A stretch of 64,000 nt of DNA, taken from assembly GCA_963457665.1 (NCBI GenBank), contig OY735216.1, forward strand, positions 47,419,325 through 47,483,324, in the 5' to 3' direction. Source of the DNA: Thysanoteuthis rhombus (taxonomy: Eukaryota; Mollusca; Cephalopoda; Oegopsida; Thysanoteuthidae). Position 1 is the stretch's first letter; each line of letters begins with the position of its first letter. Under the pieces are notes generated by a model. The model had not been told where the DNA came from and made no database searches. It saw nothing but the letters and a program-made list of their open reading frames with translations. Shown one piece after another: positions 1 to 64,000 of the stretch. Both the position numbers and the translations under genes were made by a program.

Positions 1-85
1 CCTTGAAGTGCTTGATTGGATATAAAAAAGCAATGATATCATGAACGGAATATATAAATCCAAACAATACCGGCTTCTTCAGCTA

Positions 86-86
<1 letters not shown>

Positions 87-141
<55 letters not shown>

Positions 142-153
142 ATATATATATAC
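87..153. repeat. (TA)n/(TG)n microsatellite
   Basis: A TA dinucleotide array, a short TG block and more TA. It directly follows a CTAG at 83-86, so the array may sit at the 3' end of a Helitron-like remnant (compare 2059-2062). The rest of 1-590 is AT-rich DNA in which I see no gene. Confidence 0.9.
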
Positions 154-615
154 ACAATGCAAATCAGAATACAATATAGTATAAAATAATTTAATACAAT
201 ATCCAATGTGTGATAAGTTTATTCCATTAAGAGCTTGATATATTCAACATTAAATGTTAAATTGAGTTAGAGTAAAGCTTAAAATATGATGAAGTAAAGA
301 ATTTGCTACACAATCACGTTCATGTTTCTGCCCTGTTTGGGCTTTTTCAGGTGAATGATCCGGTTTATTTTAGATCCCTATTCAGAATATGATATGTTTT
401 TCTGTATTATTTGGTGGAGATGCTATGTTTGTTGGTAGTTATAAATTATGAATTAGGAAGATATAGGTAATTTCTTTATCAGTATGTTGTTAAACCATCA
501 GCTCTTTATGGTATGTTTTCTCTCTGGGACTATTTTGTTCTCACTTAAATCAGCTTCCCCAGTGTTTGGGTCCACTTTTACATGACCATTTATGTATATA
601 TATATATATATATGT

Positions 616-1153
616 GAATTATAAATTGTGTTATATCACATAGAAGTTTATTTGAAATGATTTCCCATTGTAACACTAATATATCACACACCCTAGACAA
701 TGTAAATATAATAAACAATCGAAGAAAATGGGGCTGCGGCAGGAATCAAAACTGCCACTGATAGGGTAGCCACTTCACTTCAATGATCTTACCATTGATC
801 TAAACACATTGCCAGTAATACAAAAGCACACATAACCTCTTCTACACCAAATTCTCATCTCGTTTGTTCTCGGTCTATTCGTCTCTTCCAACACGACAAT
901 TTTGTATTAATAGATACATATTTGGTCCGACGGAATGAACTACTGGCAGCTTGTTTAGCTCAATAAGTTGGTAAGAGCATTGTTGTGTTGAATGGGCTAC
1001 CCTATCAGTGGCAGGTTCAATTCCTGCAGCAACCCAATTTTCTCCAATTGTTTATGCTATCTATATTGTTTAGGGCAAATGATATATCAACTGTGTAATG
1101 ACAGGAAAACATCTCAAGTAAGTTTCTATATGATATAACGCAAATTATAATTC
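616..1153. mobile_element. Foldback (inverted-repeat) element with a tRNA-like promoter in each arm
   Basis: Two arms of about 205-215 bp (616-821 and 939-1153) are imperfect reverse complements of each other, about 80% by eye, around a loop of about 117 bp. Each arm holds a tRNA-like segment. In the right arm (about 949-1035) a TAGCTCAATAAGTTGG A-box-like stretch is followed by GGTTCAATTCC, a B-box match inside a GCAGG/CCTGC T-stem. (TA)n arrays flank both ends (592-613 and 1189-1225). I read it as two head-to-head tRNA-derived SINEs or a foldback MITE. The acceptor stem does not pair well, so this is not a functional tRNA gene. Confidence 0.75.
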
Positions 1154-1188
1154 ATCCTGGCAGATCAAATATATCCATTTCTTAATAC

Positions 1189-1190
1189 AT

Positions 1191-1225
<35 letters not shown>
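1189..1225. repeat. (CA)n/(TA)n microsatellite
   Basis: Short CA run followed by TA repeats, just outside the right arm of the foldback element. Confidence 0.85.
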
Positions 1226-1230
<5 letters not shown>

Positions 1231-1311
1231 CTATAGAGATTAAGAATTTTGTTCTTCACTCTGAAATGGTGCACATTACATGCTGAAAACTTGTGTATAA
1301 TAATAACAACA

Positions 1312-2062
1312 CAGGGATGAACATAGGAAAGAACTAGATAACTTCTGGTGACCTCTAAATGTCAATTAGGGGTCGGTGCAATTTTAGCATTTTCAAATCA
1401 AACAGATCGCTCTAAATTTATGTGCAAGGGTAACTTGGCCCCTATGAACATTGAATAGGTAGTGTTGACCTTTGGGTACATCTTTTAGTGAATTGAAGGT
1501 CAGGTTAATTCGGATAGACATTTTAAAATTTAACCTTAACATTCTATGGCCTGCGAACTAGTATACAGGTGTAAATTGATGTCATGATGAACACAGGATA
1601 GGTGGCGATGACATCTGGTAACCCATACAGGTCGATTCTGGATCAGGTCAATTTTAGCATTTTCAAATCTTATAGAGACTGTTACACTCTCAGAGTTCCA
1701 AATTTGTTCACCTGGATAACTTGACTACAGCACGAACATAAGATATGTGACATTGATCTCTGTTGACCTACTAAAAGGTAATTCAAGATCAGATTAATTC
1801 AGGCGATTACAAACCTAAAAAAGATGGCTGCACCCTATCAGCTACAAAATTGTGTCCATGGGTAACTTGATCCATGATGAACATCAGATAGGTGGGACTG
1901 GTCTTTGTTGACCTCTAATAGTCAAGTCAAATTCAGGTCAATTTTGGTATTTTCCACCCACTTGAAGAGTTGTTATCCCTACTTCTAGAAGTTAGAATTT
2001 ACTACATGACCTTTAAGTACTGTTTACTTTTTCCCCCAGGCAACACCAGGTACCTCAGCTAG
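1312..2062 (+). mobile_element. Minisatellite (about 145-bp unit) with a Helitron-like 3' end
   Basis: About five diverged tandem copies of a unit carrying phrases such as GATGAACATAGG, AATTTTAGCATTTTC and GGTAACTTG. Phase marks lie near 1317, 1444, 1588, 1733 and 1879. The block ends with an imperfect hairpin (CCAGG-CAACA-CCAGG, one A-A mismatch) and then CTAG at 2059-2062 followed by T. That is the 3' layout of Helitrons (hairpin, then CTRR, inserted at A|T). No Rep/helicase coding is present, so it would be non-autonomous. The tandem array is directly seen; the Helitron label is inference. Confidence 0.55.
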
Positions 2063-2080
2063 TATATATATATATATATA

Positions 2081-2602
2081 TACAAGGTCTGTCTGGAAAG
2101 TATCGCACCATTTTGAAAATCTCAAGAACTGGTTTGGGGGCCTTGATGTACCTTAGCAACCAATCAGAGAGGACCTTTCTATGTATGCATGTACAGATAT
2201 TCTCTCGTAGGGTTACTCAGTCAGCAGTGAGATGGCAATAGGTGAGCTTGTGTACAGTGTGACATATTCACAATGACCATGTTTGCACATTATTCATATT
2301 TGATGCAGGTTTTATTTGCAAAACATTGCCTTACTCTGGTCTGTCAACCTGCCTTCAGTCAAAACTTGGTTCCCTGAGATTTGTGGCTTTTTACAAAAAG
2401 ATTTCAGATTGTGGACATAGTTCGAGAGAATATAACCAGTAAGTTGATGGCAACCCCAAAAGAGGACTATTTGGAAGAGTTGAAAGGATGCTTGGATAAG
2501 TGTGTGAGGTTTCAAAAGGAGTACAGTGGAGGGGATTTTGCCCTAGGTAAGCTATGTTTTTAATGATATCAAACGGCTGGATACTTTCCTGACAGACCAT
2601 AT
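2081..2602 (+). mobile_element. Mariner-like element, internally deleted
   Basis: The left end reads TACAAGGTCTGTCTGGAAAG. The right end, read from the other strand, gives TATGGTCTGTCAGGAAAGTA, so terminal inverted repeats with TA at both edges are preserved. Near the right end, about 2390-2550, the + strand frame reads RFQIVDIVRENIT... then LDKCVRFQKEYSGGDF. This resembles the C-terminal tail of mariner transposases (RFQ...I..N, then W.KC....G.YFEGD). The catalytic core is missing, so the element cannot move itself. A related left end is at 12632. Confidence 0.8.
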
Positions 2603-4417
2603 ATATAATAAGAAAATCAAGATAATGAATAATTTACAAAATTTATTATTAGAAACCCTCATCAAAAACTGTCAAGATAGGTCAACATGGGTTCTTAGAA
2701 ATCTTAAGTGATTCTGGCCGTCTGGCTCGTTGACCGGCCATGTATGTCTGTATTATGATTACAGGCTGAACCAGTGGAGCAGAAAATTTGATAATTTACT
2801 CCTTATTATGTCTAGAAAATTTTTTTGTTTATTGAAAATTTCTCCCCAAAAATAAGTACGGGGGGGGGTCTATTTACAATGCAAATTTATGCTTTGTCTT
2901 TCAGCAATCACACTTATTTTTTGAAAATTCAGACTTTTCAATGATCCAACAGAAGGCGAGATAAGTAATTTACTCATTGATCACCCCGATTGCCTAATTT
3001 AAAGAAAAACGCTTTTTATTGATTGACTAACCAGACCTGTCATTTATTTTATTTTTTTTCTTTCCTTTTAACACATCATCATCACAACTGCCATCATCAT
3101 CATCATCATCAGTTTTTATTACCATAATTCTTTTTACCTCTCTGAATCTTCAATCTAAACCCATTATTAATAATATCATCACATGGATTAGTTGGTAATG
3201 AGCTATTCTTATCTTTCCAACCACTTTCCCATTGAGTGATGAAGCAAGCCTTGCACTTCTATGCTGCTATTTCCATAGAAAGTGTTTGGAGGAGATTTTC
3301 CGATCTCTAGTGAATCCTGCTGACCATTCCACGTACCCGCTGCCATTTCTAATCAAACAGCTTTTTCCTCTGAATGACTGTTCTGCGGAACAAACTTCCT
3401 CGAGAGTGTTTTCCTGCTGGATATAATATCCATCTTTCCTAATCCTGGGTCAATGAATATCTTGTGAACCTGAAATTACTTTAACCCTTTACCTAGAGTG
3501 GCCTCTAGGCTTTGCATTGGGTGACTCTGAGTAAAAAAAAAATGAAGAATATGTTTCTTTCTATCACTATTTTTATATAAAAAAAATGACTATAATAATG
3601 TTCACTTTTTAACCATTTTTTCAAATTATCTGTGCAATCATCATTATCATTAGAACTAGTTTACTCCAGCCATCAAAAAAAAATATTTAGATAATTTTTC
3701 AATTGCAATTTGGTAAATGCTTAGAATATTAAGAGAAGTTATGGAGTCAATTCAAATGAGAAATTGTCACAGATTTCCAATATTATTGTGTACAATCAGC
3801 TTTCTTTTACAAATAATGGAATAATGAAACAGTTTACTAAGGGAAGTAACTCTTGCATGAAATATAAAAGTTATTTCTATCAGCAAGACGATTGTTATTC
3901 ATAAATATATTAATCATCAGTTTTTTCAAACACTTTACTTTTAGCACTTCTCTGGTGGCAAATATCATCATGTTTGTAGTAATTATCATTATTATTTATT
4001 TGGACAGGGATCCAGGTTAGAAAGGCTCAGGAGATCCAGACCCTACCCTCAAAGCATTATTGAGTTTTTCTTTAAGATGAGGGAATTTTATGAATAAAAA
4101 AAACTATGAGTAATCCTGAGCAATCATAAATCAGCATTAAAAACAAAAAATTTTCATTTTGTTTTTAATATTATATTTTGTATAAGAAGGATGTCTTCCA
4201 TCTTATTCTTTAAAATCAAATCATTTCATTTATCTATTCTGAAGTAAATTTCTTGGATTTATTTCACTTTACTCTCGTGTCAATTATAGTGCTAAAAAGT
4301 CATGACTCAAATGTAAGTGAAAAATACCAGATTTCATATTATTATCTTGTTTTTGATGTTTGAAGTTAATTTTCTTTTTCTTTTATTCATTTGATAAGAT
4401 AATAGTTCTCTTGTTGG
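2603..4417. other. Intergenic, no gene recognised
   Basis: AT-rich sequence with a short (CAT)n run near 3090-3112 and several poly-A/poly-T stretches. A less AT-rich open stretch at 3232-3426 (64 codons, + strand) has no motif I recognise and no convincing splice sites, so I do not call it. Confidence 0.6.
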
Positions 4418-4715
4418 GCTCTATCCAACTCAAAATTCTGGACCCCCATACCATCCTGTTCAAAATCATGGACCCTCATTTTGTCCAAAACTCTGGAATT
4501 CCATCTGGCTCAAAAGCCTAGACACCCCTCTGCTCAAAATCCTGGAACCCGATTCAGCTCAAAATCCTGGATCCCCATCTCATCCTGCTCAAAATCCTGA
4601 ACTTCCATTTGGCTCAAAATCTTTTACTCCCATTAGGCTCAAAATCCTTGAACTCTATACTGCTCAAAATCACAATCCTGCACAAAATACTGACCTCCAC
4701 CTGCTCAAAATCCGA
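4418..4715 (+). repeat. GCTCAAAATCCTGGA minisatellite
   Basis: About ten irregular copies of a unit of roughly 25-35 bp built on GCTCAAAATCCTGGACCCC. Units vary in length and sequence, which points to an old array. No coding potential is seen. Confidence 0.85.
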
Positions 4716-5224
4716 GATCCGTCACTTCTATCATTGCATGTTTTCTGTCATGTTAAACTTTTCCTATTCCCTCCTCCTCCTCCTCTTCCAAATCATCATT
4801 ATCACCAGTGTCTGCTAATTAAAACTATTGGTGTTTAATCAATGTTAGTTAATTATCATTATTACTTCGTTCTGCTTTCTCTCCGAGGTTTGTTAAGTGT
4901 TTATAAAAATAAAAAACTTGGAAAGATTTACTTAACAATTCTTATTAGAAGTTGTTAGGAGAGAGAAAAAAAAAGCAGAAAGAGAAAAAATATACGTACT
5001 TCGCATTAATGAATCACTGTAGCCCGTGTATGTACTAGAACTAATTTCTGAAAGATTATCTGAAACTATCTGAAGGAAATAGATCTTTTTTCTGAAATTA
5101 TCTAAAAAAATAGCAGCGCATGATTTGGGCATTGATAGTTGCAAAATGACCATAGAGACCCCTAAAAAGCACATAAAAAAACAAGAATTCGTTTATAATG
5201 GTGCCTTTGGAGCTAAAACATAGA

Positions 5225-5625
5225 ACCTAACCAAGAGACAGACCTGCAAATTGAGAAGCATGCAGCGTGCACATCAAAGAATAATGCTTAATCTCACATG
5301 GAGAGATCACAAGACAGCAAAGCATAACAGGAAGAAAACAGGAGTCCGAGACATCATAGAAACTATTAAAAAACTAAAATGACAATGGGCAAGTCATGTT
5401 GCAAGAATGGCAGACAACTGATGGACATCATGACTTACAACATGGATCCCAAGAGATTGTATGCGAAACCAAGGCCGGCAGAATACAAGATAGAGAGATG
5501 AACTAGACAAATTTAGGAAATACTGGCTCTGTGACGCCCATGATAGATAAATGTGGCAGATCCTGGGGTAGGTCTAAGTCTGATGACGGACGTTAAAAGA
5601 CTGATGATGATGATGATTGATATAA
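5225..5625 (+). pseudogene. LINE retrotransposon 3' end (reverse-transcriptase C-terminal remnant)
   Basis: With frame changes and stops, the + strand reads pieces typical of the C-terminal tail of a LINE reverse transcriptase: QRAHQRIMLNLTWRDHK, then KTGVRDIIETIKKLK, then a W.SHVARMADN.W block. It ends in a GATGATGATGAT microsatellite tail near 5605-5620, as many LINEs end in a short repeat. It is disabled by several stops. The same tail family appears at 10705, 13795, 25695 and 50627. Confidence 0.8.
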
Positions 5626-5764
5626 TCATGCAAATTTTCCAGGTTTTAGCCCCCAAAATGTGATCATGTGTGCCTTGAGGCACATACACACTCATAGATA
5701 CGGATGTTCAAAGAGAGAAGAATCTGTAGCTCACTTACCTGATTGGTCGGCTGTTTGTGGGGGC

Positions 5765-6460
5765 TATGGTGATTTGAAAAGGAAAGAAAAGGGAGAAGGA
5801 GAAATAAAGAGTGATGGAAAAATGAATAAAAGAAGGAGTTGGACATTTAGTGGGGGAGTGAGAGAAAAAAGCGGAGAGAAAGAGTAAGAAAAAGGGAGTG
5901 AAAAATGTAGAGTGAGAGGTAGAGTGAGTGACACATTGAGAAAGAGGGAGAGAAAAAAGTTGGGGGGGAGAGAGAAGGAGACAGTGAGAAAAGAAGGGAG
6001 AGAAAAAGGGAGAATGAGAAGTAAAGAGGGATGAAGGAAAAGGAGTAAAAGCAAAAGTTGTGTAGTGGGGAGGGAGAGAAAAAGATGGGTAGAGGGAGAG
6101 AGTTACAAAAAAAAGGAAAGAAAGAGAAAGGAAAAGAGAGTGAGAGGTAGTCAGGGAGAAAAGGGTAGAGAGAGAGAGTGAGAGAAGGGTGAGGAGAATT
6201 CAAGAGAGTGAATGAGAGATGGATGGCTGGAGAGAAAAAGTTTTAGAGAGAAGGGTGGGGTGAGAGATAATGCAAGAGAGAGAGAGAGAAAGGACGGAAA
6301 GGGTAGAGAGAGTGAGAAAAGGCTAGAGAGATGAAAAAAGAGGGAAAATGTGTGTGAGAGAAAAATACATAGAAAGAGAAGAGAGTGAAAGAAGGGCGAG
6401 AGAGAAAAAGAGATGGAATGAAAGAAGGGTGGGGAAGGGAGAGAAGATTGGGAAGGGAGA
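5765..6460 (+). repeat. About 700-bp polypurine (GA/GGGA) tract
   Basis: The + strand is almost entirely purine, with units such as GAGAGAAAAAG and GGGAGAGAAAA. The Ser/Leu/Phe/Pro-rich open frames on the opposite strand are by-products of this composition. It ends just before a higher-GC patch that may be the CCNY 5' exon, and such strand-asymmetric tracts can form triplex DNA near promoters. Confidence 0.9.
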
Positions 6461-6650
6461 CTCGGTCGGTCGCCAGACGTGACTAATCGCTTGCAACTTT
6501 GCAAGTGCTTCTTACAGTGATGACTAGTCGCTGTTGAACGAAATCGAGGCAGCAGCAGCAACCAAAGAAGAAGAAGACTGGAGTGTAAGTGTCGTCATGC
6601 CGGGCGCCGGACCCTGTGCTATGAAAAAGAAGAAAATCAAGGAGAAAAAC
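6450..6650 (+). promoter_or_regulatory. Candidate CCNY 5' UTR exon/promoter patch
   Basis: A locally GC-richer block between the polypurine tract and AT-rich DNA. It contains a strong donor-like GTAAGT after GGAGT near 6581-6586. A matching acceptor-like TTTTTAAAG lies just upstream of the CCNY start codon exon (about 8277-8285). I infer a non-coding first exon here spliced to the ATG exon. An unspliced upstream ATG at about 6597 opens only a short frame. No transcript evidence is available. Confidence 0.35.
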
Positions 6651-8290
6651 AGGCCGACCCCAGGACACAGCTAGATAAGGACATTGGTCAGTCACTCTAG
6701 CAACTCTGGTCCCTACATGGAACTTAAATAACCCATGTTTAAGTGGGTTTTTAAAGACTAAAGAGAGAGGAGTGAGTAGTTGTGAAAAAAAAGTGACGTC
6801 CATATCACTCTATTACTAAGAAGAAGAGAAAAGAGATTATTGCTTTATTATTGTCATTATTGTATTTATTTATTATTACGACAGTATAAAACTACGTTAG
6901 ATATTTCATTCATATCATACGTTCTTGGATATTCTACTGTTTTGCCTAAATAACCCGAATCTTGGAAAAAATGCCTCTTTAAAAAAACCTGGTCTATTAT
7001 TGTCTCTAATGTCTATGTAGGTAGATCTATCGAAAACATTTTTATAATTTTATGTTTATGCATATATACATAACAACACACACAAGATATTTAAATGTAT
7101 ACAGCTAATTAAAAACAAGCCCAGACTTTCTCCTTTTTTTTAATCAAAAAAAGAAATAAGAAAAAAAAGCACAAAAAGAAAGCAGTACTCATCTTTCCCT
7201 CTCTAGTCTCTACTTATTTTTAAAACCAACCTTTTTCCTTCATTGAAATATTTGTATGTTTATATGTATATATAAAATATACAAAAGCTGATTTTAAAAA
7301 AACAACAACAAAATAACTTAAGACATTCTTCTCCCGTCTTTTGATTGACATTAGAAAAACTAGGAGAAAGCACAAAAAAGAAGCAGTCCTCATCTTTCAC
7401 TCTGTAGTCTCTACTTATTTTTAAAACCCACTTCTTTCCTTCTTTCATGTATTTCATGTCTTCTCCCACCAACAACGAAATAAATCCCCTAAATTTTACA
7501 TCGACATTATCTGGAGGTAATTTTTGTCTCATACCTTCAATAATTATCGATATTATCCGTTTTCCCTCTATCAAAAACGGACTTTGAAAAAAAGAAAATA
7601 CTATAGTAGTGTTGTCCCTTTGAACAGCTGAACATGGCCACAGCAAACCACAACATGGTATAATAAAGTATTTACTAAACATACCTTTGAAATCTACACC
7701 TATTTGTAAATATGTTTTACAAGAGTTGGTATATTTAATGATATACCTGGTGTCTATGGCCTTATTGGTAGAGCTCTTGAATTTTTAATCATTAAGGTTA
7801 AAGTCCACCCTACCTATTTAAACTTGAGTAAAGTACCCCGGTATATAGGTGGTTGCTTTCTCATACATCTTTTATTTCTGTTGATGCTTCTATAGTTTGC
7901 CTTAAGAATGCAGATAGATCTCGTTTTTTTTTCCTTTTTATAAAACAAATTTTCTTGTTAAATCGAGGTAAAATTTCCAAGATATTCGAACTGATCCTAA
8001 ATGTAAAACTATAAAACTTACTATCTCCCCTTGGCATTATACAAATTTTCTTTGGGGGGTAAACAGATTCATCTGCTTCTAAAATTCGTAAATGTTGTCT
8101 CTCTCTCCACCTCTTAGAAAGATCGCTTTAAGACAGCTAAATCATTTGATTTAATTGGATAAAAATCAAGAAAGAAGAAAAAACAAAACAAAAAAAAACG
8201 AACTTGTACTGATTGAAAATAAAAAAACACGGATTTTAGTGGTACTCTGAAAGAACCATTAATAATTATATCGGATTTTTAAAGCAAGGC
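6651..8290. other. AT-rich stretch upstream of the CCNY start exon
   Basis: Two partly similar AG-rich/poly-A blocks lie near 7130-7240 and 7360-7450 (shared CTCATCTTTC and CTCTACTTATTTTTAAAACC phrases), suggesting a local duplication. A tRNA-like fragment near 7745-7810 has A-box-like TGGCCTTATTGGTAGAG and weak B-box GGTTAAAGTCC. No coding exon is recognised. Confidence 0.5.
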
Positions 8291-8300
8291 CCTTGAAGAC

Positions 8301-8517
8301 ATGGGCAATAGCCAGTCATGTTGTGCTTATTCCAGCCCCAAACAAATTCAAAATATTCGTCATAAAAGAAAAGAGGATATATATCGTCCAGCATGTACTG
8401 AAGATATTGGAGCATCAGGCCCAGGTGGGGCAGGCGTGGGCGAAGGGCTGACCAGTGGAGGTGCCCAAAAACAGAGTCACAGTAACTTACAACATATTAG
8501 TGACCGTGAACCAGAGG
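8301..8517 (+). CDS. CCNY: CCNY coding exon 1 (residues 1-72 plus 1 nt)
   Basis: The ATG sits in a good context (GACATGG) and starts MGNSQSCCAYSSPK, the conserved dual-acylation leader that tethers cyclin-Y to the plasma membrane. A Gly/Ser-rich stretch (residues about 38-55) is longer than in vertebrates. The exon then carries the conserved NLQHISDRE block. It ends GAACCAGAGG with donor GTGAGT at 8518, phase 1. The acylation leader fixes the start codon. Confidence 0.95.
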
Positions 8518-8539
8518 GTGAGTATGGTTTGTAATTTAA

Positions 8540-9542
8540 TTTCCATTTTAATATGTCCGTTCGTCTGTCAGTCTCCATAAGTTTCTACTCGTATGAAATT
8601 TTGTGGAAGGTTGGGCAATGGGTTATGGAAGAAGTAGTATTTGAGTTTTGGGGAGGATCCATGCACAGTTACCTCCCCAACATCGGAGCTATGTTCAGAG
8701 CATACATCTCCAAATGATCTCAATGAAATTGCGTTGACTGAGGGATTTGCTCTCAGCTTTTTAGTTTTTAATTTACCTCTGCTGACGACGTCGGAAGATG
8801 TATTCACTTGTATCTGTTTGTCCACACGATATCTACAAAAGTTCTCGATGAATTTCGATGACATTTTGTAGAAGGGTGGACCATGGGCTAAGTGAGGATT
8901 AATCAAATCTTGGGGTGGATACTGGATTATTTTCCAATGGAATGATGATAGTCTGAAAATTGATTAGTTGAAACTTGGTTACTTACAGTCGAATTTTTAG
9001 GCTGTCTGCACAATACCTCCAGAAGTTCTCTTTGAATTCCAATGATATTTTGTGAACAGGTGGGCCATGGGCTAAGGATGAACTGGTTACATTTTAGGGC
9101 AGATCTAGGGATTTTTGAACTTACCTCCCCTGCATCGTAGCTTTGTATGAACTGGAAGATGTATATGTATTCACTCCTGTTTATCCACGCAATTTCTCCA
9201 AAATCTATTGATGACATTTTGTGTAAGGCTGGGCCATGGGCTAAGGAAGAATTGATTATAGTTTAGGACGGATCCAGGAATTTGGAAAACATTTTATTTT
9301 ACAACTATCTTTGCTGCATTTTAGCTATATGTCCATGCAATATCTCCAAAATTTCTGAATGAATTCCATTGACATTTCGTGGAAGTGTGGGCTAAGGGAG
9401 AAGTGATTGAATTTTGTGTTCAGATCCAGGAATGATCTACAGAACCCCCCCCCCTCTGCACATCTTAGTTATATATGATCTGATTTCATTGGTTTTAGTG
9501 ACAATGTCGTTAGCAGAGGTGTGCGCTCTGGGTGCTTTCTAG
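8540..9542 (+). mobile_element. Non-autonomous Helitron-like element with internal tandem repeats
   Basis: About five diverged tandem units repeat phrases like AATTTCAATGACATTTTGTG, GGTGGGCCATGGGCTAAG and GGATCCAGGAATTT, at spacings of about 165-270 bp. The block ends with a hairpin-like GCGCTCTGGGTGC and then TTTCTAG|T, with CTAG at 9539-9542. Hairpin plus CTAG before T is the Helitron 3' signature. Relatives with the same end occur at 25283-25286 and 37031-37034. No transposase coding is seen. Repeat relatedness is direct; class assignment is inferred. Confidence 0.6.
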
Positions 9543-10700
9543 TTCAATTTAAGACATTTTTTTCTTTTTTTTTTTATTCATGTATGTTTGCTTACCGTGA
9601 TTAATGTAGGTTTAGTTAAAACACCGCTCCCATCTTATAATTAACAGAAAAAAAATCAAGACCTGTTTGAAAAGAATGATCATGTGTCTATCTAAAAATC
9701 CACTCCTACCTCTCAAAATTAAGGATCCAAATGATAGGTTGTACATTTGAATCAAAGTGTAGTATCAGTCTTTGAAAATTTGAGTGATTTTTGTCAGCTG
9801 TAGATCATGACATAAACCAAATGTGCTTTCACAAAAATCTATACAATGAACAGTGTCACTTTTTCTGCTTGTTTTTTTTTTCTTTCTGTTATAATGAAAA
9901 AAAATATAAAATTTATATTTTGCTGATGAGAATATCTCCTACCTACCATTTGAAACAATGGGCTCTCAAGAAGGGAGTAAATATTTACACTTTTTCACAG
10001 TTTACAAAAAGAAAATGGTTCTAGTCAGAATTGGTTCTCTAAAAATTTGATCAATTACATTGTGAAGGATCACAAGATGCTCAACAAAAATACTGGCATA
10101 TCAAGGGAAATTATGAATCACCACCATCCATACCTATATATGCTGTGTTATTGGTGATCAATTAAAAAGATCGAAAAAAGGGGAAATCGATGAATAACTT
10201 ACTTATCTCACCTTTTGTTGAACTGTGATCACTAAAAAAATTCTAAATTTTCATAAAGCAAGTGGGGTCAAAATAGTGACCAATTTAGTATAAACTTTCA
10301 TTGCCTATTGAACCTCTGCCTGGTCTGTTGTGGGTAGCGGTGATGAATATCTGGGATGAAGTAAAGATCAGTACCACCAAGGTCCCTGAGTAATGATTAG
10401 TACCACTCAATATAAGTCTGTAAAGATTAGAACCATCCAATTGGTATGAATTTAAAGATAAGTGATGAGCAAAAAAAGTTTTAAAAACGATTTATTCGAG
10501 TTCATTTATTTTTTCAAAACATCATGGGGCTTGCACCATTTTACAACAGGGGGGCTTTGTGGTCCTGCCCAGGAATGTACCCAAGATCTCTTTTAATGTT
10601 GTAATAGCCTAACCTAACCAAATAAAGATGAATGTACCACCCACTCAGACCAAGTAAAGATCATTACCACCGAGAGGAAAAGAGGTGCAGAACTTTACTT
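9543..10700. other. CCNY intron 1, no gene recognised
   Basis: AT-rich intronic sequence. A loosely repeated phrase (CAGTACCACCAAG / ATTAGTACCACTCAA / CATTACCACCGAG) between about 10360 and 10680 suggests a degenerate short tandem array. Nothing coding is supported. Confidence 0.5.
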
Positions 10701-10704
10701 GACC

Positions 10705-10800
10705 CTATCATCATCAGTCTTTTATCGTCTGTCGTTGGATACAGGCCCTCCCCAGGATTTGTCAGACATCGATGTTGTGGGTGTCGTGGGGCCAATACTA
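10705..10800 (-). pseudogene. LINE 3' tail fragment
   Basis: The reverse complement ends in AAAAGACTGATGATGATGA and includes a CTGGGGAGGGCCTG stretch. It is closely related to the tail of the LINE remnant at 5225-5625. It abuts the 5S-like segment at 10823, so the two may be parts of one element. Confidence 0.6.
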
Positions 10801-10822
10801 TCTGAATCAAATGAAAGGTTTC

Positions 10823-10930
10823 TTGCTCACAGCACCTAGTATTCCCAAGTGGTCATCCATTTAAGTACTGACCAGGTTCAATGTTGCTTAACTTTGGTGA
10901 TCAGACGAGAACCGGTGCATTCAGCATGAT
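10823..10930 (-). pseudogene. 5S rRNA-derived pseudogene or SINE head
   Basis: Read on the - strand this is 5S rRNA from about nucleotide 12 to near the 3' end. It contains the recognisable blocks CACCGGTTCTCGTCTGATCA, AAGTTAAGCAACATTGAACC, GGTCAGTACTTAAATGG and ATACTAGGTGCTGT. The first ten or so bases are missing, and several helix positions have changed (AACATTGAACC for the usual AGC.TCGGGCC), so it is a pseudogene. A LINE tail sits directly beside it, which suggests LINE-mediated retroposition. Confidence 0.8.
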
Positions 10931-11559
10931 AAACTAATGTAAACTATATCTGTACACAAATTCAAACGAATGTTAAAAATAAACCAACATTTTGGTTGCA
11001 TTGATGATGTAACCCTAGATTGTACTGCAAAAGCACCTATTATATTATTCTGCTTGTTCCTACCTACATTTGAAAGTTACACTTCCAGTAATGACATAGT
11101 AGAAAGGTTAGGTAGTTTCATAAGAGGGTGGGAAATGATAGAGAGAAAAAAGATGGGAAGAGAGAGCAGGAAAACTTGACTAGTTTAATAAAGGGGTAAG
11201 AAAGAGAGAAGAGAAATCTAGCTAGTTTAATGAGAGGGTAGGAAGATATTTGCATATGGGACAAATCCCTGTTTGTATTTAGATGAAAACATAGACAGCA
11301 ATGAAGATTGAAAGGGAGAAAGAGAGAATGAGGAGATACAGGCAAAGGGTGAGAGAAGAGCAGAGGCATGAGATAATCGATAATCTTAGTTGTCAACACA
11401 TGTGGAATTTTCCTTGGATTCAGCTAGTAACAATAAGCTTGCACAAGGTGGGAAAGATTAACTTGATTTGAGTGTAATGAGTGTCATCAATAAAATAAAT
11501 CTAGTGTTGACGGAAACAACGAAAATATTTCTTGCCCGATTCAATCTAACCAATGAATC

Positions 11560-12000
11560 AGATTATGTCCCTGGGCTATCAATTCACCTCTATGTATTCA
11601 CTCATGTCTATCAACACATTATTTCCTAAAGTTCTCGATAAATTTCAAAGACAATTTGAAAGGATGGCGATGGGCTAAGGAAAAATTTGGAAAAAAATGT
11701 AAATGAAATGTATTGTAGTTATATGTCCAAACCACACAATATCTCCAAAAGTTCTCTATGTATTTCAATGAAATTTGTTAAAAGGAAAGGCCATTGGGTA
11801 TGCAAGAATTCCAGGAGTTTCAGGAAATCTTTTTATTTTTTAAAGTTCTGAATGACTTTCAGTGACATTTTGTGGAAGAATTAATTAAATTTTTGGATGG
11901 ATCCAGGAATTCTATCATAGATACCTCCCCTGCATCGTAGCTATATATGAACTGATTTTCAATGACAATGGTCATGATAGAAGTATGCACTTTCAAGTTG
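11560..12000 (+). repeat. Decayed copy of the 8540-9542 Helitron-like family
   Basis: Contains the same phrases (TCTCCAAAAGTTCTC, ATTTCAATGAAATTTGT, TGGATCCAGGAATTCTA, TACCTCCCCTGCATCGTAG), but the terminal hairpin/CTAG is mutated. The preceding segment at 11100-11400 is a short purine-rich repeat (AGAGAGAA with GACTAGTTTAAT units). Confidence 0.6.
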
Positions 12001-12036
12001 CTCTCTGAATGCTCACTCATTTTTACATGTTTTCCC

Positions 12037-12565
12037 TAATTCCCACTCCAAGAATGTAATCAAAAGGTTATAGTCAAACCCTCATCAACCTAATGCCTAA
12101 TGAGAAAGTTTTCCTTTATTTTATCTAGAATATGCTATAAAATTGTAATAGAAGTGGTCACATATAAGTATCCTTATTACATTCATTATTATTGAATGTA
12201 GCTCACCTATGTGAGATACAATCTTTGTGTGATTTCTCTCTTTGTAAATGGTGTATATTTCTCTCAAATTCCCTGATGTTATTCTTTTGGCTTGAAGGAA
12301 CTTTTTGATGCGTTGACTTCATGAGGAAATACAGTTAGTTTTGCTAGGCATTCTCGAAATATCATCATTCATATAAAAACTACATCTTCACAAAATGTAG
12401 ATGTCAAACTTTTTGTATGTATCATACATGCTTAACTCTCGTATAGGTAAGCAGTATAAAATTATGATGTAATAAGGATACTTATAAGCGGCTACTTTTA
12501 TCATTTTTCATTTTTGTAGGTTTGGCTTACCAATTGTCATTAAGATCTGAGTGGGAGTGATTAAA
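12037..12565. mobile_element. Inverted-repeat (MITE-like) element
   Basis: The best-preserved arm segments, 12147-12182 and 12467-12501, share ATAAGTATCCTTATTACAT in opposite orientation. Weaker symmetry extends outward (TTCCCACTCC near 12039 against GAGTGGGAGTG near 12550) and inward to about 12222/12431. No coding is seen and no clear target-site duplication is visible. Confidence 0.6.
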
Positions 12566-12631
12566 AATTCATTTTTTTTTTTAATGATTTGTCAGAGAAT
12601 GCACCTAAAGTAATATATTACCTATAGAATG

Positions 12632-12840
12632 TACAAGGTTTGTCCTGAAAGTATAAAGCCATCTTGACTATATCAAGAGCTGATTGCATAGCCTTTTTGT
12701 ATCTTGGCCTCAAATCAGAGAAAACCTTATGCAGCATGTGAACAATCTCTTACAAGGTTACTCAGTCAGCAGTGGGACATTAAATGAGCTTGTGTGCTGT
12801 GTGCCACATTTGCAATGACTGAGCAAATAGGTCAGCCTGC
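12632..12840 (+). mobile_element. Mariner-like element, left end only
   Basis: Starts TACAAGGTTTGTCCTGAAAG and is collinear with 2081-2290 (shared GGTTACTCAGTCAGCAGTG and GAGCTTGTGT). The right end is not found nearby, so the copy is truncated. Confidence 0.7.
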
Positions 12841-13427
12841 CTGTTTTTCAAATATAAACAAGAATAATAATATATGAGATAATGTTATGTTGGGAAGGGT
12901 GTATATCTTTATTATAAGATACTGGGTTACATACCATATATCCCAGTGTTTAAGTTGTCTCCAAAACTAAGGTTTTATTCAGATGACGTCCAATATCCAC
13001 CAGATCAATTGACTCTTCAAAATGAAACAGCACTGCATCTGTCAGATGGTCAAGTTTATAGGGTCTAAACAGACTAATTATGATCTATTACGGAAAATTC
13101 TTTATGCTTAGAGGGTTGGCTTATGCTGGTATATACAGTAGTTTGTTATTCTTCAAAGTTGCATTTAACATGCCATTGAGAACTAAAACAAGCTTGGCTG
13201 CTGCTAGGTCAAACTCCACTCTGACTTCTATTCCGACTGAAGACGATTACTGCAACTTTTGTATTGTATATATAATAAAGAAAATTGGCTCCGCGTTGTG
13301 TTGTATATATGATGAATAAAAAATTATGAAAATACATATATTTTTTTTGTATGAATTATATGTATATATCTATTTATTAGAATGAAAAAAACCTTTAGTA
13401 TCTTTAAGATAAATTTTGTCAATATAT

Positions 13428-13672
13428 TAGATTGATCTGTTTAGCTCAGTTGGTTAGATATCAGCCTACCAAACGATTGGTTGTGATTTCCAAACATGGA
13501 AGGGAAATCCTAATTCTATAGATGTATTTATTTATTAGAATGGAAGCCCTTGCATATTTATGAATTAAATTTTGTTATATACATGAGACTTGTCAATTTA
13601 GCTCAATCAGTGAGAGATGTGACAATTTATCTATTGTGACTTCAAATCATGGTAGTGGGGTGTTAATTTTAA
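13428..13672 (+). mobile_element. Dimeric tRNA-like SINE
   Basis: Two tRNA-like units in tandem. The first, near 13435-13510, has TTAGCTCAGTTGGTTAG as A-box followed by a degenerate B-box around GTGATTTCCAAACA. The second, near 13590-13665, has TTAGCTCAATCAGTGAG followed by GACTTCAAATCATGG. They are joined by a linker with GATGTATTTATTTATTAG. The same dimer, including the linker, occurs inverted at 28060-28310. Confidence 0.6.
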
Positions 13673-13794
13673 TGAGTTTGGCAAGGATTGTTCTTGCTAT
13701 AGTGAAAAAATTAAGTCAACTCCAGATTCAAACTGGAGTTAAACAAAATATAGATGAGCAAAAATCGTTTTTTTACTCAATAACTTTTATAAAG

Positions 13795-14040
13795 ATTTTC
13801 AAAACTCAAATGGCAATGGGCTAGCCATGTTGCAAGAATGACAGAAAACCGCTGGACATCTTGTGGATCACCAGAGATCATGTGTGAAATTTTGGCTTGC
13901 AAAATATAAGATGGCATGATGATTTAGATAAGTTCAAAAGACATTGGCATCATGATATCCATGATTGAGAGGTCTGGTGAATCTTGGGAAAGGTTTATGT
14001 CCAATGATGGTTGTTTAAAGGCTGATGAAGATGATGAATT
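13795..14040 (+). pseudogene. LINE 3' end remnant
   Basis: Contains CAAATGGCAATGGGCTAGCCATGTTGCAAGAATG and GATGATTTAGATAAGTTC segments parallel to 5380-5620 in the first LINE remnant, ending in GATGAAGATGATGAATT. It is broken by stops. Confidence 0.65.
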
Positions 14041-16188
14041 GTGCAAAGAGGATAGATTTATGTTTGCTATGAATTTATTGACCTTTTGGAACAAGGATTT
14101 TTCATGTAAAGTTTTTGCTGATAGTTATCCTCATCTTGGTTCATTTTTTAACTCAACGTTTTGGTTGTTGTACCTTAGGGCCGTCTTCAGGTGATGAATG
14201 GGTGTATTTTTTCATCATTGGGACCGAAAAACACCTATCTTGTTGGTCGCATGGAAATGTTCACATTCCATAGTCTAATATCGGATGCGGTTGATTTTTT
14301 GTTTCCATTGTTGTTAGCTGTAAATCCATGGTTGTCTGGAGTTGATGCCTTGATGGGGGCTGGGGGGAAGGGCAAAAAGCATTTTCATCACACATGGTCA
14401 GTTGTACTAATTGCCGTTTGCATTTTGTTTATGTTTGAAACCAGGGGCAGTCACTCTTGTCAATGTTCCAAGAAAAATCATAATGGGAGATGACCTTATG
14501 GAGGTCAATGTCTCTCTAGTTGGATACTCCCCTTGAAGGCAACATATTATCTTTAATCTACTTTGGGAGATACTTGTAATTCCATGAGTGGAAAACATGC
14601 CAAATAATTCTGTGTCCTATTTATATCTTTAGTTATGTCCAACATTTTACTCATGATACGTCTGTACTCTATGTGCTATATGTCCACACAATATCCCTAA
14701 AAGTTCTCTATGTATTTCAATTAAATTTTTTAATAGGGGAGGCCATTTGGTAAGCAACAATTCTAGAAATTTCAGGAATTCTTTTTAAAATTCTTCTACT
14801 CACCCATGGATAAATGGTATCTGCCAAGCTATTACATCTCTCCTTTTCGCAGAATTCTTTCCCATTATTTTGGATCAGAATGAAACGGCTTTTATTTCAT
14901 TTAGATGCACTGTATCTATTGCAGTGATAGCTGTCATTGACTCGCCATCTGACAAATCGACATAGCAAATGCCTCACACCGACTCCTGAAAGCATTCCAT
15001 CGCACTCTTTCTATGAATCTGATGTTGCTGAAGATTCATTTTAAAATCTCGTATTTTAACTGGCTCTGGGCCAGTTTCATTTATAAGTTTATTTGTGTAT
15101 ATGAGTTTGTTTATAAGAATTAAGTGTGATTTAAATGTTTTCATACATAATAAAATCCATTACTCCTATAAAAGTGCAAGGGAGAGAACTCATGATTAAA
15201 TAGCACATCTATTGCCTGACTTTCAGGCTTGTTTAAATGAGGTGAAAATTCATAAATCTAAATCATAATCGATTTTACACAACATACCAGTATATTTTCA
15301 AACACGGTAAGAGATTGAGCAATACTGTGTACACCAATATAGCCACAAACAATGATGCCAATTTAGCTATTTTGGAGCTAGATCTACCTCCTTATTTATT
15401 TATTTATTTTTTTTTTCAAGCTTGCCTGTCCCTCTCCCGAATTGTCCAGGCAATCCTGCCCCCCCCTCTCTCCCCCTGCACGTGCATGCCAAACCCATCC
15501 CTGTCTCCTTCACAGTTCCTAAGACTGTCTACCTAACTACAAAACTATTTATTGTCCTATTTACATTTTTATTTTTAGTTTTGTATAGTCAGAGTATTCT
15601 GTTCTTGTTAGAGTTGAAAAAGCAGCATTCTCATGTGGCTCTGACTTTAACATGAGAAAATACCAGGATATATATTGTATATTGGTATTCAGTCCGACAA
15701 TACCGGGATATGAATTTTTGTCCATATCGCCCATCCTTAATGTGTATATTTAATTAGTGTCAATGCATATCTTTCTCCAGCGCCATGAATTGAACTCTCT
15801 ACCTGCATAAAATTGAGGTAAAAATCTTCTGTCTTATTTCATTATGCTGTTTTTGAATTTAGTTTTCCTTCTTACCTGAATTTTATTTGATAGGGTTTAT
15901 TAATTATTATGTATGATATAGATGGACTATTTTCTTTGTCTCCGGGTTCATTTTTTTTCACTACGTTTTGGCTGTGTACCGACTGGCCTTGGTTGGGTGT
16001 TGTTGGTTCAAGAGATTGTGAAATTACTACTCAGTGAACATACTTGGTTGGCCTCAACATGTCATATCCATTTGAAAAAAAAATTTTTCCAATTTTTTTT
16101 TTTACATCTGGCTTGTGCTGTCGGGGTACTTCTGAGTTTCCTCCCTTGCATTGAGTAATTTTTTTTTTTTTTCTCTTTTTTCCTTGAG
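14041..16188. other. CCNY intron 1, unassigned repeats
   Basis: A 100-codon + strand open frame at 14191-14493 overlaps a phrase (TTTTGGTTGTTGTACCTTAG near 14160) that recurs diverged near 15966, so it is probably repeat-derived. Another decayed unit of the Helitron-like family lies at about 14660-14780. No gene is recognised. Confidence 0.45.
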
Positions 16189-16394
16189 ACGTCTCTAATG
16201 ATGAGAGGTTCCTGGATGCATACGTTCTTCAGTTGAACCAATTAGCCAACCAAGCAGTGATATTATTAGCATCTGGAAGTTCCTCATCACAAGAGACTTC
16301 TCCAAAAAACAAAAACAGATTTTCCAAAGCAAGGGAGGAACCTCGGAAGTACCCTTACAACACAACCCAGATATACAAAAAAAAAGAGATATGA
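16189..16394 (+). other. Orphan exon-like open segment
   Basis: A long pyrimidine tract (16159-16183) ends in TTGAG, a weak acceptor. From 16191 a frame stays open for 67 codons before TGA at 16392. It reads VSNDERFLDAYVLQLNQLAN, continues through a Ser-rich SGSSSSQETS stretch, and becomes Lys/Arg-rich. The composition looks protein-like and is not low complexity. It does not match cyclin-Y and I do not recognise the family. It could be the last exon of a nested gene, an alternative CCNY exon or an old retrocopy. Confidence 0.35.
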
Positions 16395-17190
16395 CGTGTC
16401 AAGTCCCAACTGAGCATGCACTCTGAGTAATGAAAAAAACTACCGTATCATACATAATCATTCTTCCTTACGTACTTGTATATCAATCAATATACATAAT
16501 TTGTTTAAAGAGGGAAAATACCGACGGTGACTTTATATCTATTTATGTAATAATTGCAGTCCTACCTCCTGGTCGGAATGGATGATGGCCAGGGCCGGTT
16601 TTAGGTACTGGCAACGCATGCAGTCATCCAGGGTGCCAATTGTTGAGGGGCTCCTGTCATGTGTCAGGAGCGGGAGGACTTTTCAAATACAAATATCAAA
16701 ATGGATAAGTTGAACAGATTGAAAACGGTCCAAATAAGAAAATTCCTTGATTTGAAATCAGATTTTTCAAACAATTAGATACTTCATGTTGACGAGCTGG
16801 GTCAGCCTAACTTTGTTTGATGGCATGTAGTGCTCACAATACTATACTTTGAACGGTGACAGAGTTTAGCTTACCTGGGGTTCCATTGACCCTGATGATG
16901 GCATTTAATTTTGTAGTGACAGTTAGATTCCAAGTGTGAGAATTGAATATGTACTTATATATTAAGATAGAACAACTGATAAGTATCAATATTTGATGAA
17001 CAAAGAAATATGAGCAATCTTTTGATTTTTATTTATTTTTTTAAAGTATTGTAAATCATTATGAACATTTTTTTTTTTTTTTTTTTCTTAATTTCATAAT
17101 GCCATTAACCTTCGTTATTTTTGTTGCTTTTTATTATAACTTCTCTCTGACTGGATTCCTCTTGTCCGTGTATAAATAAAAGCACAGATC
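16395..17190. other. CCNY intron 1, dispersed repeat fragment
   Basis: A GC-richer patch at about 16555-16680 (CAGGGCCGGTTTTAGGTACT, CCAGGGTGCC) resembles one at 52935-53095 (CAGGGCCGGCACT, CCTAGGGCAT), so a dispersed repeat family is likely. The rest is AT-rich with nothing recognised. Confidence 0.4.
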
Positions 17191-17199
17191 GGAATGAAG

Positions 17200-17300
17200 A
17201 ATAAGCCCCCTTCCCAGTGAGACTCGAACTCTTGCCATCTAATCTACAGGGACTTGCATGACAAGCATGTGTCCTAATCAGACCTTGAAGTTCGTTCCCT
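17200..17300 (-). mobile_element. tRNA-like SINE head
   Basis: On the - strand GGTCTGATTAGGACACATG is followed by AAGAGTTCGAGTCTCACTGG, a good B-box (GTTCGAGTC). The rest does not fold into a full cloverleaf. Confidence 0.5.
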
Positions 17301-17639
17301 TCCTCAAACTTTTCTGTGCATTTTTTATCTTCAAGTGGTAATGTCACTTTTGATAGAGAGGAAAAACAGATGCTTGTAGTCTCCATCTGTCTACCAATAT
17401 ATTAATTTGAAAAAATGAGATAATCTATTTATTATGTATTCTAAAAAAAAAAAAAAACTAGGGTAAAAAATTACTAAGATTCATTTATTGATGATAATAA
17501 ATTGTTTACAGCAGATGTTAGTTTCTGATCCAATAAATGAAATTCATAAAGAAATTGTCGGCAAAAACTCTACGGAAAACAAGCTGTTGTTGATATGTAT
17601 TTGATAAGCCATTTGACATGCCATGCATGTTTCGGTACT

Positions 17640-17765
17640 TAGTTTTAATGTTGGACCGGCTGCCCATGGCCCACCCTTGAAATTCATTGAAAACTTTTGG
17701 AGATATTGTTTAGAAAAACAGACAGGAGTGAATTCATATACCTTTTATAATTCTGTTGGCAGAGT
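17640..17765 (-). repeat. Helitron-like family unit, inverted
   Basis: The reverse complement gives AATATCTCCAAAAGTTTTCA and GGGTGGGCCATGGGC, the core of the 8540-9542 tandem unit. Confidence 0.6.
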
Positions 17766-18404
17766 TAACAAAGAATTGGGGAGGAGTTAGTATTGATGCT
17801 GGAACTCACCCACCTTCTCCTCATTTGCAATTAAATGTTTTCATGAGTGTAGCTGCCAAGACTTGGGAGAATTTGGCCATTAGTTCAACAGTGTACTGTC
17901 TTTTTATACATTTATTCAGGGAGTAATAGTAGAAACTAAGACCTACTAATATGCACTGAATTCACATCCCTATTGTCTTATAGAAAATCAATAAGCTCAA
18001 TGACAATTGAAAAATTTTAAGGGGGAATGTCAGTTATTTTGATAAAATCCTCTTGTCTGATTATTGGCTTAAAATATAAAAATATTCCACATTCTTATGT
18101 TATTTTAGCTCCTGCACAAATATCCTGGCTTGAATTTGAATTTTCTCACCTGAAATTTATCTATTGTCCATTGCATTTATGTTTCTTTCTTTTCATTGTT
18201 GTAATTGTTGTTGCTAGCTAAAATTCCACCCTATACATCAAACTCCTTGTGAAATACTTAAAAATATTTCAAATTTTCAAAAATATATTAAAACATGCCC
18301 TGTGGCCCCATTAGTAACTACAGAAAATTTGATGGCTATAGCTCTTGCTGCTTTTGAGTTATGATATGACATCTATCTGTATCCAGGGGAAGCATCGTTT
18401 TGGC

Positions 18405-18490
18405 CAGCCTTAATTGGTGAAGCAGGTTGGGCTATAGAGTGCTTTCCCTGGCTATGGGGAAGTGGTTTTGAATCCCAACTAAGGCTTATT
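18405..18490 (+). mobile_element. tRNA-like SINE fragment
   Basis: GAAGCAGGTTGGGCTATAG followed by GTGGTTTTGAATCCCAAC gives a plausible A-box region and B-box of a decayed tRNA-derived element. Confidence 0.4.
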
Positions 18491-18622
18491 CTTTATTTTC
18501 CTATCAACGCTATTTAACCAATACTAGAGAGTAATTAGCCTGAACAAAAAGTTGCGATAAAAAAAAGCAATTAACAAAATTAAAATGAAGGTAAAAAGTA
18601 GTCAAAAATTTTAAAAGAAATG

Positions 18623-19107
18623 ATTATTGATAAATTGAATAGTCTTAATACTAGAAAGGGTGTAGCAGAAACACCTGGGACTTTTTAACTTGTTGATTTT
18701 GTCGTTTTAGATTGAGATCAGGGGTGGCTCCTTGATGATGATGATGATGATCTAACAATACACTGCTTGAAGTTTAGTTAGCATGGAACGTTGATTAGTT
18801 CAGCTGGGTTTAATGCAGTAGAAACGTTCATCAAAACAAGCTCAGTAACATTTACACTGTGAACGTTAAGGGAACACTGTGTTGGTATCATTCATTGTTG
18901 TGATGAACGTTTCTACTACAAAACACACTGGTGTACTAATCAGTATCCATGTTGACTAAATACTAAGCAGTGTACTGTTAGATCATTAGGAAGCTACCCA
19001 TGAATTCAACCTGTAACATAAGGAACAACTTGAAAAAAAAAAACCAGTGTCAGGTGTTTCTACCTCACCCTTTTTGGGATCTTACGGCTATTCAATTCAT
19101 CAGTAAC
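18623..19107. mobile_element. Long inverted-repeat (foldback/MITE) element
   Basis: Arms 18623-18832 and 18902-19107 are reverse complements with moderate divergence. Both carry AAAGGGTG...GTAGAAACACCTG at the outside, ATGATCTAACA.TACACTGCTT in the middle and GTAGAAACGTTCATC at the inside, around a loop of about 69 bp. There is no coding capacity. The outermost matched bases are TATTGATAAATTGAAT-like on both sides. Confidence 0.8.
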
Positions 19108-19309
19108 AAAATATAGAAACTTAATTCTTTGTTTGTGTTTCTCACCAGACTAAGAATACTGCTTATTAATTAATACTGTACATGTTGATTAACAGGTTTT
19201 TATGTATTTTGTTGGTGAAGGCACTGGGAACCTTAAGGTGGAAGGTATTGGGTGAGAGCTGCCTGATGTGGTTACTGGTATATGAATTTGTTGCAGAATG
19301 TTGAAAACA

Positions 19310-19410
19310 AAGAAGTCCAAATTTCTCCCCACGCAAATTCCTACAAGAAAATGGCATACATGTGATGTCTTGTATAACAAGTAATATTTGTCTGAGCAAT
19401 ACAAGTTATA
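19310..19410. repeat. 100-bp dispersed repeat (copy 1)
   Basis: Shares CCCCACGCAAATTCCTACAA and the following 75 bases with 22832-22915 in the same orientation at about 85% by eye. Family unknown. Confidence 0.7.
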
Positions 19411-19679
19411 ACATTTATCATTTATTTTTTTATTATGAGATTAAGTATTATAATCAATGTTCCCTCTAATTTTTAGTTGTCAGTAAGCACAAAAATCTTG
19501 TTGTGCAAATTTTTTTTCCTATGACAAAAGTATATGTACACTGAATGCTTACATAAATATGAATGTATAATTGTTTCAAGATAGTTTTCCTTTCATTGCT
19601 AATAAAACTAGGTCTTCGTTTGAATATTTAAAGGACCAATCTTATTTGCCAATTACCTCCCAAGCAGCTTCTACTCCTT

Positions 19680-20560
19680 TCTTGTTCTGTTTGGGAGCGT
19701 TTCTTTCTTTTATAGCCGTTTGAAGCCATCTTTCACAAGAATCCATGCCACACACTCTTTAGTTTAAGCCTTTCATGTTCTTTCATATCCTATGTTTGTG
19801 CACTTTCTATTAGTTGAGATTGAACACCTGCCTCTGAAAATGTTTTCTTGTTGACATTCTTTATTCTTTGATCTGTCTGGGTGTGTTTTAATTCATTCCA
19901 TTTCTGGAAAGCTGATAGGTCAGATAATTTTGATGGTTATTTTTGATGATTTTCTATGTTACTACCAATGCTATTTGTTTATCGCCTGATTCTTTTCACC
20001 AATTTTATATTTTTATAATTTGTAATCATATCCCTTAGATATTTGAACTTATGGATCTTCTTTGAAGGAGTGTTTCTTATTGAGATTAATGTAGGTCTTG
20101 ATGCTATTTCTTCAATTAAAAGCTGTTGTCTCAGTTTTATCATCAATCTTGGTAAAGGTTTCATCCTATCTTCCAATTCATATATTTGTACATTAGACAA
20201 TGTTGTCTGCATACAGAAGCGTCAGTAATCGTTCAGTTCAAGTAAGACGATGGATTGAATGTTGTTCTTGATTAGAAAAGTGATTAGGAAATCTACAGGA
20301 ATATTTCAGACTTGTGTTTGAATATTTCTCTGGAACGAAATATAAAATCTAAGATATTAAATATGATTGGTGATTCCATCCTGTGAATGTTTGAGAAAAT
20401 GTTCTTTATGCGTATAATGGTTACTGTGGTAACTGTGTTAAGTGCTTTGAGAATTTTGATTGTTAGGGAGATCGTAGCTGTATTCCAAGGACCTTGAATG
20501 ATGTATCACAATCTATATCGTCATATGCAGCTCTCAAGTCTATAAAATTTCCCTGAAAAG
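19680..20560 (-). pseudogene. Decayed LINE reverse transcriptase
   Basis: On the - strand the frame near 20060-19985 reads HKFKYLRDMITNYKNIK, the conserved FKYLG..I..D block just after the RT catalytic region. Upstream, near 20550-20470, it reads FIDLRAAYDDIDC-like, the RT motif A region. Many frame changes and stops make it non-functional. Confidence 0.65.
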
Positions 20561-20599
20561 ATTCCTATAGTTTTCCTTAAAAAAAAAAAGATGGTTTTT

Positions 20600-21240
20600 G
20601 ATCTAAAGCCAAACTACATGTTTGTAGATCTCAAAATGTTTGCATTTGAGAAATGATTGGTGCAGACAATATTTTTTGAATATGTAACCATTATGGAAAT
20701 CCACCCATGATTTTTAGCTTCACCACGAGAAGCATTTTCCACTTCAGATTGTGTTGGTGTATCTATGATGGTTTCCGTTTTGCATGGCAATAAGCGATGG
20801 AACTTGCTTGTATGTGATACCTTGGGTTCTACTTCAGTAGGATATTCTAAAAAGTGGTCTGTCAGTTTTTCAAGTGATTTGGTATTTATTTTAGTGCTTT
20901 TTAGCATTTTGTATTAGCGTGTCTAAATTCCTCTTGTATATTTTTGCACTCACTTGCTTAATTCATTTCATCAGCTTCCATGTTGTAGTATTCATTTGAT
21001 AGAGCAATTTTTCTTCTCTCAATCTGTTTTACTAGATCACCAAGCAAAGAAGGATCTTCACAAAATTTATGCTCATTTAAGTCGTTGATGTATGTATTAT
21101 CAATCGATGGGTTTATTTCCTTAATTGGTTGCATGGATGGTATTGCTTGTTTTGTGGCAATGTCGGTAGTTGATGTTATCAGGTTTTCGAGAACGTTCAC
21201 ATCTTATATGTCTATAATATTGGGAAGCTAGTTATTCAAG
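20600..21240 (-). pseudogene. Probable LINE-derived segment upstream of the RT remnant
   Basis: Two adjacent - strand open stretches (21200-20958 and 20907-20614) contain Lys/Glu-rich, non-repetitive sequence (LGDLVKQIERRKIALSNEYY). This could be the endonuclease-RT linker of the LINE at 19680-20560. I do not recognise a defined domain. Confidence 0.35.
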
Positions 21241-22328
21241 CATTCCCCAAAATGATTCCTATCATTGTTATTGTCTATCTATCATTATCCTTGATAATTT
21301 AAGATTGGGATTAGGATGAGACGCTTTTGAGGTCTTCTATGTGTTGCGACAAAGCCGTTTAGATGGGAGAATACAATGGGGGGTGGGGGCTAACATCCTG
21401 TGGTTTGATAGAAATAGAATACTCGTACTGCAATACACCCTTCAGTCTGTGGCAAAACGTTTAATGTTATTCAGCCATTATGTATTCAATTCTTCTTGAA
21501 AATCTTGTTGGAGAGTACCAAGAGTGATAATGGTGTTTCCATATGGCAAATTGGAAGTTTGAGATAAAAAGCTTGAAATTTTGACATAAGAATCTGATTG
21601 AAGGTCACAATTTATGAACGTTCGGTCTTTTAACAATTAATCATCAAGTTTCAGTGTTGTTTCTGGTGATATGGATTTTTTCAAAGAAAGTTACGTGATG
21701 GTTTAGCTTTTTACATTGAGACAGGCATTTAATGGGTTTTAAAGGATCAAAAGATGTTTTTTGAGTTTTCTGCCTTTCATTAGCAAACCAACCATAATGA
21801 AGGCTAGTAACATATTTTTCGACTTTGGCTTGGCCACAAACTGAGAGACACAAGCCACAGTATGTGGAAGTATATCATTTTCATTTACTTATTGTTATTT
21901 GCCCATAACTCGATGTGTTTTTATTGTGTCACCATCACTAGAAGAGTCAGTCTTAAGAGTTGAGATAGGTTATTCTGTACTAGCTACCAACTTGGAATTT
22001 ATGCGGTACTTTCTTGTGTCACTTGCATGAGGAGATTGTCTTACCACCCTAACAAGCTCCTGCCTGTATTTGTATAGGGTGTATTCCCCTAGATGGATTA
22101 CCTTCACGTACATAAGATACATGCACTCACTCACATATACATGTATGATAGATACATTTACGCATACACAATCTTCATTCATATATACAAATGCATATAT
22201 GTGTATATTCACAAAAATATATGCAAAAAAATGTATATCCACATATGCTCATCCATATAAAGCAAACATGGTATCTATTAGATACAAAGAAAAAACATAT
22301 TAGCTTGCATGAAGACACATGTGCAAAT
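21241..22328. other. CCNY intron 1, no gene recognised
   Basis: AT-rich DNA. From about 22080 it becomes ATAC/CATA-rich low complexity leading into the microsatellite. Confidence 0.5.
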
Positions 22329-22333
22329 ACACG

Positions 22334-22394
<61 letters not shown>
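22329..22394. repeat. (CA)n(TA)n microsatellite
   Basis: CA repeat running into about 24 TA units. Confidence 0.95.
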
Positions 22395-22395
<1 letters not shown>

Positions 22396-24448
22396 AATTG
22401 TATGTATACTACATATACATTATCATTATTGTTTCTCTAAGGTGTGGATATCATTAGCTCTCAAGGGAGCTCATCTGCTTTTGACAGGTCTTGTTTTTAG
22501 TTGTACTGGGTGCCCACATACTCTCCTCACTGGGTAAGACCAATGTGGGAGCTGATTTAGTCTCTGGCCGGTCGACCATGGAACAGTTAGTACCAGGATA
22601 CATGGTACTGGTAGCAGGTGACTTGATCTGACCTGTCTACCAAGGACTAGGGTGTTAGTGTGTAAGGGGGTGGTAAAAACAGCTTTGCACCGCCTAATAA
22701 AATTCCTGATGGAGGCTCTGCATTCTACAAAGTAATATTTAGTCAAGATTTTATTCTATACTTTGAACTACTTTGCTCAGTTTGTAGTTCAACATCAATG
22801 AATATTTCTTATTTTTCATATGATGCAATTCTTCCCCACGCAAATTCCTACAAGAAAATGGCCTATATGTGATGGCTTGCATAACAAGTAATATCTGCCT
22901 GAGCTTTATAAGTTACACCATGTTAATACTCCTAAGGTTCAAATTGTTGATTGGCATTTATAAAACCTGCTTTTAGTACACACAAGTAATATTCATTTTT
23001 TTTTTTTTTCCAGCAACAACTTCATGCTATTTTTCTTAAAATTAGAAATTTCATGAGATATTTGAATTATAGCAATACATTTTGAAATTTTCATGGAAAG
23101 TCTGTCAGTTTTTTTACTTAATAGCTGTATAAAACTTATTCCCCCACTTTATTGTTCTGCCACTTCATGTTCAGTGACTCTAAAAACAGTCTAAAACCTG
23201 CTTTAATTACATAAAAGTGATTTTTCTTTCTGTACCATTTTATTTGGACATATTTTGTGATTATATATGCAAAATATTGAAGGTGTATTTGGTCTACACT
23301 CTTAGATATGAACAAAAACATTGAGCTACATATTTTGTCTGTTACAAAACAATGGACAGTGGCTATTTTATATATGACATTACACACTTAGATGAATTCT
23401 AAGAAGTTTTTTTTTTTTCACTTTTCGTCTGTTGTCGAGTTATGGTCTATCCGATTGTTGATTTGCATTTTATGAGCAAAAATTTCTCGAATCTCGACCA
23501 AATCTGCTGTAATGTTGTCAAAACCCAAGGAATTAGAAAAATGGTGAGTTACGGTCAATCTTATTTTTTGCCACGGCAACCTTAAAAAAAAAATATTGAA
23601 CTTAGGAACTGTTGAACCGATTAAAATGAAAAATTTTGATACAGGTTCTTGGGCATACATTTATTGAAAGTATAGAACATTCTTGAGAATTTTATGGTTT
23701 GAATGGGAAAAAAAATTGGGTATTGAAATTTAAGGGTCCTAATAAAGAACTTTCTCTCTATATCAAACATTTTCTGCTGGGGACCTTCATACTTTTAGGA
23801 TTTTTATAACTGTGTAAGCCATTGTAATGCATGGTTTACAAAGCTATTTTGGGGACTACTGCTCTCTGCAACTCATCCAAGCCTCAGTTGATGGCACCCT
23901 AATCATAATACCAGCACATTAGGTGCAGTGTGATATTTACATTTAAATTTTTTTTTTTTCTTCAAAATTCAAATAGATAAGGGCAGTGAGAGATGGGGTT
24001 TGGGACTTGAATGTTCACTTCTCGGGGAAAGTCGATTTTAAAAAAATAAATAAAAAAACACTCTCCAGAGAACTGACCAATGTAGTCCTGACCCCAACCC
24101 CTCACTGCCCCTTCTTATTTACGACAATCCCAACACCCACAGAGACAGGAAGTAAACACCCTCTGAAACCTTCTCACTGACCCTTCTTATTTCAGACCAA
24201 ACTTTACTCTCATCTATACAGATACAAAAACCTCCCCTCCCACTTCTTCTAAACAACCAAACAACACAGAAATATCCCCATTTCTTTCCTCAACCTGAAA
24301 CATGAACTACTGCAAGTTTTTCCTTTGAAAAAGATGGCTGGTATCCGTCAAAATGCATCAAAACATGCCCATGTAATGATGAAAAAATTTTATGCTGTAA
24401 TACCTGCTTTTCTCTTCAGGTTTTTCTCTTCACCTTCCAATTGTCACT

Positions 24449-24454
<6 letters not shown>
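22395..24454. other. CCNY intron 1, no gene recognised
   Basis: Contains copy 2 of the 100-bp repeat (22832-22915). Otherwise AT-rich with poly-T tracts and a C-rich pyrimidine stretch at 24080-24300. No coding exon supported. Confidence 0.5.

Positions 24455-24455
<1 letters not shown>

Positions 24456-24505
<50 letters not shown>
24456..24505. repeat. (TA)n microsatellite
   Basis: Pure TA repeat of about 25 units. Confidence 0.95.
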
Positions 24506-24508
<3 letters not shown>

Positions 24509-24919
24509 CTCATAAGACAACACTCAACTAGTTTTATGAGAGTTGAAAATTCATATATCTTTTTTATATCATTCGGGCCTTTTCCACATCAAATGCACTC
24601 CTTATGATTCATAGAGTTTTAGCTTTATATATGAACACTGTACGTGAAATACTTCAGAGAGGTGAATTGTTGTATATTGCATCATTCCAGGTTGGTCTTT
24701 GGCTTGGTGTAGCTCCTTGCATGCTAAGGAGTAACATCAATTACAAATCTTAGTTATTTCTGAAATCCTTGAAATTCTTATTTATTTGGTCGTTAAACTT
24801 GGAATATTTTTTTTTTTTTTTTTCCCCACATCATGGGGGAAAATCCTATAAGTGAAAGATTTACTTATGTAACTGCGTTTCTTTACTGATTCAATATAAA
24901 TAGAGATAATTCATTATAC

Positions 24920-25286
24920 CATTTGGTCATGTCTTCCCGTCTCTCTCTCTCTCTCTACAAGATGCTCTGAAAGTACCCAATGGATTTCAATGAAATTTTG
25001 TGGATGGATGGATGGGCAATGGAGTAAGGGGGAAGTGGTTTTGATTGAGGAATTCTTTTTTTGATTGAGAGATATTTTTCCATTTTCTTTCCATACATTT
25101 ATGTATATGGTCATATCTGTTGACACAATATCTCCAAATGTTCTCAATGAATTTTGATGAAATTTTGTGGAAGGCTGGACAAAGAGCTATGAAAGGAGTA
25201 ATTAAATTTGGGAGCTGGATCCATGCACAGTTATTTCTCCCGACAATGGGGACGGTAGAGGTATGAGCTCTCTGAGTGCTTTCTAG
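24920..25286 (+). mobile_element. Helitron-like element with intact hairpin-CTAG end
   Basis: Two units of the 8540-9542 family followed by AGCTCTCTGAGTGCT, a stem-loop (AGC.CTC pairing GAG.GCT), then TTCTAG|T with CTAG at 25283-25286. This is the clearest 3' terminus of the family in the window. Confidence 0.6.
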
Positions 25287-25329
25287 TTATTGGAGGTTTT
25301 TGAGCCCTTAACAGCAACGGTATTTACTT

Positions 25330-25690
25330 AAAAAGTTAATTTCCAAGCTCAAATTCAAATGCTGCTCAAACTGCTGATAGCTTCAACAAAACATTTGGAG
25401 TGAACACTAGTACAGTGCAAACCATTCCGTGTTAGTTCGATAGGTTTAGGTCTGGAAATATGGATGCCAATAATAAACCTCAAGGGAGGCTCAAACCTGT
25501 TCTCAATGATGAAGAATTATCAAAAGTAGAAGCCAACAGCCTACAAACATTGGTTCAAGCGCTTTATGGAGGTTTTAGGACTTGAACAGCCACCATATCA
25601 TGTTATCTCAAAGCAAATGGAAAAGTTAAAAAGTTGGAAAAATGGGCCTCACATGAACTGAATGAAATGCTCTGTGACAGTTGTAGAATA
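25330..25690 (+). pseudogene. Mariner transposase N-terminal remnant
   Basis: The + strand reads, with one stop and small gaps, the DNA-binding half of a mariner transposase: NKTFGVNTSTVQTI, then FDRFRSGNMDANNKPQGR, LNDEELSKVEANSLQT, then KANGKVKKLEKWASHELNE. These match the family pattern (FRSGDF...EP.GRP, H.L...GK..KLDKWVPHEL). The catalytic DD(D/E) domain is absent; the sequence changes to LINE tail at about 25695. Confidence 0.8.
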
Positions 25691-25694
25691 CACA

Positions 25695-26290
25695 ACTCTC
25701 AGCTGACTTTTATCATCAGTCTTTCAATATCCATCGTTGAATGTAGTCCTTCCCTTGGATTCATCACACTTCTCTATTGTGGGCGTCGCAGAAATTTGTC
25801 TAGCTCAACTCTCCATCTAATACTCTGCCTGCCTCAGTTGCACATGTGATCTCTTGGGATCCATGTGGTGAGTCGCCATGTCCATCAGTTGTCTGCCATT
25901 CTTGCAACATGGCCAGCCCACTGCTATTTGAGATTTTTAATGGATTGGATTCATTGATGTCTCTGACTCCTGTCTTCTTCCGGATGTACTATGCTGTCTT
26001 GTGGTCTCTCCATTTAAAGAATTGGGATATGAACTTTTGCAACATCCTTCATATTAACCTGACATTTCTCATATAGATTACCATCTTTACAAGCATTTTG
26101 AACTTCATATCTGTAATGATAGGAAAGACATAGTTTTGTGCTTTTACTGACTTTGTGACCATTAAACCTAAATGATTTTGTAGAGATGGTATGTTGTCAT
26201 TGGAGGATCGTTGGAGAAAGGTTATTGTTTCAAATTGGTCATATTTTGACTTGAATATTGTTTTGCTGTTTATATCATTTATCATCATAC
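25695..26290 (-). pseudogene. LINE 3' end remnant
   Basis: Starts (as the 3' end on the - strand) with ATCATCAGTCTTTCAATATC and continues with the reverse complement of a CKNGRQLMDMATH-like tail (MVQ/MADN.W family). It belongs to the same tail family as 5225-5625 and lies next to the broken mariner gene. Confidence 0.7.
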
Positions 26291-27290
26291 TAATAAAAAA
26301 ACTAAATTACCAGAACATAATCATATTTATCCATCTTTTGAAACTGTTGTTTTAAATGTGAAATATGATGAATTGAGCTATAATGAAATTAAAGGAACAG
26401 GCTCTTGTACTAAAAAGCTTTGAAAGACAAAAGTTACCAATTGTTTCATATAACTGTTATACATTATACACTGTACAAGAAAACCATATTTATATCAATG
26501 AAAAATTTATCATAATTTACCTAATGATATTATCAAAACTAATTTTTTTAGGATGATATCAGTTGACATTGCAACTGTGCATGATTTCAGAGTAATATTA
26601 TAATAGGTTGAGTTCTGCTTATTGGTAAGGCATAATTGAATACAGGTATAACCCCATTTTTGATTTTACTTTGAGGCAATGATTGGAAATAGTGTTCAGT
26701 GAACTGTTATAGAAGTAGCATGCACCCTCTTCCTCTCCATCACCCCCAGTCTCCTAATCTCCTAATATCAATTCAATTAATTTAAGTTCTTGGATTATAC
26801 ATCAATAAGTTTTTGACCTGTATGTTTTAACCAATTCGCTCCTGTAATGAGATCACTTGTCTTTCCTGTGTCAGTTGTCAGTCCAGTGCTATAGACAAGA
26901 TAACTCGTGTCATTTTTTTTTTCCACTTATATCTCTGTATGATTTCAACTTATTTTTACAAAAAATAAATACCTGGTTTTGATTTGATCATAAGTTCATT
27001 TAATGAAAACAAGGGTATAAAACAACTTTTTTTTCTTTTTTTTTTTTTACAATCAAAATTTTGTGAAATCATTTGTTATAAAAAAAATCAGTAAATATGA
27101 TACATATGGTTTAAACTTGAAAAAAAAATAATCACATGATTTTTAAATTGATCAAAAGTTAATTCAATCAAAACAAGGATGTAAAAACAGTATTTTTAAG
27201 ATAAAAGCTCATGTAATCAAAGTGGAAGCAAACTTTCTTTTACAAAAAATAGGTAAATTGCTCCAATCAGGCAATTTCACTGATTTGGCG
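26291..27290. other. CCNY intron 1, no gene recognised
   Basis: AT-rich. A local duplication of about 170 bp is visible: ATTTGATCATAAGTTCATTTAATGAAAACAAGG near 26980 and a diverged copy near 27148. Confidence 0.5.
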
Positions 27291-27294
27291 TAAC

Positions 27295-27600
27295 ATACAT
27301 TTAGCAGATATTCTGTTCTCTTGCCCCATGAGTTGCATAGGCCATCGATAACGCTACACCAGTACACTCGGCTATTGGCAATCTTCTTCAAATCCTTTGA
27401 GGAGTGGCTGTTTTTCTGTATTCCTGCCTCGGTGTCCCTGCGCCATGTGTTTCTGGGTCTTCCCTCTTCCTCTTTCCCTGTGGGTTCCAGGTCAAGGCCT
27501 ACCTAGTGATGTTGCTGGCAGGCTTCCTGAGGGTGTGGCCAACCCAGCTCTATTTTCTCCTCAGGATCTGTGTGCTGATTGGTTCTTGGTTAAATGATGG
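27295..27600 (-). pseudogene. LINE 3' remnant, second family
   Basis: The - strand reads pieces of a LINE C-terminus: a Pro/Arg-rich REREEEGRPRNTWRRDTEA block, then KKIANSRVYWCSVIDGLCNS, which matches the R..WR..V.ALCS end found in many animal LINEs. Its GC content is higher than the intron around it. Confidence 0.7.
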
Positions 27601-28059
27601 TTATTCAAAAACAACTAATTCAACACCCCATCCCTTGTATGAGAACAGCTGTTAAAATCGATATCTTTCTATAATTTGATTTTATTTGTTTATTGTACTG
27701 ACTGGTTCCAAATTTGTTAAACCTATGCATTTTTTTCAACCTCGGAAATTTCCATTGACTACTTAGCTGTCAATATTTCCGAATATTCATGAGAAAGGGA
27801 TGTTTTATTGCTTTGCATAAATTGTTCCACATCTATCTGTGCTGCCATTCCTTTTTTTTCGGTCTGTTGAATTTTCTTGGTCCGCAGGATTCATATGCGC
27901 TAGACTTTGGGCACTGTTGCAAAAACATACATCCCTTGACGTCAAGAAATTGATCTAACATAATGTCTTTTAAGGTTTTTTGTCGATACTTCTGTCCAAA
28001 CCAGTAACAAGAACAACAAAACGATGCTCACCAAATTTTTTTTGGAGGGTGGGGTAAGA

Positions 28060-28310
28060 ATTAACATTCCCTTACCATGATTTGAAATCATGACCAGCTG
28101 ATTGTTAGTTGTGTCTCTTAACAACGGATCCATCAAAATTTATATTAGAAATATGCGAGGGCTTATTTCATTCTGATTAACAAATACATCTATAAAATTA
28201 ACATTTCCCTTCAGTTGTTTGAAAATACAACCAACCGATTGGTTGGCTGAGATCTTATTGACTGAGCCAAACTGATAACTTTTACATATCTGCAAAATTT
28301 ATTTTACTGA
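28060..28310 (-). mobile_element. Dimeric tRNA-like SINE (inverted)
   Basis: The reverse complement reproduces the 13428-13672 dimer. A unit with TTTGGCTCAGTCAATAAG and CCAATCGGTTGG is followed by the linker GATGTATTTGTTAATCAG and a second unit ending CATGATTTCAAATCATGGTA. A monomer of the second unit is at 33080-33190. Confidence 0.6.
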
Positions 28311-28639
28311 TATGCAATGGCTTATTTCATTATTTTTTTTTTCTTTTTATTGTTTGTACAATACAGAAGTTGCAGTAACTCCTGTCAGAGTAGGGGTAGA
28401 GTTTGATTCCATAGCAATTACGTTTGATCCATCTTTTGAAGATGCGGGTAGCCTAATAGTTAACAGCACCCAATTTTACTAGGTTGGAACATACTCTGAA
28501 ACCTCAGATTTTATGCAAAAAAGTAAATTCTGTGTATCTTTTGAGGTACCTGTACCATGTATTATTATCATATAGGCATATTGCCACCAGATTTCAGACA
28601 TTACGTATGGGATGACTTGAAACATCCTATTTCTTCTAC

Positions 28640-29590
28640 CACCAGGATTTATTGCTTCACTATGTAATCATTAGAGTGAATGAAAGTCTTGATGCATTTG
28701 CTCAATCAATTCTACCCATCCTATCTGGCATTACGTAAGCAGCTAGTATTGCAATAAGAGTCAATCCATTTGAGATCAACTCCTTGAAAAAACCTTTAGT
28801 TCTCAGATCTTGATGAAATTTTCTACACTTGCAGATATGGTTGAGATATGAAATTCCTACAAATTTCAGCTTTTAAAAAAATTTTTTTTTTGCCAAGTTA
28901 TGAGGAAAATGCTGATTCCACAAGTCTTTTATCTATGCTGTAACTCTTTATATGAATTTTTACCCACTGTTTTTTGATCAAGTGTGTTGAAGTAGTGTTT
29001 AAGTATTGTGAAATCCATAAAGAAAAATGGATTCTAAAATATTTTTGAATGACTGCCTCTTTGTAACTACTGAAAATCCCAAATTGATATTTGGTTTATT
29101 GAAATTATCGGACATGAGGATTCTGAAAATTGAAAGAAATGGGAAGATGCAATTTTGTTAAAAGTGGCATTTTGGTTTAAGATTACTCTATTGTAATGTA
29201 TAGGCTATTCAACATATTCAAATAGATCTCGGGAAGATCTTCAGGATGAGCCTTCTCCCAGCTTTTTAGCATGATCAGAAGAAAAGTTATGCTTTATTAT
29301 ATCTTTACGGGGGACGTGTGAAGAGAAAAAAAGATATCATGCTGAAATTTTTAGGAATTTCACATCTCTACCTTATCTGCAAGAAAATTTCATCAAATCC
29401 TGAGAACATCATGCTCAAAAGTGTGAGAAACCTGGCTGATTTTTTTATGAGAATTGGTCAGTCATTTTTATTGTAAAATCATTTACAATAAATTTCTATG
29501 CATGCTTTTAGTATTTGTTGTATCACTATACATGTAACTATTAGAATGAATGTAGGTTTTGATGTATTTGCTTGATAAATCCTATATTTG
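28640..29590. repeat. Complex repeat with inverted arms
   Basis: 28790-28870 (CTCAGATCTTGATGAAATTTTC...GAAATTCCTA) is matched in reverse complement by 29338-29432. A direct repeat pairs 28650-28720 with 29516-29585 (GAATGAAAGTCTTGATGCATTTGCT type). Probably nested foldback elements. Confidence 0.45.
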
Positions 29591-29978
29591 CCAATACAGA
29601 TTACATTAACAAGATTATGATAACGGTTGTTTTTATCAAAAGTTGGAAATATGATTAATCTTCCATGCAATCTGAATTACTCAATCATGTTATTTGTCAA
29701 CTAATAAATATTGATAAACCTTTAGCACTACATTCTATTTCAAGGGCACCAAGTTTTTGTGCACTAAGTAAATTTGAGAGCAAATAACTTGTGTGGTTGT
29801 TTGTGTATTCCTGAAATTGACGTAACATAACCACAAAATATAAACACATTATCGTTAGGTGATCAGAGTTTCAGGGCAAATTTTTTGCTTGACAAATGGT
29901 CACCTACAGAATGCTAAATGTTAATGTGCTCAATTTAGGATGTCAAAGATAATTATTTTTCATTCTCTTTATCTTCAG

Positions 29979-30053
29979 ATATTGATGGGGATCCTTCAAA
30001 CAACCCGACAGCACGAACTCTGTTCCTTGCTCGTTCCAAAACCAATCTCAAGA
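29979..30053 (+). CDS. CCNY: CCNY coding exon 2
   Basis: Acceptor TATCTTCAG, donor GTAAGT. Phase 1 to phase 1. With the G carried from exon 1 it reads DIDGDPSNNPTARTLFLARS then KTNLK, matching the vertebrate region P.ASTIFLSKSQTD. The spacing and LFL.RSKT similarity support it. Confidence 0.93.
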
Positions 30054-30446
30054 GTAAGTATTTTTATTTATTCTTTAAAAGCATGAAAAGAACCATTTTA
30101 TCATTCTTGCATAATGATCAATATTTTGTAAACCTTATCTGATGTATATTATTATCAAATGATATGTTTGTGGTTTTGACAAGATCTCAATAAGAATCTA
30201 TATGTTTTCTTCAATAAATCTGAATCATTCATAGTTATCTTGGCTTATTATGCTCAGATAACTCAATCAGCAGACTGAGTGTAGACTTGACTTGTTGGAG
30301 AGAATGTGCATGCTCTCCCAGAAAAATATTTGATGACATTCTAGCAAACAGGGCGCCAGAGAGTACAAGGCTGATATGTTATGAAAAAACTTACGAACAA
30401 AGATGAGGAAGTTGGTAAAAAAATAACCATGTACAACAATTAGATT

Positions 30447-30447
30447 T

Positions 30448-30501
<54 letters not shown>

Positions 30502-30502
30502 C
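30447..30502. repeat. (GT)n(TA)n(GT)n microsatellite
   Basis: Composite GT-TA-GT array in intron 2. The remaining intron 2 sequence holds no recognised feature. Confidence 0.9.
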
Positions 30503-31300
30503 TATCAGACTTTCTATGACCAGTAAGGATACCATATGGACTTCCTTGACCCCATTACCCCAACATCTGTACTATCCCCAACCTATCCACACAATCTATA
30601 ACTAGACCATTACCCTGCAACTTTGACATCTTATGGCCACTCCAAGACCTATTACTGCTGCTACTATTATATCCTGCCACAGACCAACACAGATGGAACA
30701 AAGTCCCACACATCATGATGACACTAAAGGAATCCTCCTCCTTGATACTAATTTTTGCTTCCAAAGCATAACATCTGATGTTGAATTTATTTTGGATAGA
30801 AAGTATTTAACCACTAAAAGGTACACACCACACGCCACTGATGATGGGAACACCTCCCAAAATATGTATAGTAGACCAATTAATTAATATATGGATTAAT
30901 TAATAAACAAAGTCTCCATATACTTTTACTCCTGTCTGTCTCTATTTTTCTCTTAATATACATATTTATATATAATGTGTTATATATATATATAATGTAT
31001 ATATGGGAGAGGAGGAGAGCATACAAGCTCTAAGTTTATTGCCTGACACAGTTATTAGCTGAATGATGATCTAAAATTTTCAATGTATAATATTATCAAT
31101 ATAGTGGAGTCATTGAAAATCTTTAAATGTAATCATGAAATAAATTTGAGAGAGAGAAGATCTGCAAAAAACTTGAAACGCCCGTTATAAAATTTAGCCA
31201 AATACATTAAAAAATTCTAACTTGAAGGTTGTCCTATGCACAACATCCTCCCTAGAAGCTTAATTTCACATCAGTGACATTTTCTTTTATCTACTTTCAG

Positions 31301-31344
31301 ACAACAGGATCCGGCGTAGAAGCCAATATGACCTTCATCACCAG
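31301..31344 (+). CDS. CCNY: CCNY coding exon 3
   Basis: Acceptor CTACTTTCAG, donor GTAAAG at 31345. Encodes NNRIRRRSQYDLHHQ (first codon split with exon 2). The HH pair aligns with the NHH of vertebrate cyclin-Y. A second in-frame donor, GTATTA at 31351, would add VK. Short, but required to keep the frame between exons 2 and 4. Confidence 0.88.
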
Positions 31345-31699
31345 GTAAAGGTATTAAGTTTTGTTTTCTAAAAGTAATATACAGAACATAATCCACATCC
31401 ACTAACAATTAGCAATGTGCAGATGTCTTCTACAACTCTAAGGGATGCAACTGATGTTGTAAAATAGGATTTCATTAGTGCAACAGACTCTATAGAATAG
31501 AATTCTCTTAGTTCAACTGATGTAATAAAAATGCTGAATTTAAAGAAATATAGAAAAGGTAAAGTAATAAAAAAACAACAAAAATTTAAAAAAAGATTTG
31601 TGATTAATAAAAAAAATCTCTATCTACATTTTATAAAATGTGATGTGTGTATCTATATATTTTATGTATGCCATCATTTTTGTTGACACGGGTAAACTA

Positions 31700-31850
31700 G
31701 TCTACATCATAATAAGCAACGTGTCAATCCGTCTGTCACAGTTTAAAAATAAAAATTTTATGTTGAAAGGTGTTGGAGTAGAGGGGAGATTCTGAGAATA
31801 GAATCATAGCACAAAGACTTCGATAGAGCGGGGAGAGAGAAAGATATTAA
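31700..31850. repeat. Dispersed repeat, paired with 53160-53340
   Basis: Both contain a TGTCTGTC/GTCTGTCACA-type stretch, AGTTTAAAAATAAAAA.TTTA, a TGAAAGG.GTTGG motif and a CACAAAGACTTCGA / CACCAAGACCGTCGA match in the same orientation. Confidence 0.55.
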
Positions 31851-33079
31851 GATGAAGATAAGACTAGCCATAAATTAATACTAGCTTACAGCCTGAATTT
31901 AAAAAAAATTTCAACTGACCTAGTAGTTGGATGAAAAAAAATTTCGACTGACCTAGTAGTTATAAATTTGTCCTGATATCACAAACAATTTGAAAAAGAA
32001 AAAAAAGGGGTTGATTCTTTAAGAGTTCAACTGCCGACAAACATGAAATAACCTGCATTGTGATTTGAACCCGCAATCAAACCATTAGGTGTGGAGTGAC
32101 AACATGAAAATGAAATCAGTGATTTGACTTCGGCTGAAACAGATTACATTCACTTTGCAGTGATGCCCTTGTGAAAGGCATGAATCCACATCTTCCCTAG
32201 CTATAGGCAAATAGCTGGGTAGACTGAGTTCTCTAGCTCTGGTTGGCAATTAGTCTAGGAGATGGACAACTCGGAATTTAAATTGGAGATAGTCCAACCT
32301 GTCGTTCAGCATTGAGATGTTGGCAATAGTCAGAGTAGGAAATGTGTTTCTGAAATATATGGTCAACGGGGATTTGGTGAAGCTTCAATGGGTCTATCAA
32401 GCTGGAAGTGGATCATACTAAATTGCTCAAATAAAATGAAGAATGAAAAAAAAATGTACTGATAAAATAAGACTACCACCATTTCTATCTCCCCCCATAA
32501 CACTTTGAGTACGATTTGAAGATTCAAGAAAAAAAGCAAACAAAAAAACAACCTCTTCAATCGGCTACTGTTTTTTTTTTTCTTTTCTATGTTTCTTTTT
32601 TAGCGAAAGCCCAATCTGTGTCATTAAGTAGCTTAATTATCACTGTCTACTGGTTTGTCAAACTGTGAGCTAGTATTATGATGTTGGTACTTTATTTGTT
32701 TATAAATATTCTGTGCTTATACTGATGTAGACTATTGAAACTAAATTTACTGTGAAGTGATTTGCATTTCACGTTAGGAATTTTAGGATTAGACAGTTTG
32801 TTTTTTTTCTCATCTCTTTCCATACTACTCTGTATGTAGGATTTTGCTGACTGTTAGTGCTTCTCACATATGATTGTCTCATTTAATATAAAAAAAAAAT
32901 ATCAAAATGTGCGTAAGGTTGATTTGCTAGTCTTATAGTATTCACCCAGTAATCTAACTCTAGTCCGAGGTAGAGTTGACTCTGTTCTCCTGTAACCACA
33001 CAAATAATAATCCTCACCTAATTTCGGGGCGTGAATTTTTCATTGTCGGTCCCGTCATGTTAAATCAAACCGATATACA
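31851..33079. other. CCNY intron 3, no gene recognised
   Basis: AT-rich. A less AT-rich repeat-like patch lies at about 32120-32350. Nothing coding is supported. Confidence 0.45.
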
Positions 33080-33190
33080 AGATTAATATTTCCCTACCAT
33101 GATTTGAAATCATGACAAAGTGATTGGTGAGCAATTGTCGTACCGACTGAGCCGAACTGACAAGTCTTGCATATCTGCGAATTTATTATA
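33080..33190 (-). mobile_element. tRNA-like SINE monomer
   Basis: Reverse complement: GTCAGTTCGGCTCAGTCGGT (A-box region) then CATGATTTCAAATCATGGTA (B-box region). It is the cleanest copy of the dimer's second unit. Confidence 0.6.
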
Positions 33191-33439
33191 TATACAAGAA
33201 TTGCCATAATCATCTTCAGTTAGAATAGAAATAGAGAAGTCTGACCCTGCAATGGCAGTGACTTGCTGAATAATTAAAAAAACTAATGCAGGTTTACCTT
33301 AAATAGTGCAGTCAATTGTACTAAAATTTTCCATACTTTTCAAAACTGCTTTGATCAAGGTCTCATTATAATTTGATTTTTAAAAAAAATCTTTTCTTTT
33401 TTCTTTTTATTTCTTTTCTTTTTCTTTTCTTTTTTCCAG

Positions 33440-33496
33440 CTTGAACATGGTTACAGCAAATATTACATTTCCTGGAAGAAGTCAGACTTTACATGA
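33440..33496 (+). other. Possible alternative CCNY exon ending in a stop
   Basis: A long pyrimidine tract ends TTTTTTCCAG at 33439. In phase with exon 3 the sequence then reads LEHGYSKYYISWKKSDFT and stops (TGA 33494-33496). Its EHG matches the SEHG at the start of exon 4. Use would give a truncated protein without a cyclin box. It could equally be a chance acceptor. Confidence 0.3.
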
Positions 33497-33849
33497 GAAT
33501 ATATCTCCAACATCCTAGATATACCCATACACACATATATCTCTCCCCTACCTTTAAGAAGACAAGCTGAAATCAATTGTAACTTAAGCAAAATATCTTT
33601 CCTTCTCTAAACCAAATCGAAATCTAACAATCTATGATTTTCAACTTCCAATTCTAATCGGTTTCGACATTAGATAATCCATCTGAGATTAATATGCTGC
33701 TAAACAAAATCATCCATATATCATACTTAGTTACATTAATTTGTACAGCAATAACATAATCGCACTCCATCAAAACATTCCTGTATTGTTGATTTTCTCA
33801 TTTCATAAAAGAATTCAGAGTTGTAGATAGCGTTTCTTCATTCAGTATA

Positions 33850-34265
33850 TCAATTAGATGGTTGACCATCATTCTGTAACTGTACTGCCAATGATGGTCC
33901 CAAATGTGGCTGGCAGTTCCAATTTTTGAGGTGCAAGCTTAAATACAGTGGGCACAAATAATGAGCTCTGGTAGTGGTGATGTGGATATACAGTCCATGT
34001 ATGCTTTGCAGCACCATTTGGCTCTGTTCTTAGCATGAAACTCTGGCTCATTTACTGGGATGTCCATAATGCAAGTCTTATAGAGTTTTTTGGGACCCCT
34101 TGTGTTTATGTGACCTTGTTCCAGGGCTCTATGGAAGGAGGACTTGTCAGGAAATATGTGAGCTGTCCAGTGAAGCTGGACCTCCAAGATCATGACATGC
34201 TGGGGCTGGCTCTATCCCAAACTTTCAGATTGGTGATCCAGGTTGGGGCCTTTATGTGGATACCT
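33850..34265 (-). pseudogene. LINE 3' remnant, third family
   Basis: The - strand frame 34190-33940 reads LEVQLHWTAHIFPDKSSFHR, then EQGHINTRGPKKLYKTC and EFHAKNRAKW. This is the L.W.GH..RM.D.R.PK.....L..GKR..GG.KKR.KD end typical of several animal LINEs. It is fairly open but truncated. Confidence 0.75.
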
Positions 34266-35051
34266 TTAAGTTGCTAGAAATATTAGAAATATGAATTATT
34301 TACATAATTTCATTGACACTCCATCTTCATGTCTTGAATTTTTTTTATTGGAGCAAAGAGAAGATCTACTCACTGAGCTCATTTGCCACAGAGGTCTGCA
34401 CAACTAGCAGTTTCTTCCACCTAAGTTGATTTATAGATTTTGGATTGAGCTGAAATTTGGTACTGAAGACATTGATCAAGATGCAACTTTTGTATACATC
34501 AATTTATAAAAAGCACCTTTACGCTGGTTGCACCTTGAGCTATTCCTGCTTAGAAAACTGATCCCTTACCATTTCAAGTGTAGAGATTCTAAACACTGTC
34601 TAAACCAGCTCTGAGTACGCTAAGATATTTTAATGTATAGAGATAATTAAAAATATTCCCTTTAAAATTTATCATAGATGCTAGAAATCAAATTTATGCA
34701 AATCAGTTGACCCTGCCTCTTTGATATATATGGAACTATTACTATATGATGAAGTGTTTTGTTAATTTTCATTTCCCTGTCAAGCTGGTTGATGATAGGG
34801 ATAGATACATACCCTCTCTGAAATAACGCAAACTGTCTCCGAGTTTGAATTGCTCACCAATCTGATTCTCCTTACCATTTACTACTTTGTCACGTGCACC
34901 TCCTTGGTGCAAAAATCACTTCAATTACATTCTTTAATGACTTCCAACTTGAGGTTTTAGCCATAGACCTTAGTTTCAATTTTGATGCTGTAACCACTTA
35001 GCTATCATTCCAATTCCTTCGTGTGATTGAATGCTCTTCTTCACTCTACAG

Positions 35052-35261
35052 AAATCAGAACATGGTCAGCTCAAAAAATTCAGTTCCTGTTCGACAATCT
35101 TCATCGACGATTCAACTGTAAGTCAACCCAACTTGAAAAACACGATCAAGGCCGTTGCCCTGGCGATTTATTTCCATATAAAAAATCGTGACCGCAATGG
35201 CCAGACGGACAACAGTGCTCGTTATCTTGACATCTTTGATGAGAAACTCCACCCATTGTCT
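35052..35261 (+). CDS. CCNY: CCNY coding exon 4
   Basis: Acceptor CACTCTACAG, donor GTAAGT; 70 codons, phase 0 at both ends. Reads [20 protein letters not shown], then [20 protein letters not shown] and [10 protein letters not shown], nearly identical to vertebrate cyclin-Y up to the start of the cyclin box. S124 corresponds to the vertebrate Ser100 14-3-3 site. A short NGQTDNSAR insertion precedes LDIFDE. Confidence 0.97.
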
Positions 35262-36740
35262 GTAAGTAACACACATGCAAATTTCTATAAAGAAGTAAAG
35301 TAGGTATTTCTTCATTGCTTCAGGGATATACATACAAAGCTGTTGGTACAGTATGGGATCATTTATCTGTCTTCCAGAAAATCAGAATTACCGGAAAACC
35401 TGCTATTTTTTAATCCGATGGGCTTTGTCGTAGTTTTCTACTCAGCTGTACTGTTTTAATTTTTGACACATTGAATTGTCTCACAGATGAGGATCAGTGG
35501 GTTAATATTGATGAAAGAGACCCTGTTTTTGAAGGCTACTTATTTGTATATGTTTAAAAAAAAAAAAAAATGTTTTCTCTCTTTTATTTCACTTAATAAG
35601 ATCTATGGTCTATAGGACCGATCTTGTGAGAACCAATTCAAACACATGTAATCATCACTAATTTGCATCGTTTATTATGACCAAGTTGCTGTTTATTTGG
35701 ACCAAGCACCAATACTTCTGAATTAACATTTTTTGTTATAAAATCTGATGAAATTACCAAAAGAATTTTAAGTTTTCAAAACAACCTTCAAATATTTCTA
35801 GCTTGTGACACAAATTTAGAAAAAAAAATGAAAAAAATTAGAAAAGAATAGGAATGTAAGTTGTCTCCCCCTAGAATTCAGAAAACTAAAGTGTTTCATA
35901 TGCAAAAAAAATTAAGTTTGGTAAACCAGGATTAGCCAGTTAACTGTTCCAAAATAGTTGGTTTTGATGCAGGCTTATTAACCGGAGTCCACTGTATTCT
36001 ATATTAAATATTTCAAGTGCATTAATAAAGGTCAGACATACCGTGCTTCAGAAATACATTATTTTTATCAGTTAAAAACAATTTCATTCTTTACTTTTTG
36101 TTGTTTATTTAAATTTTTAAGTATGTTTTAAGGCTTGGTCCAGAAATTCTGATTACCTCTGGTCCATCCCAAGCTTACTGGATAAATAGTCTGGTACTAT
36201 AGTAATAATATGGCTTATTCCATTAGTCTGTTTAGTCACAGATTTGACCTTTTTTTCCATCTTAATATATGAGAACTAATAAGTTAGACAATTAGAGAGG
36301 GTGTTAATGATTCACTTAAATATCCTCCCTCCTCCCCCCAGACTCGTTTACGGGAGAGGGTTGATAGGCAAAAAGAACCCCTGGCTGATGATGTGTTCCA
36401 AGTTGTTGACAGCTATTTGCTAGTTACAACCAAACAACTTAAGTATGAAGCCGAGTGTGACAAAATACTGAATTGGACTTTATACGCAAAAAGCTGAATT
36501 ATTTACTTGAATTTATGAGGCCTGACGGATTTAGCAATGATGCGTCAAGAAATTTATGTATTTATATGAGTGAGAAATTTCTTTAACTTTGTCAATAAAA
36601 TAAAGTATCTCTCCCCCTTAGATTGCTTTAGAGGCAGGATGATGTTCAAATGGCCATTCTAGAGGCGGAGGGGGGGAATGTTAAATTGATTCGTATTATC
36701 ATGTTTTTTTTGTTTTTGTTTTCGTGTTTATTTTCCCCTG
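35262..36740. other. CCNY intron 4 (5' part), no feature recognised
   Basis: AT-rich intronic DNA with A and T runs. No coding or repeat family is clearly identified. Confidence 0.5.
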
Positions 36741-37034
36741 CCAATGTAGTTGGAAGACTTATATGCATTCACTCACATTTGTCTAAATATCCACCCAATA
36801 TCTCTAAAAGTTCTCAATGAATTTCAGTAATATTTTGTGGAAGGGCGGGTCATGGGCTAAAGAAGGATTCATTGAATTTGAAGACAAAATTCTTTTGATC
36901 AAGAGATATTTTTTTTATATATTAAGACAATATTCCAAAACATGGAAAATAATGGTATAGTTACCTTCAGTGCATTCAATTTTTAGCTGATGTATGATAT
37001 TAGCAGAGGTATGCGCTTTCCAGGTGCCTTCTAG
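36741..37034 (+). mobile_element. Helitron-like element, 3' part
   Basis: One unit of the 8540-9542 family (TCTCTAAAAGTTCTCAATGA, GGGTCATGGGCTAAAG) followed by GCGCTTTCCAGGTGCCTT and CTAG|T with CTAG at 37031-37034. Confidence 0.55.
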
Positions 37035-37688
37035 TTACTAATTGATTTTATGAAATATTGAAATTTAATTATTTTGCTGCTAGTTCATTGGTTCAATGAT
37101 GTTCATATCTTTGCATAGACCAAGTGTTCTCAAATCAGGGTACACGTACATCGTATGCAGGAGAAATTATAGGGATATGTTAGGTCACTAAAAACACTCT
37201 GGAATTTTGAAGTAATCCCATCCAACTTAATGCAATTTGTATGCAGTGTAAATCTGAAATACAATCAGCAATGCTGCATAAATCAAAATGCTCATCCCGT
37301 AAGATCAAACAACACTTTTTTTTATATCTGCATTCATTTGACTTCTTTCCTTGCCCTGGATGAGCTGCTTTTTGTTAGTCAAGCTCTAAATTTATTTTAT
37401 ACTATCAATTGAGATTAATATGCAGGTGTGTCTCTGAAACTGTGCCTAGAATTGTATTGGAAAGTGCCAAGCTCATCCATCTCATTTAAAATCTAACATT
37501 AAGTTGAATTAAATTGCTTACAAATACTACATGTCTATAGTCTGTTCTATGTGTTGTTACATTTTCCACTATATTCTTTATAGCAACACTGCTGAACAGG
37601 CATAATGTAAGAAAAAAAAGTGAGAAACCCTGGCATAGACCACAAAGGCACAACTATAGGTAGTGGGTTTTGATAAACCTCTGTTAGA

Positions 37689-37691
<3 letters not shown>

Positions 37692-37740
<49 letters not shown>
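37692..37740. repeat. (TA)n microsatellite
   Basis: About 24 TA units, 78 bp upstream of exon 5. Confidence 0.95.
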
Positions 37741-37741
<1 letters not shown>

Positions 37742-37817
37742 TCATGCAATTTATTACTTTTTTTGTTTCTTTTTTTTTTTTTTTTAAATATTTGTCTGCA
37801 CATCTTTATTTTTGCAG

Positions 37818-37937
37818 AAGGAAGCTGTCCCTCCGGATTATGACAAGAGAGATCCAGAACACAAATCCATTTACCGATTTGTTCGAACTTTGTTCACAGC
37901 CGCCCAACTAACTGCAGAATGCGCTATTGTTACTTTG
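37818..37937 (+). CDS. CCNY: CCNY coding exon 5
   Basis: Acceptor TATTTTTGCAG, donor GTGAGT; 40 codons, phase 0. Reads [20 protein letters not shown], then [20 protein letters not shown], the heart of the cyclin-Y box ([21 protein letters not shown]). Confidence 0.98.
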
Positions 37938-38004
37938 GTGAGTTTTCTTTTTATTTCTCTTTATAGCTGGAGTCCAAACTAAAATTTTCTTTTTAGATTT
38001 AGTA

Positions 38005-38420
38005 ACGAAAGTTTATCTGTATGGCAGTGAATGCTGGACAGTTTTATTACAACCAGACAAAGAATTGAAGCAATTGAGATGTGGTTTCAAAGTCAGTGGT
38101 TAAGAATACCATGGAGAAAGCATCTATCAAAGGGAGAAGTTTTAAGGAGAGTAAGGACCACAGTGAAACTGTTGTTAACAATAAGGAAGGGGATAGGTGG
38201 AATTTTAGGGATGCATAATCAGAAAGGAAGGCTCGGAGAATTTTGCACTCACTGGGTGTATCAAAGGCAAGAGAAGCAGGGGTAGACGGCAGGTAACCTA
38301 TTTGATAAGTGTGAGCAAGTAGATGGTCGAACAAATGCCATAAGGCGTAAAAGGGGCTAGAAACGCTGAAAGCGATAAAAGAAAAGAAACTGTGGAGAGC
38401 CATGATCCTTCATGTCCTGA
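38005..38420 (+). pseudogene. LINE 3' remnant, fourth family
   Basis: The + strand reads a YGSECWTV block, then TRQRIEAIEMWFQSQWLRIP and W......EVLRRV, matching the LYG.E.WT...........I...EMW..RR.L.I.W end region of many LINE reverse transcriptases. Truncated and interrupted. Confidence 0.8.
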
Positions 38421-39341
38421 AGGAACATGATGAAGAGCATAAAAGCATGCTCACATATTGTTGGGTACTCTCATTACCACTGGGACGTCGTATTCTACCA
38501 CTTATCCAGGTATAATAGTATAATAGCAATGGAATAATTGTGTTGGTACTAAATTTCTCACAAAGAAAGAAATTTTAGAAAGATCCCTGAAGTTCATATA
38601 TCATATGTTGTTTAATTTTTTTGTTTTTTTTTCTTGATTTAAAATGCTTCTTAATTTTCTGAATTTAAGATATTATCATAGCAGAGACTTGGGCTAGTCT
38701 GCCCTTTTCAGCACTTCAAGCAATGTTGAGAATATTTTTATGAAATTAGATGAACTATTCCTTGATTAAACTGAGCATCATATTCTGGCCTAAATTTTTG
38801 GTATCAATATACGGCAAAACTATTGTATCATAACTCAGTTTAGCTCATAGCTGACCTAGTGACACATAGACCAACTTGCCCTGTGTCGGGGTAAATCAGC
38901 TCTCTAATTTTCAATAGTCGGAAAACAATTAATAAGAAACCTTCAGGTTTCTCACAAATCTTCCAACAAGTTCACTTTTTATGATCAAAATCTATTTTTC
39001 ATCACTCACCTCACCAGTGTGCCCGATGTAAGAAGGCTGGTGATCATGTGACCTGAATGAATGAAAACAGTTCTGGCTTCAAATAAAAGCCTGCGGTGTG
39101 ACTTATGCCTAGTTTCAACTAGTACTGCCCCCCCCCACTTTTCGATGGCAAATTTATTTCATAGTAGTGAGGGAGACATTGAATATTTTGATTTTCCAAG
39201 GTGGGTCATGGGGCAAAAAAAACTTAAGAGCCACTGTAAAGTATATATTAAGATTTTATATTCTTGTTCTTTGATTTTTTTTTTTTTTTTTTGTATGCAA
39301 AGTATTTTTCTAATTTTCCGTATCTTCTGTTTTGTCTGAAG

Positions 39342-39508
39342 GTGTATCTTGAGCGGCTTTTGACCTATGCTGAAATGGATATATCTCCTTCAAACTGGAA
39401 ACGGATTGTTCTTGGTGCCATTTTGTTAGCATCAAAAGTCTGGGACGATCAGGCTGTGTGGAACGTTGACTACTGCCAGATTTTGAAGGATATACAAGTG
39501 GAAGAAAT
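39342..39508 (+). CDS. CCNY: CCNY coding exon 6
   Basis: Acceptor TTGTCTGAAG, donor GTAAGT; 55 codons plus AT. Reads [20 protein letters not shown], then [20 protein letters not shown] and [10 protein letters not shown], the most conserved cyclin-Y block with the CDK-facing helices of the cyclin fold. Confidence 0.98.
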
Positions 39509-39909
39509 GTAAGTTCGTCTAATATAAGAATGAATAAATCATAAATCAAATATAATTCTTTTTCTTGTCTTAGTCTTTTCGAAATTATAGCTTTTCCCCA
39601 AGAAAAAGCAGATTGAGAAGTAAGGCAAGTGCACTGAATTGATGGATAGAAGTAATTATATACAGTTACTGCTATTGTCGCTGCAATTGTTATTCTTATA
39701 AGTAAAATTTGTTGAAACTTGTCTCTTGATATTTTTTAAAAATCTGAGCCACAACCTGGATTTGCATCGGCCTACATCAAAAGCTGACTTCAGTAAATCT
39801 GATAAAGTGATAATTTGATACCTAAGTTGAAACTAAAAATGAATAATCATTTGAAGATACTATTTTTCATCTTGATTCTAAGATGTTATTTTTTTTGCTT
39901 TATTTACAG

Positions 39910-40072
39910 GAACGAATTGGAAAGGTTGTTTCTGGAGATGCTCCAGTTCAACATCAATGTACCCTCCAGTGTTTATGCAAAGTATTATTTTGATTTACGA
40001 GCCCTTGCTGATGCGCATGATTTGTCGTTCCCTCTGGAGGCCCTTAGTAAAGAGCGTGCCCTCAAATTGGAG
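39910..40072 (+). CDS. CCNY: CCNY coding exon 7
   Basis: Acceptor TATTTACAG, donor GTCAGT. Completes the split Met codon, then [54 protein letters not shown]. It closes the cyclin box. Confidence 0.98.
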
Positions 40073-40442
40073 GTCAGTACTACCAACTAGCAATTATTAC
40101 ACTGTGCAACATATTTTTACTTTGTTCCTGGGTAATGAATGTTATTTCTTAATTGAGTATTTGTAAAAATATAGAAAATGTTGATAATTCCCTTCAAACT
40201 TCTTTGCTTTAGCTGTCAAGGCAGTGATAATTCGAAATCTACTTATTTCCAATCGGACAGCAGGAAAATTCTGTATATTTTTAATCACATTAAGTGAGAA
40301 AAGGCAACAACATATAAATATCCGTGTCCTGGTTACAAAAGCAAAATTCGAAGGGAATAATAGCCGTTTTCTGTACTTTGTATACATAAGCAAATGGAAA
40401 ATAACACTCACTACCCAGGTACAAAAATTGCATTGCATGGTT

Positions 40443-41740
40443 TTATCTCACTTATCTCTCTCTCTCTCACTTATCTCTCTCTCTCTCACTTATCTCTCTC
40501 TCTCTCACTTATCTCTCTCTCTCTCACTTATCTCTCTCTCTCTCACTTATCTCTCTCTCTCTCTCACTTATCTCTCTCTCTCTCACTCTCACTTATCTCT
40601 CTCTCTCTCTCTCTCACTTATCTCTCTCTCTCTCTCACTTATCTCTCTCTCTCTCTCTCTCACTTATCTCTCTCTCTCTCTCACTTATCTCTCTCTCTCA
40701 CTTATATCTCTCTCTCTCACTTATCTCTCTCTCTCTCTCTCACTTATCTCTCTCTCTCTCACTTATCTCTCTCTCTCACTTATCTCTCTCTCTCACTTAT
40801 CTCTCTCTCTCACTTATCTCTCTCTCTCACTTATCTCTCTCTCTCACTTATCTCTCTCTCTCACATCTCTCTCTCTCACATCTCTCTCTCTCACTTATCT
40901 CTCTCTCTCACATCTCTCTCTCTCACTTATCTCTCTCTCTCACTTATCTCTCTCTCTCACTTATCTCTCTCTCTCTCTCTCACTTATCTCTCTCTCTCTC
41001 TCACTTATCTCTCTCTCTCACTTATCTCTCTCTCTCACTTATCTCTCTCTCTCTCTCACTTATCTCTCTCTCTCTCTCACTTATCTCTCTCTCTCTCACA
41101 CTTATCTCTCTCTCTCTCACACTTATCTCTCTCTCACACTTATCTCTCTCTCTCTCACACTTATCTCTCTCTCTCTCACACTTATCTCTCTCTCTCTCAC
41201 ACTTATCTCTCTCTCTCTCACACTTATCTCTCTCTCTCTCACACTTATCTCTCTCTCTCTCACACTTATCTCTCTCTCTCTCACACTTATCTCTCTCTCT
41301 CTCACACTTATCTCTCTCTCTCTCACACTTATCTCTCTCTCTCTCACACTTATCTCTCTCTCTCTCACACTTATCTCTCTCTCTCTCACACTTATCTCTC
41401 TCTCTCTCACACTTATCTCACTCATCTCTCTCTCACTCATCTCTCTCTCACTCTCACACTCATCTCTCTCTCTCACACTCATCTCTCTCTCTCTCACACT
41501 CATCTCTCTCTCTCTCACACTCATCTCTCTCTCTCTCTCTCACACTCATCTCTCTCTCTCTCTCTCACACTCATCTCTCTCTCTCTCTCTCACACTCATC
41601 TCTCTCTCTCTCTCTCACACTCATCTCTCTCTCTCTCTCACACTCATCTCTCTCTCTCTCTCTCTCACTCATCTCTCTTTATCTCTCTCACACTCATCTC
41701 TCTCTCTCTCTCACACTTATCTCTCTCTCTCTCACTTATG
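40443..41740 (+). repeat. 1.3-kb CT-rich satellite, (CT)n CACTTAT / CACACTTAT / CACACTCAT
   Basis: A pyrimidine-rich tandem array in CCNY intron 7 with three zones: (CT)n-CACTTAT with variable length (to about 41095), a regular 21-bp unit with CACACTTAT (about 41095-41410; TTAT starts at 41161, 41182, 41203) and (CT)n-CACACTCAT (about 41440-41700). Because 21 is a multiple of three, long Ser/Leu/His/Thr open frames (over 500 codons) arise by composition. They are not genes. Confidence 0.95.
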
Positions 41741-43197
41741 TGTACGTGAAAGTGAATCAATAAGTCCATAACCTGACTATGGATGCCTATACCAGCAGGA
41801 CTTTTTTTCATTCTTTGTTATTTAGAGGAAAAACAAAATAACAGATCTGGCTAGTCACTCAATAGAAACTGTCATCTTTTGGCAGCATGCTGTATTGGGG
41901 GATGATAAATAAAAGATTATTGGGAGAAGGGGGTGATCAATGAATAAGATACTTCTCTTGTCTCTGGTGGATCCCTAAAAATGCAGCAGAGCACAGACTA
42001 AAGACTAATTTAGCATAAATGTACATGAAAACCAATCTAGCATAAGCTTACGTAGAATGAGCTCCCCGCTGAAATCTATTGAGGTGGGGATAAAAAAAAA
42101 ACAAAAAACATTTTTTTCTAGTCAAAACAAGGGGTTTAATATTCAAATTTTCAACACTCTAGCTCCATTGGTGCAATCTATACACATATGTACATAGCTA
42201 GCCAGCCAGCCAGCCAGCCAGCCCAGCTTGAAAACTGAAGAAACCTATGTTGATAGTTTGGTGACAATTTCTAATTTATGTATTTCAATAATATGCAAAA
42301 AGATTATTTGTTCATGAAAAAATCTTGCGGAAAGTCATTAACACTCCAAGATTGTTTTCAATGTTTTCATCTTTCGTGACTCTGCCTTCCATCATTTGAA
42401 ACGAAATGTTGATCATAAAAATCGTCACCAAAGTTGAGAAGATGATCCTTGTTCCAGAAGTCACTACTGGGCTCTTTCCTTTCTTCTGATCCCCTTTGCT
42501 CGTTAATGTTGAATGACATCTGCAATAACGGCCCACTTTCTGCTGAACTGCCGACACTTTTTACAATGTTTCAAATTGTTTTGTTGGATGTTGAATAAGG
42601 ATATAGCTTTGTTGAAGGAGTCCCAGGAAGAGTTTTATCAGGTGCACATTTCATATTGTAGACCTTATAAGTTGAGAATACGGGATATATTTTGGGCATT
42701 CTTCTATCCGGCATCCTTTTCACATAAGTTGTATATTGTTTGAGTCTTAATAGCTCTACTAGTAGAGGGGGCAGTGTTAACCGTCTTCTGTTTGGGTGTG
42801 ACGATTCAAAACCCACCTGAGACTTATTTTTCATTTCCAATCGCAGGTGTTTTAAAGTAATTGATCTGAATAAAAATTGCGTTTTTTTTTTTTTGTTTTT
42901 TTTTTTTTTTAATTTTTAATTTTTTCATTTTAAGCAACTTATAAATTAGTAGGATAAGAATTTTACAGATAATGATTTATCATACTTCATCTAATAAAAA
43001 TTGATAAAAATTTAACATGAATAATAATCCTTGCACGTTGACTGATTCATTTTATGCAATAGTTGCTTGTTTCTTTTTTTAAACCCCCACCCCCACCCCC
43101 ACCACGGCGTTTGCTCTTCCGATATCCAGATATTTTTTTTCTCTTTCTTGTATCCTGATTTTTAAGAAAATTAATTAATTTTTTTTTCCTTTGATAG
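41741..43197. other. CCNY intron 7 (3' part)
   Basis: Holds a short (CAGC)n run at 42199-42228 and a possible tRNA-like fragment at 42745-42830 (TAGCTCTACTAGTAGAG, then CGATTCAAAACCC). T-rich tracts and a (CCCCA)n run lie near 42880-43105. No coding exon. Confidence 0.5.
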
Positions 43198-43317
43198 GCG
43201 ATGTCCAGTGTGTGTGAAGATAAAATGAAAATGTGGTTGAAGAAAGACTTGAAACGGTCAGCTAGTCTGGATGGCCTAACCTCTTTCCAGACTTGCAGTA
43301 AGGCCATCTTATCCTGA
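43198..43317 (+). CDS. CCNY: CCNY coding exon 8 (C-terminus and stop)
   Basis: Acceptor TTTGATAG. Reads AMSSVCEDKMKMWLKKDLKR, then SASLDGLTSFQTCSKAILS and TGA. It aligns with the vertebrate tail (CEDK, RSAS, final IIS/ILS). The KRSAS element matches the phospho-dependent 14-3-3 site around human Ser326. Confidence 0.95.
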   Translation, partial: AMSSVCEDKMKMWLKKDLKRSASLDGLTSFQTCSKAILS

Positions 43318-43673
43318 CCCCAGAGACTGGCTGTTCTGTGGACTTATCTTTACGACAACACCTCCTCCTCCTCCAGCTCCCAAACAAGCATTATTTATTG
43401 TCTTCTATGAAACGGATGGACATTCTGGTGTTGGAAGTATGCTGGTTACTGGGCCACAATTCCTGCACAGCTCATTCAACAAAAAAGCTGTTGCTAGGGA
43501 CAATCATTGCAAAACCCTTGATTTGACGAAATCTGGGACTAAAAAAATTACTAGAAGGAAAGAAAAAACAAAAGAAAAAACAAAAAGTTACTACCCCTGT
43601 CCTGTTATAGTTGTTGCATTCATTGTATAAAATATATGTACAAATGTAGCGGCTATTATGGGACAGAGGTAGT

Positions 43674-43679
43674 AATAAA
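43674..43679 (+). terminator. Candidate CCNY polyadenylation signal
   Basis: First AATAAA after the stop, about 357 nt into the 3' UTR. Alternative distal signals are possible. Confidence 0.5.
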
Positions 43680-44075
43680 AAAAGGACTTTTTTAAAATTT
43701 AAAAAAGAAAAAAAAAATTTAAAGAAAATTCATATGAGAATTTAAAGAGAAAATGCCAAAATATGTTGAAAGAAAATATGAATAATGGAACGACAAAATT
43801 TCTTATTTTTTCAATGGAGCAAAGCAGAGGTTCGATTGGTCTGGAATTTGCAGAATAGATATTCTGTCATCACATGTATGCGGGGTTGGGCAATATGTGT
43901 ATGTTTACATGAATGTGTGTTGCTATACCACCTGGTGGCTTTGTGCATGTACGGGGTTAAAATATGGTAGTGTTTCATACTATTTTCTGGCTGAATATAT
44001 ATGTTGGTATATGGCTGTAACATATACATTAAATTATACACACATTCTGTCATTGCATGTCCAAGTGTGTGTGGG

Positions 44076-44081
44076 TATATA

Positions 44082-44134
<53 letters not shown>

Positions 44135-44144
44135 TGTGTGTGTG
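44076..44144. repeat. (TA)n(TG)n microsatellite
   Basis: TA array followed by TG repeats. The open frames over it (43811-44246) are Tyr/Ile repeats and not genes. Confidence 0.95.
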
Positions 44145-44313
44145 ACACAAAAGTAATGTGCAGTTTGTCCCAAGATAAACTCCAGCTCTATTTAAGGGAG
44201 GCAAGACAGTACGTATAGAATTACCTGTAAAATTCGAGACTTTCACTGGTCAGTTGGACGAGTTGCTCTTCTTAGAACTGTCAATAGTTAGAGGATAGAT
44301 CAGGGGTTACTGT

Positions 44314-44316
<3 letters not shown>

Positions 44317-44367
<51 letters not shown>
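44317..44367. repeat. (TA)n microsatellite
   Basis: Pure TA array. Confidence 0.95.
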
Positions 44368-44369
<2 letters not shown>

Positions 44370-46765
44370 TGAATCACCTCCTTATGGCTGCATCTATACC
44401 TGTGTTTGTATGTTTATGTATCTATCTTTGTGAATGTATGTGTAGCTGTTACAAGTAGGTAATTTATCCAACCCATCTGTGACACAAGGTCAAGTTTGAT
44501 ACATGTGGGTGGTACTTCAGAAATTGTCTGTTTCCTTTGGTACTTCCCTCCATGGGACGCCACGGGATTCAGGCAATGAACCTGACCCTAACCCTTAAAG
44601 AGCAATGGGAGGCTATTGCCTGGGGGACCCTCCACTCCTGGAACTAGCTATTACAAGAATGGTATCTTTGAGCGCATGTGATTAGTTGACTATGTATATA
44701 AGCTTGTATGTGTACCTGAATGCACAGTACTGCTTACAAGTAATTGAGCAAAACGGAAGATTTACTTATATTGTTTGGTTTTGAGAGATAAAAGCAGGAA
44801 CTTTATGCAAGAAAAAACAAATATTACTGCAATCAGCACAACAAGGCATGCATTTAGTCATGTTTTGTAGTTGTCAATGCTAAATTTCTGGAAATGAAGA
44901 TTGAATTTAATTGGTAAATGAATCAAACCATGTATTGTTTCCTATCCTACTAAAACTTTAATCCGAATCGATCAAGGAGATTGAAAAGGCTAACTTACAT
45001 TGTTATTTGGAAGCTATTAAGTCAAATAGCCTTAAACTAAACCATTATGTATACGGAGAGAAAGAACATACAAAGTTTGTTCATGTCCAAATACTTATAA
45101 GCAGTACTGTGTGTGTAGATGTATTTGTGTACTTATCAGTTCCTAGTATGCATTTCAGGAATAGACTGAATGAAGTATTAATCGGAAACGAAAAAATGTA
45201 CCAAACTGATCCTGTAGAAAAGTGCACAAACGTGAAATATTATATATTTCTCTGAATCTGTGTTTTGTTGCATGTATCTATCTATTGTGACTGTCTGATC
45301 CTCTGTTAATAGTTACTTGTCAGGATTATTACCTCTCAAGTCATAAACCCCTTGATAATGCTCTTAATTGACACGGGAACTGTTTGGTGGCAGAGATGAA
45401 GTTTGTTAAAATCATTATGACAGATAAAAGAAAATATGAATTTAAAAAAGAAAAATATGAATTAAAAAAAAAAACTAACAACCAAATCCTAAGGAGAGGG
45501 GGGGTAATTTTAATCAGTAGTTATTCCCGTTGATATTGTATTTTCCTTATATGAATTTGAGAGTTAATGAACAAACTCCTGACTCCCTTCTTGGAATGGG
45601 CCCATAACTTGTCTGTCTTAGAACATAGACAGCCATTCATATTCATACCTCTAGGATCCTCTTTCTTCTTATATGTTTGTATATAAAATCAGCACTCCTT
45701 CTCTAATGTGTACATATTGATTCCATCTCCTTTCCCACCTTTTTTTTTAAATTCTGGATTCAAATAATGTAGATACCTGCTCTGTCTTATTTACCCACCA
45801 AAAGAGTCTTTTGGGGGTTGGGGTGATAAATTAGCTTGAAATAATAATAATAATAATAATGAAAAAAAAAATCACTTCAGTCTTATATCTTTAAAATTTT
45901 CTTTTTGAGATTTTCTCTTCTCTTTTTATTGGAAATTTTGTTTTTTATTGGAAATTTCTTTTTTGTTTTCTTTTTAAATTTCTTTTTAAGTTTTTAGAAG
46001 AATAATTATCAAGTAAAATTTTAACCCATCAACTGTGGAAGATGGCAAATGTAATTGCTATCAATTGCAAGATAGAAGCCTTTGTCCATTGCCAGATAAT
46101 CTATTACAAGTAATTTATTGCAAAATAAAAGAGCTGACTCATAGATAGAACTGAGTTGCTATTATTCACAATGAAACGGAAATTTTTATTGATTTTGCCA
46201 TACAACTGCAATGATGGAAATTTCTGTCTTTTTGCAGTGAATGGGTTAGAATTGAAAATTATTGAAAGCAAGAGAAGAGAGAAACTCTCTTTCTCAGACC
46301 ATTTCTTCAAGTCAGTTATAGAAAAAAAATCATCCTATAGATAAATTGTTATATATTGAGGGAGGACTGTCATGTGATCACTTTATCATAAGCAATTTTC
46401 AAGAACCTCAAAAACCATCAATACTGTTGAAAGTTTGTTTTTTTTTTAAGCCTTAATGGAGGCATCAGTTGCTTCAAAAAGAAGGCTTACTATTGTAAGG
46501 AATTTTGTTCTCAGATGAGGAATTGTCATTATTATACTCTGATTTAAGTGGATTAGTGTCCTCATCTTGGTTATAGTTATGTTTTGGCCGCTCTACCCTC
46601 CAGCCTTCTCCAGGTGTCTGTTGTAATTGGTAATCTTCTGAGAATCCCAAACTGACCTATTATCAATCCATGGTGGGATATATTGTTCTCATTCTGCTTT
46701 CCATGCCAGAGGATATCTCATATCAGGAAATTATTCTTAGTTTGTCCCATACAGGATACTTGGAT
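44368..46765. other. Intergenic, no gene recognised
   Basis: AT-rich, with an (AAT)n run at 45840-45861. Several 60-80 codon open frames lack motifs and splice context. Confidence 0.5.
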
Positions 46766-46850
46766 CTAGTGGACGAAAATGTTGGTTGAGTGTATCTAGT
46801 AACCTGGCTGGCACTTGTGAGTTCAATTCCCAGGTTGGGTCGTGCAAAAA
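46766..46850 (+). mobile_element. Degenerate tRNA-like SINE head
   Basis: GTTGGTTGAGTGTATC followed by TGTGAGTTCAATTCCCAGG (B-box GTTCAATTC). The following 46850-47040, a short open frame with no family match, may be the SINE body. Confidence 0.4.
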
Positions 46851-47040
46851 AAAGTCTCGTACACTGGATCAACGGAAGGGTCTGATGAGCACGGACAATG
46901 GAATGAGAACGACCCTCGTAGATTAAAGGTTTGGTTTGAAATTCTCAGAGGGTTTTTAACTACGGCACAACCAGGGAGGGTACAACGAACAAAATGTGAC
47001 TGTTACAACAAAGATGAAGATATTAGTCGGAGTAAATCAG

Positions 47041-49867
47041 TTTATAATAAGGAATTTTGTTATCAACTTTATCAGTGTCTGATTATTTGTAATAATTGTT
47101 TTGTGATAAGACGTGCAACACATTACAATTATCACATGTGTGTGTGTGTCATATGTTTGCATATCCACGTATGGATGAGTGCTGGCTACAAATAGCTCTA
47201 CACCTCTCATATTGAGGCCTGCATGCCTTGTCCTCTCTGGCTCCCTAACCCTGTTTTTTTCTCCCCCACCCTCTCTCTCTTTCAATGGAATGACTCACCT
47301 CTTCTGCTCTGCCAGGCCCTGTGAGAGAGCTGCCCTGCTGTCTGCATCCATATTTGTGTTCCTCCCTGGTCAGAGCTGCTGCTGCTAGCGCCCCCCCACC
47401 TTGAAATGCTATCGATGCAAATAATGAAAATCTTTCTCTCTCTTTCTGACCCAGCTGATGTGAAAAATGGCTCTCCTTGTGTCCTCTTTCCTTAAAGACC
47501 TGATGGCCATCGTAGAAAGCTGTGTTAATACTTTTTTTGATCAAGATTTAGTTTATTTTACATTAGTGTTTGTAGAAAAAAATTTTTCCTCCGGTAATTT
47601 CATGTGTTTTCAATCAATAAGACCTTAATTTTTTCTCGAAATTTGACAGTTATGAAAAAAAAAATTAGTTTTTTTATAATTGGGTTGGTGGGATGACCCT
47701 CTTTATGATGTAACTATAATGTTGAACCTTTTCTTTTCATTCGTCATACGAAACTGTGGTTGTGAATTTTTTTTCTCTCAGTGCTTATACACCAGTACTA
47801 CTGTATTTATGCATGTATTATAATGATTTAAAAAAAAAAATAGAATCTGAGCTTTATTCATTTGGAGTATTTTTAATTTTTTAGAATAAATAAGTTTTAG
47901 TCTTATGCTTAAATGGGTTATTTAAAAAGCTGAAGTATAGAATGATTACTAATAATATCAACAATCTCACCCTAACCCTAACCATAACCCTTAAGACCAA
48001 GCGCAACTGTAAAGAAAATGGAAATTATCAAATTGAAACAATTGTTTTTTCATTATCTTCATAAAATATTTTGATAATATCAATGAAACTTCGATAAAAA
48101 CCCTCACAAGGAATAGACTTCAGGGTGTTTATAAAGTAACTGAATACTCCATATCTGCAGTTTTGCAAGGCAGACAGAAAATAAATGTCAGTCTAGCATC
48201 ATGTTTACATTATAAATAGAAAGCCCCACCCACCCAAAACCTTTTTAAAATAATAATTTTTCTCAAAACGATGGTCTTATTGATTGAAAGCACATAAAAT
48301 TAACGAAGAAAATTTTTTTTTTTTTTCTACGAAAATGATGTAAACTAAACCAAACCTTGATCCCCTTTGGAAAAGCAAAACAAAAAAAAAAAAACAAAAC
48401 AAAAAACTATAGAGAGAACGTCTGCATACTGTGTATGTCCAATGTGAGACTGGTTGTTTTTCACCTGGTGACCCATCCTCCTTCCCCCCCCCAACAGCCC
48501 AACCTGCATTTTTGTAGTCAACCAAATGAAATGGATATTGAATTTGAAGCAATCAGAATCAAAAAAAGGACATTTTTACAATAAACAGAAAAGTAAAAAA
48601 AAAAAAAGAAAAAAGTACATATAAAAAAACTATTGTAGATAATTTTCTAAATTTTTTTTTTTCTTCATTCAATGGCCGAGATCTTCTAGACATTTTTTTT
48701 TTCTGATCTTCATGGACATTGCTTCCTCCCCACCTTTTTATTGCAGTCTTTGAAATTACTCCCCCTTATCTCCCCTCTCAGTGCCCATTTATTTCCCCGA
48801 TTCCTCCTTTCAGTTCATTGTCAGTGAACGGTTGGATTTGTACGTACACGTATTTCCCCAACCAGCTATCACCCCTTGCAGGGTTGCCGTTTCGTATTTT
48901 GAGCAAATTTGGTACCGAAGAGAAATTTAACAATATAACAATCCCTTTACTCACGAATATGATACGACATGAATATACATGAACGATAGATTTAAAAAGA
49001 AGGGAAAAAAAATGATGAATTTTAATCCATTTTCCTGCAAGCTCAGTCTAATGATGGATTTAGGAGTTGATTATTTTGGTACTAAGACCACACAGATTTG
49101 GTCTTGTGCTTCAAAAGACGTCTGGCAACCCTGTTCCCTCGGCGTTATGAGGATAAACAACTGTAGGAAAAAAAAATCTGAAGAGTTGTTTCCCTTGTCC
49201 CAATAGTCACCCTGTCCATTCTCCCGTCCCGCTGCTGCCAAGACAAAGAGTTATCTCCCCTGTCCAGGCTAGTTCGAACATTAGCTTCTCCCATTTCCCT
49301 GATTCCAAACCAGTGATTTTTTTTTCTTTGTATATCTTAAAAATAAAACTCCGCTAATTCTGCAATTGTCTTTTTCATTGTGTTTTTTTTTATTTTAATT
49401 TTTATCAAAAATGTTTGTTGACAGACATAGCTGCTAACAACTGGGCTTCGTACAAAGTGTCCCTAAAGTGACTATCTAATTTGACTTATTTGAATAAAAA
49501 ATAAATAACTCAAGAGGTGAATATACAGGGTGTCAACAAAGAAACCAGTCTAAACTGGTGAAATAGGGAGGATTTAAAAAATCTGCTATATTAGCACTAT
49601 TGTATGCATAATTTCATACGAAACGCAAGTATTTCTTATACATATAAATTGTCTGAAATCTATCATGAGGTGATATCTACATTTTTCTCTTTAGACCTAT
49701 TGACCTTCATAATTGTATTACTGATACGGTTTTAAAAGTCATGTCTAAAAGTTTGTTCTATGGAACAATTGATCGCTCTGAGACATCGATGGTCACCACC
49801 TAAAATGTAATAATTAAACATGGTCCGATTTTCTTTCGTGCATAGATAAACAAACGTACTTGGATTC

Positions 49868-49868
<1 letters not shown>
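47041..49868. other. Intergenic, no gene recognised
   Basis: Includes a GC-richer pyrimidine patch at 47210-47460, a short telomere-like stretch (CACCCTAACCCTAACC) at about 47967-47991, and C-rich pyrimidine patches at 48475-48830 and 49190-49300. No exon is supported. Confidence 0.5.

Positions 49869-49932
<64 letters not shown>
49869..49932. repeat. (GT)n(TA)n microsatellite
   Basis: GT run followed by a TA array with one phase slip. Confidence 0.95.
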
Positions 49933-49935
<3 letters not shown>

Positions 49936-50626
49936 CATTTCATGCTCTTAGGTTATTTTTGAAAAATTCCCATCATTTCTCCAAGTAAAAGGTTATTTTT
50001 TGGACTCTTTGTATGAAAGTTTTATAAACGCCTTATCAAAAACTGAAGCACGTAAAATGGATTCGTATTATTTTCTGAAAGTCATGAATTTCAATTTACC
50101 TGTACTTTGATCCTTTGCAAGGTATAGCAAGCAGATAAATTCAAGATACTTCCTTGCCAACTTTAAAATGAATTTTTTCGTTTGTCACCATTTTCTGATA
50201 GTCACTCATTTATTATCGACAAAGCAAAGCATAGAATATAGAAACAGAGATTTTGGTTTCCATGCATTTGAGTTATTCGAGTGAATATTCTTAGATAACA
50301 AGTTGAAGCATTACGTTCGTTTACATACTAGTTAATCCATGAGAAAAAGTTCACGGATATCTTTGAATTTCTGAGATTTATTATTCCTTTTTTAATTTTT
50401 AAATTTTTGTTATTTATTTTTATTTATTTATTTATTTGAGAAAAAATTTCTGTACTCGTTTAAGTGGAAGATTTCATTGTTTCAGATATTTTATCAGTAC
50501 CTTTCAGGTGGAAGAGTCCATTGTAATGGACAGAGAAACGAAAGAATCGCTGTTCATTATATAAGTAGAATACAAGTTGTGTAGAAACTTTTGTTTGGTT
50601 AATTGAATTGCTGTATAATTATCAGC

Positions 50627-50990
50627 CTTTTAGCGTCGGTCGATGAATATCGACCTTCACTCAGATTTGCCTAACTTTTCTATCATAGGGGATGCAGAAC
50701 CAATACTTTCTGAACTTGTTCGTTACGCCATCTTGTTTTTACGTATGAATTCTGGGATTCCATCTTGTGATGTCCAGCGATTGTCTGATATCCTATCAAC
50801 TTGCCATTTAAGTTTTCTAATGGATTCAATGATATCTCTGACTGCTGTTTTTTTTCTGTAATATACCATCCTGTCTTCTGATGTTGTACAAGATTTTCCT
50901 CCTGTGAACATTGCATGATTCTCAGTTTTAGGTCAGTTAGAGTTCATGTTTTGGCTCCATATGTGACTATCAGGAAAATGCATTGGTTGT
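50627..50990 (-). pseudogene. LINE 3' end remnant
   Basis: The - strand frame 50911-50723 reads DIIESIRKLKWQVDRISDNR, then WTSQDGIPEFIRKNKMA. This is the DIIE.I..LKWQWAGH.AR..DNRWT tail shared with 5225-5625, in a less decayed state. Confidence 0.8.
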
Positions 50991-52196
50991 ATACTCTCTC
51001 TCTGTCTGTCTCTCTCTTTTTTTTTTCTTTTCTTCAGGACCAATGGAATTTTCTTATGTAAAAATTACACTCTGTCCAATACACTGATATTACGGCTGCC
51101 AAAGCTCAATATGGACAGTTATGGGGCTCAGGTGATTTTCAGTGAGAAATAACCCTCCAAATACTCTTAAAACATTCATGTGATAGACATATATGGTAGT
51201 GTATTTTAGTTATATTGGTCAGAAATATAAATTTTCTCGCATGAAACCAAATATCCATTGATAAGAACATCTTGAGCTAAGCTTTGGTCGCACTACGTCC
51301 CAATAAAATTATTGTTGATAATCTAGGCCTTACTAATCATCCAAAGATTCTTGCGATGATGCAAAGAGGTCGACATTTTTATTTCATCTTATTTTTTTCA
51401 TATCATCGAAAAGAAAGTGACATTGAATTATTTCTTCCTTCTGATTGGCTACAACATCTGACTGGATTGTAGAAAATAGAGCATTTCTAAAACTACAATT
51501 CAATTGCAGATATGATCCGAGACGTTTTTCTAAAGTTGTATGAGAACTGAAGGCGGCAGTTGCTCGCCAATAGGACACACAAAATGGAGATTTGACGAAA
51601 TCCAATTGAAGACCGATTGTAAGCAAGTTTAGCTTAAAGGAAATAAGTCAATTAAGTCATACGTTCAACGGATATACTTTAACTAATGAGGGTTTAGATG
51701 ATGCACGGTTATGGTATTGCTGTACAAAATACTGTGAGTATAAGCTGGAAAACAAACAAACAAACATAAAAACATAGGAAATTTTGGAACGAATTAACCA
51801 CACTGTTGGAGGTATGCCTACATCTCATTGAAATTCCAATTTTCTTCAGAGTTATCTCCCTTATACACCCATCACTTCATTATTCATTACTAGTTTTCTC
51901 TTGCAGTCAAAAATGAAGGCATCATTTAAGTAATTTTTGCAATTGCATTGTATTTATAGTATTTCAAAAGCATTATGTTGCACAGCAATTTCTTTTTTAC
52001 GTTCAATTCTTTTAAATATTAAACTAAAGTAAAATTGAATGAAGATACAAAAAAGTCTGGAGAGTCTAATAATACATAAGAAATCGACGTATTGCTTGCA
52101 TCAATTTTTTTTTCATCTCATTGAAAAGCGTTTTACATAAAAACACACGTACGTGTGTATTGTTAAGATGGGGGATCAATATTTCAGATGAAATTC

Positions 52197-52198
<2 letters not shown>
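50991..52198. other. Intergenic, no gene recognised
   Basis: AT-rich, non-repetitive by eye. No open frame with family similarity. Confidence 0.5.

Positions 52199-52262
<64 letters not shown>
52199..52262. repeat. (TA)n microsatellite
   Basis: About 32 TA units directly adjoining the hammerhead-bearing repeat. Confidence 0.95.
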
Positions 52263-52265
<3 letters not shown>

Positions 52266-52560
52266 GTATCATCCACAGACGGCTGTTTCGTTGTATTACA
52301 ACTCTTCAGTATGGCTATAGACTATCCAGTACCTAGAGGTAGGATCAAAACTTTCGCTTCAGACCCAGAAGCTGGCATCTTACCTAGGCAGAAAAGAGTG
52401 CTCAACCATATATATATATATATATATATTGTGTCATCCATAGACAGCTGTTTTGTTGTATTACAACTCTTCAATGTGACTATAGACTATCCATTATCCA
52501 ATCCACCGCCATGAGGCAGGATCGAAACCTTAGCTCCAGATCCAGAAGCTGGTATCCTCC
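52263..52560 (-). mobile_element. Tandem pair of hammerhead-bearing repeats
   Basis: Two direct copies (52263-52405 and 52429-52560) share the hammerhead region, a GACTATAGACTATCCA-type stretch, AGGATCGAAACC/AGGATCAAAACT and CCAGAAGCTGG. A short (TA)n at 52405-52429 separates them. This resembles terminal repeats of Penelope-like elements or retrozyme multimers, but no RT or GIY-YIG coding is seen nearby. Confidence 0.55.
52273..52314 (-). ncRNA. Type I hammerhead ribozyme motif
   Basis: A hammerhead is a small self-cleaving RNA. Read 52314 to 52273 on the - strand: CCATA (stem I) - CTGAAGA (CUGANGA core, 52309-52303) - GTTGT AAT ACAAC (stem II, 5 bp with a 3-nt loop) - GAAA (core, 52289-52286) - CAGCCG with A15.1-U16.1 and C-G closing a 2-bp stem III and AGCC loop - cleavage site GTC ending at 52278 - TGTGG (52277-52273), which pairs with CCATA (4 Watson-Crick pairs and one G-U). 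All invariant core bases are present. Very short stem III is typical of hammerheads in Penelope-like elements and retrozymes. A degenerate copy is at 52438-52478. Activity is inferred. Confidence 0.75.
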
Positions 52561-52934
52561 CTATACTCCATGGAGCTGAGTTGAATTTTAGCGATATCAT
52601 GTACAAATTTTCTTTAATCGCTATCCAATCCACAGCCAGAGTAAGAAAACCCCAAACTTTACAAAAATTTGCGAACTTCCTCAGAGGTATATACATGGTG
52701 TTTCTTCATGGGTGCCACTATTTTAAAATACCAATATGTTGCTATTCAAATCACATTCATCTGGTAAGCACAGGCATCGTCTCTACGTGAAATCGAGAAC
52801 TTGAGTTCGTTACTAAGACGGAAAAATAAAATTGCATTATTTTTCATTACGACAGAAGTAGTAATAGAACATGTTGATAAGTGACGTCATTCAAGGATAT
52901 ATTTTACCCTGATATATCTCTTCAGCTGCTCCCA

Positions 52935-53095
52935 AGGGGCAGGGCCGGCACTACTTATCAGGACAAATTGTATAGCCACCTAGGGCATAGTATTGACCTT
53001 TCAAGAAGAAAATTAAAAAAAAAAAAATCAAGCAACTGGGGGTTCAAATTTCAAATCTCGCCTGGGGCGCAGAAAACTCCCACACCAGCCTTGTC
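52935..53095. repeat. Dispersed repeat (CAGGGCCGGC family)
   Basis: GGCAGGGCCGGCACT, CCACCTAGGGCAT and TCGCCTGGGGCGCAGAAAAC resemble the patch at 16555-16680. Family not identified. Confidence 0.4.
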
Positions 53096-53159
53096 AAGGG
53101 GTTAACATAGTGTTGAGTTTCATTTTCTTTGATGTGCTTGTGGGAGAACCTATCATGAA

Positions 53160-53340
53160 TATTATATCAAGCAATGTGTCTGTCTGTCACTCAGTCACAT
53201 CTTCCGGTTGTCCATCTGTCCGTCACACAATGTCTGTCTTAGTTTAAAAATAAAAACTTTACACTGAAAGGGGTTGGGAATGGAATTGCAACACCAAGAC
53301 CGTCGAGAGTGGTGGGGAGATGCAGGGCAAGGGTGAAAGG
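53160..53340. repeat. Dispersed repeat, paired with 31700-31850
   Basis: TGTCTGTC repeats followed by AGTTTAAAAATAAAAACTTT and a GGTTGGGAATGG stretch match the CCNY intron 3 copy. An (AAT)n run follows at 53511-53548. Confidence 0.55.
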
Positions 53341-53782
53341 GTGGGTGGTGAAACAAAGATATTCGGTAAAGGAGAGCGGCTGAATTCCGTTGTCGACAAG
53401 AAGAAGTAAGTTAAATGAAGTGGATTTGAATTTACTTTCGAGTTCCTCTGAGCGAAAGATTCGGTCACGTGTCGGGGATGGTCGCTTCTAGAAACCACCA
53501 CCACCACCACCAATAATAATAATAATAATAATAATGATAATAATAAATGAAAATAAAGATATATAAATATAATAATGAAAATGAATAAAAAAATATGTAA
53601 GTATAAATATAAAAATTTAAAAAATATATGAATATATATAAAAATATAAAGACAATTTTTTTTTAAGATACTACTGGTTTTAGATTTCCATCCTTAGACT
53701 CGCTATAAACAAAAGAAATTGGTATTTTGATATTTTCAAATACATTGTAGACTTATGGTTTCATCTCCTTACACCCACTTGC

Positions 53783-54035
53783 ACCGATCACCGTGGCCCA
53801 GTGGTAAAGTGTTCGGTTCTAGTTCGGTGAGTAGGGGTTCAATCAATACCACAGACTTGAAAAATGGTACTCAATGCCTCTTTGCTAAGCTCACGGTACA
53901 CGGATTAGGATCGAGGAGCTTTTCCTGGAGGCTAAAAGATTACATCGGTTCTCGTGAGATCACAAGTTATGCAAAGTCGAACCTGGTCAGCATCTAGTTG
54001 GGTTGCCATAGGGGGAATACCAGGTGCCGTTAACA
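53783..54035 (+). mobile_element. Composite SINE: tRNA-like head followed by 5S rRNA-like segment
   Basis: The head (53783-53855) has TGGCCCAGTGGTAAAG as A-box and GGGGTTCAATCAATACC as a slightly stretched B-box. About 90 bp downstream, 53942-54030 matches the 3' half of 5S rRNA: CATCGGTTCTCGTGAGATCA, AAGTTATGCAAAGTCGAACC, TGGTCAGCATCTAGTTGGGT, GGGAATACCAGGTGCCGT. Both are RNA polymerase III-type sequences. Either one SINE joined them or two insertions lie next to each other. The unit is decayed. Confidence 0.65.
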
Positions 54036-54249
54036 AAACCAATTCCAACAGGCCTGGCAAGCCGGAAATGGGCCTAAAGACTATTTCCCATGTGGACCTA
54101 ACATCGTGACACCCCCAGTAGGGGATATGAGCGGAGCACGATGGTGATACCTTCACTTACATGACCCTTTGTTGCGCTTAACCACTTCACAACATACAAG
54201 CTACAATCTAAGAGTTGTTAAGACTTCTAAATATACTTTTTGTTCCAGG

Positions 54250-54430
54250 AATTCACCTGTGTTATACAGGTTGCCGAGAGTGGATCTGTCTGCGCGGCCC
54301 GTATTGATATAGAATCACCTGCGTTGAACAGGTCGCTGAAAATGGGTCCGTCTATGTGACCCGTATTTCTATGGAATCACAAGTGTCAAACAGGTTGCTG
54401 TGAATTGATCCACATGTTGCCAAGGAACGA
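54250..54430 (+). repeat. 62-bp tandem repeat, three copies
   Basis: Units begin at about 54250, 54312 and 54373 (GAATCACCTGTGTTGAACAG type, then GGGTCCGTCTATGTGACCCG). Copies are diverged. Not obviously coding. Confidence 0.8.
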
Positions 54431-54734
54431 GCAGAGCCAGTCGGCGTATTAACCACTACTATTTCCTTACTAATCACCTCCACTTTCTTGAGAGAACAGG
54501 CCCCTTCCTTTTTTTTTTCAACGGATTGAACACCTGAAGAAGGCTGTAAAATGGATCAGCCAACAACTAAAGCAGCAAAAAGAATTGAGTTCAGAAGAAT
54601 TGACAATTCTTGGGATACCGTTGTTGGATATTTCTTCTCCAGAATTTCCTTCCTTTAGTTGGCCACTCAACGTAACTACTGTGGCCGTCGACCTACGACA
54701 CTGAGTGAAAAGCGTGGCCAGGACTGAAGGATAA

Positions 54735-54815
54735 CCTCTTGGTAAGACTTGAACTCGCATCGTATTAGCATTCGGAAAGCCAAGATATACGTGCCAGCAG
54801 CTCAATCACGTACAA
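54735..54815 (-). mobile_element. tRNA-like SINE head
   Basis: Reverse complement: ATTGAGCTGCTGGCACG (A-box region) and GCGAGTTCAAGTCTTACC (B-box). No clean acceptor stem. Confidence 0.5.
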
Positions 54816-55850
54816 GTCACACCAATGGAGCTAGAGGGCTGAATATTTCAACAATTCCTCTCCATGTCTAAAAAAAAAAAATTCTGTTTAAAAATCCAAC
54901 CATTTTTCGTGTGACCTCAATTTACAATCCAAGTTAATGCTAAATTGGTCACATGTTTTTTTTTTGTTATATTTAGTTGTTGCAACTCTCCGGTGATCCA
55001 ACAAAAAAGCGAGAATAGTGACTCATTCATTAATCACCTTAATATTCTATCTTCAATAGATTACCAATACGGCATGCTGCCAAAACATGTTGGTCATATG
55101 ATGATTTCTACTGAGTGACTAACTATACCCATTTTATTCTTCATTTTCAAGAAGAGACGATCAGTACTAATCAAAATCAGAATTAGTCTATTCACAAGAT
55201 CCACTTACTAATGGACACCTGGACCGCAACACATGATACTGGCTTGTCGGATATGCCACATAATCGTTGTAGAAGGCTTCTTCAAGAGAAGAGATGAGAA
55301 AATTCTCGATTTCTATAAGGAACTACATTCGTGTGCAGATATCATAGGAAAGAACGGATCTTCCAGCCGTTAAATATCTTATTACTGTATATTGTTAGAA
55401 ATTCAACTGTACATCGTTGTAATAGTTCAATTCACTTACTGTTTATTGTATTTCATCTCTCGCTAGGCTTAACTTGGACATTGAATTAGGAAACACTTTG
55501 TGAATATAGGGTTTGGTGATAACCGCAGTTTCAGGCAGCCGTTGGGGGTCTTGGTGAACTGAAACATCAACACCAAAGATATGTAATAGGGAAAAAGGTA
55601 CACTGTAATGCATGCTGAATTCGAGTAATGAATTAGGTTTGTTTTCAAATAAAATATGTAATATTGCAATTCAAAGTAAAGTTCCAAATGAATGAAGTCG
55701 TGTCACCAATTGTTCAATTCAGAGATAATTTATAAAAAAATAATATTTTCAATGAATTAAACGTTGACGATTTATGTCTCTATCAATTTATTCTACTACG
55801 AGTCACGTTTTCTTATTCCATCACTGGTTCAATGACATCCTTGGTAGCAT
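54816..55850. other. Intergenic, no gene recognised
   Basis: AT-rich, no repeat family or coding motif identified. Confidence 0.5.
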
Positions 55851-55854
55851 TATG

Positions 55855-55918
55855 TGTGTGTGTGTATATGAATATGTATATATATATGTATGTGTATATA
55901 TATATGTATATGTATATA

Positions 55919-55958
<40 letters not shown>

Positions 55959-56154
55959 CATACATATATATGTATACATATATATGTATACATATATATG
56001 TATATATATATATGTATACATATATATGTATACATATATATGTATATATATATGTATGTATATATATAGATGTATATATATGTATATATATATATTTATG
56101 TATGTATATATATACGTATATATATATGTATGTATATATATATACACATATGTA

Positions 56155-56185
<31 letters not shown>

Positions 56186-56190
56186 TTCAA
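55855..56190. repeat. Complex (TA)n/(GTATA)n/(CATA)n microsatellite
   Basis: About 335 bp of TA with regular interspersed G or C, giving Tyr/Ile/Met/Val repeats in every frame. Not coding. Confidence 0.95.
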
Positions 56191-56861
56191 TTATTAATCC
56201 ATAAGTGGTTATCATCGACATCATTCACTCTTCCTGTTATATCAATCACCCCATTACTATGAATTAGACCTACCTTTTATCATCAACATTCAACCCGTTT
56301 CGTTTCCTTTTAATAGATAGTAAATCAAGTTATTTCTTTCTCCCTACAACCCTCGGAACGAATTCCCCACGAAGCATTGATTACAGTATACTAATTAAAC
56401 TCAAAGCCATGTATAGATTACTTTCAACACAAGACAACAAAAAGCACAAACACGTTTGTTTCGTTTATATTTGATTTATTAGTTTGATCCCAGCAGATAA
56501 CTAAGCTATGTAACTCAGCCATTGTTGGGAAATTTTCTTCAATATCTTATAAAAATAATGATTTCTGTTTTTAAAAGTCTGTATTGGGAATTCAACAGAG
56601 TTGAACTCAACGTCATGGTCCACTTTTCAACAACGAATTTCGTTATATCTCTTAGCCATATGGCAAACTGGCTTGAAACGTCAGTTTTCTGATGAGGGTA
56701 TGCCCATCATAATAGTTCTTCTTCAGTTACTTTTCTTTCCGAATTTGATCGTTGATTTTTCATTTTTATTTCATGTACTGCACATTCTAGATAGTGACCG
56801 GCTCTGTGATCACTAAAAGTTCGTGAGGATGTAGTCATCTTCTGTGATGTGCCTTATCACA

Positions 56862-56867
56862 TTTATT
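56862..56867 (-). terminator. Candidate HES polyadenylation signal
   Basis: AATAAA on the - strand, 76 nt past the stop. A TGTGAT hexamer (56861-56856), matching the K-box of Drosophila E(spl) 3' UTRs, abuts it. A single hexamer is weak evidence, and a longer 3' UTR is possible. Confidence 0.45.
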
Positions 56868-56942
56868 GGTCCCCTCTTTTTAACTAAAGAAGTTTTTATA
56901 GTCAAGTCTTTTTATATTAACAGGGCAAAAACATTAAAAAAA

Positions 56943-57746
56943 TCACCAGGGTCTCCACAAAGGAAGTTCTTTGATTGGTTCAGGTGAACTGTGTCTTTTG
57001 AACGGTTGTGTGTAAAAACCGGCTAATGTGGCTGAAGTAGGTTTGGCTTCACTGATACTGCCAACGTACACTGGAACTGTGGATACATAGCAACCGTTCG
57101 AAGCATTACTGTCCGACACCAGGGCCTTCATGTGAACGATAGATGGAGATGTGATCGTGTTTGGAGGGGTTGTGATAGCTGTGAGGGAATTAACTGGGGT
57201 GTTGATCACATGTGTGGACGGAGAGCTGGTACTGGCGGGTGAAGAGTTGATGGCTGTGTAAGATACGGTTAAGGTCTTGTAGGGAGATTCAGGAACCGCT
57301 GCCATCATTAAAGAACTCTCTGACTGTTTGGAAGCAATAGGAAGAACTATGTGCGTCGTATTGTCTCTCAAAGGAGACGTCTGAGGTGGTTGATTCTGGC
57401 GGATGTGTTCAGGTGTTTGTGGGGTGGTAGGGATCTGTTGATGAGTGGTGATCTGTTGATGGGCTGACGTTGGGGTAGGTGGGGTCTGAGTGTTGGTGGG
57501 TGCGACGATGGGTACGGTGGGGGACCCGCTGCTCACCCGGACACACTTGCTGATGTGGTCGGTGAGGCGAGATCGGGCCTCTTCACTGTTCATATAGCGC
57601 ATCACCTCAACATCAAGGGGAACCCGGTATTTGCCCCCCAGAGAGTCGGTGGTGATATTCACTTGTTGCTGCTGATGGAGAAAACGAAGGTATTTCACGG
57701 TCATCTCCAGAATATCAACTTTTTCCAATTTTGAAAACTGTTCGCC
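56943..57746 (-). CDS. HES coding exon 3 (helix 2, Orange, WRPW, stop)
   Basis: Acceptor TCTCCTTCCAG, 267 codons then TGA (56945-56943). Begins GEQFSKLEKVDILEMTVKYL, completing the bHLH. YRVPLDVEVMRYMNSEEARS then RLTDHISKCV is the Orange-like region, about 8 residues shorter than in HES1. Residues about 130-310 are Thr/Pro/Ser-rich with Gln. The last four codons, TGG AGA CCC TGG, encode WRPW. Confidence 0.97.
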   Translation of the reverse strand, partial: GEQFSKLEKVDILEMTVKYLRFLHQQQQVNITTDSLGGKYRVPLDVEVMRYMNSEEARSRLTDHISKCVRVSSGSPTVPIVAPTNTQTPPTPTSAHQQITTHQQIPTTPQTPEHIRQNQPPQTSPLRDNTTHIVLPIASKQSESSLMMAAVPESPYKTLTVSYTAINSSPASTSSPSTHVINTPVNSLTAITTPPNTITSPSIVHMKALVSDSNASNGCYVSTVPVYVGSISEAKPTSATLAGFYTQPFKRHSSPEPIKELPLWRPW

Positions 57747-58605
57747 CTGGAAGGAGAAGAAGAAGGAAAGGAACATTAGTAATTTTAAAAATCATGAAAA
57801 TCAAATATTATACATAAAGCGATATTTTATAATGAAAAGAGTTCATGTGTGTGTATATCTAAATGGCTGGAAACCCTATATCTTTTCTAGGCGTTCGTTT
57901 GTTTCGTGATCACAGGCGCGTATCTAATACGGGAAATGAAAGAAAAAGATTTATATCTGGATGAAGGAATCTTAGGAATATACCCCTTAAAAACTCAAAA
58001 TGATCCAAGAATTAAACCGTTGATTCACAAAAAAAAAAAAAAAATTCTGATACCCATGTGTTATTTGTCAGATCTGATGTTACGCAATAGAAAAAAAACG
58101 GTTAAATTTAAATTCAATTAAGTCAACTATCTGGCACTAAATAATTTCTGATTATCATTCATCTTCGAATCAAAAGATGAATGTAAATAAGTGACAAAAG
58201 ATCTATAGCTTACTATATTCACGAATACGGCAAATAAAAATTCTATTGAAATAGCACTAGTTTATGCCCAATAAGAAAAAACGTTGAAAATTTGAAACTA
58301 GTCAACGAAGTAAAAGAGGAAGTATTGTAAATATTAATTAAAAAAATTATACTAGTTAAAATATAGAAATGAAAAGAAGAGTTGACTCAAGCAGTCGCTG
58401 GGGCAACAACTTGTTCAATGGTAAAAGACAACCCCTCCCTTTCCCTCGTTGCCTTACCGCCCGTTGGTAAGTATAAGTATATATACCTAAAATATATGTA
58501 AGCTTCAAAAAGCTTCACAGACCCCACCTATATCTCCTCTCCCTCACTTACGTAGTCCCCACCCCTCTGTCAGTCCGTGAGTCTTGTTCGCGTCTCAGCG
58601 ACATT

Positions 58606-58613
58606 TTCCCACG
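58606..58613 (-). promoter_or_regulatory. Su(H)/CSL consensus site in HES intron 2
   Basis: CGTGGGAA followed by A on the - strand, a full YGTGRGAAM match, within a less AT-rich 600-bp patch (58430-59010). Confidence 0.5.
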
Positions 58614-58912
58614 GAACCTAATGTACGGGTGACCCTGGAGGTCAGGCTTTACGGGGGCAGGGTTGGGAAGAGACGGGCAGAGGAATTAGGGAAAGCTGCA
58701 GGAGCAGGAAGAGAAAGAAAGGGGAAAGGAGTAACAGACAGACTCTGTGTCTGTGTGGTTGCTTTATTAAGACTACCGCCTCTTTCCTCCTCACCCTCGA
58801 TTTCTTCTCTTTTCTCTCTCTTTTTTTAATTTTTTATTTATTACGCCGCTCTAATCTCTAAAAACCCCTCATCTCCTCCCCTCTCACCCGTCTCATTTAC
58901 ATCCTTCCAACA

Positions 58913-58920
58913 CGTGGGAA
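58913..58920 (+). promoter_or_regulatory. Su(H)/CSL site overlapping a CACGTG E-box
   Basis: CACGTGGGAAA at 58911-58921 combines an E-box (CACGTG) with a CSL consensus (CGTGGGAAA), about 300 bp from the other intronic CSL site. Confidence 0.5.
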
Positions 58921-59500
58921 AATGCTGGCTTTTGTGTACACACACTGAGGCAAAGAACTCTCCCATCTCTTCCCCCTTCGCTTGATTCTCGCATTTGACA
59001 AGAAGGGCGAAGGAAAGAGCGTACAATACATAACATAGGAATGTCTAAACTCTTCATAAGTCAACAAAACAAATTAACTTTTCTCAGATTCCCACACACA
59101 CATGAACCCATTTCATTATACATATTTTCAGTTCATGTGAATCTGTATTTTTGACATATTTTAACCATCTTATATATATATTCAACAGATAACAAGTTAA
59201 TTTTATACAGATTCAACATATCTTAATCATGTTTTATAGATTTAAACATATTTCAATCATGTAATACGGATTCATATCTTTTGATCATGTTGTAACATGT
59301 TACATGAATTAAACAAGTCATTATCATATTATAGACTCAAAATCGATTCAGGATTGTTATTATCATTTCATACCTAGAGGCAACACGAACAGAAAATCAT
59401 ATTATTCGTGATGCTGACATTGTAACCTCTCTTAACGATACTGTCAATACTGTCACAGGGTGATTAAACGAAGATACATTGAAAGTTGATTGATACTTAC

Positions 59501-59596
59501 ATCTTTTTTGAGGGCTTTGAGCACCAGGGTCTTCAATTCAGATAAACAATCGTTAATACGTGTTCGTCTTCGTTTTTCCATCATTAATTTATTAAT
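59501..59596 (-). CDS. HES coding exon 2 (basic region and helix 1)
   Basis: Acceptor GTTATTTCAG, donor GTAAGT; 96 nt, phase 0. Reads INKLMMEKRRRTRINDCLSE then LKTLVLKALKKD. Basic residues E30, K31, R33, R34 and R36, which contact DNA, are present. Exon length equals the second coding exon of vertebrate HES1. Confidence 0.97.
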
Positions 59597-60287
59597 CTGA
59601 AATAACGAAAAAAAAAGGCAATAAGTAATTTGTTGTTTCAAAATTTTACCTCGATCACTCATTTAAAAACATAATTCATGCAATTCTAGAGAGAAAACGG
59701 ACACTACATGAGAGATAATTGAATTACGATTCCAAGTTGCTAAAATGAGGAAGTAGCATTGAAATTCCAACAAAAATAAATGCTGTTACTCTCTGTTTTT
59801 CTTTATCTACTGCACGTGATTGGTTCTGTTCAAGATCAATGTTGAAACCAAGCAACTCATTTCGAAGCAAAACAGTTGACACTGACGGTTATGATTACGT
59901 TCTTACATGTCAAATATTCACATTGACAGATATGAGAAATCTATGTTGTCGATTGGGTTAGGGAAGATTAGTTTGTCACACACTCAAGTTAGATAAACAA
60001 TGAGAATGTTCGCGTTCAGTTGAACAGAATGCAAAACATCTCAGTATTCAATAAAAACAAATACAGATTTATGATAATTTCTGTAGCTGATTATTATCAT
60101 AAGTTATGTATCGACTCAAGAGAAGCTCCCCAGCATTCTGCCTAAGATCAGAGTGTAGTATACGTGTGTGAGTGTATACTGATATTGATATATCTTCTGA
60201 CAGCTTAAACACACCAAAGAGTGAATGATTTAGTTGACAAATATAATGACATAAAGATCAATATATTAAAACAAAACAAAAACTTAC

Positions 60288-60356
60288 TTTTCTGTGTGTT
60301 GGTGTTTTGATGGGACCGGCATTAGAAGCCACAGTATTTGTAACGCTGTCCAGCAT
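60288..60356 (-). CDS. HES coding exon 1 (start codon)
   Basis: ATG (60356-60354) with A at -3. Reads MLDSVTNTVASNAGPIKTPT then HRK, donor GTAAGT. The HRK-intron junction matches HES1, which fixes the frame. It lies about 256 nt downstream of the predicted transcription start. Confidence 0.94.
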
Positions 60357-60611
60357 GATGAGATGTTTTCAAATATAGTTCAAAACAAATCCAAGAACCA
60401 GATCAATAGAAAGATGTGTTGAAAGATCGTCAGGTGGTTGTTTCCCAATCAAATGGTTTCAAGTATTACCATAGGAAATATGTATGAGTATGGAATAGGT
60501 AAAAGCTTCGTTACTTTGAAAAAATCAAAGTTTCGTTTCCGAGTAAGTGTTCGATTGGCGATGGACAAGATGAGAGATGCGGCCAGAACGGCTACGGGAT
60601 TGACAATGTTC

Positions 60612-60641
60612 TGACGACACAGTGAGCAGGCTGTATTTATA
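60612..60641 (-). promoter_or_regulatory. HES core promoter: TATA box and initiator
   Basis: TATAAATA on the - strand (60641-60634) and TCAGAAC with A at 60612, 29 nt downstream of the first T. The spacing is canonical for TATA-Inr, so transcription probably starts at about 60612. Confidence 0.75.
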
Positions 60642-60675
60642 AGCCCCCGGAGCCCCTCCCCGCCCTCCTTGGAGA

Positions 60676-60681
60676 CACGAG
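60676..60681 (+). promoter_or_regulatory. N-box (CACGAG)
   Basis: CACNAG match between the TATA box and the paired CSL sites. HES proteins bind N-boxes in their own promoters, so this could serve negative autoregulation. Confidence 0.4.
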
Positions 60682-60697
60682 CTGAGCCGGCGAGCTG

Positions 60698-60729
60698 TGT
60701 GTGAAGCGGAGACCGGCCACTTTCCCACG
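60698..60729 (-). promoter_or_regulatory. Su(H)-paired site (SPS), Notch response element
   Basis: On the - strand: CGTGGGAA (60729-60722), 16 bp, then TTCACACA (60705-60698), the inverted partner TGTGTGAA. Two CSL sites head-to-head at 16-bp spacing form the SPS that lets two CSL-NICD-Mastermind complexes cooperate. The mouse Hes1 promoter uses the same arrangement, with one GTGGGAA-type and one GTGTGAA-type site. It sits about 60 bp upstream of the TATA box. Confidence 0.85.
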
Positions 60730-60741
60730 CTAGTTTTTTAC

Positions 60742-61084
60742 CACACATTCTGACGGACGCGTTCGGCAATCGTGTGTGACCAGAGACCGAAAGAAAGGAA
60801 AGGAGAGTGGGAAGGGAAAGGGAAGTGAGCGGGGGGAGGGGGAGAAAAAAAGAGGGAAGGGTGAGGGAGAGGTGGCGGTGAATGGCTGACGAGTGGCGGC
60901 TGCCCGACCTGCTCTCCCACCCTCACCGCGCCACCGCCTCGTCGACCCCCCCTAACCCCTCCCGAAACCCTCCACAATCCACAACACATTCCCATACCCG
61001 ACCCCCTCAAACCCCGACCCCGAAAACCTTACCTCGTCATCGTCTTCCTGCTTACGATTCTTTTCCACTTACACTGCAAGATCT
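60742..61084. other. GC-rich, strand-asymmetric DNA upstream of the HES promoter
   Basis: The + strand is purine-rich at 60780-60880 and then C-rich at 60905-61030. Open frames here reflect composition. It may be part of an unmethylated promoter region; no exon is supported. Confidence 0.5.
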
Positions 61085-61360
61085 GTGTATCACTATGTCC
61101 GTATGTGTGTCTGTGTTTGTGTGTACTTATACAGATGTGTATAGATATGTGTATTGTTATGAATAGAGGCTCTATAATGCCTTTGTACGCGTGTCTATGC
61201 TTTCATCAGTCTGTGATTATCTATAAATGCTGGTGCGTATGCATTGTGACACACACGTTTATCTTTACATATTCATATGTATGTATGAATGTATATATAT
61301 TTGCGCATGTATCACTCTATCGTTAAATAAATGTCTCAAGTTATGTTTATGTGGGGTTGA

Positions 61361-61362
<2 letters not shown>

Positions 61363-61440
<78 letters not shown>

Positions 61441-61442
61441 TT
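61363..61442. repeat. (TA)n(TG)n microsatellite
   Basis: Long TA array followed by TG. Confidence 0.95.
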
Positions 61443-61897
61443 GTATATGTATATATGTTTGCGTATGTATGACAGTATTGTCAAATAGATATAATAATGT
61501 TAGTGTATAGTTATTCATTCGCATGTTAGCGTGTGTTTGTGACACTATTGTTAACTACAATAATACGTGTATATCAAGTTATGTTTCGGTGTAATTATAT
61601 GTATGTATTTACGTATGTGTACATTTTTGTGTATGTATCGAATTGTGATATAATAACATTGTATGAGAATTCACTAAGTGTTTGATTGTTGGATGAGTGT
61701 GTACACAGATCTGTCTTCAGGCATGCAAATATGACTCTTTACGTATGCGTTTTTTTGGTTTGTGATTACAGTACACATGTGATCCTGTAGGCCCTTATGC
61801 ACTCTCACACTCACACACACACATAGATACTCAAATATAGACACTCACATACACACACAGACACACACAATCACTCACACACACTCTCAGGCATAAT

Positions 61898-61946
<49 letters not shown>

Positions 61947-61965
61947 TATACACACATATATACAC

Positions 61966-62063
<98 letters not shown>

Positions 62064-62080
62064 GTGTGTGTGTGTGTGTC
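61898..62080. repeat. (TA)n(CA)n(TA)n(TG)n compound microsatellite
   Basis: TA, then CA (about 61965-62005), then TA, then TG. The near-symmetry means it can fold back on itself. Confidence 0.95.
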
Positions 62081-62550
62081 TATGTCTGTGTGTGAGTGTG
62101 TATTTATGCCAACAAGTAACATAGCTTGTCTTACTCATTGTTTGCAGTATTATGATGCTGAATAATGAAAACGTTTATAATTGTACTCAAATATGTAGTT
62201 ATGTGCATCATATGTATATATATATACATATATATATATGTGTGTGTGTGTGTGTACGTGCATGTATGAGTATGTATTGGAGGTTTCTGTCTGACTGAAG
62301 TATGTGTGTGTTTCATTACAAGAGTGAATGCCATTACTGTATACGTACGTACACTACAGGTGTTTTTGTTTCTACTGTACGTAGAATACATAATTGATTA
62401 ACTTATGTACGCATGGGTGTGTTTATGTCTTTCAGTCTAAGAGTATGGATACAAATTCGAAATGCGTGTGTGCAGTGTAGGTGGTTACAATGTTTGCGTA
62501 TAGTTATGTATTGTATTATTTGGTAAGTAGCTCGTGTGTATGTATATCCG

Positions 62551-62556
<6 letters not shown>

Positions 62557-62636
<80 letters not shown>
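62557..62636. repeat. (TA)n microsatellite
   Basis: About 38 uninterrupted TA units, one of the longest in the window. Confidence 0.95.
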
Positions 62637-62639
<3 letters not shown>

Positions 62640-63380
62640 TGTGTGTTACGTAAAATGTATAATTGAGTATAATTGTATTTCTGTACGTGAAGGCATTTAG
62701 AATTGTTGTATATATCAACGTAATAATGTTTCAGTGCGTGTATATTTCATGTAGAGACGAGTGTGTGAAAACCAAATAAAAAAGTTATGCGTGTATACAT
62801 GTGTATGTATTGACATAGTGTTCGAATATCTATGTGTATGGGTACATGTGTATTTTTCTAAAAGTTTGTATGCGTTACTATATACCGTATCTATGTATGT
62901 GTGAGTACATTATCAGAAACGTGGGAATGTATACGTCTATGTCTATGTGTCCGTATTTTCCCCTGACAGTGTGTATGTAATCAACTTTCAATACGGATGA
63001 GTGTGTGCGTTTGCGTGTACATGTACACGATTAATTATGCATATCTCTATGCACGTGAGAATGTATACGTTTGTGTATGTGGGTACAAGTGTGCGTATTA
63101 TCTCTCAATGGTATGTATGTGTGAGTGTGATTCACATCCAAGATGGATGAGAGTATATATGTTTGTACTTCTAATTATATGTGTATGTTCGCTCGATGTT
63201 ATGTTTGTGTAAGTGAGTGAGTGCGTACGTATGTGTATGTATGTGTATGTGTGTGTATGTATGTGTGTGTGCGTGTGCGTACGTATATTTTACTTCTCAT
63301 ATGGATGAGTGTGTATGTTTCTACGTACAATTATATTCAGCTGTGTAAAAAAGAAAAAAAAGTCTTTTTATTGCAGATAT
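62637..63380. repeat. TG/TATG-rich low-complexity DNA
   Basis: The + strand is built of GTGTATG-like words. The Val/Cys/Tyr-rich open frames are artefacts. Confidence 0.85.
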
Positions 63381-63690
63381 GAGCGTATGTGACGGCATTT
63401 TAAAAGCAGCCGTATGTAAGCGTGTGTTGTACGTATGTGTGGGAAAGAGTGAGAGATCTGGGAGTGGAAGGGGCTTACCGGGAGGAAATATTGGCCCTAG
63501 GCAGGCGTGGGAACGTGGCCAAGCAGTCTGCGTAAACATTAAAATAATAGAAGGAAAGAAAGGAGAAGCGGGGGGGGGGAAGAGAGGGTGTGATGAAAAG
63601 AGTGAGGGAAGGCTGACACTCCCCGCCACGACCTGATACCTTATACCAAAAAGCGACATCAAGCTGATTGTCAACGTTGCGCCCCTCCTT
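63381..63690. promoter_or_regulatory. GC-richer island with two CSL sites, about 2.9 kb upstream of HES
   Basis: Inside otherwise TG/CA-repeat DNA. Contains TGTGGGAAA (63438-63446) and CGTGGGAAC (63506-63514), both full YGTGRGAAM matches in the same orientation 68 bp apart. Possible distal Notch-responsive enhancer; no coding exon recognised. Confidence 0.35.
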
Positions 63691-63707
63691 GCCTCCACAC
63701 ACAAACA

Positions 63708-64000
63708 CCTGCACACACACACACACACACACACACATGCATGCACACATTCTCATACACGTATACGGTCACATAGACACTTATAGACACAAGATCAGAC
63801 ATACACACTGATGCGCATACACATACATAGACACAAACACACACATAAACACATGTAGATGCGTGCACACACATACACACATACATACACACACACAGAG
63901 GTGCACACACATACAGAGACACAAACACACATATAGGCACATACAGATACACATACACAGAGGGGTAGACACACACATGCACATATACGCAGAGGCACAC
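63708..64000. repeat. (CA)n/ACACATA-rich microsatellite DNA
   Basis: CA-rich to the window edge. Many overlapping Cys/Val open frames on the - strand are compositional. Confidence 0.9.

Follow-up and report, generated by a model that had tools for sequence, protein, structure and literature searches.

A putative retrozyme-like tandem repeat, probably a relic, carrying a minimal type I hammerhead motif in the cephalopod Thysanoteuthis rhombus

Introduction

The locus described here raises the question of whether a short motif on the minus strand of a cephalopod genome is the trace of a self-cleaving hammerhead ribozyme and, if so, to what kind of repeat that ribozyme belonged. The motif had been picked out, from the letters alone, by an earlier note on a stretch of 64,000 nucleotides of Thysanoteuthis rhombus (assembly GCA_963457665.1, contig OY735216.1, positions 47,419,325 to 47,483,324); this whole stretch is called the window in what follows. 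A hammerhead in an animal is in itself unsurprising, since hundreds of Hammerhead_1 matches are known from a single mollusc genome (235 annotated in the giant squid, according to the cited part of PMC6962438). The reading favoured here, to which we assign a probability of about 0.7, is that a small non-coding retrozyme-like repeat bearing a minimal type I hammerhead was inserted long ago into an animal genome; the locus is probably a relic, because the core of one of its two units is dead by the known hammerhead rules and stem III of the other is weak. The coordinates of all the features involved are collected in Table 1.

Table 1. Features of the repeat locus; positions are those of the window, position 1 being its first letter.
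Feature	Positions	Strand	Basis and remarks
(TA)31.5 array forming the 3' tail of unit A (RNA sense)	52200..52262	.	
Unit A, repeat body without TA tail	52263..52407	- (RNA sense)	blastn, nhmmer; 77% identical to unit B over 136 columns
Hammerhead motif of unit A, core bases all present	52273..52314	-	Rfam, descriptor, pattern, pair check
Predicted cleavage site of unit A (GUC 52280-52278, cut before 52277)	52277..52278	-	sequence and hammerhead rule
Predicted RNA monomer, 165 nt, product of two cuts, including the inner TA tract	52278..52442	-	GC 0.388
Inner TA tract separating the units; in RNA sense, the 3' tail of unit B	52408..52429	.	
Unit B, lying 5' of A in the RNA	52428..52575	-	matched by nhmmer at 52575-52428; similar to A in blastn up to 52563
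Degenerate hammerhead of unit B	52438..52479	-	pattern and pair check; C3 to U, G12 to A
Predicted cleavage site of unit B (GUC 52445-52443, cut before 52442)	52442..52443	-	sequence and hammerhead rule

The hammerhead motif of unit A

Read on the minus strand from 52314 to 52273, the motif runs CCATA-CTGAAGA-GTTGT-AAT-ACAAC-GAAA-CAGCCG-TC-TGTGG; the CUGANGA, GAAA and NUH elements with stems I and II, the traits of the Rfam family RF00163, are matched exactly, and every invariant core base reported by the earlier note is indeed found where it had been placed. Stem I (CCATA/TGTGG) is made of standard pairs at five of five positions, including one U-G wobble, and so is stem II (GTTGT-AAT-ACAAC), which is closed by a loop II of three nucleotides. 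Stem III begins with A15.1-U16.1 and C15.2-G16.2 and then runs into an A.C mismatch; the two base pairs formerly ascribed to it hold when the first of these is counted with the second, and the stem goes no further. The numbering and the position of the cut, after GUC, follow the known hammerhead rule.

Scoring with the type I covariance model of Rfam was among the checks named in the earlier note: Hammerhead_1 (RF00163) aligns to the motif over model positions 1-45 of 45, with a score of 22.2 bits, below the gathering score of 34. Over 4227 families, the corresponding E-value goes from 0.068 in 5 kb to 0.87 in the 64 kb of the window, the latter amounting arithmetically to about 2e-4 for RF00163 alone; among the 69 Rfam matches of the window with E of at most 2, this motif is the sole hammerhead. 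The earlier description of the motif as complete stands as far as the core bases are concerned, and is otherwise an overstatement, because the score lies under the cut-off and the core is blocked in the predicted fold of the monomer (see below).

How often such a motif would arise by chance was estimated with a generic hammerhead descriptor, composed with the candidate already in view and requiring the core, four or more base pairs in each of stems I and II and, besides A15.1-U16.1, one further pair in stem III; on both strands it matches once in the window and twice in 150 windows of the same length simulated with a first-order Markov model, a rate of about 0.013 per simulated window. A narrower pattern, derived from the site itself, is matched exactly at unit A and, with two mismatches, at one further place (52443-52474), while no match with up to three mismatches occurs in 100 dinucleotide shuffles. 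Relatives were also sought in public collections: three patterns gave zero matches each in viral contigs, and one core pattern gave four places in prokaryote genome contigs, whose spacers, judged by eye, allow merely one to three stem II pairs. These four places are taken as chance and not as relatives; a collection of this very large size thus does yield partial matches by accident. Such matches, the sub-threshold Rfam score and the broken core of the second copy described below speak for an ordinary tandem repeat which never had a ribozyme history; this reading is rendered very improbable by the rarity of descriptor matches in simulated windows (2 in 150), by the absence of the pattern from all 100 shuffles and by a paired change in stem I between the copies.

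A tandem pair of TA-tailed units

The motif lies, as had been proposed, inside a repeat, of which a second, tandem copy was found 165 bases away. The two units, of about 145 bp each, are arranged head to tail with a period of 165 nt and a (TA)n tract after each of them, the order in RNA sense being B, TA tract, A, (TA)31; the TA array said to adjoin the motif is thus present, as the tail of unit A. The two predicted cuts are likewise 165 nt apart. Similarity between A and B amounts to 88% over 69 bases in the hammerhead parts and to 78% over 63 in a further stretch; between the two 42-nt motifs there are six differences, all of them transitions. Neither blastn nor nhmmer gave a significant third copy in the 64-kb window: outside the two units nhmmer returned two matches of 20-28 bases (E 6.7 and 6.9), and a third unit at 52622-52638 was considered and rejected (17 bases, E 0.28). 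In a search for a target-site duplication, the longest exact word shared by the flanks was of 6 bases, the ends of the element being uncertain. Several miRNA-type Rfam matches falling over the TA tracts were discarded as low complexity.

Unit B retains the hammerhead layout and an intact stem III (CAGCUG); its stem I shows a C.A mismatch in cis, and the core bases C3 and G12 are lost. By the known hammerhead rules the loss of G12 disables the core, and no hammerhead match to unit B is returned by Rfam at E up to 10. Changes at C3, as well as at G8, are described as abolishing hammerhead cleavage in the cited part of PMC11167929. A cut of site B by core A is at most what might remain of the activity of the locus. 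According to the earlier note, genomic copies devoid of the core bases would, together with a failure of monomer or dimer RNA to cleave, speak against a ribozyme; half of this has materialised, in that C3 and G12 are missing from the one further copy seen.

Damage to both copies also bears on the idea that the ribozyme was domesticated for the processing of a host transcript, for instance an RNA running past a gene on the same strand. A HES-like frame does lie on that strand, about 4.6 kb upstream (stop at 56943); this distance is large and, with neither copy undamaged, such a role appears extremely improbable.

Pairing within and between the units

All four combinations of the cores and cleavage sites of units A and B were co-folded. 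In the minimum-energy fold, core A with site B forms stems I, II and III and leaves the core unpaired, and core B with site A does the same with one mismatch in stem III. The two cis combinations behave differently: core A with site A forms stems I and II, pairs the CUG of the core to CAG and lacks stem III, and core B with site B lacks a proper stem I. Counted pair by pair, core A and site B match at 5/5 positions of stem I (all Watson-Crick), 5/5 of stem II and all 3 of the stem III positions checked, core B and site A at 5/5 standard pairs of stem I and 2/3 of stem III. Core A with site B takes a predicted 0.48 of the ensemble, vs 1.5e-4 for the hammerhead of monomer A. Four further shares, computed alongside these two, were discarded as meaningless, since non-standard pairs were among those enforced and two of the values came out above 1.

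A difference between cis and crossed pairing is seen at pair 1.2/2.2 of stem I, which is U-A or C-G when the units are crossed and U-G or C.A in cis. Six random transitions produce a pattern of this kind in 1.1% of 200,000 trials, a figure to be read with the reservation that the test was picked post hoc and concerns one pair. Stem II is identical in A and B; since there are only two copies, it provides no covariation, and the argument from stem I rests on one pair. In the context of the whole two-unit transcript, the energies are -92.3 for the free fold, -83.9 when core A sits on site B and -80.5 when it sits on site A, so that the crossed hammerhead costs 8.4 kcal/mol and the cis one 11.8 with respect to the free fold; these values refer to secondary structure, tertiary contacts being outside the model.

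Directly 5' of each hammerhead, on the minus strand (52315-52322 and 52480-52487), the stretch GTCTATAG is present, which is similar to GTCTATGG, the stretch at the cleavage site of unit B, and competes for stem I in the longer fold of each unit.

The decayed copies are thus predicted to fit better as a pair than alone, and the hint of the earlier note that cleavage may occur as a dimer gains support from the sequences and from the predicted folding in trans. The crossed pairing would fit two readings, i.e. a ribozyme formed between neighbouring units, or an RNA monomer, delimited by two cuts, as the inherited unit. A bolder reading, which we consider quite unlikely, supposes a TA-tailed retrozyme family whose hammerhead is active only between neighbours, and in which selection and copying see the cut-to-cut monomer and not the DNA unit. 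If this were true, the swapped stem I pairs would be the fossil of two different RNA circles joined at one locus; if the cut-to-cut reading held over many copies, genome sequence alone could reveal small hammerhead RNAs moving as monomers or circles, and could indicate how dimer ribozymes keep paired helices despite DNA units that look broken.

Coding context and the Penelope question

A link of the motif to Penelope-like elements or retrozymes had been suggested on the basis of its short stem III. Open frames were scanned for the proteins of such elements, namely 10 of the 30 frames of at least 110 aa in the window and 11 of the 35 of at least 55 aa overlapping 49.5-55.5 kb, 20 distinct frames altogether; no match to a reverse transcriptase (RT) or a GIY-YIG domain is present in these 20 frames, and the frames scanned near the motif gave no Pfam match, the one observation that bears on its earlier description as intergenic. 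The link remains plausible by analogy with published elements, while neither the 20 frames nor the flanks, with no exact target duplication of more than 6 bases, lend it support at this locus.

A related possibility is that the two units are the remnant pseudo-LTRs of an autonomous Penelope-like element whose coding part has been lost, instead of a separate non-autonomous element. Minimal hammerheads devoid of helix III or of loop-loop contacts are assigned to the Penelope type and placed in tandem in the pseudo-LTRs by the cited part of PMC7761336, a Penelope-like protein is said to favour AT-rich DNA (cited part of PMC11167929), and loop II is here of just 3 nt; on the other hand, RT and GIY-YIG matches are absent from the 20 frames scanned, the units follow each other at a spacing of only 165 nt and have a TA tract between them, and no minus-strand frame of at least 110 aa runs from the motif. 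We hold this origin to be unlikely.

Comparison with known systems and a proposed origin

For the preferred reading, i.e. a small non-coding retrozyme-like repeat, the closest descriptions are those of the metazoan non-LTR retrozymes (Cervera and de la Pena 2020, PMC7229834). In the cited part of that work, animal retrozymes are tandem units, from dimers up, of 150-450 bp, with GC under 45-50% and RNAs of about 170-400 nt; the locus resembles them in its short tandem units starting from a dimer, in its low GC (two head-to-tail units, period 165 nt, GC 0.388) and in its type I hammerhead, its 165-nt monomer falling just below the published RNA lengths. It differs from them, as they are described there, in its 3-nt loop II, weak stem III and TA tails, in having one degenerate hammerhead out of two, in showing no exact target duplication of more than 6 bases at its uncertain ends, and in being known from DNA alone. 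The published circles are moreover termed highly self-paired (PMC7229834), whereas the 165-nt circle predicted here is not unusually stable (z -1.5 vs 100 shuffles). Contacts between loop 1 and loop 2 are unlikely, because loop II has only 3 nt; the retrozymes of mussels, too, are without most of the canonical loop 1-loop 2 contacts (PMC7229834, cited part).

A second comparison is with the minimal type I hammerheads carried by Penelope-like elements and by Terminons (Cervera and de la Pena 2014; Lunse et al. 2017; both as cited in PMC7761336 and PMC11167929). As described in the cited parts of these two sources, they share with the locus the short stem III, the small loop II, the tandem arrangement, the suggested cleavage as dimers and the AT-rich surroundings; unlike those elements, the locus gave neither an RT nor a GIY-YIG match in the frames scanned, and its spacing is far shorter than a coding element. 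In many type I hammerheads, a weak helix III blocks the cleavage of the monomer and not that of the dimer, and the minimal ones of Penelope-like elements may self-cleave as dimers (PMC7761336, cited part). The same trait, a weak stem III that is stable only between two units, is described for the dimer-requiring retrozyme hammerheads of amphibians (cited parts of PMC7229834 and PMC7761336), to which the locus is likened by description and not by sequence, and which form a long array where here there are two damaged units.

A possible course of events can be modelled on these systems. A read-through RNA of the minus strand of the parent element would carry several units; its hammerheads would cut at GUC and release monomers, here of 165 nt, and cutting would be most efficient in a dimer hammerhead with stem III CAGCUG, in which a core is paired to the cleavage site of the neighbouring unit; the monomers would be closed into circles by a host ligase, and a reverse transcriptase acting in trans, perhaps that of a Penelope-like element, would copy the RNA into AT-rich DNA. 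What is observed at this locus is the motif, the tandem pair and the tails, and the better pairing in trans is predicted; cleavage, circles and mobilisation would here follow published systems, the cutting and circle steps having been reported for animal retrozymes (PMC7229834, cited part). In the case of the Anolis Penelope-like element, the hammerhead cut only when protein was added, and hammerhead mutants had no effect on insertion in vitro (PMC11167929, cited part), results which do not establish that cutting contributes to the mobility of that element.

The term retrozyme-like, and not retrozyme, is used because the core (in unit A) and the tandem layout are those of a retrozyme, while the Rfam cut-off is not reached and a working hammerhead is not found in every unit, unit B being without C3 and G12; decay could explain the broken unit B. 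The locus is best filed among decayed repeats with a minimal type I hammerhead, of retrozyme-like or Penelope type, a kind already published, and it looks like one more decayed example of this known class of ribozyme-bearing mobile repeats.

Other features of the window

The HES-like frame (56943-57791, minus strand) is probably the last exon of a HES-type bHLH gene, ending in a C-terminal WRPW, a tail which we take to be the mark of HES proteins; it matches the end of the HLH domain with 19.5 bits (Pfam cut-off 20.7) and resembles HES-1 (E 0.0085), and a search with a simple motif, written as a regular expression, found no upstream exon with the basic region. By its HES-like character this frame points to an animal host; five cephalopod SINE motifs gave two matches, both to one motif and with three mismatches. 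The sole Rfam match above its cut-off in the window is to 5S rRNA, at 10824-10944 on the minus strand (73 bits, gathering score 38), which corresponds to a 5S gene, a pseudogene or a 5S-derived repeat and does not discriminate between hosts. A TC-rich tandem array of 1.3 kb with a 21-base unit extends from 40446 to 41739, shows a strong strand skew and is open in several frames.
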